This document shows, piece after piece, positions 1 through 64,000 of a stretch of DNA of 64,000 nucleotides (its first letter is position 1; the number at the start of each line of letters is the position of its first letter). This stretch comes from Coptis chinensis. Its lineage: Eukaryota; Streptophyta; Magnoliopsida; Ranunculales; Ranunculaceae. The stretch is taken from assembly GCA_015680905.1 (NCBI GenBank), contig CM027381.1, forward strand, positions 86,887,501-86,951,500, read 5' to 3'. The notes under the pieces are model-generated. The model searched no databases. It was not told the origin of the DNA and saw nothing but the letters and a program-made list of their open reading frames with translations. The position numbers and the translations under genes are program-made.

Positions 1-2010
1 AATTTTCAGATTTGAACAATCTAATAACCAAATGGATAGAAGAAGAGTGTGTAATATTTCAAATAACATTCCCTTTCCAAACTTGAAGCTTCTAACACAC
101 ACCTTGAACTTACAATAAAATGCTTAAATATTCCATCTTATTCCACATTTTTCCTTATTTCTTATAGTAAATTTATCTATTCTCAATGTTTTTGCAAACA
201 CATTGCAAAACAAAGTTTGGACGAAGAAATAGTACCACAAAGTTCTTCCAATATTGCACTAATGTTGAAAAGGATGGTATCAATAAAGTGTTACAAAAAT
301 AATTATAACAATAATTCACACAAACACTCTTCACTCTTTTAGACCAAAGAATTATCATCTATCAATTATCAGTAGAACACTCGTAAGAATTTTTAAGCTT
401 CGATATATTTTACTCCAAAATTATTAAATTAAAATTCCTACAACCAAAAAATATTTAGGTGGCTCTCTTTGCAACCAAAGTTTGTTGTGTATCGAATAAA
501 GGTTAAGTTGTTGAGCTATTGCAAGTTCAACTGTAGTTCCATCGCTTTGAAATGTTCATCACAATGCAAATTCAATAATAGCTTTCTTATGCAATACCAA
601 GAGTAGCTCATATAGGACATCATATTATTATACAACTTGGCAAAATTCTACTCCATGATGATATGAACATTCTATAAGTATCCACACTTTTTATGAAGTT
701 AAAGATTGAAACATACTTGGCGGGGATCCTACTCCATGATATGGACATTCTATAAGCATCGACTCATATCTTTTAGCACTATCACATCATCACGCTTTTC
801 GGAATGAACACAAATTTTGAATTTTTTTTAGCACTATCTCATCTTCACGTACTTTCGGAAAAAATGAACAAAACTTAGGAAACCAAAGACAGCCGCGATC
901 GAGTTAATTTAATCCTCGCTCTTGAATTAAGTGATTTCACTCACCAATATCTTGTATTTGTTATAAGAGTCAATTCAATTTATGTTCTAGGATTTTGAAA
1001 TGAAATGTAAGAAGGTTGTATATATTCGATCGGTTAAAAAAAAAGCCAATGTATTGTTTATAAATGAAATTAGTTAAGTACATATACTTAAGGTTTTGCT
1101 TACCATTTGGGCCCTAAAGGAAACCGTCCCAAGTGCCAAATACAATTTTGCCTTTGAGTTCATTTGTATTTCCGATGATATTCGATTATAAAATCTAGAT
1201 TGTTATAGTAAGTTCTTATTGTAGTGGAAAAACTATATGGATTCGTGTAAAGCGTACTCTATTGCTATATATACATTGAATAGAAAAACGATATCACATG
1301 CATAACCATGCATTACATCTACTTATCTTCCAAATATGACTATCGGTGATCGTCCGATCATTTCATAGTGTTCTTAAACCGATAGAAGCACAGTTCTTTA
1401 CATTAATGAGAAAGAACTTGTGAGAGTTTGCACCTTGACATTTGATCTTGTGTTAACTTTGGTATTTTCTGAATCGAGTGTTCGAGTGTATGTATGTGAG
1501 AGGTTGTGTTTGGATGATTATTAGATATATCATTAGATTGTCTAAAGAAACAATGTTATACAAAGAAACATAAATCAAATGTGCAAATAAAAGCACCCCT
1601 TCATAATAAGCTGGTGTTCTTTTTACATGTCTAGACTTCCAATATGTATTATCATATTGTAGCATATATGTGTTTGAAAATCAGAATGAGATCCAAGAAA
1701 GAAAAACGAAAAAGAATAAAAATACATATGTTAAAAATGTGAGAGTGCGTGATGGGTATTTGAGCACTTACTCGGGAAGTATATTGGTCTACTTCTTAAG
1801 AAGTTAATAACCAACAACAAATACAAATTCCAGGTATGTGAAGGGGTTATGCGAATAACATTTTGAGTGTTCTAATTTGGTACATCTCACATAATCCTTA
1901 GAGAATGTGGGGAACCGTCGGAAGCTGATTTTACATTCTATAATAAGTTATTAAAAGAATATGTAGTGTTTTTTAGGCCGCGTTAAGGATATATTCGAAA
2001 TAAGTCGGTG
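1..2010. other. Intergenic AT-rich DNA, no gene recognised
   Basis: All open frames here are short and none shows a recognisable protein signature. The DNA is AT-rich with occasional short direct repeats, for example the phrase about a date-like 'ctccatgatgatatg' stretch near 650 and again near 730. I see no tRNA, rRNA or clear transposon terminus. It is treated as intergenic. Confidence 0.5.
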
Positions 2011-2021
2011 CTTTATCATAG

Positions 2022-2213
2022 ACACTAAAAGTGTATGATTTGTAATAGAGAATTAGCTTATACAAATCACCTATTTTTTAGCAATTTTTTTATTTGATCA
2101 AATATATAAGAATTGGAACACTAAAAGTGTTTGATTCGTAATAGGAAATTACCTTATACAAATCATCTATTTTTTAGCAATTTTTTTTATTTGATCAAAT
2201 ATATAAGAATTGG
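2022..2213. repeat. Tandem duplication, about 97-bp unit
   Basis: Two adjacent copies of a roughly 97-bp AT-rich unit sit at about 2022-2118 and 2119-2213. Both contain 'cactaaaagtgt', 'gattagctt/ttaccttatacaaatca' and 'ctattttttagcaat' followed by 'gatcaaatatataagaatt'. The copies differ at a few positions, so the duplication is not brand new. It lies at the left side of a larger dispersed repeat whose relative is at 5140-5500. Confidence 0.75.
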
Positions 2214-2229
2214 AAATACACTCAAACTC

Positions 2230-2430
2230 TCCAAATATAAGAATTAGAAATACACTCAAACTCTTCAAAGAGGTTTAATGTACATGGGATTGTAGGCTAT
2301 TAGAAAAGAATATATTTCATATTAGAGTGCCACATATGAGAGAGAAAATGATATCTCTCATATTAGAGTGCCATATAGGAGAGAGAAAAATCTCTTTTAT
2401 AGGTCTCTACTTTAGTATATAAAAGGTAAA
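2230..2430. repeat. Dispersed repeat, copy 1
   Basis: This block has the recurring phrases 'attagagtgcca', 'gagagagaaaa' and 'ggtctctactttagtatat'. The same phrases in the same order occur at about 5335-5510, so the two blocks are diverged copies of one dispersed repeat. No coding capacity is visible. The final 'TCTCTACTTTAGTATATAAA' resembles a Helitron 5' end, but no partner terminus was found, so the family is left open. Confidence 0.5.
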
Positions 2431-2439
2431 GCTAAAGCA

Positions 2440-4850
2440 ACAGTAGTATTTATATCATTCGTGGGTGCAGCCAACTCCCCGTGAGGTAATTGTATGATTT
2501 TCCAAGGTAACCATACGCCCGAGATCTTTTAAGTATCTTTCGTGATATAAAAGAAATACTTTATTACGATAGTTCTTATATTTAAAAATTTTATGGTCTA
2601 ATTCAAGCACAAAAAGGCTCTTTCGCGTAAGACTCTTAAGAGTATAAGCTACTAACCCAATGCAACCAATGAGGCAGTGACCCACTACTAATTTTACTAT
2701 CATCACTTGAAGTTTCCAAGTTGAAGTAGAGTTTACAAAAAAAAAACTTTCAAAACCATTATGCTTATTCTTGTGACTTGCATTGCTTGGAAAGATAGTC
2801 TGCAGCCCCAGATATGTCATCCCTCGAAACCCCGAAAACATTGCACGTATATATTGTTCCAATTGCAGTTTTTTAGTACTACCAACTTGTTTCATATGTT
2901 TGAATTGAGACTATTGAGAGTCATACCGGATTCGACTTACATATAAACCGACTTTAATAGCTGGTACTTTAATGAGCTTTGGGTTTGGCTATTGCATTGT
3001 AATTGGTCCAAACTTAGTTGTTATTAGAGTGAAGAGTACGTGTCTCTTGAGTTGGAGCATGTGTCCTGGTGTCTCCTATTTCGACATTTTTTCGTGAAAC
3101 CCGTGTCCAATTTTTTAGTTGAAACTTGAAACTGAGAGTGAAGTTATTACTTAATTTCTCTTTGGATTAATTTGAAGTTATTATATTAATCTTTTTGGAT
3201 TTTTAAATTCCTTGTATGTTCTTCATCAATTGCATTCCTCTCCTTCAACAGTTCTTCTTTGTTCTTGACAGTGTTATTGCATGTATTTATTTTTAAATAC
3301 ATTTTTTAGTACAATGAGTAAATCCGTTCTAGAGAATTGGTAATTGATTAAATATGTAATAATGTATAGTATATTGTTGCATTGTTTATTGTTTCCTTGG
3401 AAATATACTACTTTGTTAACCATCCCACTTCAGCACCTCTTTAACCTGTTCAATATTTTAGTTCATGTGATATACATATTAAAATATAGGAGCGAAAAAA
3501 CTATTTTTTATTTTATTTGTTTTAGAATAAATTCCGTGTTTATATTATGAGTACACTATACATAGACACACACACATATGCCATTGGGCTTTTTAAAAAT
3601 AAATTAAACTTTATTGGTAATAGATTTCACTTAATTTTCTTTTGAAATAAATACTAAACAATCTAATTAATAAATGAAATATTTGTCTATTCAAATATTT
3701 GAAGTAAACAAATGAAATAGTTATGCAATACGTAAGAATCCATATTTGTGTTTTAATGAGTAATTGCAAATTAATTTACTAATTAAAAAAATATAGTCTA
3801 GGTGATGTTATATGGAATTGTTTTTTTACTATTAATTATTTGAAAATAAAATATAATAATGCATAGCGGTGTATATATGAGTAGAAAAAATATATGAAAA
3901 TTATATTACCCAATAAGTTATTGACCACTCACTGACCCACCCTCTCACACTTTATCTCTAGCTACTATCCATAGTCCACATAATAATGGTAATTTTTTTT
4001 CTAAGTTTTTTATTATTTCTAGTTTTTTTGTTATAATTTTGATGGCATATACATATTAAAAAAGGAGTATTAAATTGAACAAAGACATAATATATATTGG
4101 ACTTTTCTTACTGTAGCCCAAATTCGTTAATTGGACCATTAAATTGAAAGCCCATTATTCTAAATCAATTATTGGACTTAAAATTTCAAAAGCCCACAGT
4201 TAGTAAAAGGCTTTGTTGAACACGTGTTTGTTGGAAGCCGTGTAGGCTATGTGTATGTTTGATTGACTAAACAAAGTTTTTGGAGAAAAAAAGTTTGTGT
4301 GTTTGACACTTTGACTAAACAAAAGCCAATTTCGTCTTCTCCTTCTCATTTCTCATTTTCTGCTACGCAATTTAATATCGGTGGTTCTCTTTGAATTTTC
4401 AAAACTTGTCTTAATTGAAGAGGGGCAATCAAATTATCGATTTGCTAAATTGGGCTTGATGTATATTTGGAAACACCTGTACTGAGCTTGATGTATACTT
4501 CTCACTTTCCAATTCCCTTTGTATGTATCAATGTATGGTTTAATATTAGTTTATTATATATATCCAGTATTTAGATGGGTTGGCATTTCTATAGGATTTG
4601 AATTTTACTTGCCACAAACTTTGCTCAGTGCTAAGCCCTTTAGTTTGTCTTTTTAAGCTCGGGGAAGGTTATCCTATAACTAATTCACCAAGTATATGGA
4701 TCTTTCAACTTTTGAGAATGGATCACGTTTGATTGATCAATGAAGTAATTGAGAGTTCTATTTAGTGATCAAGCTACGTCCAAGTAATAGTCTTTATTGA
4801 TGGCCGGATAGTGCAAGCACACAAACTGTGAGTGAGATCTTTACACAAAG
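2440..4850. other. Intergenic DNA, nothing recognised
   Basis: The stretch is AT-rich and contains only short open frames without family resemblance. The longest antisense frame (2895-2455) has no recognisable motif and an amino-acid mix typical of translated non-coding DNA. No splice-connected gene could be built here. Confidence 0.45.
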
Positions 4851-4890
4851 ATCTAACCTATGTTGTGTTTATAATTTCCAAAATTCTTTA

Positions 4891-5050
4891 GCAACACACA
4901 AAATGAACCGAAACTTGTGAACACAATGACGTGGCACTCATCAGGCAGGAGTGCGTGTGTATTTCTCAAAGAAGTACTGCAAATCAAGGTCTCTCTGCTT
5001 GCCACGTCCACGTCATTGTGTTCACAAATTCGGTTCAAAGTGTGTGTTGC
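4891..5050. repeat. Foldback element or inverted repeat with 43-bp arms
   Basis: The left arm at 4891-4934 begins 'gcaacacacaaaatgaacc' and ends 'aatgacgtgg'. The right arm at 5008-5050 is its near-exact reverse complement, ending 'gaaccg..tgtgtgttgc' in mirror form. About 73 bp separate the arms, so the unit would form a long hairpin if transcribed. Small foldback MITEs look like this, but I could not define a target-site duplication. Confidence 0.7.
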
Positions 5051-5139
5051 TGTAGAAACACTCTTATAATTTTATATATGTTCAAAAATATTCAAGCTGT
5101 AAGAGTCATTCATTCCTCACGTTAAGGCAACGTGTTGTT

Positions 5140-5515
5140 TCACTGTTTTTTTAAAAGAATAATCACCTATTTTTTAGGGTCGTTGAACTTTTTTCAATTA
5201 ATGCCAATAGAATCGTTTTGGTAGTGCTCCAAATTGGGCACTACATAATCACTTCTTTTTTTAGGGTCGTTAACCTTTTTCAATTCATGCGAATAGGAAA
5301 TACAATCAAACCAAAGTGGAAATACAATTAAACTCTCTAAAGAGGTTGGATTGTAGCAAGACTATCTCACGTTAGAGTACCACCTAAAAGATAGAAAAGA
5401 TATTAGAGTACCACCTAGGAAATAGAAAAGAGTTATCTCTCGTATTAAAGTGCTACTTAGGAGAGAGAAAAATCTCCCCTAGAGGTCTCTGCTTTAGTAT
5501 ATAGATACTAGATGA
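5140..5515. repeat. Dispersed repeat, copy 2
   Basis: This is the diverged relative of the block at 2020-2430. It contains 'cacctattttttag', 'aaactctctaaagagg', three versions of 'attagagtaccacc', 'gagagagaaaaatctc' and finally 'ggtctctgctttagtatata'. A local triplication of the 'gttagagtaccacctaggaa' phrase has occurred in this copy. No open frame accompanies it. Confidence 0.5.
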
Positions 5516-5654
5516 CCAATTTTGGGCCAAAATAATTTTATAGGACAGTCATTTTTCAAAATCACTCACAAGGACAATTTTCGAGTGAAAATAACCCGTA
5601 AAGACAAATAGTTCGGATTTGAAATAAATGTTTTCTGATTTGACCCTTTCTGTC

Positions 5655-5945
5655 ATTTTATTGTTCATACCTTATGTTGAAGTATGAACAGTGATTGTTC
5701 ATACCCAAATAGGTGAACATACCTCATATATGTTGATGTACGAACAATGATTGTTCACAGCTTATGTTTAAATAATGATTGTTCATACTCCAATATGTGT
5801 TCTTATTGATCATACATTATGTTGAGGTATGAACAGTGATTGTTCATACCCCAACAATGAGTGTTCATACTTCAATAGATGTTCTTATTATACATTATGT
5901 TTAGGTATGAACAATAATTGATTGTTCATACTATATACATCAATC
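5655..5945. repeat. Palindromic short-repeat array (tatgaaca..tgttcata)
   Basis: About eight to ten short palindromes of the form 'tatgaacagtgattgttcata' are strung over some 290 bp, separated by 'ccttatgttga' or 'ccaatatgtgttctta' spacers. Each unit can fold on itself and units can pair with one another. The array is degenerate and has no coding frame. Confidence 0.75.
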
Positions 5946-5999
5946 AGGTCATTTCAGTTGGGCTCACCCATTTATTATTTTGCGTTAGGAGTATACTTG

Positions 6000-6480
6000 A
6001 CATTTTTCTACCTGAACTCTTTTATCTACCCAGTCCTTGTGAATGATTAAAAAAAAATGATTTTTTGGACATATTCCCCCCATATTTATAATCAGAATTA
6101 GACATAACCCCCCACTCTAATTTTCTTTAGACACGCCCTCCACTTTAACGTTTGATACCGATAAACTAGATTTAACTCTCATTGACTGTTAGTATAGGAT
6201 TTCTATTTTCTTCCAATAAAATAATAATAATAATAATCTGAAACTCCCATGATGAAATGCCGAATATGCCATAAATGGATATCAAATACATTAATTAAGA
6301 CTTTAAACACCCATTGAGTGCGTTCATCGGTTTATACTTGTTAAATCTATCTAACAAAATAGGAAAGTGTGGGACCCAAAAGGCCCCATCCAATAGTAGT
6401 TAATTATTCTCACAAAAATATGACTTGGCAGATCCAAGTGTTTGGAGGGTTTGTACAAATTTGTTAAGTGCAATTAATAT
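6000..6480. other. Intergenic DNA, nothing recognised
   Basis: AT-rich sequence with a short (ATA)n-like run near 6220. No gene, RNA gene or transposon end is evident. Confidence 0.4.
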
Positions 6481-6599
6481 CATGGGATCTATCCAAAAAT
6501 CAACCAAAAGTCAATAATTGCGGCTGGGCTTATAAACTGTTGGGCCTCTATGGTACTGCACAATTGGCTGGGCCAATTGATGCTATTGGGCTTATGGAT

Positions 6600-6725
6600 A
6601 ATGGGCAATTGGGTTGGTCTTGCGCCGAAGGCGCGATGAGTTATTTTGTGCCGAAGGCGCGCGTACCCCTTGCGTTGAAGGCGATGAGTTGTCGGGGGCG
6701 CCGCAAGCGCGTCGAGGTCTCGTAG
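6600..6725. repeat. Short GC-rich repeat cluster (gccgaaggcgc)
   Basis: Within an otherwise AT-rich region about 120 bp carries at least three versions of 'gccgaaggcgcg(a)tgagtt', followed by 'ggcgccgcaagcgc'. The local GC content is far above the neighbourhood. It gives the small open frame at 6468-6725, which I regard as incidental. Confidence 0.6.
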
Positions 6726-6999
6726 GCACGAGCATACCCTAATAGTAGAATAGAAAGACTTGATTTTAAATAGCAAATTGCATACGAAATATAAGTCATT
6801 GAAGGCATATTCGGCATTTCATATGGAAGTTTTAGATTATATTTATTTTTTTATTAGAAAAAAATTAAAAACCTAAACTAACGGAGAGTCAAATATAATC
6901 TAGTTGACTAGCATCAAAGTTAAAGTGGGAGAGAGAGAGAGTATATCTAAACAAACCCAGAAAAAATAAAAACAATGTGGGTAGAGTGATTTTTTGGGT

Positions 7000-7540
7000 C
7001 GGTGTTGTCCTTGGCAAGGACCAAAATATCGCAGATATATCCGATATATCGCCAATATATATATCGGTATTTTGGTACACCGACATAGATATTTCTGATA
7101 TTTATCCACCGAATATAGAACCCTTTTTTTCCCGATATATATTGGAATTTCCGATATAAAACTTTATATCGCTGATATAATCGATATATCCAATATTTAC
7201 GATATATATTGTTTGACTTTTTGACTATTTTTTAATATAAATTTGATATTTCCAATATATTTCCGATATTTCCGATATTATATTTCCGATTTATCCAATA
7301 TTTCCAATATTTTAAATAGTTTGGACTGGTCACCAAAAAAATAGATATATCCGATATTTTCAATATTTCTGATATATATCGGTTTTTAGATACATTGATA
7401 TATTTATTGATATCGATATTTTTGGGCCTTGGTCCTTGGGAGGTCCCCCCCATTTTCAATATTTCCGATATATATCGGTTTTTAGATACACTGATATATT
7501 CATTGATATCGATATTTTGGCCCTTGGTCCGTGGGAGTTA
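7000..7540. repeat. GATATATC-type palindromic array with inverted ends
   Basis: The core (about 7025-7520) is built of degenerate copies of 'ccgatatatatcgg' and 'ttccgatat'. A longer unit containing 'cggtttttagatacat/ctgatata' followed by 'cgatatttt(tg)ggcccttggtcc' occurs twice, ending near 7438 and 7531. The left edge near 7010 carries 'ccttggcaaggaccaaaatatcg', and the right edge carries its approximate inverse 'cgatattttggcccttggtcc'. The block therefore looks like a MITE-like repeat with inverted ends. The several antisense open frames in it are low-complexity shadows. Confidence 0.6.
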
Positions 7541-7800
7541 CTCTCACCAGCCGCCCCCCCAACCAAGAAAGTCATGTCAGTTTAGTTATTCCATGCAAAA
7601 GTTGAATCCCCCTCCCCATAAGGATCGAGGCAGTCAATCAGCCGACACGAAGACTTCTTGTAGCTTAACAAATATATATACGTTTAGTTTCGTCATATTC
7701 CCATATACATAGTCGTAAATCAATTCTTGGTACTCAATTATCTTCACTCTGCGTCTGCTGTGGTACGTATTATTCTCACACTAGCTACTGCTACTGCAAC

Positions 7801-7806
7801 CACGTG
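7801..7806. promoter_or_regulatory. G-box (CACGTG) upstream of the terpene synthase
   Basis: A CACGTG core, in the context 'aaccacgtggga', lies about 350 bp before the terpene synthase start codon. bHLH and bZIP factors bind this core in plants. A single hexamer can arise by chance, so a role here is inference. Confidence 0.35.
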
Positions 7807-7928
7807 GGATCTACAGACTTTTTTTTTTTTTTAAGTTTATAAATGTTAAAAAAATAATAATAAATATGAAATAACCAAAATGACTCTACGTCCACACATA
7901 TTTACTATTCACTCGACTCTTCATTTTT

Positions 7929-7940
7929 CTATATATTAAA
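7929..7940 (+). promoter_or_regulatory. Candidate TATA box of the terpene synthase
   Basis: 'ctatatattaaa' lies about 230 bp upstream of the ATG at 8159, in the right orientation and at a plausible distance given an ordinary 5' untranslated leader. No transcript evidence is available. Confidence 0.4.
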
Positions 7941-8158
7941 GATGGACACGCTCTTTAATGTGTCCATCATCCCGTCCCTGAAAAATAAGTGCAAGGTTTT
8001 CTAGTTTATTTCACAGGGTCCTCCTTTCACTAGCGGTCAAAATTTTCAGGTTACTCTCATACCACCAATAACAATTGGATCCTTTCTGATGATCTGTCAA
8101 TCTTCTAATCTATTTGTAATAAGATATAGATAGTTTCGTGAACTCTAATTGCAGTATA

Positions 8159-10516
8159 ATGGCTCTTCGACTGCTCTCTTTACCAATCTCTTATTGCCAA
8201 ACACGGTTGACTCTGAAGCATGGGAATGCTGTACAAGAACATCCATCCAACATTTCCATCACTAAGAACATCCACTGCATTGCTCGTGCTGAGACCATCG
8301 AGCCGACGGCTAAACACCAGGCAAACTTCTGGGACTATGACTATATGATGTCCCTTGGGAGTGATTACACGGTAATAAAATTTACATACGTTTGAACTTA
8401 AAGAAAGAAATAGCATCTACTGACAGCATAGAGCTGTAATATTTAGTAATGTTCGCAGGATGAAACACAGAATGTACGAGTCCAAGAACTGAAAGAACAT
8501 GTGAAGCATTTGTTGGACGAGTTGGATGAACCTTTAGCAAAGCTCGAGTTGATTGATGCAATAGAAAGGCTAGGTGTTGGTAATCACTTTGAGGAAGAAA
8601 TCCTGGACATCTTACAGATTATTAGTGTTGACCGAAGGGTAATGGAAGATCTGTACAGTACGGCTCTTCGATTTAGGCTCCTAAGGAAACACGGTTATGA
8701 TGTTCCTCAAGGTACTTCATGCGTTACAGAGTCTCTCTTAATATTTGGTGTGAATTAGATATGTTTAATTTGATATGTTCTTGAGACAGAAATTTTCAAG
8801 AGCTTCCAGGATGAGATGGGAAATTTCAAGTCATGTCTTACTTTGGATACAGAGGGCATGTTGAGTTTGTATGAAGCTTCTTACCTTGGTTTTGAAGGTG
8901 ATAACATCATGGATGAGGCCAAATGCTTCACAACTAAGCACTTGAAAAATCCTAAGGAATACATAAATCCCACCCTTGCTAAAAGGGTTGAGCATTCCTT
9001 GGAGCTGGCCTTGCATCTGAGGCTTCCAACGGTAGAAGCAAGGTGGTATATTTACATATATGGAAGTGAGGAAAACATGACACCTGCTTTACTTCAACTA
9101 GCTATTTTGAACTACAACATGGTTCAGGGAGTACACCAGAAAGAAATTGGCACTGTTGCAAGGTAAGTTCACTCAATGGACTCGGTAAAATTTGAAAAGG
9201 ACAAATTTCCATATATTGCGTCCGTCCAAAATGATGAATATAGTTCTCATTGATATTAGTTTTTGCTTAAATCTAACAGTTAGTTCTCTCAGGTGGTGGA
9301 TGGGTCTTGGTCTACAAAATTTGAGCTTTTTGAGAGACAGGATGATGATGAATTTCTTTTGGTCAATGGCAATTATTTGTGAACCAAAGTTTGGGCATTT
9401 CAGAGAAGAACTAACAAAAGTAACCATGCTTTTGACTGTTATTGATGACATGTATGAGACGCATGGATCTTTGGAAGAGCTTGATCTTTTTACAGATGCC
9501 GTTGAGAGGTTTGTATAAAATCTATATATTTAGTATTATGAAGTCGTTGGAAATTAATCTATATTGAATAAATTAAGACCTCCAGTTCTGAGCGATTCAA
9601 ATTTACAGATGGAACGTCAGTGCCATGGAACAACTTCCGCAACATATGAAACTATGCTACATGGCTTTGCTCAATACTAATAACAACATTGGTTATCAGG
9701 TCCTAAAAGAGCAGGGCTATGATATCACATCGCACCAGAAAGAAGCAGTATAGTCATAAATTTCCCCCCTTCCTGTTAATTCCGTTGTTTACACTTTACA
9801 CATTATGCTCAGTTATTTAGTTATTATTATTATTTTGTTTTTGATAGAATATTTTTTATTTTATTGCTGTTCTTTTCATCTATTAATTTTTCAGTGGGTG
9901 AAACTCTGTAAAGCTTATTTCATGGAAGCAAAGTGGGTTCAACAAAGGTATACACCAACAACAAAGGAGTATTTTGACAATGGGATACAGTCCATAGCAG
10001 TACCTCTCACAATGATCAATTGTTACTTCCTAACTGCCAAGACTATAACAGAAGAAGCGTTAGAACGAGTAGAGCTCATAGATAGTCTTATATACTTACC
10101 ATCCATGATTCTCCGACTTGGCGATGATTTGATAACTTCAACAGTATGTCACATTCACTTCAACTAATACTTTATTTCTGCATGCATGGATCAAGCGTAA
10201 TTGTTTACTAAATTGTTTAATCCGTTCTGTGAAGGATGAGCAAAATAGAGGTTCAAAACAGTGCTACATGGATGAACTAGGCGTTTCTGAGGAAGGTGCT
10301 CGTGAACATATAAGGCAGTTAATTTGTGATAATTGGAAGAAGATGAACAAAGCTCGGGTTTCACATCATCCTTTCAGTGAGCCTTTTACAAGTGCCACCA
10401 CAAATCTTTGTCGGATAGCAGAATGCTTCTCGTTGTTATCGCATGGGCAAGTTGATCCAAATGCAAGCTTGGAAAATCTCATGTCAACTATATTTGAACC
10501 CATCTCACTCATGTAG
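8159..10516 (+). CDS. TPS: Terpene synthase, TPS-b-like, RRx8W altered, DDxxE
   Basis: The gene encodes a class I terpene synthase of 574 residues, probably a plastid monoterpene- or hemiterpene-forming enzyme. Seven exons join in frame: 8159-8371, 8459-8711, 8790-9162, 9293-9508, 9609-9747, 9895-10143 and 10235-10516, all with GT..AG introns. Seven exons is the usual plan for angiosperm TPS-a, -b and -g genes. The first ~45 residues look like a transit peptide. The RRx8W site reads E48-P49 followed by W58 (aligned WDYDY), so both arginines are missing. RDR is at 294-296. The metal site is DDMYE at 331-335, with Glu in the third acidic position. The second metal site DDLITSTDE spans 475-483 across the exon 6/7 junction. 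The C-terminal 'QCYMDELGVSEEGAREHI' favours TPS-b. Loss of the two arginines, which aid cyclisation in TPS-b enzymes, hints at an acyclic product, but this is inference. No stop or frameshift was seen. Confidence 0.93.
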
Positions 10517-10519
10517 TGT

Positions 10520-11030
10520 TGGTTTCTTTGTACCATTGGAATATAATGGCTGATATCAGATTTTTCTATTTTTTTTGGGAGTGGCGGGTGTTCTAAATAT
10601 CGAATATATTATACAAAATACTTTGGTTTTTTGTAAACCCCAAAGTAAAGTAGTGGTATTGATTTTCTCACTTTTGTGTAGGTATCTTATTTGAAAATCC
10701 TACTTAAAATAAAACTTACTAGTTGCTTTATTGAATTACTAGTCTTGATTTTTTATTGAATTAAAGAGTTCTAAATATGTGGGTAATAAAAAACCTCATG
10801 GCAGTCTTGATGTTTTTGAAAATTTTGGGACGTCCGTTTGCATAGATATATATATGTAATAAAGAATTTGATTTTCAAAAACAAAACCTACTTGGAAAGG
10901 GTTTTTTCAAAGTAGGGGTGTAAATTTCACACATTATCGCTTTACACTCTCCATTGGAGATGCCCTAATAAAGAAATTACTTTTTGCTGAAATGGGAGCT
11001 TTGGAGCAAAGAGCGAGTCTCCTAGTAAGT
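10520..11030. other. 3' flank of the terpene synthase, nothing recognised
   Basis: This holds the presumed 3' untranslated region and AT-rich intergenic DNA with several A/T runs. No open frame of note and no transposon end was identified. Confidence 0.4.
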
Positions 11031-11050
11031 ACTCATCCACCACATATCCA

Positions 11051-11242
11051 CCATCTTTTTTAACTATTGATTAATTCTAGTCAATTAAAATCTAACCAAA
11101 TATTTATTTTATTCTCTCTACAAATCATTCTACTAAATATTGATGGTGGATAAAATATTGGAAAGAGAATAATTAAAATAATTATTTAGTTAGATTTTGA
11201 TTAACTAGATTTAATCAATAGTTAAAACGATGGTGGAGAAAA
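11051..11242. mobile_element. Hairpin MITE, about 190 bp
   Basis: Two arms of about 75-80 bp are inverted copies of each other. The left arm runs from 'tccaccatc' through 'aactattgattaattctag' to 'ttattctct'. The right arm runs from 'agagaataatt' to 'ctagatttaatcaatagtt' and 'gatggtgga'. Between them is a short loop around 'atcattctactaaatattga'. Long near-perfect hairpins of this size are typical of non-autonomous DNA transposons. The target-site duplication was not resolved, so no superfamily is given. Confidence 0.7.
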
Positions 11243-11359
11243 CCTACAAGTCACACCTTATTATTTGAATTTAATGGTGGAGGAAACTAATAGCCTTAAA
11301 AAAAATTAAAACAACTTTTTGGTATATGTGTCATTTTGGGGGTGCCAACATGTGTACAC

Positions 11360-11790
11360 GGAAATGATATACACAATTCAAAAGCGGACTTGCACATTGC
11401 ATTAAGTGTGGATTTTTGGTAGATATTACCTCCATACCATGGGTAATATCTCCACAAAAAATCAGCTAAATCGGATGTGTCTAGTCTTGTCAAAATAATG
11501 TTAAAATTTTTGGACCTTATAGTGAACTCCACCTTAATTATAGTGAATGGTTATATGAACTCCACCTTAATTATAATGAATGGTTATATGAACTCCACCT
11601 TATAGTGACTCCAATTCTAAAAGTGGACTTACAAAACAAATTGAGGGCTAATTTTTTGTGGAGACATACATCACATGATGGAGAACGGCCCCACAAAATA
11701 TTAGCTCAATTGAATATATTTAACCTTGTCAAAAGTTGTTATGAAAATAAAAAAATCTAAACCGTTGGATAATCAATCTAACATAATGGA
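11360..11790. repeat. Diverged direct duplication with a 33-bp tandem repeat
   Basis: Two related blocks at about 11365-11520 and 11605-11765 share 'aaa(g)cggacttrca', 'atctccacaaaa', 'tcagctaaat/ttagctcaatt' and 'gtcttgtcaaaa'. Between them, 'ctccaccttaattatagtgaatggttatatgaa' occurs in tandem twice, with a partial third copy. The blocks are old copies of one unit. No coding potential is seen. Confidence 0.55.
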
Positions 11791-11889
11791 CTGTTCTGAG
11801 TGGCGACCATGATTTGATCTCACGAAAACTAAGTGGTGGCTAAGATTGAATCTCATGTCTTGAGATATGTTTATCTCACATATTTAGTA

Positions 11890-14800
11890 GGAAATTTTAG
11901 ACTTTAACTATGGCAGTAATAAAGCGACGTTCTTCTAGGAGATCAACTTCTTTTGCCAAGATGTTGTCATTGACTCCTGATTCAACAATGTCAGAACATG
12001 TAGTTGTGATTGTGAGCTCTGATGGTATCACTGCTTTCGTTCCGAAGCAAAGTGTGAAAGGAGACTCAGTTGTGTTGGATCTAGCTGTTGTTCTGTACGC
12101 CCATAGAATGTTTTCGAGCTACTCTGGCCATTGGCTTTTCTTGCTCTCCAGCTTCTTTTGGAGGTTTTCTTTGATGGCCTTGTTGGTGGCCTCTCTGCTT
12201 AGCCATTGCTTTGTACATATCTAGGTGTAGAAAATGCTTGAGTGATGCGCCATTTTTGTAGAAAATCCTTGACTTGTGTGCTAGCAAATTGTGTTCCGTT
12301 GTCCATGACTAGGGTGTGGGGTAAACCAAATCTAGTAATGATATTAGTCCAGATGAAGTTGATTACGTTGACTTCCTTGACCTGGACTAGTGGGATTGCT
12401 TCAACCCACTTGTTTAAGTAATCTGTGGCTGCTAGGACGTATTTGAGCCCTGATCTCTTTTGTGAGATGAATGGTCCCATGATGTCTAGCCCCCACATGT
12501 GGAACGGCCATGGGCTGGCTATGTTGATCAATTCCCTTGCTGGACTTAGGTGATTGTGGCCAAAAGTTTGACATTGTAGGTATTTAAGAACATACCTTTT
12601 TGCCTCAATATGCATGCCTGGCCAATAATACCCTTGGGCGATTGCCTTGTGTGCCAGTGATCTTGCTCCTGCGTGGTTGCCACATTCACCTTTGTAAATT
12701 TCGTCGAAAATGAGTTGTCCCTCCCTTGGAGTTATGCATCTTAGGAGGGGTCCTCCTGCTAATTTGCGGAACAGGCTTCCATTAATCACTGTGTATCTTG
12801 GGGCTCGGAGTTGGATTGCACGAGCATGCTTTGCTTCTGATGGGATCTCACAATGTAAGATGAACTTGAGGAATGGGCCCATCCAAGATTGATTGATTTC
12901 TTCTTCAGATGATGGCTGGAAATCTGTGAGGCTGTTGATGCTTTCTTTATGGTACGCAGGTCGTTCCAGAATGTCAATGTAGACTGTGGTCGGACATGTC
13001 TCTTGTGTTTTGGAGGCTAGGAAAGCCAAGCTGTCTGCATGTCTGTTGTCCTCTCGAGGAATATGGTCTAAGGAGAACATTTTGAACGAGTTGATTATGT
13101 CATAAACAACTTGAGCATACTTTTCTAGGTTTACTCCGTTCGTGACATAATCTTTGGTGATATGTTTGAAGATTAGCTATGAATCGTTGTAAGATTTAAG
13201 CTTTGAGACTTGTAGTTGCTGTGCCATTCGGAGGCCTGTGATCAATGCTTCGTATTCTGCTTCGTTGTTGGACGTTGCGAAATCGATTTTGATTGATTTC
13301 TGTAGCTGGGCTCCCTCTGGTGAAGTTAATATAGCCCCCAGTCCACTACCACTGTTATTGCATGCGCCATCTACGTGGAGGTGCCATGTGTCTAGGGTGG
13401 CTTGTTGATGGAGTGAAGTGATTGGCTTGGGTTCCCGGTTGATATCTTGACGGAAATCTGCCAAGAAATCAGCAATGACACGGCCTTTGCAAGACGTTCT
13501 GGGAACGAACTCGATGTGATGTCCTCCTAGTTCTTCAGCCCATTTGGCCATGGGGGTTGTTTTGTTGTTAGAACTCAATACTGTTTAATGGGTACATCGG
13601 TGATGACCTTAATCTTTGTGAGATTAAGTAAGGTTGGAACTTCGAAATGAGTAGAGTAATTAAGGAAAGCATTGCTTTCTCCATTGGAGAATAGTGCTTT
13701 CCTGCACCGCCAACGTCTTCTTTGGTGAAGTAGATCGACTTCTCGATTCCATCATGCTCTTGAAAAGAACCGAAGTTGATTCGCGAAGTCGATTCGTCGC
13801 AAAGGTACAACCTAGTGTTGTTTTTCTTTTTCGGCTTGGATAGGATGGGTGGAGTTGATAAATAGGCTTTCAGGTCGGTGAAGGCTTTGTGGCACTCGCC
13901 TGTCCGAGTGAAAGTTGCTCCCTTTTTGAGTATTTGCGGGGAATGGTCTACATTTGTCGGATGCTCTTGAGATGAACTTTGTTGAAATGAAAACCATGCC
14001 GGATAACTTGTAGATTTGTTGCTTTGTGGTTGGTTCTGACATTTCAAGGAGAAATCCTATCTGTTCTGGATTTGCTTCAATGCGTCTTTGTGAGACGAGG
14101 TAACCTAAGAATTTCCCTGAGGCTACTCCAAATACGCATTTGGCTGGGTTGAGCTTCATCTTGTTTTGGTGAAGTCGTTCAAAGGCCTCTTGTAGGTAGG
14201 AGATGTGATCATCTGCCTTTTCGCTTTTGACCACCATGTCATCTATGTAGACCTCCATAGTGTCTCCTACCAAGTCTTTGAACATTTTAGTGACAAGTCT
14301 TTGGTAGGTCGCTCCTTCGTTCTTCAAACCGAAAGGTAGGACGTTATAACAGAACGTACCTTGCTCGATTATGAAGGACGTCTTTTCCTGATCTTCTTCT
14401 GCAAGTGGTATTTGGTTGTACCCACTGTATGCGTCCATGAATGACAAAAGCTCATGGCCGCAAGTTTGATCTACCAATATGTCGATTCTTGGTAGGGGGA
14501 AGCTGTCTTTTGGGCAGTGCTTATTGACATTGGTGAAATCTATGCAGAGTCGTACCTGACCGTTCTTCTTTGGATCGGCTACTATGTTGACCAGCTAGGT
14601 CGGGTACTCGACTTCTCTGATGAATCCCATATTTTTTAGCTTTTCTATCTCTTTGTTGATGACTTTTTGAAACTTGAGTATTAGCTTCCTAGGTCGTTGT
14701 TTGATAGGCTTGATGGTTGGGTCTACATTTAACTTGTGGCAAGCGACCTGATGGTCAATTCCTGGCATATCGATATACGACCAAGCAAAAACATCTTTAT

Positions 14801-17561
14801 TGAGAGATAGAAATTTGACAAGCTGCTCCTTGAGCTCGGGGTCTAAGTTAGCCCCTACATAAACAAATTTTGGGTCATAAGTTGTGCCCAAATTGACTTT
14901 TTCTCCAGATTCTATTTGAGCTTGTTTTCTTTTGAGCTTTTCTTATGCCGTTGCTGGAGGGCTGGATGTTTGGGGATCCTGTCTTTTTGGGACGTCCTTG
15001 GCCTCGACGACCTGAGGCTTGAGTGAGGTCGTAGTGCTGACCTGATTGCATCGGTGAGCTTCTAGTTGGTTGCTTCTGAGCTCTATGATGCCTCTGGGAC
15101 CAGGATATCGTAGGATCTGGTGTAGGGTTGATGGAATAGCTTGGATTTTGTGAATCTAACGGCGTCTTAGAATGGCAGTGTAGGACGACCTGACATCGAT
15201 TACACTGAAGCGTGTTGATGTTTTGACCATGTCCTCTTTTTCGCCAATGGAGACTGGTAGGATTACGTCTCCGATGGCATCTGTACGATCTCCGTTGAAC
15301 CCATAGAGCGATGTATTGGACTCTATCATCACCGAGTCTAGCAGGTGCATGTCTTTGTACGTTTGATAGAACAGTATGTCGCATGAGCTCCCTGGATCGA
15401 TGAGGACTCTTTTGATCGTCCAACCGTTGATCTTGACGTGCACTACCAAGGCATCATTGTGAGGTAGGCACACTTTGTCTAGATTTTCTTCTGTGAATGA
15501 AATTGGCGTTGTCTTCTTAGGGTCGGTGGGGTTGATCATCTCGGCTTTGTGTGAGAGGTGGTATATTTCTTGGATTGCTCCCACTCTTCTGCGCTTCTCC
15601 CGACCTGAGGTTTCGTCGTTTGAGGTGTCTGTAATCATGTTGATTACTTTGTCCTCATCTTGGTCGGAGGAGTATTGTCTCCTGTTGTGCCTTGACCGAC
15701 CTGGAGACTTATATCGTCGAGTTGATCTGCCTCGCTTACGTTGTTGGCGGTCGTTAATTCTTTGCTGGCTCCCATACGTGGCGTTTGCCATCCAGCTTGT
15801 GCCTCAGATCGCTTTCTAGCAAGAACTCTTTTAATTTGTCTTCCTCCACTAGGTCTTAGAGGTAGTGCTTGAGGCTCCAGCAATCATTGGTGTCGTGGTG
15901 GTGGAGTTTGTGGAAATGACAGTATGGACGCTCTGGTATGGTTATTACCTTGTTGATGTTTGGTTTGAAGTACGGCGCTGTATAGATCTTCTTCAGGATT
16001 TGACTTGGCATCCTGGAGAAGTTGGAGAATTCCCTCTTTGTGTATGAGGGTTTGTTGGCGTTGGATCTCTTGTTGTTGTTGTTGTTGTTGTTTGAATATA
16101 ACTTGCTTTCCTTGGGGTCTGGCTCGTTGCTAACTGTGAGGACCTCTTTGCCTTTGCGCTTGGCCATCCACTCTTCGTAGTTGATGTATTTGTCGACTCT
16201 GTGATATAGGTCGGCTGAGGTGTCTGACTTGTTGCGCATGAGGGACCCTGCTAGGTCGGAATCGTCCAAGAAGGCGTTTGTGAACACAGAAATTGCAAAA
16301 CCGTCACTGAGTCCTGACTCCAACGAGAGTAGGTCCTTCTTAAAACGTCCTAGGAAGGCTCAGATCATTTCGCCATGAGCTTGCTTGAGCTGAAATAGGG
16401 AGTCCAGGTCAGCGCGCTTCTTTCTGTTGTGGACGAACTCTACTACAAACGTCTCAGCAAGGCTGTCAAAGTTGTTGATTGAATCTGGAGGGAGTGTGTA
16501 AACCCAGTCTATTGCTTCGTCCTTTAAACTGGCTGGAAAAAGTTTGCACTTCAGGTAGTCGTAGTTAGGATGCCTGTAGAGTGCTAGGATTTGGCTGAAG
16601 CGGGCTACGTGCTCACCTGGGCAGGAGGTACCGTCGTACAACGGGAACGTTGGTTGAATGAACTCTGAAGGAGGTTGTTTGTCTCTGATATCTTGGATGA
16701 AAGGTGATGTTTTGTACATCTCTAGCATTTTCTGAGCGATCTGGATCGCGCTGGCTCTTTCACTTGACTTCTCTAGTTTTTGCGCGAAGTCTTCTAAACG
16801 TTGATTGGTTGTGTTGGCTAAGGTTGCAACAGTGTTGTGCTCCCCGGCTTATGCGGTGCCATTGTTGGTGTTGGAGTTGGCATTCTCTTGCATTGTCTGG
16901 TTTTCCTGTTGCAAAGTGATGAAGGCTTCTTGGAGTGTCTTCATCTGGTCTGCCAATGCTTGTAGGTTGGGCTCCATTGTGGTTTTTGCCGGCCCGACCC
17001 GTGGGCTTGAGAAAAGAGTGGTTGTTCTTTTCTTAAGGAAACGAACCGGCAGACGACGCCAATGTAGATGTTGGTTATTTTGGGACTACGACCTGATGAT
17101 TTGTTGGATAGGAAATGGCTACACTCTTCTCGGAATAAGAGTTGCTTACATATCAAGTTCATCGGGGTGAACTTGAATCAAGTCTTACGTAGTTCATCTC
17201 TCTCTACTTATAGTTGTGTGTTTGAACCGTTATGGATTGCAGATCCACCTTGTATGCTATCTTGATGATTTGTCATTACTTTGATGTTACAAAGTAAATG
17301 ACTCCTTGATTGCTGAGTTGACTGAGCTCCAGGATTGCGCTAGTTGATATATTTCAATGAATGATTGTAACTGCTGGGAACGACACGGGTGTTGGGTCGT
17401 TGGTAAGATCGATGTTGTGGGACGAGTGAGGGAAGGCGCCCCGCCTTTGTGGACACGTGCTCTGTAGTATAGAACGGAGGGTACTTATAGTTATGGATCG
17501 TCCCACACTCCCCACCAATTGCATTTGTTACTCTACCCGCCAACGAAAATGTTGTCCAACA
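11890..17561 (-). mobile_element. Ty3/gypsy retrotransposon, Tat lineage, broken
   Basis: This is a fossil LTR retrotransposon read on the minus strand, about 5.7 kb. In order from the right are a 5' LTR (17063-17561), a primer-binding site next to it, a gag domain (around 16730-16300), a protease region (around 15500), reverse transcriptase (around 14900-14050, with YIDD), RNase H including an archaeal-type second RNase H typical of Tat elements (around 13580-13180), and integrase with zinc-binding and catalytic core (around 13080-11900). The 3' LTR is absent and the element stops near 11890. It carries several breaks and is not functional. Because only one LTR is present its age cannot be taken from LTR divergence; the decay suggests it is not recent. 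Confidence 0.93.
17063..17561 (-). repeat. 5' LTR of the Tat-lineage gypsy element
   Basis: The LTR is about 499 bp, and on the minus strand it begins TGTTGGACAAC and ends CTACA. Immediately inside, the minus strand reads TGGCGTCGTCTGCCGG (about 17062-17046), which has the form of a gypsy primer-binding site starting with TGG. 'gaactacgtaagacttgattc', read on the minus strand near 17190, is shared in form with LTRs at 43.7 kb and 47.3 kb, which points to related Tat elements. Confidence 0.8.
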
Positions 17562-17981
17562 TAAGTAGTTCTGAGAGACTCTTGGGACCTGTTTTTGTTA
17601 CCGGGTCAACAAAGGGGTAAACCATAGTCATAAGTGGTTGAGCTTAGTGTTTTTATTTAACTCAAAGACAAAAAACAATTCAAACAATGAAAAAAAAAAA
17701 AAATATATGTGGCTCGATATATAAGTTGGTGAAGGTAAGTAGGCAACTGAAGAGTGTAAATGACTGAAGATTTAGCCACTTCACTTGCAAGGTAAAAGTG
17801 TGACAAGGACATTGCACCAACAGAATGTGTAAGAATGATTGGCCTGCAAGGGAATGAAAATGTGTTAGGAATAGTGATGTAGATTTCACCCTCTCTAAGC
17901 AAACCTTCTGTTCCTCTCATAAAATTTCTCCCTATTTACTTCCATTCTTCCAATCACTATGAACTACACCCATTTCTTGAT
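17562..17981. promoter_or_regulatory. Upstream region of the 62-residue protein gene
   Basis: About 420 bp separates the gypsy LTR from the start codon at 17982. It contains an A-run near 17690 and otherwise no recognisable gene. The LTR thus lies just upstream of the gene and could have supplied or displaced promoter elements, but no TATA box is convincing. Confidence 0.3.
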
Positions 17982-18590
17982 ATGGGGTGGCTTCAATCCC
18001 TCTTTTCACCATTGAAGAAGCTCTGGGTTCGTCTACACTCAACACAAAAACAGAGTATTGTCTCTTTAACTCCCATCTACCTAGCTTACAGTATAGTTTG
18101 AATATTTGAAATATGCATGTTTTCTTTAACTTCTCCCTAGCTATAATTAATTGTACCAAGCGAGTAGTAATTTTCCTCCCTTCAATGCATATGTAATTCC
18201 CACATTCATGCCCAATGTTGCACTTTATTTTCTTTTTCTTTTCCTTCGTTTTTCAGTTCTGAGTTTCACCTTAGTCTTGTGTAACCCATATGTTCATTGT
18301 TTTTTCCCCTGGCTAATATGTTTCTCGATCCGACTCTTTACATTTTTTTCCCTCTTGCTTCAGTTGCATTCTACTTATCTTCTATTACTAGTCAAAAGAT
18401 CGAAATACTGTAATTCCTCATTAGATTATATTTTTCTTGTCTTTCTCATTGCATTTTGATTTTTGTTTTCACAGGTAGAGGGATATATATCCTATACGAA
18501 GATGTCAAGTCCTGCCCTTACGAAGATGTGCACGTACTGTGGTCCATTTTGGTGGAGTCAAACACACATCCCTTGACATCTAAACAATAA
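17982..18590 (+). CDS. Conserved 62-residue plant protein, two exons
   Basis: Exon 1 (17982-18054) and exon 2 (18475-18590) join in frame across a 420-bp GT..AG intron to give 62 residues. The protein starts MGWLQSLFSPLKKLWVRLHS (1-20) and contains RGIYILYEDVKSCPYEDV (26-43) and VLWSILVES. From memory this matches a small, highly conserved plant protein family that databases list as uncharacterised; I cannot verify this here. The N-terminus is basic and amphipathic with a possible myristoylation-like MG start, although the residue context after Gly-2 (Trp) is poor for that. No transmembrane segment or enzyme motif is visible. Function unknown. The gene lies between a gypsy LTR and SurE and has no sign of decay. 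Confidence 0.8.
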
Positions 18591-20779
18591 GGGATCTTAA
18601 TCTACTGCTTGCAGAGACAAATGCTAATGGTTTTTGTATCTTGTACATAAGTATTTATTTGAAAATTATAAACATGTAGCCGTAGAACCCTTTTTTTCTT
18701 GTTAACTTAGAGACTAGTGTATAAAGGTTCTGTTTGGCTGAATATAGTGAAAGAGCTTTCCTTTCAGCTTGATGATCCATTCTGGTTTCTACAGAAAGAA
18801 TAACTATTGGTGGTCGTGGATGACATTGTACATTTTGGTTGTTCGGGGTTTCTTAAATCAATGCATATTTTGATGAGAGTGGATGGGACACCCAACATGA
18901 CTGTGATGTCTTACAGAAAATTTTAAACACTTTCAGTTCTTAAGCAACCTCAGTGATGCTGGCATGCTGCTGCTATAAAAATACATTAATTATATTTCTA
19001 TATGGCATATATAATGTCGCCAAATGGTTCAGTCACAAACTCACAATGTAACGTGGATGAAAAACATGCAGCATTCGACAGAATTTATGCTCAAGTACAT
19101 ATAGACCCACAATATCATGTCACAGAATGCAGCTTACTGCCAATCAGAACCTTTTGATTCGTTGTTGTACTTGACTTGAACAATCAGGTGTCATGATTCT
19201 TATCATTTAATATATGGCCTTCCTGACTCATTCATATAAGGAAGGTGGAAATCGGTACATAGTTTTTTGTTTGGTTATAGTTTCTCAACAGTCAGAATTG
19301 TTTTTCCGAATTTTTCTGCTGTAATATGCAATGGTACGTAATCGAAACTCAAGAAGTCGAGACAGTAGAGGTAGTTGATTTACTTAATTGTAAAAGAGGT
19401 TGAGATGCATTTTTGCTTGCGAAACACTACCCTAACGTACTAAACAAACACTGCCTGTAGCAAGTGTTGATTGAAATGGTCTCAAGGTCATACATCACCA
19501 GAATGATATGATCCTCATTCAGTGAGGGGTTTGTTTTTTCTTGCAAGGGCAGGTTTTATCAGTCTTGTAACTCAAATAAGGAATTGGAAGTTTGGAACCA
19601 CATAAATTCAAGTTTTCGGATGAATAGGTCCTAAAATGTTCCATTAGGGAATTCCCAAAAAGGAAAAAGACTTCTATAATGACAATGGTCATGAAAAATG
19701 GTAAGTAATGAAAGTACTCAAGTAACCACGAAGTACAGCTTACATGACTTTCCACAATCTTAAACTCATCCAGATAGTGTTATCACCGACAATTGGAAGA
19801 CAGGAAAATAATGAAATGGTTGTGGAGATAGAAAGAATGTGTCGCGGTATTTCAGAACACTATGGACTAGATCAACTTGAAAACTAGATCCTGCAAATAT
19901 GAGAAAAGAAAAAAAATGAAACTGCAAACACAGATGAAACTTAATTAAGCTAATCGACAATATATTCATAAACAACCGACTTCTCTGTTACCGATCGATC
20001 AATCTGATGAAGTCTTTTAGGACTCACAAATGAGAAGTAAAAGTGTTCTCATGTTCAGTCATATGATAATTCCATGGTCACTGTTGGTGGCAGTTGCTGA
20101 TTAGATCGAGCTCATTGACAACTGACAATGTTATTGACCCAGGGCAATCGTATCACTACTCGTACCAACATCGTCACACTATAACACGCCAGCAATATGG
20201 CAATGTATTACACAGAAAATTGTTTGAAGGAAACTCCCACATCAAAAAAGGTGAAAGACCCCCCTCCCTCCTCATCCATAATGCCAAGATGATTTGGAAT
20301 TTGGGAAAAAGATCTCTGCCTTGAGATATACTGAATGTGGTACCTCAAGTTAAGCATCGTGGGCATGTAGATGGAGTTCTAGCACTTTCTTTTCGAGGGA
20401 GGGTCACTTCAAAGTTCAAAGTACCACTCATAACGCACACTTACTAGCTTCAAACCTGACACTAGATCCTCCCCAACCTTGAATAGCCACTATAGTGGAA
20501 ACACACCACAAAGAATTACATCAACCCTCAGTAGTCCAGCAGCAGTACCCAAAAGGAGTGAACATAACATAGCAACCAAGATTTCGGAGAATAGCGCAGT
20601 TTATAGTCTATATGTACAAGATATCGCAAACTAGTCTAATTGTGATGAGAGACCAAAATTACGGCCTTGGGAGACCCAAGTAGGAAACTACTATTGCTAC
20701 AGTTATTGTCAGACTAGTAGGAAAGGGACAAAAACTTCCATAATTGGCTAAATGTTATTTGAAGATGAAACTCACAAAA
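18591..20779. other. Intergenic region between the small-protein gene and SurE
   Basis: The 5' part probably includes the 3' untranslated region of the 62-residue gene. The rest has only short open frames without family signatures on either strand, including the one at 20094-20324, which I could not connect to any gene. The right part likely includes the SurE 3' untranslated region. Confidence 0.4.
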
Positions 20780-23700
20780 TCACAATGCCGATGCCACACT
20801 GGGAAGCCACTCTTTGAAGTAGGAGTCACACTCTACTTCTGCACGAGACAGAACGCCCAGAGGAGTGACTGTAATCTGAAAGAGCATATGAGTACTGTCA
20901 ATGATAAGCTGCCACACTTTGATCAAAATGAAGAAAAACCTCATAGCCAAATATTGGAAAATGGACATACATATCCTTCTTGGAGAGCACGGTAGTCTGT
21001 GTCGTCCTTGTCAATCTGTGCCCCTTTTACCTGAAAAGGAAGAAAAACACATGATGTTTCAAAACTATTTGAAATTTGTCTATAGGAAATGGAAACTTAC
21101 ATATCCATTAATCGTATATAAAAAATACAAGATAACGAGGTTGATATCATTGAATAAAGTTAGGTATATACCAGAGCATAAGAACCTTAGTTTCCACAAT
21201 TATCTGGCACACCAATTATTAAAGAAAAATCTCTTCAGAAATGAAACACAAAGAGCTCAGAATTGTAAAAGGGTTGTGTAGGAAAAAAAATTAGTTCCAC
21301 ATATTTACAAAGTGAAGAAGCAAAGACATATATACTATTTTGTCCAAAGACTATTTGGTTTTTCCTAATAAAGACACATACTATATGTGACCTAAGGCAA
21401 TACCATCTTTGAATGTTTTCAAGCTTGCAGGACAGCAGGAGAATGTACTAGCCTTAACCAGATGCTTCAGGAAAATACTTGTTTGTACTTTTTGTATTTT
21501 TAATCAATTCTTCCTTCGCAGTCTTAGACTAAGCACATTACTGATCATAAAAGGGAAAAAGGCTTAAACATCACTCAGATGATTCAATATATCAAGCAGC
21601 TCAGATGAGCAAAATGACATAAAGTATTCACAGAGTGACTAACTGACTAACAACTAATATTATTCTGTGTCAGTAAATGCCTAAATGGAACAACATATCA
21701 AGGAAAAACTGAAACCAATTAATATAAAGATTGAGGGAGAGTTTTACCACTCTTTTGAATAAGAGAGTCCCATCTGATTTAGTTGAAGCTCCATTTGATT
21801 CTATGCCTGTTGAGGAGTCAATCTCCATAGTCATTGTTGATAGCATTTTCCATCCTTCTGTAGTAGAAGTGGCCTGTTTCCACCCCATTTTTATCATACT
21901 TGTACCCTGTTTAGTCACCTTATATCCCTAATGGTGCACGAGGAGGAAAAAAAAATAACAATAGGATCAGTAAGTCTCCTGATAAAAACTGATTATGAAT
22001 CTTGAAGTATAATTACTTCCACTTCTTGATTTAGCTGAATATTATATGGCGTGGAGATATACAACTCATGAATTTTTGAGAATTACCTTATGATTCGCAA
22101 TGTTCGTTGGTATATCTACATTTAGAAAACATGTTTGAGGATAAGTTTTATTCTTGATCTCCGTCAATACTGCGTTAATGAGAGGCAAGCATGCTTCGGC
22201 ACAGAGTTTGAAGTCATGGATACTGCTCTTACCTCCAACCCTGAAAGTTAACCTTAGAGTAAGTCATGAGACAGAATAGAAGAAAGTTCATCGATTCATT
22301 CTGAAGTAGATAAAAATTGAAAACTTGGGTCCTTTATCTAAGTTCATAACCCAACACTAACAGATTCAGAAAGTCAGGTGCGCATGAACACACACACACA
22401 ACCTTAAAGTCAATAATCTGAGAGGCTGACCCTAACTTCAGCATTTCTTAATCTCAGTTGCAAAATAACAAGTAAAACAGCACAATGTAAAGTTCTTCTC
22501 CCAGTCTCCAGCTGAATTGTTCAAACAGTTCACAAGAGCAAATGAAAGAAACCTGGGGTGCTTGTAAGTACAAGTAAACTAACATAGACACAGACTGAAA
22601 CACTATTCAAATTCCATAACATGCGCAGGTACTTCAATAATAAAATATCTTGGCATACCAATCATATGATATGGACAAAGAAGGAACACCATTGAAGAAA
22701 GCCTCTCGAGCACCCGCAACTGTACCAGAGTAAATACTGCAAATCCAAAATGAAGGAAGGCCATCACTAGTGTAACAAAAACCTATGTCCAGTGACTGGG
22801 CGCTTATAAAACTATTTAAAATATACAATATTAACTCAAAGCTAACATGTATCACAAAATTTGTACAAAGGCCATTAGCATGAAAAAGAAGAAAACAGAT
22901 ATTAGTAGCCGATTTGTGGAGTGCGTTGCTGTTGCAACATTTCTTCAATAAAACTAACAGAACTTTCCGTTTCTGTTTCCTCTTCCACACATCATGCGGC
23001 TACTAGCCAACACCTTGAATGATGTGTTTCAGAAGTTGAAATATGGATTCAACATCAATCTGGTCACTCGCGATTACCTCTTAGAAAAGTGAGCTTGTGG
23101 TATTCTTCTTTTTAACTAGATTTTTTTTTTTTTCATCTCTATAGTTCAAAGATGGCAATTTGCACGTTTGCTCGGCCTTTATGTATCTATCAGTGATGTT
23201 CGGTGAGGATCTTCTTAGCCTCCTAGTTCTGCAAAGTTCCCATCAGAGGGGGGCAGTTTGTGGAGCCTGGTGTTGTTTGGGAATCTGGTTGGAGAGGACC
23301 AAGAGGGATTTTGGGTGAGAATTGAACTTCAACTTTGAAGGAGATGGTAATATCCAAAAGTTGAATAGGCAGATTTGGATGGGATTGATGGGATGTCATT
23401 AAATTTTAGACACACGTGGGATTGTTGTTCCATGTTGCTGTTTATGTTTTTCCCCTTAATTACTAGTCTCCTGGATCAGATTCTATGGTAATATACTTTG
23501 ATTGGCAAGTAATATATATCTCCTTTACTGATCAGAATGTAAGAAACAAAAGAACAACCATGAAGAAGTGAATAGGCAGTTTACTAACATGTGGTATCCG
23601 CAGTTGGTACCCATGTTGATGCCACTGAGTACCTGCAAGCATACACAGAAAATACATATTAACAACGTAAAATATGATTTTTATCTAATTGAACATTTTT

Positions 23701-24524
23701 AATCAAGTCACGATCTTCCGAATGAAAGAATGTTGGTAACATCGTCTAGGAAAATGAGTTTTGAGAACTACCAGGTCAGGAATTTCAGGAAAGATGGCTT
23801 TAGAGATTCCCAAAGCAGTGCAGTCTGCTGGTGTACCTGTGGGAAAGAATGGTCGATCCTAACGTGTTTGATGGAAATATAACAAGAAGAGCTCATTACA
23901 GCTCGTCTGCAGAAAACAAAATGCTAATAGCAAGTATCGCAAATGGAAGGACGGGAAATTAAAATGAACACAACAACAAACCAGAAACTGCGAAAGCTGT
24001 TGCTCCTTCAATTTCAACTCGATTGGCTGAAATGGTATTTTGCCATGTAATGCTATGACTAACAGCAGATTTTTCCCTGGTGAAAACAGATGGTAACATG
24101 AGAATAACCATAACAATGACAACAACTCAAGATAATACAACAATTATACATGACCTATGGTCTACATGCCAGTCTACTAAAATAAAAATACATCGAAAAT
24201 GAGCTTTACCACGTTATTACCACCACACATTATTTTGTTTATAATATTACTCAATTTCATTGACGTGAATTTAAACATTAAACCTTCGAAACAGAATTCT
24301 AATTAAGATGCATCCTGTTATAAAAGTGCAAAACAATAAACACAATACAAAAAAGTAACCGTGACTTACGAATCAGGTGCACAGACTTGAACCTCGTAAC
24401 AATTAGTAGAAGCAAGAACCTGAACCAAAGTACGTAAACCAGGTGCATCAATACCATCATCATTAGTAATCATAATTCTTGGTTTAGACTCACAACTCCC
24501 ATTACCATTGATAGTTTCTGCCAT
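20780..24524 (-). CDS. SurE-family 5'-nucleotidase (survival protein SurE-like)
   Basis: The gene encodes a 308-residue SurE-like acid phosphatase/5'-nucleotidase, which removes phosphate from nucleoside monophosphates in a divalent-metal-dependent way. Nine exons join in frame on the minus strand: 24524-24370, 24076-23982, 23836-23772, 23632-23589, 22736-22659, 22240-22087, 21927-21748, 21030-20971 and 20875-20780, all GT..AG. The metal-binding NDDGIDAPG is at 21-29 (D22, D23). The family Ser is in '[15 protein letters not shown]' (S52). The Asn-containing loop 'SGINMGTN' is at 108-115 (N111). '[15 protein letters not shown]' and 'FLNVDIP' are further family signatures. The C-terminal '[19 protein letters not shown]' is the plant-type tail. 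No signal peptide is evident, so it is likely cytosolic. No break was found. Confidence 0.93.
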
Positions 24525-24617
24525 TTTTCACAACAGACAAGTGGCAAGAATGGTAGGAAGACTATGAAATATGAGAGAGAACGAAAGAATAATTAATAGT
24601 GACACGTTCAACACTAG

Positions 24618-24630
24618 GAAATATATAGGA
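24618..24630 (-). promoter_or_regulatory. Candidate TATA box of the SurE-like gene
   Basis: On the minus strand 'cctatatatttcc' lies about 97 bp upstream of the ATG at 24524. Its spacing and sequence fit a TATA box. A transcription start could not be located from sequence. Confidence 0.45.
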
Positions 24631-24639
24631 GGGAGTTAG

Positions 24640-25550
24640 GAACGAGTACATGTGACTTGGACTGACTAGTAGATGCCGTTTCTATTGGCCCGTAACTTGG
24701 AAGCCTTGAATACCCCTTGGATTCTAACCATTCTATATATCACTGAGTGGTAGAGATTTATTCTTAGCTACCAACACATTATAACACGTGACACATCAGG
24801 TTAGAATGAATGAATGGCAATGCAATGATTCGCAATAATGCATGTCTTCTTTTCATAAATAAAGAGGTTGATTGCAGAACCAGAAAATCTGGTCTGGTAA
24901 ACTTGTCGAGCTATTCGTATCTAAAATTCTAAATACAAGCTAAGTTAACTTAGGACTCGTTTAAAATTTGCTGAGCTTCGACAGCCGAAATATGTGAGGT
25001 ACAAGTTTTCCCATGGAGTGCTTATTGTAGTTGTAGTATACTAGTACATAATTTTATTTTATTTTATTTGGTGAAATGTAGCAGTATAAGCTTACCAAAC
25101 CCCTTTGTGTAGTTTTAAGAGAGGTAAGAGAAATCCTGATGTAGTTCAGTCCTCCATAAGGAAATATTCCCATTCTCTTGTTTTATTCATTCGGTACTGT
25201 GCTGCATTTGGGATGGTTATTCTGTCACTGTGTGATAATTCTTGTATTCCCTTACGCACAAAGTATGGAGCATGACTGCTCTACGTTTCACACTAACTCA
25301 TCAGCATTGCAAATTTATTCGTTCACTGGCAATATTCTTATATGCCCATTCTCTTTCTCTTTCAAAAGTACAGAGTTTTGACGGAACTTTTCGTAGCACT
25401 CAACAAGAAAGATGCATCACATTTGGACATGTTCTTAGTAAGATCTTTGGGCTTTAGACCAGTAAATTTTGAAATTGGTGACTATGATTGCAGTAGTACG
25501 AAGAATTGATAGGGTGGATTTGCTTATTCTGAAAAGAAAAAAAAAATTGT
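24640..25550. other. SurE upstream flank, nothing recognised
   Basis: Intergenic DNA with short incidental open frames. No transposon terminus or RNA gene was seen until the copia LTR fragment begins near 25555. Confidence 0.4.
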
Positions 25551-25554
25551 ATGT

Positions 25555-25695
25555 TGAAGGATTAATAGTAATAGTAAAATTTTATTATAGTTAATTAAGA
25601 AGAAAGTTGAGAGAGTGAAAATGACCCCGGATTAGTTATATTTCCGTCTCCTCAAACTTTGTTTTTATATAAGAAAATAGTATGTTTATAATATA
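25555..25695 (-). repeat. Copia-type LTR, left portion, interrupted by a Helitron
   Basis: This fossil LTR piece closely resembles 45152-45270 ('ttaattaagaagaaagttgagag' type start through 'aaaatagtatgttta'). It stops exactly where the Helitron terminus CTAG begins at 25696. The rest of the LTR appears to resume at 31410. It is the 3' LTR of the minus-strand copia remnant at 31486-32079. Confidence 0.7.
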
Positions 25696-26229
25696 CTAGT
25701 AAATGGGCACGTGCGATGCACGTGTCACGAAAATAGAAAATATTATTTTGAGAAGAATGATACACCAATGGTGGTGCTAGTAACCACAAATGGATATAGG
25801 TTCACGTCTTCGAAAACACTAATATCATAAATATATAATAGCATCTGATGGTTCAGTTTTAAATTTTACTCTAAACAATCTAATAACTATTAGATGGTGA
25901 AACAAATGCAAGAAAGCTATAGAGATGACTGTAGAGAGAACTAAAAGTCATTTGACACTACTCTCTATACATGAAGAAAATTTAACAATTAGAGCAAACA
26001 AAATCCAGAAAAAATACGCCCCAGAGAATAACAACTCATTTAGTTACCCATAATGTACTTTAAAGGAAGAAATGTAGATTTTCATACGCACATAAATGTC
26101 ACTAACAAAATCAAGTAATTGGGGGGCAGAGAGCCCAATTTTCCCAAATATTTTCGCCCTAAGTCCACTTTAATTTTAATTTCCATTAGTGTTTGTCTCC
26201 ACCATAGCCATGGTCTGCACTTTCGAATA

Positions 26230-26358
26230 GAAATGGATGATTGCAGCATTTCTTCAACTCAACCACAATGTTTAAGAGTGAAACCTACAAATTCAAAAGG
26301 TATAAATGTATATCAAAGTCCAATTGGTAGTAGTAGTAGGAATGGTCTCGTAGTTTAA
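26230..26358 (+). other. Short open frame inside the Helitron, unknown
   Basis: The plus-strand frame starting at the ATG near 26233 gives about 41 residues beginning [16 protein letters not shown], with a non-random look. It may be part of a fourth captured gene in the opposite orientation, or chance. I do not recognise it and assign no function. Confidence 0.2.
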
Positions 26359-26534
26359 AAGCTTTGGCGAAGCTCTAGTGTCACAGAGGAGGAATTTCTT
26401 ATTGACTTTTTCACTCTGTGAATGCTTTCGAACAGAATATTTAAAATTGCAGCAAGATAAAGAGACTCTAAAACTGGGTCACTGGACTTGCTTTCATGCA
26501 GAATAATGTATTGATAAAAACAAAAAAATCAAAC

Positions 26535-26768
26535 CTGATTACCATAGACTCCTTTGTTCAAGTCATGGAAGTTACGTTCTAATATCCATTTGTAATATCT
26601 ATGACAATGTAAAAAAGAAAAACCCAGGTCAGCTCATATTACCAACAGTTACAACTGTTCTTTAAAGATGAAATGAGTGCTAACTGTTTATGAAGAGGTG
26701 ACATCTCAACCCTAAGAATGCGTTCAATTTTTGGAGGAAGAGACTTCTCCACGTCCTTGATAACTCTT
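26535..26768 (-). pseudogene. Captured fragment of a CHD1/CHR5-type chromatin remodeller
   Basis: Two exon pieces are seen on the minus strand. 26768-26684 encodes [20 protein letters not shown] followed by MSPLHKQ. 26598-26535 encodes YYKWILERNFHDLNKGVYGN then Q. These are consecutive parts of the SNF2 ATPase of plant CHD1/CHR5 proteins, in the segment joining the two helicase lobes. The donor after the first piece reads CAG-TT instead of CAG-GT. The second piece keeps a GT donor. Only this short internal segment is present, so it cannot make a remodeller. It lies in the 3' part of the Helitron. Confidence 0.82.
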
Positions 26769-26819
26769 CTAAAATAATATGCAAATTTAAATTTACATGT
26801 GAAAATAAAACTATGTAAA

Positions 26820-26945
26820 TTTGCACGGGACTTACGACGAAATTAAAATTGAAAATGTGTCCTTAAGCCGAAATTTTGTCAGCCCGGTTTGGGACTTATG
26901 GCGAAATTATTATTGGGCTTTGTCCTTAGGCCGTAATCTTTGTAA
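26820..26945. repeat. Diverged direct repeat (gggacttaygrcgaaatt)
   Basis: 'gggacttacgacgaaatt' with 'gtccttaagccgaaat' is followed about 63 bp later by 'gggacttatggcgaaatt' with 'gtccttaggccgtaat'. The two units form an old tandem pair inside the Helitron. Confidence 0.5.
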
Positions 26946-27502
26946 CAAAATCGACGTGGAACGGTAGTGTCATAATATTTATAACTAAAACAAAAAAGCA
27001 GTAACATCATTGATACAAAGTCGAATATATATATATTTGAAGGGAAACAATGACTTTACCGGAAAAAAATTGGCTTTGACCTCGGACCGAATCCCGACAT
27101 TATTGGGGGCTTTGTAAATGTTCTTCAAGGCTGGCTTTGTGACTTAAAAGTAGTTACCAATGTAAGTCAGATTGAATGCTTCACTGTCGACTGCAACACA
27201 CCTGTAAATTTCATTCTTTTCAATAAGTTTTTCTCTTTTTCCAAGTGAGTGAGGTTTTTCCATATGACAACAAATTTCATGGATATTTAACTCTGAAATG
27301 CATAAAATAGAACTACAAATATAACATACCACCGATACGATTGCATTATTTCAACGGTTCAAATAAGGTTTGTCCAGAAGTAATCCTATCATACGTGAAA
27401 TACGGTTCTACAATGGAAACGGTTCTACAATGGAAACACAAATCAATCTCAAAAGAATTGAAGAGAGTGCAAATATGCTAAGAAACCTATTGGGCTAATT
27501 AC

Positions 27503-27957
27503 CTTGGCAGCTGTTAAATAAATTGAAGGATCAGGCTTCTTTTCCTTAACATCATCACCTATAAAAAGAGATGAACATTGCTCAACAATGTTACTGGCAT
27601 CATCGTCACTCTTAGGTCCAATAAACATGCATAAAAATATTCTTAAGAGGCACTTCTGCGTTAGCAATTTCATGGACTTGGTAATTCATTCAATAGATAT
27701 TTTGGTTGTGGACCCTCAAATTACCGCCTCTTCTAGTTCAAATCTCTCCTGGAAAAACAAAAAAATCAAATTTGCAAGCAAGCAAGCACAACTGATAGCG
27801 TAAAAGTTTTCTGCAACATATATCTATAGGTCATAAATAAAATTCAATTATATTCTTCTACCAGGCAGCATCCTGAGCACATTACAGAACACAGTATACA
27901 ATTCAACGAATGAAGAAACCTACCTGCAAGAAAGCAATCAAGACCTTGAAACTGCTC
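27503..27957 (-). pseudogene. Captured fragment of a HAD-superfamily hydrolase (At4g39970-like)
   Basis: Two exons with intact GT..AG junctions are seen on the minus strand. 27957-27924 encodes EQFQGLDCFLAG. 27558-27503 encodes GDDVKEKKPDPSIYLTAAK, whose first Gly is split by the intron. The KKPDP sequence is HAD motif III, holding the conserved Lys. The order matches CbbY-like plastid HAD hydrolases of the At4g39970 type. The N-terminal nucleophile domain and the DD motif of the C-terminus were not found nearby. A possible decayed downstream piece lies near 27200-27155 but is too weak to call. The fragment is the middle captured gene of the Helitron. Confidence 0.8.
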
Positions 27958-28406
27958 CTACAAAACACACCAAATAGCTGTGCATCAATAACTGAAGAAA
28001 TAACCACGCAGTATACAGGATAGTTGTGTCATGGTTTTAAACAAAAAATGGATGCAAAGAAATATAGCGGAAAATGATCATATGATAGAATACAATCATG
28101 AATGCATGTAATATATAAAAAATCCGTACACCACCACAATCCATAAAACCAATAACACTTTTAGTAGTATTGAGCATTGTAATATATACATAAATTTCTT
28201 TGCTCACTGCACAAAATTGATTGTAGTTTCAATGACAATGTCGAACTATACAAACTCACCAAGTGCAAATGGATGCCATCTTCTTTGATAGAAATTTCAT
28301 AATGATGTCACCGGTCTACTGTTGCACTACTCCCTATAGTAGGAAAAAAAAATCAGACTCCGTAAAAATTGCAAAGACATGATTGGAACAGAAGAGGAAA
28401 AATTAC

Positions 28407-28720
28407 TTTTGAGCTAGCCCGCCAATAAGATTGAAATTCAATGAAAAATTACTTAACAATGTTAGAAATGGGGTTTAAACACTCTGAAAATGCGGTTTAG
28501 TAAGACGAACTACCAAGCATCAACAAAAACAGGACATCATTTCTTTTGAGTATAATTCAATGATTTTGAGCTAACCCACCAATAAGATTGAAATTCAATG
28601 AAAAATTACTTAACAATGTTAGAAATGGGGTTTAAACACTCTGAAAATGCGGTTTAGTAAGACGAACTACCAAGCATCAACAAAAACAGGGTAGCATTTC
28701 TTTTGAGTATAATTCAATGA
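28407..28720. repeat. Tandem duplication, about 157-bp unit, in the Helitron
   Basis: The unit beginning 'ttttgagctarcccrcc' occurs at about 28407-28563 and again at 28564-28720 with few differences, including the phrases 'ggtttaaacactctgaaaa' and 'ggtttagtaagacgaac'. High similarity means a fairly recent local duplication, probably within the Helitron. Confidence 0.8.
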
Positions 28721-29474
28721 TTTACTTAGGTAAAAGATGTGCCATTCGACAGGGAATTAGTGTTGTGCAATAACTACGACTGTAAAATACTTGCAAAGCC
28801 TTAAGCTACACAGGCGAAAATCGTCTTAAGCCTTGAAGTGACTTACCCGTGCATATCTATTGACTTACCCGTACATTTCAATACCATAAAGGGTGCTGCT
28901 TGCTCTTTTTGAAAGGAATGCATCTAGTTATGTGCTTTAGTCAAGCACCTATGAGGCAGATTACTAAGGATGATTGAGTATTACACAAATTCAAGCTGGA
29001 GACATTTATTGTACAATAAAATGGAAATGAATGAAAAAATGTATATTTAGATTGGCTTGAGAATACCTTGAACAGAAAAGCTCATCGGAATGATTGAATT
29101 CTATCCAAAGTTTATATTCATTTCCATCTTTGTATCACGTTAACAAACACTAAATTTTAAAAGGAGGATTAATTAAAAATGGTAATATTAAAGAAAATGG
29201 TAATATATAAAGAACTTAAAAAATTAAAAAGGACTAACTTACCACTTGATGTCGTCTCTTTCGTGAAGAACCGGTGTGCAATTAATAAATTCTAAACATT
29301 TTGAGTATTAAATTCAATTCCAATAGAAATTAAAAATAATATGTGTTGCCTAAATATGAAAACATACAAAGAAGAAGAAGAGAAAAGACAAACCCCGGGC
29401 GGATGATCGAGTTCTAGAGAATTATAAGAATGGAAGTCAAAATTTCAGTAGTATATCAATACCATTTCCTGATC

Positions 29475-30766
29475 CTGTGGATCAGAAGGACTAAAGGACA
29501 GATTCCGGATGGCAGATCCTAAGCGTGGCTATCTCAATCTTCAGCAACAGCAATCACTGCAGCTTTCGCGGAAGCCAGAGAAGGATACATATAAGATGCT
29601 CCCAGTGAGAGGAAAGGTGTTGAATATCCAAGACTTAGATAACCTGAAATTTAATAGTAGAAAGGATTCACGCTCTTATCATTCTAACAAACAAAAGTTA
29701 CACAACACAACAATCTGTAAACATCAAAGAAAACAGGGTTATTGAATGACTACCAATAGATTGCCGAGTGGACTATACTTTTAATAGTAATGTATATCGG
29801 TACGTTCCGCCACACATCAATAGAAGAGTTTTTATTAATATTAGAAGTATATATGGATTCATGAACCTTGAAAATTGTTCTTTGAGAATGCTTAATTCAT
29901 GGGTCCATTCAACTATGCAAACAACAAAGCTGGTAGGGAATCCCCTATGTGGCTTCAAATGAATCTGGTGAGACTGATCAATTACTTAACAGCATTAACC
30001 CGAGGCAGAGTATTTAAAGTAGAAAAATGAAGATTTAAAAGAATGCAATATTAGGTGAAAAAGTATGGTGAGAGTGATATATAATACAGGCATACAAAAG
30101 AAAGAAAATGAGAAGGTTTGGGCCCTACGTTTTTCCTAACCCATGTAAGAAGTCAATTAATCCCGGCTCTACCAAAGAAATTTTCCAAATGCAAGCAACC
30201 TCTTCCCATGGTCTCCAACAATAAGCTCATAGTCATACAAAGACGCCCTTTCATCTAGTATCTGCAGGTTTTACATAATTTCATAAAAAAAAGAATGCAA
30301 GCATATGTACTCTTGAATAAGCTAGGAGCTAGGTAGGTACCTTATCTAGCAAAGGCATGCTTTCTTTCTGCGCCTTGTGGGTGTGAGAGAAGAAAGTGTA
30401 AGCCCTCTCGGGCAGAATCATCTCTAACTAAACCAGATGAAAGAAAAAATTACGTAGTGATCTATCTGTTGATCAAAGTGTAAGTAGAAGGGCAAATGAA
30501 TGAATTGAAGTATGCACCTTTGGGTGTTTGATGCCCAAAATAAGACCGCATCCTGATAGATCATGTGATAAATGACAGCCAACATCCTGATAAAGAGAGT
30601 CGTGATGGATGCGCTTGGTGGATGGCTGGACGATTATGCGTGTGACACCAGTTTTACCCCTTCCTCCGTGTAGAAGGCGAGCACAGTGTGAAGGGGTGAG
30701 AGGAGCTCTTCTTTCCCACTTGTTTCGAGACTCACAAAGGATTCCAATAATTCCATTTCCAAACAT
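29475..30766 (-). pseudogene. LKR/SDH: Captured 5' part of LKR/SDH (lysine degradation bifunctional enzyme)
   Basis: Exon 1 (30766-30518) begins MFGNGIIGILCESRNKWERR and includes 'RRAPLTPSHCARLLH' and 'RIIVQPSTKRIHHD'. Exon 2 (30427-30341) encodes LEMILPERAYTFFSHTHKAQ and so on. Exon 3 begins at 30261 with ILDERASLYDYELIVGDHGK. Junctions are GT..AG. Exon 3 then has a frameshift after 'LLAFGKF'. A later piece starting at 29643 encodes YLSLGYSTPFLSLGASYMYP, 'SLASAKAAVIAVAE', and then a second frameshift before 'LPSGICPLV'. In intact plants this N-terminal half is lysine-ketoglutarate reductase. The saccharopine dehydrogenase half is missing. This is the captured gene nearest the Helitron 5' end, promoter region included. 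Confidence 0.88.
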
Positions 30767-30892
30767 TGTATCCTCAAAACTATCAAATTTAATTAAAAAC
30801 ATAAATAAGGAAAGCTAATTAGATTAATGGAATGAATCACATATAGAAGAGAAGAAGAATGTAAGAATCTCACCGGATGATATGGGTTTTAA

Positions 30893-31265
30893 TTGGGAAT
30901 GGAGAAGACGAACGAACGGTTAACTTTTTTTTAATTGTGAACCCACCGAAACGGTGTCTTTGTCTCTGTTTGCCGAAGAAGTTGACCTTTATAGTTATGG
31001 GAATATTTTAAAGTAAACAATGAGAAAAATGCATACTAACCTTTAAAATGATTGGCTATTGGTTCAATAGAAATCGTTCTGATGGAGAGCAAGTTAGGAA
31101 TTATCAAATTTGTAGTTTCGATTTGAAAGTTAATATGGGTATTGGCCAGGAACGAAGAAGACGAGCGGTTTTCTTTTTTTTTTTAATTGCGAACCCGCCG
31201 AAACGGTGTATCTGTCTCTGTTTGCCGAAGAAGTTGACATTTATAGTTATGGGAATACTTTAAAT
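30893..31265. repeat. Duplicated block upstream of the LKR/SDH fragment
   Basis: A block of about 125 bp at 30893-31016 recurs at 31138-31262. Shared phrases include 'cgccgaaacggtgt', 'tgtctctgtttgccgaagaa', 'gttgac' and 'tttatagttatgggaata'. Because it directly precedes the captured first exon, it may be a duplicated 5' leader or promoter segment of LKR/SDH. Confidence 0.75.
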
Positions 31266-31409
31266 GACAAATTTACCCTTTCAATGAAGAACAAAAAATA
31301 AGTGGCTGTCTAACTTTCCGGTACTCTTCCAATTAAAAACTTTGTGTTAAAACCGGGAATACGGGAAGTAATTGGGAAATCTGGTATCCGCTTTATATAT
31401 AAGATAAGA

Positions 31410-32079
31410 TATAGAAAGCCTAAAAAAATTGACCACCCATTTGAGGGTCCCACCTAGCTATCACGCGACTTACAAAAACTCTAACCTCCTCCACCCCCTA
31501 AGCTGGAGTATAGAGATCACAAATAGCCAACTAGCTTGACTGAGAGAGAATGAAATGAAGCACGCAAATGGCGGCTTAGTGAGTACATCCACAAGTTGGT
31601 CTCGAGCACATGAAAGGAGTAACTATCCTTTTGCTCATAACTAAGTCCACGATGAAGTGATTATCAACCTCCGATCCACATGCTTAGTATGCTCATTAAA
31701 TACCAAAGTAATTACTCGCAATAAAGATAGCAGCTTGGTTATCACAAAACATCTACATAGGAGAAAGAACAACGATACCCATCTCAGAAAAAGCGAATGA
31801 ACCCACATCATCTCACAAGTTGTATGAGCCATATATAGCTCTATATTCAACTTCAACACTAGACCTAGCAATAACATTTTGTTTCTTGCTATGTCATGTA
31901 ACAAGATTCCCACCAACAAAGCTATAATACCCAGAAGTAGAACGACGATCAATACGACTATCAGCCCAGTTAGCATTAGAGTATGTACCCAATAATAGAC
32001 AGACTGTGATCATCTGTATAGTAGACCTTGACTTGGAGAACCCTTCAAATACCTTAGAACTCAAATAATCAAGGCCCTA
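31410..32079 (-). mobile_element. Ty1/copia retrotransposon remnant (RNase H and 3' LTR)
   Basis: This fossil on the minus strand begins near 32079 with the end of the reverse transcriptase/RNase H region ('YLKG'-like, then the RNase H core with 'MAHTTCEMMW' near 31810). It runs to a purine-rich tract (about 31500-31486) and the first part of the 3' LTR (31485-31410). The rest of that LTR is at 25695-25555 beyond the Helitron. It is strongly decayed and carries many breaks. A CACTA end abuts it at 32080. Confidence 0.8.
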
Positions 32080-33700
32080 CACTACTAAAAAGAAGGGGCC
32101 CGACATATAAAGTGTTACCAAAAGTTTTACTAAAAGCCACTTGTGTCACTTTTGAAACTAATTCTGAAGTGACCTATAAGCCCCCGACACATAAAATTTT
32201 ACCAAAAGTGACACAAAAGCCTTGCTAAATGTGTCACTTTTTGTTCATAAAAGTGACACTTAAGAACAGTCTCTTGTGTCACTTTTAAGAAAGAGTGTCA
32301 CAGTGCTTGTCAAAAGTGACACTAGTTATATCCGTTTTGGACCAAAGTGGGACATAATTTCGTCAAAAGTGACACATTAAGTATACTAGTTGTGTCACTT
32401 TTGGACCAGAGTGAGACACAAGTACTTCAAAAGTGACACATTAAGTATATTAGTTGTGTCACTTTTGGACCAGAGTTAAACACAAGTACGTCAAAAGTGA
32501 CACATTAAATATACTAATTATGTCACTTTTGGACCAGAGTGAAACACAAGTACGTCAAAAGTGACACATTAAATATACTAGTTGTGTCACTTTTTGGACC
32601 GAGAGTTTCTGAAGTACATCAAAAGCGACACAAAAGCCCCTTACTTCTTGTGTCACTTTTGAGAATCAACTCCATGTAACTCGTATGAAAAAGAAAGTAA
32701 TATATAAAAGTGGTCAGTTGTGTCACTTTTAATAGATATTATGTCACTTTTTCCAAAAGCGAGACAAATGAAAATAATTTTTTTTTAAAACTTTTTCTCA
32801 TTTTTATATTCGATCGTATTTATTTCTCAACCTGCATCCTATACGTCATAACCAAAATCTCATTAACCTGCTTTATGATAGAAACAACATCCACATACAT
32901 TTATCAAAATATCACAACCAAAATCACTTTACGGAAACAACATCCACTCGAGAAGAAAGAAACAACTAACATTCAAAACAATTAACTTCTATTGATTTCA
33001 TCGATCAAACTAAGTATTTATCATCTAATTTGACTCCCAACAAAAGAATTCATTCCAATACCAAAAGAATCACAATTCAAAAAAAAAACAAAAAACTACA
33101 TAGCGCCAATACTATCCTAACAATATCTTAGCTTGTTGTGCGCACTTCCAACACCAAAAAACCTAACTGATATCTATTCATCTGTTAATCGATCCATGCA
33201 TCTGTATCATATAATAAAGTCGTCATTCCACTATGATTAGTATATAAAATTAAAAAGCAAGTGAATCAAGAAGGGTATACTATACAAGTAAGAAAAAAAA
33301 TCGATAAAAAAAGTATATATACATAAAGAAAAGGAAAATATGGAAGCGCACTTACCCAAATTAACTACTCAGATAAATTGTTGGATAAAGTCGATGAATT
33401 CAAGACGAAGTTCATCTATTTCAGTGGTGTAACTCTTCTTGCTAAAGAACTCTAATACCTGTTCGACGAAAAATATATTATAAATATTATGAAAATAAAT
33501 AATGCAGGCAATGCATTGCCTACCTTATTTACACATGCACCAATTTATAAACTAGCTAAGACTATATGAAAAATAATACTACTTTACAGTCACTTTTTTT
33601 TTTAGTAGTGGACCAGGATCCTCTACTAAATCTCGCATAAAGCGCAATACATAATATCCACATACAATCCCCGCTTTGTTGTTGCGGGCACTATACATAA
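32080..33700 (-). mobile_element. CACTA (En/Spm) transposon, one end with Ulp1-like fragment
   Basis: The left terminus reads CACTACTAAAAAGAAGG at 32080. It is followed by a subterminal array (about 32105-32760) of 'aaaagtgacac' and 'gtgtcacttttg' motifs in both orientations, more than fifteen in all, as is normal for CACTA ends. Farther in, the minus strand encodes NNKAGIVCGYYVLRFMRDLV near 33680-33610, followed by EDPGP. It also encodes VLEFFSKKSYTTEIDELRLE near 33460-33400. These resemble the C-terminal part of the C48/Ulp1-type protease genes carried by plant CACTA elements. The right end was not found, so the element is probably truncated or reaches into the repeat array beyond 33.9 kb. 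Confidence 0.75.
32105..32760. repeat. CACTA subterminal repeat array (aaaagtgacac)
   Basis: A longer unit of about 65 bp, 'gtgtcacttttggaccagagt' followed by 'caaaagtgacacattaa', repeats four to five times between 32320 and 32610 with small changes. Outside it, single inverted motifs occur. In this superfamily such motifs bind the element-encoded TNPA-like protein. Confidence 0.85.
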
Positions 33701-33955
33701 TTAATACTTGCATTAACACATACACAAATTAGAAGATACTTTGTATTGTATTCGAAAGAAACTAAACTTACTGTCACATAGTTCTAATTTGGATTTGGAT
33801 TCATATTTCTCTTTCCTTTGGACACATTTGATATCTTGATTGCACTGAAAATGCATTTGTTTCATTCTTATTATTTTCAAGATAGAATCAAATATACAAT
33901 GAAAAATACAATAAATAAAGACTAAACTCACGTGTTTACTAATAATTTAAAAGCT

Positions 33956-34137
33956 AGTTCGTTACTATCGCTACGACAAAATCTGACGAAGTTACTGCGT
34001 TTAACTTCGTCAGTGTAAGTTTGAACGCTTTTACGCTCGCTTAGTCCATTATTATCGTTCCGACAAAATCTGACGAGGTTACCACGTTTAGCTTCGTCAA
34101 CCTAAGTTTGAACGTTTTTATGCTCGCTTAGCCTAAT
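33956..34137. repeat. Tandem pair, about 90-bp unit (acttcgtcag)
   Basis: Two adjacent units at about 33956-34046 and 34047-34137 share 'cgacaaaatctgacga', 'gttac..cgttta', 'cttcgtca', 'taagtttgaacg' and 'gctcgcttag'. 'ctgacgaagt' and 'acttcgtcag' face each other within each unit. They stand just before the larger CpG-rich array. Confidence 0.75.
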
Positions 34138-34444
34138 TTTGCAAAGTTAAGTACGCATTGGAGGCGTTTTTCTCTACATGGGGGCGTCTCATTCTATTTC
34201 ATTTCAACTACATAAATCTACAACATTGTCAGTTTTCCGCAGGTATGTTATCTGTCACAACAACAATATTCAATAGCAAATCCATACTTTATTGTTATTT
34301 TTCATCAAAAGAAGTTTTAGCTCTATGGTATTACATTCACACAATTACCTAATCAATTGTCTATGTCAATTGTCTTATGGTCGTTCGATTAAATCTTCAT
34401 TTTCTTCTTCGAAATCTGCATTCGCTTCGCTTAGCGCTTTTGGT

Positions 34445-35540
34445 TAACTATTTTTTCTAAGGCATTGTGCCGATCTTTTTACGAAAAAATTTCTGAGCGA
34501 AAATTTTCGTCAGCGTCGTGATTTTTTCTAAGGCATTGTGCCGATCTTTCTACGAAAAATTTTCCGAGCGAAAATTTTCGTTAGTGTCATTATTTTTTTC
34601 TAAGGCATTAAGCCGAACTTTCTTAGTGAAACTTTCCGAGGCTCATTATAACCGTCATTTTCTCGTCGGCGGAAAAAATTCACATTACGTTAACTTTTCT
34701 CGAGTTTAACACTTTATTCAACTTCTTTCTTTATTATTATTTTTTCTACGGCATTGTGATCTTTCTGTTCGAAACTTTTCGTTAATATCTTTTGCTCGTA
34801 ATTTCGCCGTTTCAACCTGCGATGCAAATACAAATCTTTTCGTTAGTCTTTCAGACTTAACCAAAGTTTTAAGATAATTGATAAAAAATACTAACATACA
34901 TATTTAATGCTGTCGACAATCATTGATTCCGCTTAAAGTATTTTTTGAGCTCATCCACGGTGAACGACACTTTTTCTTTAGCCATTGTTTTTCGAATAGT
35001 CACCCCGACATTCTCTATCATTCTTTCCTTTACAATCCGGTTCTTTTATATTTTTTCTCGCGCAAGCAAGCTTTTTTTTTCTAAGGCATTGTGCCGATCT
35101 TTCTACGAGAAATTTTTCGAGCGAAGATTTTTCGACAGTTTCATTATTTTTTCTCAGGCATTGTGTCGATCGTTCTACAAGAAATTTTCTGAGCAAAATT
35201 TTTTGACAGTTTCGTTATTTTTTCTAAGGCATTGAGCCAATTTTTCCGAGCGAGTTGAAACTTTCCGACAGCTTCATTATTTTTTCTAAGGCATTGAGCC
35301 GATTTTTTTCAACGAAACTTTTGTCAGCTTTTTTTAATTCTTCTACGACATTAATTGGCACATTTCTGCACGAAACTTTTCTCCGTCGACTCTTTGTGAA
35401 TATATTTTACTCGTAAACCCGTCGTTTCTCCGTGCGGCTTAAAATTCAGCGATTACGTCAAATTTCGAGCAAATTAAAATTCTCTTCATCTTCTTTATTT
35501 TTCCAAGACATTGAGATCCTGTCGAGCAACTCTTTTTCGC
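34445..35540. repeat. CpG-rich degenerate array, about 70-bp unit
   Basis: Roughly nine or ten units follow the pattern 'ttttttctaaggcattg' + 'gccgatctttctacga' + 'aaaattttccgagcg' + 'aaaattttcgtcag'. The clearest start near 34451, 34522, 34593, 35079, 35150, 35218 and 35280; others near 34738, 35333 and 35500 are more degenerate. The units are rich in CpG against an AT-rich background, and contain the palindrome 'cgaaaattttcg'. Plus-strand open frames repeating 'RSFYEKFSE' come from these units and are probably incidental. Origin unknown. Confidence 0.8.
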
Positions 35541-35618
35541 GGCCTATTCCCGTATAATACGAGTTGTTTCTACTCGGCACAAAAAAACAAAAAATAAAAA
35601 ATAAAAACTTTTCGTTAG

Positions 35619-37061
35619 TGATATTATCGTTTTACTACGTTAGAGATTTGACTATCTAATTTGATGCAAAAGCGAATTCAAAGTTCCTTACTCACGATCT
35701 TCGCGTTCATAAAAGTTGAAGTAAGGATCGAACCAACCTAAAAGTTAGGACAACTACAACTTGGTTGTTACTTTTAGGGAACTAGTGAGTAAGTTTATAT
35801 TAATACTAGGTTTCTTTCCTACATAAACATTAAAGAAAAACATTAAGATTCGAAATATGCAACTAAGACAAAATACAATTTACTAAAGAAAAGGTGGAGA
35901 GCTAATCCTCCTCATGTGAAAATAACATTTAGTTATTGATTTGAAAAGGTTCATTTGATTCTTCCTAGACTCATAGACAATCCCTAATGGAAGAAAACTT
36001 GATCTCTAACATGTATGGCTCATTTCTAAACTCATACATGTTAGCAATTGGAATCAAGCAATGACTTATCTCTAAGCTCATTACTTGATTCCTAACTAGA
36101 CACTACACCAACTATCATTTTGGGATAGGATGTAGGTCAAGTTGTTCTTCCTAACAACCTACCAAGCCAACAACAATTATTTTCCCTCACATGAGTTGGA
36201 TTAACTCCCCAAAAGGGAAGTTAGCTCATGATCCTTGGGATAAAGGATTACAAACTAGAAGAACAAAAAGAGAGAGAGAAAGAGGAAGAAGAAAAACTAA
36301 CTAAACTCATTTGCTTTTTATTTATTTTCTAGAAGAAAACCAAAGTTTCCTCCATTAAAACTATTACAAGCTTTCTTACAAACCTAAAACTAAATAATAA
36401 AAATGACTAAGGAACTAAAATAATACAAGGTAAGGAATAGAAGTCAAGGGAGTAAATGGAGTGTCCCCCCCTTTGCTTTGTTTTCTTCTTCATTTGAGAG
36501 ACATCTCATTTCCTCCCATGTGAAACATCAAACCACATTTACTTCATTTTTATCCACCACATTAAAACAAAGTGACACCTTGCCTTTTTTTCACTATTAA
36601 CACCTAATCTAATTAATTACATGCAAGGTGTCAACTTTGCACCAATAATTTGTCATTTTGTCTTGACATGCTCCATGATTGATGACTCATCCAATCTTAT
36701 GGCCCGTGATAGTGGGTCCTATATGCAAAAGGTCCATGGCGGTCCGGTTTTTGGGCAATTTTACAACTTTTCCTTTATGCGTAGAGTTCATCGCCTGATT
36801 GTCCGAAAGCAGCTCACTTGTCGATTCGAGTCCTGGTTCAAGAGGTAGGAGCTTCAAAAGTTTGATGCTTCGTGGATTTGGAAGATTTCATATATATGTC
36901 GTTCCTCGTGGCTTTATCGCGAGGTTTAAACCATATTTTCATGTCTATCGCGAATACCGCAAAAGTATGAAAACATATTTATTTCATGATTATTAAACAC
37001 ATAGTTAACCAAATTTATATGTCTCAACGGGGTTTCATAATACACTTTTGGGTGCTTATCA
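35619..37061 (-). repeat. 3' LTR of the Athila-type element
   Basis: About 1,443 bp, matching 40384-41832 almost throughout. The purine tract at 37062-37080 (read on the minus strand) marks this copy as the 3' LTR. Confidence 0.9.
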
Positions 37062-39199
37062 CACAACCCCCAAACAGCACTTTGCTTGTCCTCAAGCAAA
37101 GAAGAGACATTAAAACAGATAAGTGGCAAAAAATGTGTAGTCCTAACTAAGTCTCGTTTCGCAGAGTGCGGTTGCATTGACCATATGCAACAAGGCCTTA
37201 AACCCCTAGGAATTCCCTAGTGAACGAGTTATAGTCTTGTAAGAGTTTTCCAGAGAAGATACTCACAAACTTCATTTATACTACAACGACTCAGTGACAG
37301 AAACTCGTTTCTTAAATTAATCTCAGATATCCATACATCTCCTTAGCAGAGAACGAGGATTGATTTCTTTGAAACTCAAGTTAATATGTATTCAATAATT
37401 AAAACATCTACATATGATTATGCATGCAGTGAACTTTTCATTGAAATGTACTAGCAGGGTTGTTTCTGAATCCTTTGGAGAGTGTACCTAAATGGGTTCT
37501 CACAGGTATGTGTCAAAACACAATTTTACTCAAAATTTTTCCACTCGAGTTTTGTTAACTCCAAATGCGGTGGGCACACGTTTCCTCACATCTCAATGAT
37601 GTCGAGGAGGAGCCGATGTCGATCAATCACGTCTACTACTTATTATCACACCACCCTACTCCTAATGAGCTAGAGGTCTTTATTAGGTATTGTGGGGCTT
37701 AGGTGATAGTGTACAAGAAAATGGAAATGGATAATTAAAATTTACGAAAGTATGAGAGAATAGGGTCTTCATATATTTACACTAGAGAAATCTTTGTTTT
37801 CTTTCCTTCTTCTAACCGAAGTTTTCCAACCTTGTTCTTAAGCCTCTAATTTTTTTTTTTTTATCTAGATGGCTTAAGAACATGATTCTATTTTTCTTTT
37901 CCCGAAGCAAGTAACTGACTTTTATTTGGGACAAGTCTTTCTCTTTATTCTTTCCACATTTCATCCTATTTTCATACTCATCACTTAGGTAGGTTCTTTT
38001 ATTTGGTTTAATAGATGGGTAAGGAATTTTTGGTGAAAGTGAAAGGTTTGATGAAAGGTTCAGTGGAGTGACTAGCGGTAAAATTTGTAACCGGTAAGAA
38101 TTTTTAGCTATGTCGATCCAAAGATGGCCTAAATTCTCGTCTAGGGTTCGGGTGGTGATCAAGTAAGTAGATTCGTGATTTTTCTCTAATCGGAAAACTA
38201 CTCCTCCTCAGGTCATCACACACAAATCACTCATGTCAAGGTTTTTGTTAGATTCTCACAGGATTTATAGTTTAAGTAACTAATCGTTGGTTCCGTAAAC
38301 TTATCGCTATGTACAATCGATGATACTCAAGACATGAATGTTCATGAAAAGATGTATAAACGATTGCATACATATTATCTTAAGTTTCTTAAAACAAATC
38401 CTAATTAGGATACTAATGTGAGATTTCTAGACAATTTTATCATTGAAAAGAAAACAAGACTTTGTCACTAAGTACAATTATTAACATGAAAATAAAAACT
38501 ATATACAGGTTACAATTTGCCTAATATTTGCTACAGGTGGTTAAAGCACCCCCCAACGTATCGATGCTTAGTCCCTCAAGTATCAATAATTAAAGAGAGA
38601 AAGTACCGAGAACCGCGGAGCAAAATTAGGGCTAGATTGCCGGAACGTAAAGGTTGGAGAACATAATATATTATTGAAAGAACAAGAAAATGTTCAATAT
38701 CACACTAAACATAGCACACCTAAATAAAAACAATAGCATACCTAAACATGAAAAACAATAACACACCAAACATAAGGTTTAATTTAGCTAGATATATGTA
38801 TAATGGCAAGCTCAAGTTTACCATCCAAGTGGGATGTGAAGTTTCCAAGCGCCCTCTTGAAGGAAATGCATTTCTTTAGCATCGCCAAAAGATAATAGTC
38901 CGCCAAATTTCTGCCCATTCTTCGTTTCAGATTTCCTCAAATGTGTCTTCATATTTTCATCCTTCGGGTAACAACTAACATGCCTCGTACCGAAGCGGGA
39001 CGCTTCCATTTTAAAACCTCAATGAACGAATGATTCGCTTTTCTTTGGGCACACATAATCTACCTTGACCTACCATGAAAAGTAGCCGCAAACCGTGGGA
39101 AATGTGTCTTCATGATTCGCAAGCGGTGACCGTAAAAGTATATATCGATCACGAAAAGTGCGAGCTCATTTCGGGTTGGAGATAACACAACCTAGGATG

Positions 39200-39811
39200 T
39201 TAAATAATGTATGACCTTGAGCTAGTGACCGAATACGACGCAAGCGTTTCATTAGCAGTAGAAAATGCCAATCTCCCATAATGTTCGTGAGTATTAAATA
39301 ACATCGCAGTCCCCATGTTCATGGTCATGCTTGCTAAGGGAATGGTGACGCCACGCCATGCCACATGGCCATTTCCTTTTCGTTTAATCTCAAGACCATC
39401 ACCGTAAGTTTCACGAAACGCTTCCCACTGAAAGGAACGGTAAGAATTATGATAGATGTAATGCCATGATGCAACAGGTTCGTGATATGAAAGATCCAAA
39501 GTTAGTGCAAGTTGTTGTTCAGAAAAGATATGAGGTGTGTCACCAACTTGGATTGTGAACCCGTCTAAGTAGAAACCATGCGCATGGTTGAATGCTGGTG
39601 TGTCTTCCATATTAGCATAAAAGTATGCAGCCAAACTCGGAGAATAAGTTTGGTCAGGTTGAAGAATTAGGGAAGACCACCCGATGTTTGTAATGTAGTC
39701 ACGGAAAAGATGGCCATAGGTATTGGAATCCATCATAGACTGAAAGGATTGCTCAGGAATGAGTTTGGGAGATACCATGTTTGATGAAGATGCAATTGAT
39801 GAAGATGGCAT
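39200..39811 (-). other. Element-encoded open frame in the Athila-type element
   Basis: A 203-codon frame beginning MPSSSIASSSNMVSPKLIPE lies between the LTRs on the element's own strand. It contains 'YITNIGWSSLI', 'GFYLDGFTIQV' and 'IFSEQQLAL', which resemble plant transposon-protein domains found in Athila-type gag-like regions. No pol domain follows. It is recorded as part of the fossil element, not as a host gene. Confidence 0.5.
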
Positions 39812-40383
39812 AGTGGATGAAGTAAAAAAATAGGTAACGACAAAGGCAAACTAGATGGATAAATGAGTATGTAAGAGAATATACCCTCTGTAGCTTCCCG
39901 CTAGTCCGCCAAAGAGTGAAACAGACGTTTCAATCGTCGACGTGGTTAATCCCAATAGATATTCGAAATTTCAGGTACAGGTCCAGAGATTTAGGCCTGG
40001 ATATGGATCAAGGTATATCGGGGGATCTTTGGAGGTAAATTATTAGCACCAATGAGAACAAATGCACTGCGGACGCTGGTAAGACCAAATGACGCTGTCC
40101 AATACCGCTGCAAGACGTGTCTTTGATGTCACAATGAGTTCAACTTTTCACAGAACTCTTATAATCGCCTGAAGTGTACTTTCCCAATCCTAACTTTTGG
40201 TACCTGGAAGTACAGCAAAAAATCCGTGAGCGAACAGGTTGTTTACGAGTGAAATTCGAAAAATAACATAAAAAAAATGAAAGGGAAGAAAGGAAGAGAG
40301 TGGGGGTCCCCCCCCCTCCCCTTGATGCAACTTCCAATCTGTAGAACAAGTCCTATGTCTTTAGAACAACAGCGGCGCCATTT

Positions 40384-41832
40384 TGATATTATCGTTTTAC
40401 TACGTTAGAGATTTGACTCTCTAATTTGATGCAAAAGCGAATTCAAAGTTCCTTACTCACGATCTTCGCGTTCATAAAAGTTGAAGTAAGGATCGAACCA
40501 ACCTAAAGGTTAGGACAACTACAACTTGGTTGTTACTCTTAGGGAACTAGTGAGTAAGTTTATATTAATACTAGGTTTCTTTCCTACATAAACATTAAAG
40601 AAAAACATTAAAATTCGAAATATGCAACTAAGATAAAATACAATTTACTAAAGAAAAGGTGGATAGCTAATCCTCCTCATGTGAAAATAACATTTAGTTA
40701 TTGATTTGAAAAGGTTCATTTGATTCTTCCTAGACTCATAGACAAGCCCTAATGGAAGAAAACTTGATCTCTAACATGTATGGCTCATTTCTAAATTCAT
40801 ACATGTTAGCAATTGGAATCAAGCAATGACTTATCTCTAAGCTCATTACTTGATTCCTAACTAGACATTACACCAACTATCATTTTGGGATAGGATGTAG
40901 GTCAAGTTGTTCTTCCTAACAACCTACCAAGCCAACAACAATTATTTTCCCTCACATGAGTTGGATTAACTCCCCAAAAGGGAAGTTAGCTCATGATCCT
41001 TGGGATAAAAGGATTACAAACTAGAAGAACAAAAAAGAGAGAGAAAGAGGAAGAAGAAAAAAACTAACTAAACTCACTTGCTTTTTATTTATTTTCTAGA
41101 AGAAAACCAAAGTTTCCTCCATTAAAACTATTACAAGCTTTCTTACAAAACTAAAACTAAATAATAAAAATGACTAAGGAACTAAAATAATACAAGGTAA
41201 GGAATAGAAGTCAAGGGAGTAAATGGAGTGTCCCCCCCTTTGTTTTGTTTTCTTCTTCATTTGAGAGACATCTCATTTCCTCCCATGTGAAACATCAAAC
41301 CACATTTACTTCATTTTTATCCACCACATTAAAACAAAGTGACACCTTGCCTTTTTTTTTCACTATTAACACCTAATCTAATTAATTACATGCAAGGTGT
41401 CAACTTTGCACCAATAATTTGTCATTTTTGTCTTGACATGCTCCATGATTGATGACTCATCCAATCTTGCGGGCACGTATAGTAGGTCCTTTGTGCAATC
41501 CAGTGGCGGTCCAGTCTTTGGGCAATTTTATAACTTCCCGCCTATGCGTAGAGTTCATCATACGATTGTCCGAAAATTTCACTTGTCGTGATTCAGAGTC
41601 CCGGGTTCAAGAGGTAGGAGCTTCGGAAGTTTGATGCTTCTGTGCGGATTTGGAAGATTTCATATATATGTCGTTCCTCGTGCTTTATCGCAGGTTTAAA
41701 CCATATTTCCATGTCTACTGCGAATACCTGCAAAAGTATGAAAACATATTTATTTCATGATTATTAAACACATAGTTAACCAAATTTATATGTCTTAACG
41801 GGGTTTCATAATACACTTTTGGGTGCTTATCA
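40384..41832 (-). repeat. 5' LTR of the Athila-type element
   Basis: About 1,449 bp. It lies next to the primer-binding site at about 40379-40366 (minus strand), so it is the 5' LTR. Confidence 0.9.
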
Positions 41833-42001
41833 ATTAGCTCAGTTCTTCCTACCAAAGTCGACAAGTCAACGATTATATTAACTAAAAGCAAGGGCAAACC
41901 CAAGCAATTCCTCGCCACAGGTTCGGTTCAGTATACTCCAGCATCCCTTTTCTCAACATCTCGATTTCGTTCCAAGGTTTATCTTTCTTCTCCTGGCGAG
42001 A

Positions 42002-43056
42002 ATGGATTTTTCCGGCTTGGTGCGCAAACTTCCACTTTCACCCGTTTCCTTTTTTTTTTTTTTCTTCCCTAAAAGTTAAGTACAACCTCCCCTTCTAGCT
42101 CCTCACTTCGCGATGCAATCTTCTTGTAGATTCTGTTCCACTATTATTAAGACAAGCAAAATCGGGTGGAAGTGGAGGAATGAAAGGTATGAAATGGGTC
42201 GGAAACATATGTCAAAAGCTTGAAATTATGTTCGAGGAAGTGGAGGAAAAACTATGCCTAGATGCTAACTTTGTCGAAAAGTCAAGTGGAGGCGTTTGGT
42301 GTCAATGTCAATAAATTTTTTTCTTTGGAATCGTGCATGATTTCCTACCTCCATCTTGCACGCCTCCCGCACATGAGATAGATTCCGGTTCATCTGTAGT
42401 GAAAAATGGTATTAGCATAGATCATTTAGAAGGGAAGCCCCTCGATAAGGATTACCGTGTCGATTGGTTCTTCAATGGAAAATTCATGTCAATCCTCTAA
42501 ATCCATCAAGATCGTAACGCCAAGGATGGTGATCCGCTTCTTCCTTTTTCTCGTGGACCTCATAGGTCATAGGGGGTGAAGGTGGTTTGGAATTTACTTT
42601 TGATGAAAATTACATACTTAAGATATCAAAACCAACTAGTGAAGAAAGAGAATTCATAAAGATTGAGAAACATCCTCCTTGTCCGCCGGATGTGGGTGCT
42701 CCTATTGGGAATCAAGCATCATTATCGAAAGCAGTTCTCACAACACAATTCATATCGTTCCGAAGCTTCTTTAAACCCCGCCAAGGGGATAGGTTCTAAC
42801 TCAACTGTGAAGAGGGTGAGGACATCCGGATACATGAGCTGTCCTGTTTAGGTCTTGAAGGAAATATTGTCTATGAGTTGTCCTGTTTAGGTCTTGAAGG
42901 AAATATTGCATGCTCGGTGGAACCGCCGTCATCCATTTTTTTGAAATCAGCAATGAAGGTCATGAAAATGCATGCGAAAGTGTGAGCAGTTTTTCAGACG
43001 CCTTGAAGAAAATCGAAGGAAGCAAAGAGACACTCGTAATTTTTTTCAGAATATAG
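42002..43056 (+). pseudogene. Decayed host gene, conserved but unnamed plant protein
   Basis: A plus-strand reading frame gives MDFSGLVRKLP near 42002. A clearer block near 42176-42310 encodes GGMKGMKWVGNICQKLEIMF and then EEVEEKLCLD before a stop at about 42312. The phrase 'MKGMKWVGNxxQKxExMxxEVEE' is one I recall from an uncharacterised plant protein family. Farther on, 'GKPLDKDYRVDWFFNGKFM' (about 42440-42490) and 'LEGNIACSVEPPSSIFFEIS' with 'SFSDALKKIEGSKETLV' (about 42891-43040) are in plausible frames. Several stops and frame changes separate these pieces, and a 35-bp unit with 'gtcctgtttaggtcttgaag' is duplicated at about 42840-42910. No clear introns were placed. It is a pseudogene; the family's function is not known to me. 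Confidence 0.5.
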
Positions 43057-43059
43057 AAA

Positions 43060-43690
43060 TATAAATCTAAACTTTATTCTTTAGTAATCATTATTATCAC
43101 CATGTGTCGCCTGGGAGGTAATATTGTGCGTAGATATAAAGCAAGCCATTAAGCATACTGATTACTTTTAACGAAAAGATATCCGAAGTTCTTATCTACT
43201 TCACACTCTTATCTAATCCCAATTCTTATCTAATCCAAAACCTTTAAATCCAATTGTACTTAACTTCCTTTTCTTTTCTCGTTATTATTAGATCGCCCTA
43301 CACTTAATTTTAAATGTCTAAATTCTAAATATCACTATTCCACTGGCATGCGTCGTTGAAATCAATTTTCGTATTAGTACATAATGCGTTCGGTATAGTT
43401 TCGGCTATTAATTTTTTTGCAATTTTTTTTATGTGCATCTTTTATTTTTTTCTATGCATTTTCAGCCATATTTTATTTAACTGCATGGTGTCCCGTATAC
43501 GTTAGTTTGACATTATTTCGTTCCCGATAATTCACGAATTTTTTCCGACTGTCAAAACGACTGTCCATTTTCCTATCGTTTACGTTCACACAACATTTTG
43601 TTATACATTCCGCTCATTCTTTTCTTATTCCGTTTTTTTCTTGATTTTTTCTCTCTTCTTTGCTATATGAACTTTGTTCATATGCCAAAG
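43060..43690. other. Intergenic DNA, nothing recognised
   Basis: AT-rich sequence with T-runs. Its right end, 'ccaaagagggggcgg', is the purine tract that precedes the LTR at 43700. Confidence 0.4.
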
Positions 43691-43699
43691 AGGGGGCGG

Positions 43700-44290
43700 T
43701 GTTTCGACCCCCACATACGTGGCCAACGTCCATTGGTAAGGGTCTCCACTTTATTCGTTTAATTGTCAAAGCTAAAGCCCAATTTGCAATACCATGGATC
43801 AATGTACAGGCCCATTAACTCATGTGTCTAAGGCTGAACCTTAGCCACATGGCTTGCCACTAATGTACATTGATTTATGTCCAGATTCATTTATTATCAA
43901 AGAGATAATTATCAAATGAAAGTTATAGTCTATCACAATTACTCAAGCTACAAGATTACTTGAGCTACAAGGACTCTCTACTCTACCTATATAAATACCA
44001 AACTATTTTTCATAAGGAACTACGTTGAAACTTGATCCCTAGATAATAGATCTTGGGTACGTAGGCAGCCATTATTTGGTTAAGTTTCATCTCCCCCAAC
44101 ATCAAATTCCTCTGTTGCTTAGTGCGTTCTTTACCATTACTCTCATTGTGTTGAAGCGATTTTTATCAATAAACAAGATGCTCATCATAAGCTTCTTCTT
44201 CAACCCTCTTCTTCCTATTGATCAGAAGCATCCATCATCGCAAGTTGAAAGAGTTAAGCTACTTAGCTGCTGTTGGGGGGTAGAGTAGAA
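43700..44290 (+). repeat. Tat-type LTR remnant
   Basis: A purine tract ending at 43699 is followed by TGTTTCGACCCC, as at the start of a 3' LTR. Inside, 'ctatataaatacc' near 43986 looks like the LTR TATA box. 'ggaactacgttgaaacttga' and 'gggtacgtaggcagcc' near 44020-44070 are shared in form with the LTRs at 17.2 kb and 47.3 kb. The right end was not fixed, and no internal coding sequence was seen on the left. It is a fossil remnant. Confidence 0.6.
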
Positions 44291-44299
44291 GCAATTTAC

Positions 44300-45140
44300 C
44301 GCTTTTGGCTCAAGAATAAGATCTTTATGAAGGATTTGACTTTATGACAATCATTATATTATATCATAAGAGAATTGGGTTCAAGAAAATAAGAAGAAAT
44401 CCTTGATTTCGCCATCGAAGTTCGAGAAAAATCATGAATCACTTGAGTTCACTCAAAGAATATTGGGTAGATTAATAGAAGATCTATGGGTAGTGCAATC
44501 TCGAGGAAAAGAAGTGAATCTATGACCGTTGGTTGTTTGTATTTTGTATAGACATACCACGTGGAAAGTTTTAGATAGCCACATAAAAAAATAATTAGAG
44601 AAAGAACAAAACATGTCACATGTGAAAAAAAAATCAACGGAAGTGAAACATAAGCTAATGTTGCAAAATGTGGTACACTTTGTTACCCAAATTTGCTTAA
44701 AAAAAAATTTATACACCAATGTTTGATTTTGTGTATAGTTCATTACTCATTCTTGCATTTTTTTTTTTCAATTCAACAATATCGAGATAAACCAATAAAA
44801 ATCAACGAAAATATCCAATAAATAGAGATTGATCAGTGTAACAAACAAACAAGAATTACCGAATAAATTGAGATTTAGCCAAGAAAAATCACAATCCACC
44901 ACAAATCTGAGAAGATTAAATTAACTCCTAGCAACAATAAAACGAAATAACTCCAATACTCGAGCCAAACCTTCAAACAAATACTAATCGATCACTGAAA
45001 CCCTAGAATAAAGTTACAAGAAAAAAAAAATGAAATTTAGGGTTTCCTTAAACTTCAATCAAACCAGCAAACTTGTAGATTCAGAAAAGAAAGAAATAAG
45101 AAGAAGGAAAGGAAATAATCGGTTTTTAATTTGACAACTC
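44300..45140. other. Intergenic or retroelement leader DNA
   Basis: AT-rich, with incidental open frames only. The right end adjoins the copia primer-binding-site sequence, so some of this may be the untranslated leader of a lost copia element on the minus strand. Confidence 0.35.
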
Positions 45141-45338
45141 TGATACCAAGTGAAATTGTATTATAACTAATCAAGAAGAAAATTGAGAGAGAAAAAGGAT
45201 GGCTTAGTTAGGTTTCAGCCTCCTCACACTTTTTCTTATATAGGAAAATAGTATGTTTACAATATAAAAAACCCAAAAAAATCGTCATCCTTCGCTAGCT
45301 CCGTGTCCCACCTGTCACGACTTACAAGAACTCTAACA
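45140..45338 (-). repeat. Copia 5' LTR remnant with primer-binding site
   Basis: The minus strand reads TGGTATCAGAGTT (about 45146-45134), the initiator-methionine-tRNA binding site used by copia elements. Next to it is an LTR of roughly 187 bp (about 45152-45338) that begins TGTTAGAGTTC on the minus strand. It is closely related to the LTR split by the Helitron (25555-25695 plus 31410-31485). It is a fossil remnant, with no copia coding sequence recognised beside it. Confidence 0.7.
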
Positions 45339-45860
45339 GTGGTATTTTTTAGGTGGGTCTAGCTGATAATGGCGGAGCTACAACGAAGATTGAAAAGCAA
45401 GAGGCAACATACACAATAAACCAGCCTGTTGCTTTATCTATTTTGTTACCCCAATACCTTTGGGTTATTGACATTATTAGAATTTATATGAATATTTAAG
45501 AGATTGCAGAAAATCATGGTTCGAATGGATATGTATTTGGAAGAATTGAATTTGCAGGAAAGCCTTGCAATACGACTTGTAGCACGTTTGTTCTCACACA
45601 CCTTTAATTTCAGTATATATCATAAAATAATTATTTTTTCAAATTAAAAAAATATATAAATAACATGAAAGACGAATTTTTGATGGTTGCACTCGTTAGT
45701 CCTTGTAATCCAAAGCTTAGATACCATTTAAAATACACTGCTAAACAATTTGATTTTTAGTGTGTGGTCCGAAAAAATATGATATCACGGATAGGTTGTG
45801 AAATGAGATGAGTTTCTTACTAGCATGATAACTTTTATTTTCTTAAATTCGGATTGGTAG
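45339..45860. other. Intergenic DNA, nothing recognised
   Basis: No gene or element end was seen between the copia LTR remnant and the first Tourist-like MITE. Confidence 0.4.
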
Positions 45861-45864
45861 CTAA

Positions 45865-46363
45865 GAGCATCTTTAGGTGGAGGCATCACCATTTGGAATT
45901 TCGGCCAAATCCAACTCTAGGTGGACTCAAATATGGTCATATGGAGTCATCAAGTGTCTAGGCAAATTTGTCGTTTCATTTGCGAGAATCTTGGCGACAC
46001 TCTCGATTGTCAGCGGCGACGGTGGGAGTGTCGTGTTTTTTTTTTTTTTTTTTTTTAACATTCCATGCGACACTCCAAATATAGCGCGACATTGAAAGTG
46101 TCGCATGGGTTTATTGTTGGGTTTACTATCCTCACTTTTTATGGGAAAATTAGTATTTTAATACCAAAAACTCTAAAATATGACCCACTTAATTAACCAA
46201 AATACACCCTAATTTTTAGGAAATAGAATTTTAAAATTGTTGACTACTAAAATAGGTCCCACTAAGTTTGTCTCCCAGCTAGAGTTAATCATTGTTTGCA
46301 GATGCTTGCCTCAAATCTAGCCTCAGACATGACACTTGATTCCTCCACCACCTAGAGATACTC
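45865..46363. mobile_element. Tourist-like MITE 1 (PIF/Harbinger), 499 bp
   Basis: The ends are inverted: the left end reads GAGCATCTTTAGGTGGAGG and the right end, reversed, reads GAGTATCTCTAGGTGGTGGA. Each is flanked by TAA (45862-45864 and 46364-46366), the three-base duplication of PIF/Harbinger Tourist elements. The interior has 'gcgacactc' motifs repeated in both directions and a run of about 20 T. It has no coding capacity. Confidence 0.85.
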
Positions 46364-46888
46364 TAATGTTGGAGTAATCTTTTTTAATCACAAAGAACCG
46401 TAGTGAGAACAATGAAAGTGATGGTGTAGCCGAACTGCCAAACAACAATTTAGAATATGAATTTCAATGCAGAAATTATTAAAAGAATGATAATTGAAGC
46501 CACCCAATCACTGACAAATTGTAGAACACTGAACATTGAACACACTCTTAAGAGCATCTCTAGTATAGGTGGTGGTAGCATCAAGTGTCATGTTTATGAC
46601 CAAGTTTGAGAACAAACATTCAAAAACCATCCCCAACCCAAGGTGGAGAGGCAAACCAAAATCTCAAATCTAGTTTAAGTGGTCCCCAATTAGTTTTAAA
46701 TATTATAAAATTTCTTTTACTAAAAATTAAAGTGGCGATGGTTTGCCAACACGCGACAGTTCTACTATCGCACCAAGTTTGAAAAGTCTGAAAAAGTCAA
46801 AAAAAAACCCACATGACACTTCCATGGTTGCGTGACACACCCGAAAGTGTCGCACCACAAATGAAAAATCAGAATTTGCAAATATGGA

Positions 46889-47414
46889 TGTGAAGGACTA
46901 ATATACACAACCAACGTATATTATACACGTGTCCAGCACAACTCGTCACTATATCAAGACTGGCTAGGTCGCTCATACCAAGACCTACCAGGTCGCTCAT
47001 ATCATGACCACTACCAGGTCGCTTATACCAAGACCACAACGTATTAACCAGGTCTTGTAATGCTCAAAGATGGAAGGCAGACGTTACAACAATTATGTAA
47101 CAACAACCATGCACTTTATTGCATCCACATTAAGGCTCATTCAAGACCACATTAAGTGGAGGGGCTATAAAATCAGGAGGAGACATCATCAAAAAGGGGA
47201 CCTACTCCACTCTCGAAGAGCATGACTTCTTCTCCACGATCAATCCATTTTCCTATTCAAAGGACCAATCAAGAGGAACTACGTCAGACTTGATTCCAGT
47301 TCACCGGAGAACTGGATATGTAGGCAGCTCGCATCTATCGTGAGCTCAGTCAAATCCACAACTCAATCTCGTTATCCTAAGTTGTAAGACTAATTACAAA
47401 ATCTAGTCTTTACA
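46889..47414 (+). repeat. 5' LTR of the non-coding LTR element
   Basis: 526 bp. It contains 'gaactacgtcagacttgatt' and 'ggatatgtaggcagctcg' near its 3' part, like the LTRs at 17.2 and 44.0 kb. It also has an internal triplicate of 'ccaggtcgcttatacc'-like phrases near 46965-47030. Confidence 0.9.
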
Positions 47415-48684
47415 TTGGCGTCGTCTGCGGGTCGAAGTTCTTGAGAAACTTCACTTTTCACTTGTTCTTCTCAAGCCCATGAAGCATGGTGATGGTTGTT
47501 CCCAAGAGATCAATAAATAAATAAAAAAAAAAAAGCTTGTTTGCCATGGAGTTAATCCTTTCACGAAAGATAAGTTTTCTTTATCGATCTGCTTATTATT
47601 TCATAGTTTCATACCACCTAGCCTTTTGAGTTGTTTTTGCTATAGTTCATGTGCAAGACCAAATGTTCAATTCATTTTTGAACAATCTTGTTTCTGTTCA
47701 AATATTATATTCAACATTGTCATGAATTTATACAATTACCACCTATGTGGCTCTTCTTTACGCCGTTCGTATGAACAACAGTTTGAATATCATTTTATCC
47801 ATTTGCTTACCGGCCAGTACCTCTATTTTGCTTACGAATTCTTGTGGCATCACTTTGCCTTGCTCTTTACCTCTATCAATTCTTATTTAGAGTTGGTTAA
47901 AACCTGTATATAGAGACCCACCTGCATACCATTACATATTTATTACTTATGAATTCATGAGGCCATCAGTACGCCTATACACCTCCAAGGGTCTCAAGAC
48001 TTTGAGTAATTGAGCGACCTAGCTTCTTGCTCCAGAGCGACTTTACAAGTTTCATTAGCGACCTTACAACCATACAAGTTTCGGTTGATAACTAGTCTCT
48101 CTATATGATACACCAGTTTTGGCTTGCTAAAATTCAAATTACGTGGGGTGGGTACTTAGGTACTATGCATTTGGTTAATGACATGGGCGTTACACCAATT
48201 ATTGGTATTAATTGGATAGTTATATTAATAACATATACCATAACATGGGCGTTACACCAGAGTATGGGTATTAACTACCTCACATGCATGCATACTGCAA
48301 ATTTGAAGGAAAATCCTCAATTTGCTTCTTATGCATGTTTGTTAAGACATATATCACGATTAATGCTAATTTTTAATGGTCAAACTTGATTGATCAAAAT
48401 ATGTTGCCATCAAGTTGGTACATACACATGTACTGGACCAATACGTCCTACTTGTTTCAGGCATACACTAACCAGTTTCAATTTCTTGTTTCAACCACGA
48501 TCTATGATATCTTACAACATGTATACGAGCACAGACTACTCTATAGATATCTATAGATATTTCCAGGTCGTTTGAACTTCAAAACGTTGCAAAGGATGTG
48601 ACCTTGTATCACCAAAGTGAGATCAGACGTGATTGTTTCAACCAATCTTGATGAAAATTTCAGTGCATACGATCTACAGGGCTG

Positions 48685-48860
48685 TATTCATGTGGATCGA
48701 CTTACAACGATCACTCGTCTTATTTCAAAAAGCTACACACTCTAAACAGGTGGATCGACTTACAACGATCACTCGTCTTGAGCATTCATTTTATAATTGT
48801 TAGAACTAACATATCTACCATGTATAGATTGCAAAGCTACACACTCTAAACAGGTGGAGA
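48685..48860. repeat. Interleaved short direct repeats
   Basis: 'gtggatcgacttacaacgat' followed by 'cactcgtctt' occurs twice, at about 48691 and 48751. 'agctacacactctaaacagg' also occurs twice, at about 48730 and 48835. The two repeats alternate, so the block arose by partial tandem duplication inside the LTR element. Confidence 0.75.
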
Positions 48861-49829
48861 AGCTACCAAAATTGATGATTCGTGTTAGAAGTTTCAATTG
48901 CATGCATGACTTGGAGTTGCTTTCGGATCTGCAGATCATAAAGTTTCAACCCAAACTTGCAGTGACCTCACAGACATGAGGAATATACTGCCTAACTATG
49001 GTGAACTTCAGGGGCTATCAAATTGAAATTTGGATTTCAAACTTCTATGTCTACAGCTAGATCTATTACAAGTCGGTTACACGTCGAGCTGGGGCTCGTA
49101 ACAGCCATATGCTCAGTATAATCCGGTTACAACTTGAGCTCGACGCTCAATTTATCTCCAAATTATCATTTATTTTGTTCTAATTCCTTTTGGATATTAG
49201 TTCAGTTTAGTGCAGGTCACTAAAGCTCCAAACTGGGAACTAGCTACAACTATCTCCAAACTGGGGCTTATTATTGCCACCTAAACATGTTCAATTATAT
49301 TATTAGGCATCTCCAGAATTACTACATACTGTTAGTTCGTACTAACTCTTTGGTGCTAGCTCGTATTTTTTCCAGGTCAATCAAGCTCCAAAACTGGGGC
49401 TAGCTACAGTCACGCCAATTCATGGCCAGCTGTCAACCATAGTAACGCTCCCTAAAAGGCTAGCTGTCAACCAATCAACTTGATGCCCTGCTAAAGATCA
49501 AGTTTGGTTCAACTATAGTCACGCCAATTCAAGGCTAGCTATCAATTGTGATCTCCAAATCACACGCTCTATCAAGCTCAAACGCTACATAGCACCACCA
49601 CTTCTCACTAGTTGGGGACCTATACTTCATTCTAAAACCGACTCAGTGCAGAACGCTCTCTAAGAGCACCAGGCTCCCATGGGCCACATCGCTCACTCAA
49701 GCTTGAATGCTACATAGCGCTAATATTTCTCACTAGTTGAGAACCTATACATCAAGGGACAGCCCAGGGCAGAACACTCAATAAAGCAATTTGCTCACTC
49801 AAGCTCAAACGCTCCCATAGAGCAGAACA

Positions 49830-50470
49830 CTCACATGAGCACTCCTGGTCCCTTGACCTATGCTCACTCGAGTAGAATGCTTACTTAAGCACTAAGGGTC
49901 CCTCGACCTATGCTCACTCGAGCAAAATGCTTACATAAACACTAAAAGGTCCCTTGACCTACTAGAGCAGAACGCTTACTTAAAGCTAAAAGGTCTCTTG
50001 ACCTACTGGAGCAGAACGCTTACTTAAGCGCTAAAAGGTCTCTTGACCTACTGGAGCAGAATGTTTACTTAAGCACTAAAAGGTCCCTTGTCCTACGCTC
50101 ACTCGAGCATAACACTTACTTAAGCATTAAGGGTCCCTCAACCTACGCTCACTCGAGCAAAATGCTTACATAAGCACTAAAAGGTCCCTTGACCTATGCT
50201 CACTTGAGCTGAATGCTTACATAAGCACCAAAGGGTCCCTCGACCTATGCTCACTCGAGCAGAACGCTTACATAAGCACTAAAAGGTCCCTTGACCTACA
50301 CTCATTCGAGCGAGCGGCTTACATAAAGCTTATAACGTCCCTTGACCTACTAGAGCAGAACACTTACTTAAGCACTAAGGGTCCCTTGACCTACGCTCAT
50401 TCGAGCAGAACGCTTACTTAAGCACTAAGGGTCCCTAGACCTACGCTCACTAGAATAGCACGCTCGCACG
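49830..50470. repeat. Tandem array, about 50-60-bp unit, within the LTR element
   Basis: About eleven degenerate units are built from 'ctcactcgagcagaa' + 'cgcttacttaagcacta' + 'aaggtcccttgacctac'. Unit length varies because the 'gctcactcg' part is missing in some copies. 'gcttacttaagc' is a near-palindrome. Looser relatives ('aacgctc', 'cactcaagct') extend left to about 49560. No open frame runs through it. Confidence 0.85.
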
Positions 50471-50755
50471 AACTCCAACACACCCTAGAGCAAAATGCTC
50501 ACTTGAGCTACAATCTTAACACTAATTAATGACCTATACCTCTAGAATCAATTCAGTGCATAAATCATAACGCTCTCTTGAGCTACAATCTTCTCACTAA
50601 TTGAGGGCTTACACTTCTAGGATTAATCTAGTATTTGTCAAAGCAGCATCATTCTCATATTCAATCATTACGTAACCCGTGTGCTTCCCATGTGTGGAGT
50701 TAATCTCTTATCAGATCATCCTACGAAATAGGAACGACCTAATGAGAGGGGGATG

Positions 50756-51245
50756 TGTGAGGGACTAATATACACAACCAACTTATATTATACACTTGTC
50801 TAGCACAATTCGTCACTATATCAAGACCGGCCAGGTTGCTCATATATCATGACTGCTACCAAATCGCTTATACCAAGACCACAACCAGGTCTTGTAACGC
50901 TCAAAGATAGAAAAGCATATGTTACAACAATTATGTAACAACAACCATGCACTTTATTGCATCCGCATTAAGGCTCATTCAAGACCACATTAAATGGAGG
51001 GGCTAAAAAATCAGGAGGAGACATCATCAAAAAGGGGACCGGCTCCACTCTCGAAGAGCATGACTTCTTCTCCACGATCAATCCATTTTCCAATTCAAAG
51101 GACCAATCAAGAGGAACTACGTCAGACTTGATTCCAGTTCACCGGAGAACTAGATATATATGTAGGAAGCTCGTATCTATCGCGAGCTCAGTTCAATCCA
51201 CAACTCAATTAGTTGTAAGACTAATTATGAAATCTAGTCTTTACA
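50756..51245 (+). repeat. 3' LTR of the non-coding LTR element
   Basis: 490 bp, directly preceded by a purine-rich tract and followed by the second copy of the target site atgga. Confidence 0.9.
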
Positions 51246-51434
51246 ATGGATGCGAACATACACTTGATGCGACCACGTACATTTGAGGCCATCTAGAGAT
51301 GGATTCTGCCAAAATTCCGATTGGTGGTAGCAAATTGACACTTGATGCTACTACCTAGAGATGCTCTAACACGTCACATATACAAATGTTCAAAGTATTC
51401 ATCTCAATGTGGTGAATAAGGATGTGTTTTACTT

Positions 51435-51927
51435 AGGGTTATCAATGGATCGGTTTGAGTCGGATTTTGGAAAATCCATTACCAAATTGATAAGATATTA
51501 AGATATCTATCTGAAACCGACCTAGCCCAAACCAATAATATTATAGATTTATAGTGCATTTGAAACCGAACTGAACTGATAAGATATAACAAACCGAACA
51601 GATAATATTATACATTTATAGTGCATCTGAAACCAAACCGAACCGACCCAAACCGAAAACTATAAAATCAATCAAATCCTAAATTTTATCAATTAATTTC
51701 AACTACACAATTTATAAAACCTATAAATGTATAATAATAATAAATATTACTAAAATGTCATCTTATCAGTTCGGGTTCATATCGGTTCAGTAGATGCAAA
51801 CTCGAAACTAAACCAATATCTTATTATAACTCAAAATTGAAACCATTACCAAACCGAAACCAAACTATCAAAACCGAAACCGCTTTTTGTCGGGTTGGTT
51901 AAGGTAATAGGAACCATTGACAGCCCT
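51435..51927. mobile_element. hAT-like MITE rich in 'aaaccgaacc' motifs
   Basis: The left end AGGGTTATCAATGGATC and the reversed right end AGGGCTGTCAATGGTTC are inverted repeats. The interior has many 'aaaccgaaccga' and 'cggttt' tracts in both directions. 'ttttactt' lies directly left (51427-51434) and again at 51931-51938, three bases beyond the right end, so an 8-bp duplication is likely but not exact. Length is about 493 bp. Confidence 0.65.
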
Positions 51928-52073
51928 TATTTTTACTTTTACTTTACTGCTCAGGCCCATAAAATCTTATGACATCCATTTTATGCCCACTCAACTAATC
52001 ACTTTGCGCACATTTGTTGTGTTTTAGTCCAAAAGGCCTTTTTTAACCGGAGAAAAATATCCAAAAGATTTTT

Positions 52074-52155
52074 GGGGTTTTTAGGTTTTGGTCCTCCTAA
52101 TAATAAGGTAATTAGGCTTTGGTCCAACAATGATCGATTATTAGGTTTTGGTCCT
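52074..52155. repeat. Left terminal inverted repeat of the MULE
   Basis: About 75-80 bp. One or two differences from the right copy ('aataaggtaatt' here, 'aatagagtaatt' in the reversed right copy). Confidence 0.9.
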
Positions 52156-53290
52156 CCTAACCGTGAGTTGACCGTGAGTTGACCACGTTGACCAACGATG
52201 GATGTCTGCCCAACTCACATATTTTGCTATTACCCACAATACCCTTATGAGATCAATGTTGACCGAGTTGACCATCTCCAATTTTGTAGTTTGACACCAA
52301 TTCAATGGTATGTGATGAGACACGTGGTCAATTTTTAACGGCTAAGATCTTCTAGATCTTGGCCGTTGTTATCAAAACACGTGTTGACTGTGGATCTCGA
52401 TAAAATTGGCAGGAATACACTCACTAACTCACGCCATTTCTCTTCCTTCACTCTCTCTCATTTCTTTGTTTTATCATTTTCCACACAAAGAGAATGACAG
52501 TGTTAACAATCTCTCATTGACATAGTTTGGATCTTCAAAAGTTGCAAACTTGGTTAGTTAGGAGTTGGAGTTTTATATATTTAAAAAAAAAAACAAACTT
52601 GCAAACTTGGTTAGTTAGGAGTTGGAGTTGGAGTTTTATAAAAAAAAGAAGCAAACTTAGTTAGGTACGTTGTCAATGCTCCTTCTTTTGCATGTTTAAT
52701 TTGCATGTCAGTGATTATTTTGAATATTTAAACCCTAATTACGTTTAATTAGGTCTGTAAATATTACGTATTTTTTTATTCCAATGATTAGACCTTTTTT
52801 GTCTGTTGGTTATGTTATTTAATTAATTTAAAATGAGGGATTCTCCATGCTATTTTCATTAAATAATTACTTAAGAATAGTGGATTTGTATTTCAGTTTG
52901 TATTTCATTGATGTTTATGTCCATTCCTTATTATATAAAATGTTGTGTTTTGGCTTTGGTTCAGTCATGTGGTATGGAAAAAGAAAATTTGTTGTTCATT
53001 TGGGAGGTTAATGGAAAAAAAAAACTATGCCTGGTTTATTTGGTTTGGAGGAGTACTCTGGTGGATTAAGGAGAGTATATTCAGTAGAAGGAGATGAGTT
53101 GAATTGGATGGAATTCATCAAGGAAATTAGGATGTTTGTTCCCAGGAAAAAATGTGTCATCTGTTCAATGCATTTTAGCAAGGCATTTGTGTCCACTGAG
53201 TACTGGCAAACAACTTATGGATATGTGGGAGAACATAATGGTTGAAAGTGACAATAAATTTCATTTGTTTGTGTCTTATGATTACCATAA

Positions 53291-53564
53291 TGTGCAAGGC
53301 ATGACCCAAGATTGGGAGACAAACCCTAGGGTCATGGGTGTATGTCCTTCAATGCCCACACATGAACCTAATTCAATGCACACACATGAGTCCACACTTA
53401 ATTCAAGTCCACCAATTGATGACCAGAATGTGTAAGGCATGACCCAAGATTGGGAGACAAACCCTAGGGTCATGGGTGTATGTCCTTCAATGCCCACACA
53501 TGAACCTAATTTAATGAACACACATGAGTCCACACTTAATTCAAGTCCACCAATTGATGAGTCT
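53291..53564 (+). repeat. 138-bp tandem duplication in the transposase linker
   Basis: The segment starting 'atgacccaagattgggagac' at 53301 recurs at 53439 with very few changes, covering 'THEPNSMHTHESTLNSSPP'-type sequence. Right after it, at 53617-53730, a 54-bp unit encoding MPNDES..NVIV(E/D)LTT is also doubled. Confidence 0.85.
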
Positions 53565-56369
53565 AGTTCAGTCCCTTCACATCATCCAAGCCCATCTCTC
53601 ATCTTTGACTTGACCATGCCAAATGATGAGTCAAGTGAAAATGTCATTGTAGAATTAACCACTTTACAGCCTATGCCAAATGATGAGTCAACTAGAAATG
53701 TCATTGTAGACTTAACCACTTCAAAACAACCTATCTGACCAAAAAACCAAATGCAAAACTTCCTAGAAGAATAGTATTGCTGAAAGATGGGATTCCAAAG
53801 ACTTTTTTGCAAAACAAGTCTAATTTCTCAGATTTTGAAAGTCAGAGTAATGAAAATGATGTTGAACCAATTATGGAAGCAAGTGATGAATCATTGGATG
53901 AAGGATTTAAAGATGATCAAGGGAGGGGAGATTGGCTTTGAAAGTCAAAGTGAGGATGGAGATGGTGTGGAAGCAACTGTTGTTGATCAACAAGTTGTTG
54001 GGAGTAGTCAGGCATGTGTGGAAGAAGTTCTTTCTCAATTCAATGATTTGTTTGAGAGTGGTGAGGCATTTGAGCATGATATTGAACATGGAAATGATGA
54101 AAATGATAGCTCAGATGATGAAAATGATAGACAGTTTGAGGTGGTTGCTAGATTTGGCCCTTGTAGTCAAGATACATTTAATTTAGGTGATCCTGAATCT
54201 GATAAAGAAGATGAGGATTGGGATCCTGTTGATGTACATTCAAGTCAAACTTCAGAAGGTTCACTAGTGTCAGATAATGAAGAAGAAGATACTGAGATGA
54301 ACAATTTTGTGATATCAACAAGAAATTGCTATGTGGAAGAAGATACTGAGAGGACTGATGACCCAGAAGCAACAGTCTCCAAAAAGAACTTGAAATTGAA
54401 AATAAATATGGAATGGAGACACATTGGAGAGTGTAGACAATCTATAAAAGATATGGCAGTCTCCAACAGGTTTAGTTTCAAACATAAGAAGAATGATAAG
54501 GAAAGGTATTTTGTGAATTGTAAAGATAAGGATTGCAAGTGGTTTGTGAAATATAGCAAGAAGATAAATGAGCTTACAGTGAAGCTCAGGAAGTATAATA
54601 ACATCCATACTTGCAAGGGCCCATCTAACCTTTGCTCCAGTTGACTTGTTTAATAAGATATATCATGAGTATGGTGTACACATATCTTATTGGACTGCTT
54701 GGAGAGCAAGGATCATGTTGCTAGAGAAAATGCATGGTAATTATGAAGAGGGGGTACATGGTGATTTCAGAAATGAAAAAACAAATTTTAAAAAGGAATG
54801 AAAGCAGCATTGTAAAGTGGTACAAGGATTCTGTAGATGAGTTTGTGGGTTTCTTTGTTGCATACAACGCATCATTAGATGGGTTTGTGAAGGGGTATAG
54901 GCCAATCATTGGACTTGATGGTTGCTTTCTTAAGGGCAAGTATGGGGGATGTTGTCTTAGTGTCATAGGAATGGATGCAATGAATGACATTTTTCCACTT
55001 GCTATCTTTATATGTAGGGATGAGAATAAGTTTACCTGGAACAAGATGTTGAGCTTACTTAAGCCCCACTTGAACAAGCATCCAGCAGGACATCTCACTT
55101 TTATATCTGACAGGCAGAAGGGTCTCATTAATGGTGTTGCAACTAACATCCCATGCGATATCACAGGTATATTACATCATATATTTAAACTTTATTTTCT
55201 CATATTATAGTCTATATTCACACCATTAGGTCACCTCAATCACAGGTTCTGTTTCAGACATATGTACAAGAATTTTAAGACTATCTTTAAAGGTCATTAT
55301 TTGGAGAGTTTATGTTAGAGAGCAGCTAAAGCATACAGGATAACTACACATGAGGCATTTATGGATTCAATAGAGTGGGCAGACAAGGATGCCAAAAAAT
55401 AGTTGGAGAAGGAATCTAGGAAGACATGGGCTAGATCATATTTTGATCTTACACCAAAGACTGATGTTGTCACAAGTAACTGTTGTGAATCTTTTAATTC
55501 TTGGATCCTTAAGATCAGAGACAAGCCACTGATGTTGTTTGTGGACAAGTATACATTGACAATTATGTCACTTATGTATGATAGAAGAGAGATAGGTGAT
55601 GGACTAAGTGAGGGTGATTTGGTACCTGCTATACAAGGTGTAATTGAAAAGTTGGAAGCCAAGTATCATAGGTATAAGATTTCAGGAGTTGCACCAAATG
55701 AGTTTTTGGCCACCAATACCAAGAATGGGAAGACCTTCCTTGTGCACATCACTGATATGACATGTGAATGCATTGTGTGGCAAATGACAGGGATACCCTG
55801 TGTCCATGCAATAGTTGTGATAAAACCAAGAAGACCAAAGAATGAGAGTTGGGCCAAGTGAGTTGTTATGTTATTGTAAATTGTTTTGTTTTATAGTATT
55901 TCATATTATCTTCTTATATTGTTTTGTTAATTGTTTTGTTTTTAGGTACTGCAGTCATTACTACACTGTGGAGTCATTTAGAGCAACTTATGCAGGTTAT
56001 ATCTATCTAATTGCCAATAAAGAACACTGGGACAAGATTGTTATTTGAATCTACATTGTTTTATTTATTTGTTATCAAAATGGATATGATTCTAATTTTT
56101 TTTTATAAACAAATTAAACCTAAGAATGTTGTACTGCCTCCTCCAAATGAGAGCAGATCAGGGAGGCCAAAGAAACAAAGGGTAAGGGGAAATGATGAAG
56201 TAAAGGCTAGTGGCAAAAGAAAATGTAGGAAATGTGGTGAAGTAGGACATAATGCAAGAACTTGCAAGAAGGCTGCAAAGGAGACAAGCTCATCACCAAG
56301 CAGAAGAGGTAACTCTATTGGGATTTTGTCTGTTTTAAATAAGGTTATCTGTTTTCTATTGGTTAGTTA

Positions 56370-57300
56370 GGGTTTTCTATTGGGGATTTTGTCTATTTTC
56401 TATTGGAGTTGGAGTTTTATATAAATAAAGTTGTTTGATTTTGTCTGTTTTTTGTTTTCAAAGGAGACCAAAACTAACATACATATCCATGTCTTGTCTA
56501 TTTTCCAAGACTAGACTAAACTAGACATATAAGCATGATCTGTTTTCAAAACTTGTCTATTTTCCAAGACTAGACTTAACTTTGGGCTATAAAACCAACA
56601 CATTACTTTCATACCTCTCACACACTTCTCACTTCTCTCGTTTTCACATCTCTCACACACATATCAATGGGAAAGGGAAAGTAGAAGGTAAAGGAAAGAG
56701 ACTTGACATTGTTGGACTGGTAGCCACCCCACTTAAAAGATCTCATCCTTCCTGGTGTTTACAATAATTTCTCTGCCAGACAAGCTGAAATCTATAGACA
56801 ATTCATAAACCTTAATCCAGAGTGTTCACACAAAATGGTGCTGGATCACATGGTTGAGCTGAACTAGGAGGAAAATCATGGATCTAAAAGGAAGGAGGAA
56901 GACCTTCATGGTGGTGAACACTAGAACATACCAAAGAAAGTTGTTGTGCAAACCTTAAAGGCTAAGGGATTTGTGCTCCCAAAATTGAAGTAGTGTTTAT
57001 ATTTGTGATCAATTATGTCTATGCTAAGTAAGGTCTATTAAGTTTATGTTTGAGTGAAAAATGTTTGAATGATGAATGTTGTTGTAGGGGTCTATTATGT
57101 GTAGGGTATTATGGTATGTTTTAATGTTATTATGTTATGTTTATATGAAGAATATTTGAGGGAACTGTCCTGTTAATTAGGACTGTGTTTCAATGAAATT
57201 ATTTTTAAACTGATTGTCATCTGTTTTAAATTATGATTGTATCAATGAATATTTCTTAAATGGGGGCCCCTTCTTAAATCTTGATTAGTCAAACAAAAGG
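56370..57300 (+). other. MULE interior with a decayed frame of unknown nature
   Basis: A frame near 56667 reads MGKGK, a stop, then KVKERDLTLLDW. With interruptions it goes on through 'GVYNNFSARQAEIYRQFINL' (about 56756-56815) and 'ECSHKMVLDHMVELN' to 'VVVQTLKAKGFVLPKLK' near 56990. Stops interrupt it at several places. It may be a decayed second exon set of the transposase or a captured gene; I do not recognise it. Confidence 0.3.
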
Positions 57301-57329
57301 CTCAAAATGGAGGGCAAGAAGAAGAGCAT

Positions 57330-57520
57330 GATCAACACAACCAAGTTGACCAGCAGCAAGAGCACCATGTTCATTAGCAGCAGCAGGAGCACCATGTTTA
57401 TCAGCAGCAGTAGCAGCAAGAGCACTATGTTCATTAGCAACAGCAGCAAGAGCACCATGTTCATCAACAGCAGCAACAAGAGCACCAAGAGCATCAGGAG
57501 AATAATGCTAATCAACAAGA
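57330..57520 (+). repeat. AGC-rich minisatellite in the MULE (QQQEHHVH coding)
   Basis: Six or so units of 'agcagcaagagcaccatgttcatc' with variable length run over about 190 bp. In one frame they encode QQQEHHVH-like sequence interrupted by TAG where 'cat' is followed by 'tag'. Slippage of this array probably contributed to the broken reading frame. Confidence 0.8.
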
Positions 57521-57721
57521 TGTTGGGCAGCAAGTGCCAAGAGCTAGGAGAGGGGGGAGAGCACCTAGGGGAAGCAGACCGCCAAGGGGAAAAAGAGGAT
57601 CAAGGGGGTTCATTACTGGTTTGGTGGAGAGGATGATGGTGGTGGTCATGTTCAGACACCAAGTACACCAGGGAATACGTCTGCTCCTTGCCTCTATGAG
57701 CCTTTAAGTCAAACCCAGTAA

Positions 57722-58036
57722 GATCACTCACATCACAAGATGTTGGAGTGTTATTTTGTCTGGTTTTTTTTTTTTTTCAAGAATCTTCTCACAATGCTCT
57801 GTTGGAGTGCTATGGTTTTTGTGTTTTTTATGTTGAAGAATCTTATATGGTAGTGCTATAAAACACCTCGTGTTATGTAATGTTTCTGTTAGAAACACAT
57901 ACTATTTAAAAACAGACAACTTTATTTATAAGGTATGAATAGAGTACTTGATAGCACTACATCCACACATATTACACCCACAGTAGAACACACTATATTT
58001 AGTACAACTTACACATAACACTCTTCCTCACAACTC
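57722..58036. other. Convergent 3' intergenic region of the MULE
   Basis: The two MULE genes end here tail to tail, about 315 bp apart. A T-run at 57763-57777 and a duplicated 'gttggagtg(t/c)tat' phrase are the only visible features. Both polyadenylation signals should lie here. Confidence 0.4.
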
Positions 58037-58473
58037 TCATGCACTCTTAACACAAGTATTAGGAAGATAACAACCAGTGCACAACTCACACTCTTCACAA
58101 ACTCCAACTTGTTCCTTGCAGAGGTTACAAATTTGGTGGTATACCTCTTTGTCGAAGTATATCCATTTCACAAACTTACAACTAGGATGAGAACACTTTA
58201 GATACTTGAATTGCCTAGTACCTTGATTCGTGTGACCTAACACAACTCTCATGAAGCCACAACAAGGTGTATAATCTCTATGAATGCCAAAGTATAAACA
58301 TGTTGAAGCATAATGGCCATCTTCATAGCACAATTGACAAACTTGCAAAACAGTAAACATCAATTAGCTTTTGGTCCTTCTATTAATATCATCGTTTAGG
58401 TTTTAGTCCTTCTAAACTAACCTAACTTTACCTTAGGAGCAGCAACGACTGCAAGAACCTCACTTCCACCCAT
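58037..58473 (-). CDS. MULE-borne zinc-knuckle/GRF-like protein, two exons
   Basis: The start codon is at 58473. Exon 1 (58473-58422) gives MGGSEVLAVVAAPKVKL. An 80-bp GT..AG intron (58421-58342) follows, and exon 2 (58341-58037) completes a protein of about 118 residues. The joint restores Val before CQLCYEDGHYASTC, a perfect CCHC knuckle (C-x2-C-x4-H-x4-C). Next is a GRF-like zinc-binding stretch: 'PCCGFMRVVLGHTNQG', then 'FKYLKCSHPSCKFVKW'. A Cys-rich tail 'CNLC..VCEECELCTGC' ends it. All Cys/His ligands are in place and there is no stop. It converges on the transposase gene, like mudrB facing mudrA in maize MuDR, though I see no sequence resemblance to MURB. A nucleic-acid-binding role is inferred from the finger types. 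Confidence 0.72.
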
Positions 58474-58641
58474 CTTCTCCCTCTCTTCTATTTCCCTTTT
58501 AGGAGGATTGAATGGACAACCTTACTTATAGGATTGAATTCCAACGGCTAGTTCAGAAATTAGAAAATTGAATTTCCTGCTGTAATTGAATTCCAACGGC
58601 TACTTGTCCAGATTTTGACACGTGTCTTATATTTGTGATTC

Positions 58642-58718
58642 AAAAACCTAATAATCGATCATTGTTGGACCAAAGCCTAATTACTCTATTATTAGGAGGA
58701 CCAAAACCTAAAAACCCC
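58642..58718. repeat. Right terminal inverted repeat of the MULE
   Basis: Mirror of the left terminus. It lies about 900 bp upstream of the ZDS start codon. Confidence 0.9.
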
Positions 58719-58727
58719 AAGAGTTTT

Positions 58728-59603
58728 AGTTCATTTAGATTCCAATGCTGCATTGTAGATCAAATTGGACACAGATTGGTGCCAAACCAAATAACTAATC
58801 CAACTATTTCATATCCATATCCGCTCTAATAAGCAGCAATAACTAATCCAACCATTTGATATCCATAGCCGCTCTAATACTAAATGTTTTTTTTTTCCGA
58901 TAAACCAAAGAGTACTAAATGTTAGTAAAAAGAAGAAAACAAAATCGAATTTTAAGCAATAGGCAGATGATTCTGTTTCTATTTATGTATCAGTGTATTG
59001 ATATATCTCGAGATTTGAAAGATCGGTATACATGCTGCCATCAATACCAAACGCTATGAAGCCTGTGATCTTAATTTGTTAAATCTTAACCACTTCATGG
59101 TGCGTTTATGAGACTATCAGTATCAATATGATCATCCCCACTTTCTTTGTACCATTTCAGAACCTTCATTCAATGTGATTGAAAAAGTATCTCAACAAAT
59201 TACCCAATAGAATCCATGAAATTATTAAGTGACTAACGAAAATGCAACGACCACTATACCAGCAGTGGCCAACAATTTCATAGTGCGCCAATATCTCTTC
59301 TGCCGTCCAAATTGTACTTAAACAAATGCTACTGTTAATAAACAAAAAAGATTCAACTTGAACAGTATCCTCTACACTAACTCCTACAAACCAAACGTAC
59401 ACGTGGCAAAATGTTTTTAATCAATGGTTCTGAAACACCCACGTCGCACTTTAACTTGTATACGGGAGTATGGAATCATGAAATGCAAAGCCCAGACAAA
59501 TTCCACGTAAACAGCATCTCTATCGTTAAAGATACTCTCTGAAGCAGAAAGAAAAGAGTATAAGTCTCAAGTTGAGATTTATTTCCCAAGTCTCAAAACA
59601 AAG
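58728..59603. promoter_or_regulatory. ZDS upstream region
   Basis: About 880 bp between the MULE terminus and the ZDS start. It includes a tandemly repeated 'taactaatccaac(t/c)atttcatatccat' phrase near 58790-58870. 'cacgtgg' at about 59400 contains a CACGTG core. No other gene was recognised. The 5' leader probably begins after 59530. Confidence 0.35.
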
Positions 59604-62600
59604 ATGGCTTCTTCAACTTCATTTCCAACAACTACTTCTTCTTCCATACACTTTAGAAGTGGAAGAAGAACAAGTAGTAGTAGTTTTGGTCATTCATTTG
59701 TTGTTTTGAATGCTGGGAAAGTGCAAATGAAGTTGCAGCAGAGTTCAGATTCTACTTTAACTTCTTTGGACTTAAATGTTTCTGACATGAGAGTAAATGG
59801 TAACTTTTTTTTTATTCTTTTAGCTCAATTTTGTTACTGTTTTAGTTGAAATATTGTTGGATAAGTATAAAGTTTTGATTTTTGGAGTTTAGAGTGAAGT
59901 TTGCTGTGTTTGGGCTTGTGGTAAAAGTGATTATAAAAAGATGTAGACCCTTTTTTGTTAGTGAAAACTAGGATTAAGCTGAATGAAGCATTGAATGTTT
60001 ATGGAGTGGAATTTTAGTTATGCTATTGAAAATATGTTAAATTTTTGTGTTATTAGAAACTAGTGTACAATTGGGTGGTGATAAGGATAAGTAAGTATAG
60101 GATATATGGCTAAAAAGAGAGAAAATTATTACATTGGATGTTCGTTTAGTAACAAGAAGAAAATGTAAAGTGGATATGAAACAAATTGTTCCCGGCCACA
60201 CTTGGCTAAGCTTTGGATTTGTCACGATCCAACAAAGTTTGATTTAAACGTTTTAGTTGCTGTTTTGGTTGGTATAGGTTTGTTAAGTATGAAAACAAAA
60301 GAAGAATGCATTGTTAGTTCCAAATAATTTAGCTATGTGTTGTATAGTGGCCCTTAAGTTGCAAAGAGCCAAAGATATCATAGTTTCCCTGTTTAAATCA
60401 TTGTTTCATTAACAAGCATCATAGCATCATAGCCATTATTATAGGAATTACGAAATTTCAACATTCTTTTATGTTTCTCTTCCCTTAGGGTGACATAATA
60501 GTTACAAATGGAATTGGACCTTTTATTCCCATGCTATAGTGCTTTTTTACGTGGATCTCACTATGTTGTGACTCTAAAATGCATGGTTTGTCTATCAGCT
60601 CCAAAAGGTTTGTTTCCACCAGAACCGGAGCACTATAGAGGACCAAAACTTAAGGTTGCCATTATCGGGTCTGGACTTGCTGGCATGTCAACAGCAGTGG
60701 AGCTTTTGGACCAAGGGCATGAGGTTCAGATCAACCTTTTTCCTGTATTGTGATAGGTTCCACATTTCTGTATTCAACCTTCATCTGTAACAGTCAACAT
60801 TCATTTCAATCATTGCCCAGGTGAAAACCTTCTTGGGAAACAAAAAGGGATTTAACTAAAATAATAATAAGTTTCTGAACTTTTAAACACATGTGAGGTA
60901 TGATGATACCCTTGATGTGCCCACTTTTCTCCATTTTACCCCTATAATGCAATATAGGTGTTTCTTGGTTTATCTTTAGAGAACGGGTTGCACATCACTA
61001 CTTAGCTATGTCTGAATTACATAAATCTAAACATAGTTTGATTATTTCTGGTTTGTACAATCTATGTATTTTAAATCATGATAGCAGCATTAATTTTGTT
61101 TTCTGGCTTAATCTGCAGGTTGATATTTATGAGTCACGGCCTTTTATTGGTGGAAAAGTGGGTTCTTTTGTTGATAGACGTGGAAACCATATTGAGATGG
61201 GACTTCACGTTTTCTTTGGTTGCTACAATAACCTTTTCCGCTTGTTGAAAAAGGTGAAGCATCTCAATATTTTTGTTTAATTTTTTTTTTCTAGGTAAGC
61301 CTCTCATTCAGTTTGTTTTCATTGCTAATTTTTAAAAGCATGTAACATCCACCACAACAGATATCGTTTTGCTTCCTTTATATTTTGTGTTTGCTTCACA
61401 TGATTGGTAACTCATACAATTCCATTGCGCAATGAAACCATGACAGTATGATAGTTCTACACAATGTGCGTTTCAATATTGTTTGTCTTGAATAGGGTGG
61501 TAGGCTAGTCTCGTGGTTAGGATGATGCATATAGAATAGGGGTGCATAGGAACAAGTTGAGGCGGATTGCGCTTTAAGGTGCTAATCAAGCATGACCACC
61601 AAGGTGAAAGTGTTCTGTTTGAAGCTTAAGGTGTTGTGCGCCTTTGACTAAATTCCTTTAATACACTTGTCCGGCTTACCATTTACCAAGCTACCGGTCA
61701 AAGAGTACAAAGATTTCCCATTTCATCTAGTTCCATTGCTGCGCGAGGTCAATCGATAGAAAATCTGGTGATTTCTTCTGTAATTGCTATCTTTATAAAT
61801 CTAGTTTAGGTCATACAAATTAGCTTACCAAGCAAAATAATAAGAGTAGAAAAAGAAAGATTGTACACACCACCTTCTGATTTTACCTATAACTCAGGTG
61901 GACGCAGACAAAAATTTACTTGTAAAGGATCATACTCACACTTTCATAAATAAAGGGGGGCAAGTTGGTGGTATGTTCTTTATTCCCCTCTCTTAATCTT
62001 GATCAACGTATATTATGAAATCTATTGCTCTAAAATTTTCTGTCCACTCAGTTTCCTTATTTGGTTTAGTTTTACTTTGCAGAACTCGATTTTCGTTTTC
62101 CAGTGGGAGCTCCGTTGCATGGAATTAATGCTTTTCTGACTACAAATCAGCTTAAGGTAATGCTTCTTTCTAGCATGGAGGTTTTTCTATTCTCTGTGAT
62201 GGATTCCCATTTTTCTACAAGAACATCTGCATTAATTCCTTTTTCAATATTAGGTGTTACTTAGGCAGTCATTTTTTTTTCATATTTTTTTTCTCTGCTA
62301 ATGTTACTTAGGCAGTTTTAGCACTGACATAGTATTAATATTAACTTCCAGTGTTCATTATGTAAACATCAGCTGTAGAACATTTACCTTCATAACTCTT
62401 CATGCAAGTAATGCAATATTTCCGGTGTTTGTTATTTTGCAGCCTTATGATAAAGCAAGAAATGCTGTTGCTCTTGCACTAAGCCCAGTTGTACGTGCTC
62501 TTATTGATCCTGATGGTGCAATGAGGGACATAAGGAACTTGGATAATGTATGGAAGACCTCCCACTATCATTTCTGTTAGTCTTGTACTCTTTTTGTTAC

Positions 62601-64000
62601 AGTTCAGTGTAACTCATGCATGTAGGTTGCTTCTAGGAAGAGAAATTAGGGTCAGCTTTCATGTAGATTACTTTCTATGAGTTGTTGTACTTGGACATGA
62701 TTTGTGTTAGCATGTCAAGACATTTCTGTATCATTATCCTCATAGTTCACAGGTTTTCTTCATTTTATCACTTGCATACATGGGTTTGCGTACATATGTT
62801 GTGGGCAACTCCTCGTCTCCTAATAGACGTTAAACTGTTGTCACGTACTTTTTGCAGATTAGCTTCTCTGGTTGGTTCTTGTCCAAGGGTGGCACACGCG
62901 CGAGTATCCAGAGAATGTGGGATCCTGTTGCTTACGCTTTAGGATTTATTGACTGTGACAATATAAGTGCCCGTTGTATGCTCACTATATTCTCATTATT
63001 TGCCACTAAGACAGAAGCTTCCCTACTAAGAATGCTTAAGGGCTCTCCTGATGTTTACTTGAGCGGTCCTATAAGAAAGTATATCACAGACAAGGGTGGC
63101 AGGTATGAGGCAGGAAACAAAATTTTTACAAATTCAGTATACTAAGTGGAGCATATCAAATTATCCTTAAATCTTATCTATGTTGCTTTTAATACCCGTG
63201 AAATCTATTCTTCTTTGCCTATTCCAACAGGTTTCATCTCAGGTGGGGATGCCGAGAGATACTTTATGACAAGACTATCAACGGGGACACTTATGTTACA
63301 GGACTTGCCATGTCTAAGGTATTGTTCTGCTAATTACTGTTCCTTCTGTTTTTGTTTTATTCTTCGAATTAGAAATTAAGTCTGAATTTAGACAGAAGAT
63401 CTTATGATTGACTAGATATAAAGAAGAACAATTGTCTTGTTTTGATAGTTTCCATATGGTGCATCCTAAAAGTGCTAAGAGTGAAATTGTTATTCTTTTT
63501 CAATCCATTGCAGGCTACAAATAAAAAAACAGTGAAAGCTGATGTGTATGTTGCAGGTTAGCAATGAGACTTTCTTCAATTTTCATTAGTCTGTATTTCT
63601 CTATGTCGGATTTCACATTGTTTTCTGTTGCCCTTTTGTCTTAGCATGTGATGTTCCTGGAATTAAAAGATTGCTCCCTTCACAGTGGAGGGAATCAGAG
63701 TTCTTTGACAATATCTATGAACTAGTTGGAGTTCCAGTTGTCACAGTGCAACTGAGATATAATGGATGGGTCACAGAGATACAAGATCTGGGACTGTCCA
63801 GGTGATACTCATACCGAGATGTCATACATTTCCGATATATCTAACATTATGTAAGTATTCCCATATATGCACTCTGAACTAATCATCCTATTGTGTGACT
63901 TAAAAAGGCAACTGAGGCAAGCTGTAGGGATGGACAATCTGCTTTATACGCCAGATGCAGATTTCTCCTGCTTTGCCGACCTTGCACTCACTTCTCCAGA
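59604..64000 (+). CDS. ZDS: Zeta-carotene desaturase, plastid, 5' part (runs off the window)
   Basis: ZDS is a FAD enzyme of plastid carotenoid synthesis that converts 9,9'-di-cis-zeta-carotene to prolycopene by way of neurosporene. Eleven exons join in frame: 59604-59799, 60599-60723, 61119-61253, 61898-61970, 62083-62156, 62443-62547, 62858-63102, 63231-63318, 63514-63556, 63645-63801 and 63908 to the window end, all GT..AG. Exon 1 is a Ser/Thr-rich transit peptide ([13 protein letters not shown]...). The mature start is around '[19 protein letters not shown]'. The FAD Rossmann motif [20 protein letters not shown] follows, with Ser in place of the more usual Ala at the second motif position. 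'[20 protein letters not shown]', '[16 protein letters not shown]' and 'RRLLP'-type family blocks follow in order. No break is seen; the C-terminal part lies beyond the window. Confidence 0.96.

Follow-up and report, generated by a model that had tools for sequence, protein, structure and literature searches.

A Helitron of Coptis chinensis that carries fragments of three host genes and was probably assembled stepwise

Introduction

How do pieces of three unrelated host genes come to lie together in one mobile element? This question is raised by positions 25696–31409 of the window, i.e. the whole stretch of 64,000 nucleotides of Coptis chinensis DNA analysed here. An earlier note, made from the sequence alone, had interpreted the locus as a Helitron that captured gene fragments. 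Comparisons within the 936-Mb genome support this putative origin and indicate that the element unites modules that are separate from each other in other Helitrons.

Results

Ends and insertion site of the element

The locus is occupied by a non-autonomous Helitron of 5.7 kb on the minus strand. The element and its surroundings consist of the following parts:

25573–25695, minus strand: copia LTR on the 3′ side of the Helitron; the joined flanks match relatives over the joint
25696–31409, minus strand: whole non-autonomous Helitron, 5,714 bp (5,709 bp counted from the core 5′ end at 31404)
25696–25724, minus strand: 3′ hairpin and CTAG, hairpin 12 nt from the end
25696–26183, minus strand: 3′ Helitron body and 3′ terminus (matches of the 120-bp terminus)
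26186–26772, minus strand: CHR5/CHD1 fragment with an exon end, one whole exon and the start of a third (about 26772–26685, 26598–26535 and 26284–26186, by comparison with source L025)
26773–27473, minus strand: first part of the 3′ Helitron body with a palindromic stretch at its end, shared with other elements
27468–28014, minus strand: HAD hydrolase fragment (At4g39970-like) with two exons (about 27957–27924 and 27558–27503, by alignment with source L043) and introns
28046–29424, minus strand: segment C, the fourth segment, a repeat joined to LKR, with stand-alone copies elsewhere
29426–30788, minus strand: LKR/SDH fragment with 22 bp of leader, start codon, exons 1–4 (about 30766–30518, 30427–30341, 30261–30128 and 29643–29463, mapped against source L031) and introns
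31010–31404, minus strand: 5′ terminal module TCTTATATATAAAGCGG..., with matches elsewhere (repeat D14)
31410–32076, minus strand: copia LTR on the 5′ side and end of a copia coding frame (31894–32076), from joined-flank matches

Plant Helitrons of the CTRR type begin with TC, end with CTRR and carry a hairpin about 10–12 nt upstream of the 3′ end. They insert between A and T without target-site duplication, lack terminal inverted repeats and depend on a RepHel protein that is either their own or supplied in trans. At the 3′ end of the element, a CACGTGC-ATC-GCACGTG hairpin on the minus strand is followed by 12 nt closing with CTAG (25699–25696) and then by T. This end had been described as textbook, and the hairpin indeed folds with −7.8 kcal/mol (z −3.69), a value that none of 200 shuffles reached. 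The 3′ region with CTAG and T is kept in four of the six other 3′ ends displayed and two are degenerate; in L014 the hairpin is altered. The 120-bp 3′ terminus gave 25 matches, seven of which (the window among them) cover at least 119 bases.

The 5′ end common to the copies is TCTTATATATAAAG, which begins with TC at 31404 and is preceded by A. After this A, TCTTATATATA(A/C)AG is kept by 9 of the 11 other 5′ ends displayed, the two altered ones both lying in L024. The window copy carries one additional TCTTA unit reaching 31409. Since this unit is absent at that place from copia relatives, the TC end proposed at 31409 is the better 5′ end for the window copy, and 31404 is the core end shared between copies. 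The 5′ terminal module was found at 91–97% identity in at least eight places beyond a copy on contig C3 (among the best 40 of 871 candidates) and at 87% in C8:90434k; an 88-bp part of it (31177–31264) is repeated at 30925–31012. With the window counted and flanks grouped by eye, six or seven different flanks were distinguished for the 5′ ends and four for the 3′ ends. The ends form a family whose members are found at unrelated sites of the genome, and the predicted other copies with the same two ends include the full copy on C3.

Four inverted repeats of at least 40 bases were detected in the window, none of them at the Helitron ends, and blastn of the Helitron against the rest of the window gave no match at E 1e-3. 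The longest stop-to-stop frame within the element is 113 aa, so it carries no RepHel. In the genome, scoring of 150 out of 2,000 candidates yielded at least 157 Helitron_like_N (Rep domain) matches, none of which is linked to the ends of the element.

The window copy is flanked by A and T, as had been noted, and splits a copia LTR. The split is confirmed by relatives in this genome that pass through the insertion point: six matches with 73–79% identity run across the joined copia flanks, and three of them were aligned. These aligned relatives differ by a 4-bp TATA beside the extra TCTTA unit, so that the window site by itself would not be conclusive for an A/T insertion without target duplication. 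The short copia frame at 31894–32076 resembles the RNase H end downstream of an RVT_2 frame in L009 (38% over 34 aa); a Pfam search with two short copia frames of the window, this one among them, gave no match.

Gene fragments and their source loci

The LKR/SDH, HAD and CHR5 pieces all lie on the minus strand, like the element itself, and include introns with GT and AG at the edges inspected. Alignments with the source genes bear out both the orientation and the introns for all three. The parental loci expected elsewhere were located on contigs C48, C4 and C8 and bear introns and further exons that are absent from the element. A processed pseudogene or retrocopy was rejected because the introns are present and align with the source genes.

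The assignments of the earlier note held for each piece. The LKR/SDH fragment is 90% identical to source L031 (1512–2831, C48) and matches Pfam AlaDh_PNT_N (PF05222, 4.4e-9) and AASS in the PDB (6.8e-10). The CHR5/CHD1 fragment, with 93.4% identity to L025 (3087–3678, C8), matches CHD1 in the PDB (2.3e-6) and SNF2-rel_dom at 7.1e-5, which is under the Pfam cut-off. The HAD fragment is 86.6% identical to L043 (2096–1508, C4); its protein shows 91% identity to the C4 locus, whose frames have weak HAD matches, and it gave only a weak PDB match (At3g48420, E 0.064) and no match in the Pfam search. Segment C contains a 157-bp internal tandem duplication, and stand-alone copies are present on C6, C2, C3 and other contigs. 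To look for a fourth gene, ten frames of a single stand-alone copy were compared with Pfam, and no hit reached an E-value below 0.1.

The CHR5 piece replaced part of a palindrome

The CHR5 piece substitutes for about 8 bp of a palindrome, with 2–3 bp of microhomology at the edges, and the palindrome without CHR5, an acceptor site lacking the capture, is found in L015. A longer CHR5 piece (source 2499–3696) is present in C3:118.03M. The right-hand CHR5 flank was found at 21 loci (scoring covered 40 of 210 candidates); 12 of them also have the left-hand flank on that strand, no more than 1 kb away, and no CHR5. In the C9 elements without CHR5, the surroundings of its site are missing as well, so that these elements are not clean pre-capture forms. 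The internal replacement of about 8 bp and the microhomology would fit repair of a break within the element better than read-through beyond the 3′ end.

Copies of the palindrome at the CHR5 site are dispersed as a repeat, and this repeat may therefore have been the acceptor. CHR5 could then have been taken up by a repeat merely nested in the Helitron, and not every capture would be the Helitron's own. The flanks of CHR5 (26850–26777 and 26183–26105) do belong to the dispersed palindrome, which is found without the remaining element. Other repeats can take up CHR5 as well, since a different dispersed repeat (L067, L068) contains its own pair of CHR5 exon pieces. However, the CHR5 piece precedes a Helitron 3′ body and end in C3:118M and C2:62.9M, and among 62 palindrome matches (40 of 210 candidates scored) the long CHR5 piece never occurs outside such a body. 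We therefore consider capture by a nested repeat unlikely.

Coding state of the captured pieces

The most likely effect of the element is that its gene pieces are passengers without protein function that are possibly transcribed; in annotation, such captured pieces may pass for genes. Production of a putative chimeric sense RNA, or of small RNAs acting on LKR/SDH, the HAD gene or CHR5, appears improbable. The shared orientation of the three pieces and the GT and AG at their intron edges are compatible with it, as is the LKR start codon followed by exons 1–2 (112 codons), which are open in the window copy. Chimeric transcripts of maize Helitrons are also reported in excerpts of PMC4528327. On the other hand, LKR exons 3–4 are frame-shifted in the window copy, exon 1 of the C3 copy contains a stop, and the lower divergence from the source in LKR exons than in introns is expected of an unselected copy of a constrained gene.

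Most differences between the LKR copies fall in exons, where they form dense clusters of scrambled bases and short indels. Summed over eight LKR copies, private differences affect 76 of 3,580 informative exon positions versus 19 of 3,915 intron positions. Alignment around indels may inflate the count of private differences. Gene conversion was rejected as a cause of the exon clusters, as many differences are private to single copies. The clusters most likely reflect misassembly in regions where short reads have multiple mapping positions, and for this reason not all LKR frame shifts may be real. They are not strictly bound to exons, since a similar cluster sits in a HAD intron. Local clustered mutation of captured exons that spares the introns is very improbable; if the exon-clustered differences were real and free of assembly and alignment error, they would suggest damage or repair guided by RNA or small RNAs.

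Stepwise assembly from modules of other Helitrons

The LKR piece occurs with shared breakpoints in at least eight, probably nine, elements. Source breakpoint 2831 recurs in seven loci (L004–L010) besides the window, and the joint of LKR and segment C is identical in the window copy, L010 and L004. The HAD coding sequence, by comparison, was found in three elements only. It sits between the 5′ module and the 3′ body, which occur apart in other elements. The first part of the 3′ body is common to C3:118.02M, C9:69.1M, C9:68.7M and C2:5.8M, and in these four loci it continues differently, with other upstream sequence replacing HAD. The element C8:90434k has the window-type left edge of LKR together with HAD and CHR5, and yet its LKR introns are nearer to the short LKR element C8:30.9M (2.0% divergence) than to the window copy (6.9%). 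This affinity suggests a reticulate history that is compatible with more than one order of steps.

The second full copy (C3:1746649–1752332, 5,684 bp) is 98% identical to the window copy end to end, with 67 substitutions in 5,668 aligned bases. Its flanks are unlike those of the window copy, and homology ends at the termini, save for a few AT-rich bases. An exact empty site for it was identified on the same contig (C3:1894639–1895333, 675 of 691 aligned bases identical), which reads ATATA|TAGC over the joint, without target duplication. These two copies are the only ones with the compact trio of LKR, HAD and CHR5 among the matches listed (best 40 of 871 candidates).

From the ends, the copies, the empty sites, the sources and the shared breakpoints, we infer with a probability of about 0.93 a non-autonomous Helitron that would depend for its transposition on RepHel proteins supplied in trans by other Helitrons and whose mosaic was built stepwise. 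First, the LKR/SDH piece and segment C would have been joined, and the joint would have spread through the at least eight, probably nine, elements. Second, and separately, a 1.2-kb CHR5 piece would have been inserted into the palindromic 3′ body of a different Helitron in place of about 8 bp. Third, the LKR/segment C module with its own 5′ end may have met the CHR5-bearing 3′ body, with the HAD piece at the joint. Fourth, one descendant would have dropped about 590 bp of the CHR5 piece, giving the compact form on C3 and C5 (the window, in the copia LTR). Repair of breaks with filler DNA is the presumed capture route, and the first three steps are given in their presumed order.

The restriction of the compact trio to two of the matches listed might also result from a gain of all three fragments in one event, or from ordinary recombination outside transposons with fortuitous ends. 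Both would be extremely improbable given that the HAD coding sequence is found in three elements and LKR in at least six further ones, that the 3′ body at C3:118M has CHR5 but other sequence where HAD would be, and that termini lie at different flanks and an exact empty site exists. Nor were the fragments found side by side without Helitron ends within this genome. A segmental duplication of the window locus as the origin of the C3 copy, to which the end-to-end identity might point, was rejected and has virtually no weight in view of the differing flanks, the halt of homology at the termini and the C3 insertion's own empty site.

Discussion

Host exons with introns are found in other plant transposons, too. 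Pack-MULEs and gene-carrying CACTA elements such as soybean Tgm-Express have terminal inverted repeats and target duplications, whereas the stepwise-built Helitron described here shows neither terminal inverted repeats (of at least 40 bases) nor target duplication.

Closer parallels are found in maize. According to excerpts of PMC3288121, helA elements carry 0–12 gene fragments each (mean 3). For helA and helB, the fragments come from different chromosomes and related elements differ in their fragment sets; captured DNA was inserted internally, internal sequence was lost, and stepwise capture was proposed. The Coptis element likewise has fragments of several unlinked genes, relatives with subsets, internal insertion and internal loss. 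It differs in species and fragments, and also in that a single assembly supplies the sources, the elements with subsets, an acceptor that lacks the capture and an exact empty site. The part of PMC2575219 considered here lists one maize Helitron under lysine ketoglutarate reductase/saccharopine dehydrogenase and one under aminoadipic semialdehyde synthase; at the gene level the same host gene was captured, but here the LKR piece is present in at least eight, probably nine, elements. For rice Helitrons with fragments of two genes, the same part gives one combination in 121 elements. Few captures spread by transposition, and perhaps by recombination between elements, are common to both cases, whereas the compact trio is represented here by two full copies among the matches listed.

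The capture process is already known from maize and other plants, and the present case is unusually well traceable. Tracing Helitron capture from unlinked genes is hard once intermediates are lost; here, one genome keeps the sources, subset elements, a capture-free acceptor and an exact empty site, and the edges of one capture are defined at base resolution.

Termini and recurrence of the Helitron

The assembly comprises 935.6 Mb in 116 contigs, with C1-C9 each 85-125 Mb long. The window occupies C5:86887501-86951500, and the genes point to a plant. The element studied was delimited as follows:

Window 31409-25696, minus strand: Helitron with both termini

The 3′ terminus of this window copy consists of a CACGTGC-ATC-GCACGTG hairpin and 12 nt ending in CTAG, followed by T, in agreement with the hairpin and CTAG described in the earlier note. 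The 5′ end common to the copies, TCTTATATATAAAG preceded by A, starts at window 31404, and an extra TCTTA unit extends it to 31409 in the window copy. Since this unit is missing from copia relatives where the Helitron inserted, 31409, as originally proposed, is the better 5′ end for the window copy, with 31404 as the shared core end. Copies differ in carrying 1 to 4 TCTTA units (window 31404-31409; loci L018 and L020), which could reflect slippage at the 5′ end.

Searching the genome with the whole element gave at least 69 matches (40 of 871 candidates scored). TCTTATATATA(A/C)AG preceded by A was seen in 9 of the 11 other 5′ ends displayed; since several have common flanks, these represent six or seven distinct sites including the window (grouped by eye). 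The CTAG and T region is kept in four of the six other 3′ ends displayed, one of which, at locus L014, has an altered hairpin; the remaining two are degenerate. The kept 3′ ends occupy four distinct sites, counting the window. With the terminal 120 bases as query, 25 matches were obtained, seven of them, window included, covering at least 119 bases. Other copies with the same ends, as anticipated, thus exist at several distinct sites.

A second full copy lies at C3:1746649-1752332 and differs from the window copy by 67 substitutions in 5,668 aligned bases (K2P 0.0119). Taking 6.5e-9 substitutions per site and year as an approximate rate, the two would have split near 0.9 million years ago; assembly error may account for part of their differences. 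Once joined, the sequences flanking the C3 copy match an empty site at C3:1894639-1895333 without interruption, with identity at 675 of 691 aligned bases, 13 gap columns and no target duplication. The window Helitron lies in a copia LTR: its joined flanks have six matches (73-79% identity) that are continuous across the joint, and the split LTR of the earlier note has uninterrupted relatives in the same genome. Three of the six were aligned, and these depart from the window at the joint in the TCTTA unit and in a 4-bp TATA. The assignment of the host element to copia rests on one similarity, 38% over 34 aa, between a host-element frame and a frame downstream of the Pfam RVT_2 match at the C3 full-copy locus; a Pfam search with the window's short host-element frames gave no match.

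Source genes and coding state

Parental loci for all three gene pieces were found elsewhere, as the earlier note had predicted: LKR/SDH on C48 (90% over window 30788-29426), the HAD hydrolase on C4 (86.6% over 28014-27468) and CHR5/CHD1 on C8 (93.4% over 26772-26186). Introns are kept in all three pieces, and each lies in the Helitron's own orientation, also as described. The LKR piece contains 22 bp of leader sequence, and exons 1-4 with the start codon; the C48 frames beyond it are presumably further LKR/SDH exons. Frames of the C4 source give weak HAD matches, and we take the HAD piece to be At4g39970-like. In the C8 source, SNF2 and Helicase_C frames surround the captured piece.

LKR exons 1-2 are open in the window copy (112 codons from the ATG), and its exons 3-4 are shifted out of frame; a stop interrupts exon 1 of the C3 copy. 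Divergence of the window copy from the LKR source is 3.0% in exons and 10.6% in introns, as would be expected from constraint on the source alone. Summed over eight LKR copies, 76 private differences fall in 3,580 exon positions and 19 in 3,915 intron positions, with clustering in the exons. Between near-identical copies, scrambled bases and small indels occur in clusters (the LKR part of L009, the C3 full-copy locus; L010, L005 and L008; window 30260-29460 and 27880), mostly in LKR exons 3-4, with a similar one in a HAD intron. This intronic cluster and the scrambled appearance suggest that the exon-clustered differences stem from incomplete polishing of the assembly in stretches where reads have multiple mapping positions.

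Stepwise acquisition of the gene pieces

Judging from related elements that carry subsets of the pieces, the gene pieces were acquired in separate steps. The joint between LKR and segment C, the repeat next to it, is identical in the window copy, C8:90434k and C8:30.9M, and LKR source breakpoint 2831 is common to the window and seven loci (L004-L010). A probable ninth LKR element, on C9, is split by 14 kb (joint match C9:79942677-79943782, upstream LKR match C9:79957236-79958332). Six of the nine LKR elements are short (C8:30.9M, C6:96.6M, C3:1.765M, C1:2.41M, C4:94.56M and C9:79.9M): a genome-wide search, which found HAD at four places including its source, gave no match in any of them, and CHR5 was not found in the stretches of them that were examined. 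Four of the five short-element 5′ ends displayed have the variant TCTTATATATAATGGG. C8:90434k combines LKR, segment C, HAD and a shortened CHR5 piece (source 2499-3120). C3:118.03M carries the longest CHR5 piece (source 2499-3696) and the 3′ body, the Helitron sequence on both sides of CHR5, with other sequence at the HAD position. In C9:69.1M and C9:68.7M the 3′ body and 3′ end are present, and both CHR5 and the sequence around its site are absent.

The relationships of C8:90434k count against a simple history of captures. Its LKR introns differ by 2.0% from C8:30.9M and by 6.9% from the window copy, with which it has HAD, CHR5 and the LKR left edge in common. Recombination between elements would explain these conflicting affinities, as would a history in which the short elements lost HAD and CHR5.

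A 157-bp tandem duplication in segment C (window 28407-28723) is also present in the C3 copy; C8:90434k and L026, a stand-alone copy, have the unit only once.

Edges of the captures

At C2:5.79M the palindrome at the CHR5 site is uninterrupted, ...TTTACATAGGA CTTATGAC GAAATTAAAATT... CHR5-bearing elements read ...ACATTGGA or ...ACATGGA and then source sequence starting GTAATGC at the first edge, and ...CACTAATG GAAATTAAAATT at the other. The CHR5 piece replaces about 8 bp of the palindrome, with 2-3 bp of microhomology at each edge. Break repair with filler DNA is the model here: the capture looks like repair of a break within the element rather than read-through beyond its 3′ end. Among the matches listed, 21 loci contain the right-hand CHR5 flank; in 12 of them the left-hand one lies on that strand too, no more than 1 kb away, and CHR5 is absent. 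As the palindrome is dispersed in its own right, it may have been the acceptor of CHR5. HAD is flanked by segment C and the 3′ body, with TGC common at the joint. The element also joins modules of different Helitrons, because different sequence lies upstream of the 3′ body in four other loci.

A 116-bp stretch over the third CHR5 exon recurs at at least 12 other places (78-80% identity). Two of these, C8:33382500-33383500 and C7:27814900-27815900, share 96% identity across about 1 kb, and in them stand two pieces of CHR5 exons, at 80-93% to the source, which correspond to source 3564-3680 and about 3746-3799. Since the surrounding sequence is otherwise different, a second, independent capture of CHR5 exons by another dispersed repeat seems likely.

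Other repeats in the window

CACTACTAAAAA at window 32080 and TTTTTAGTAGTG at 33599-33610 are candidate bounds of a 1.5-kb CACTA-like element (32080-33610) with an internal 64-bp tandem array; two end matches alone are within chance (at least two in 16 of 100 shuffles). Direct repeats at 35619-37061 and 40384-41832, 96-100% alike and about 4.77 kb apart, are possibly retrotransposon LTRs. Inverted repeats of 85 bp at 52065-52149 and 58643-58727 (94% complementary, 6.5 kb apart) mark a possible DNA transposon.

Comparison with known systems

Maize helA Helitrons are described as carrying 0-12 gene fragments each, with a mean of 3, and stepwise capture has been proposed for maize Helitrons (PMC3288121). 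LKR/SDH is among the captured genes listed for maize (PMC2575219), and a review from 2026 (PMC13317346) regards it as well established that plant transposons capture genes. Given these reports, the three fragments of the Coptis Helitron are an ordinary load. The merit of the Coptis case lies in intermediates that can be traced.
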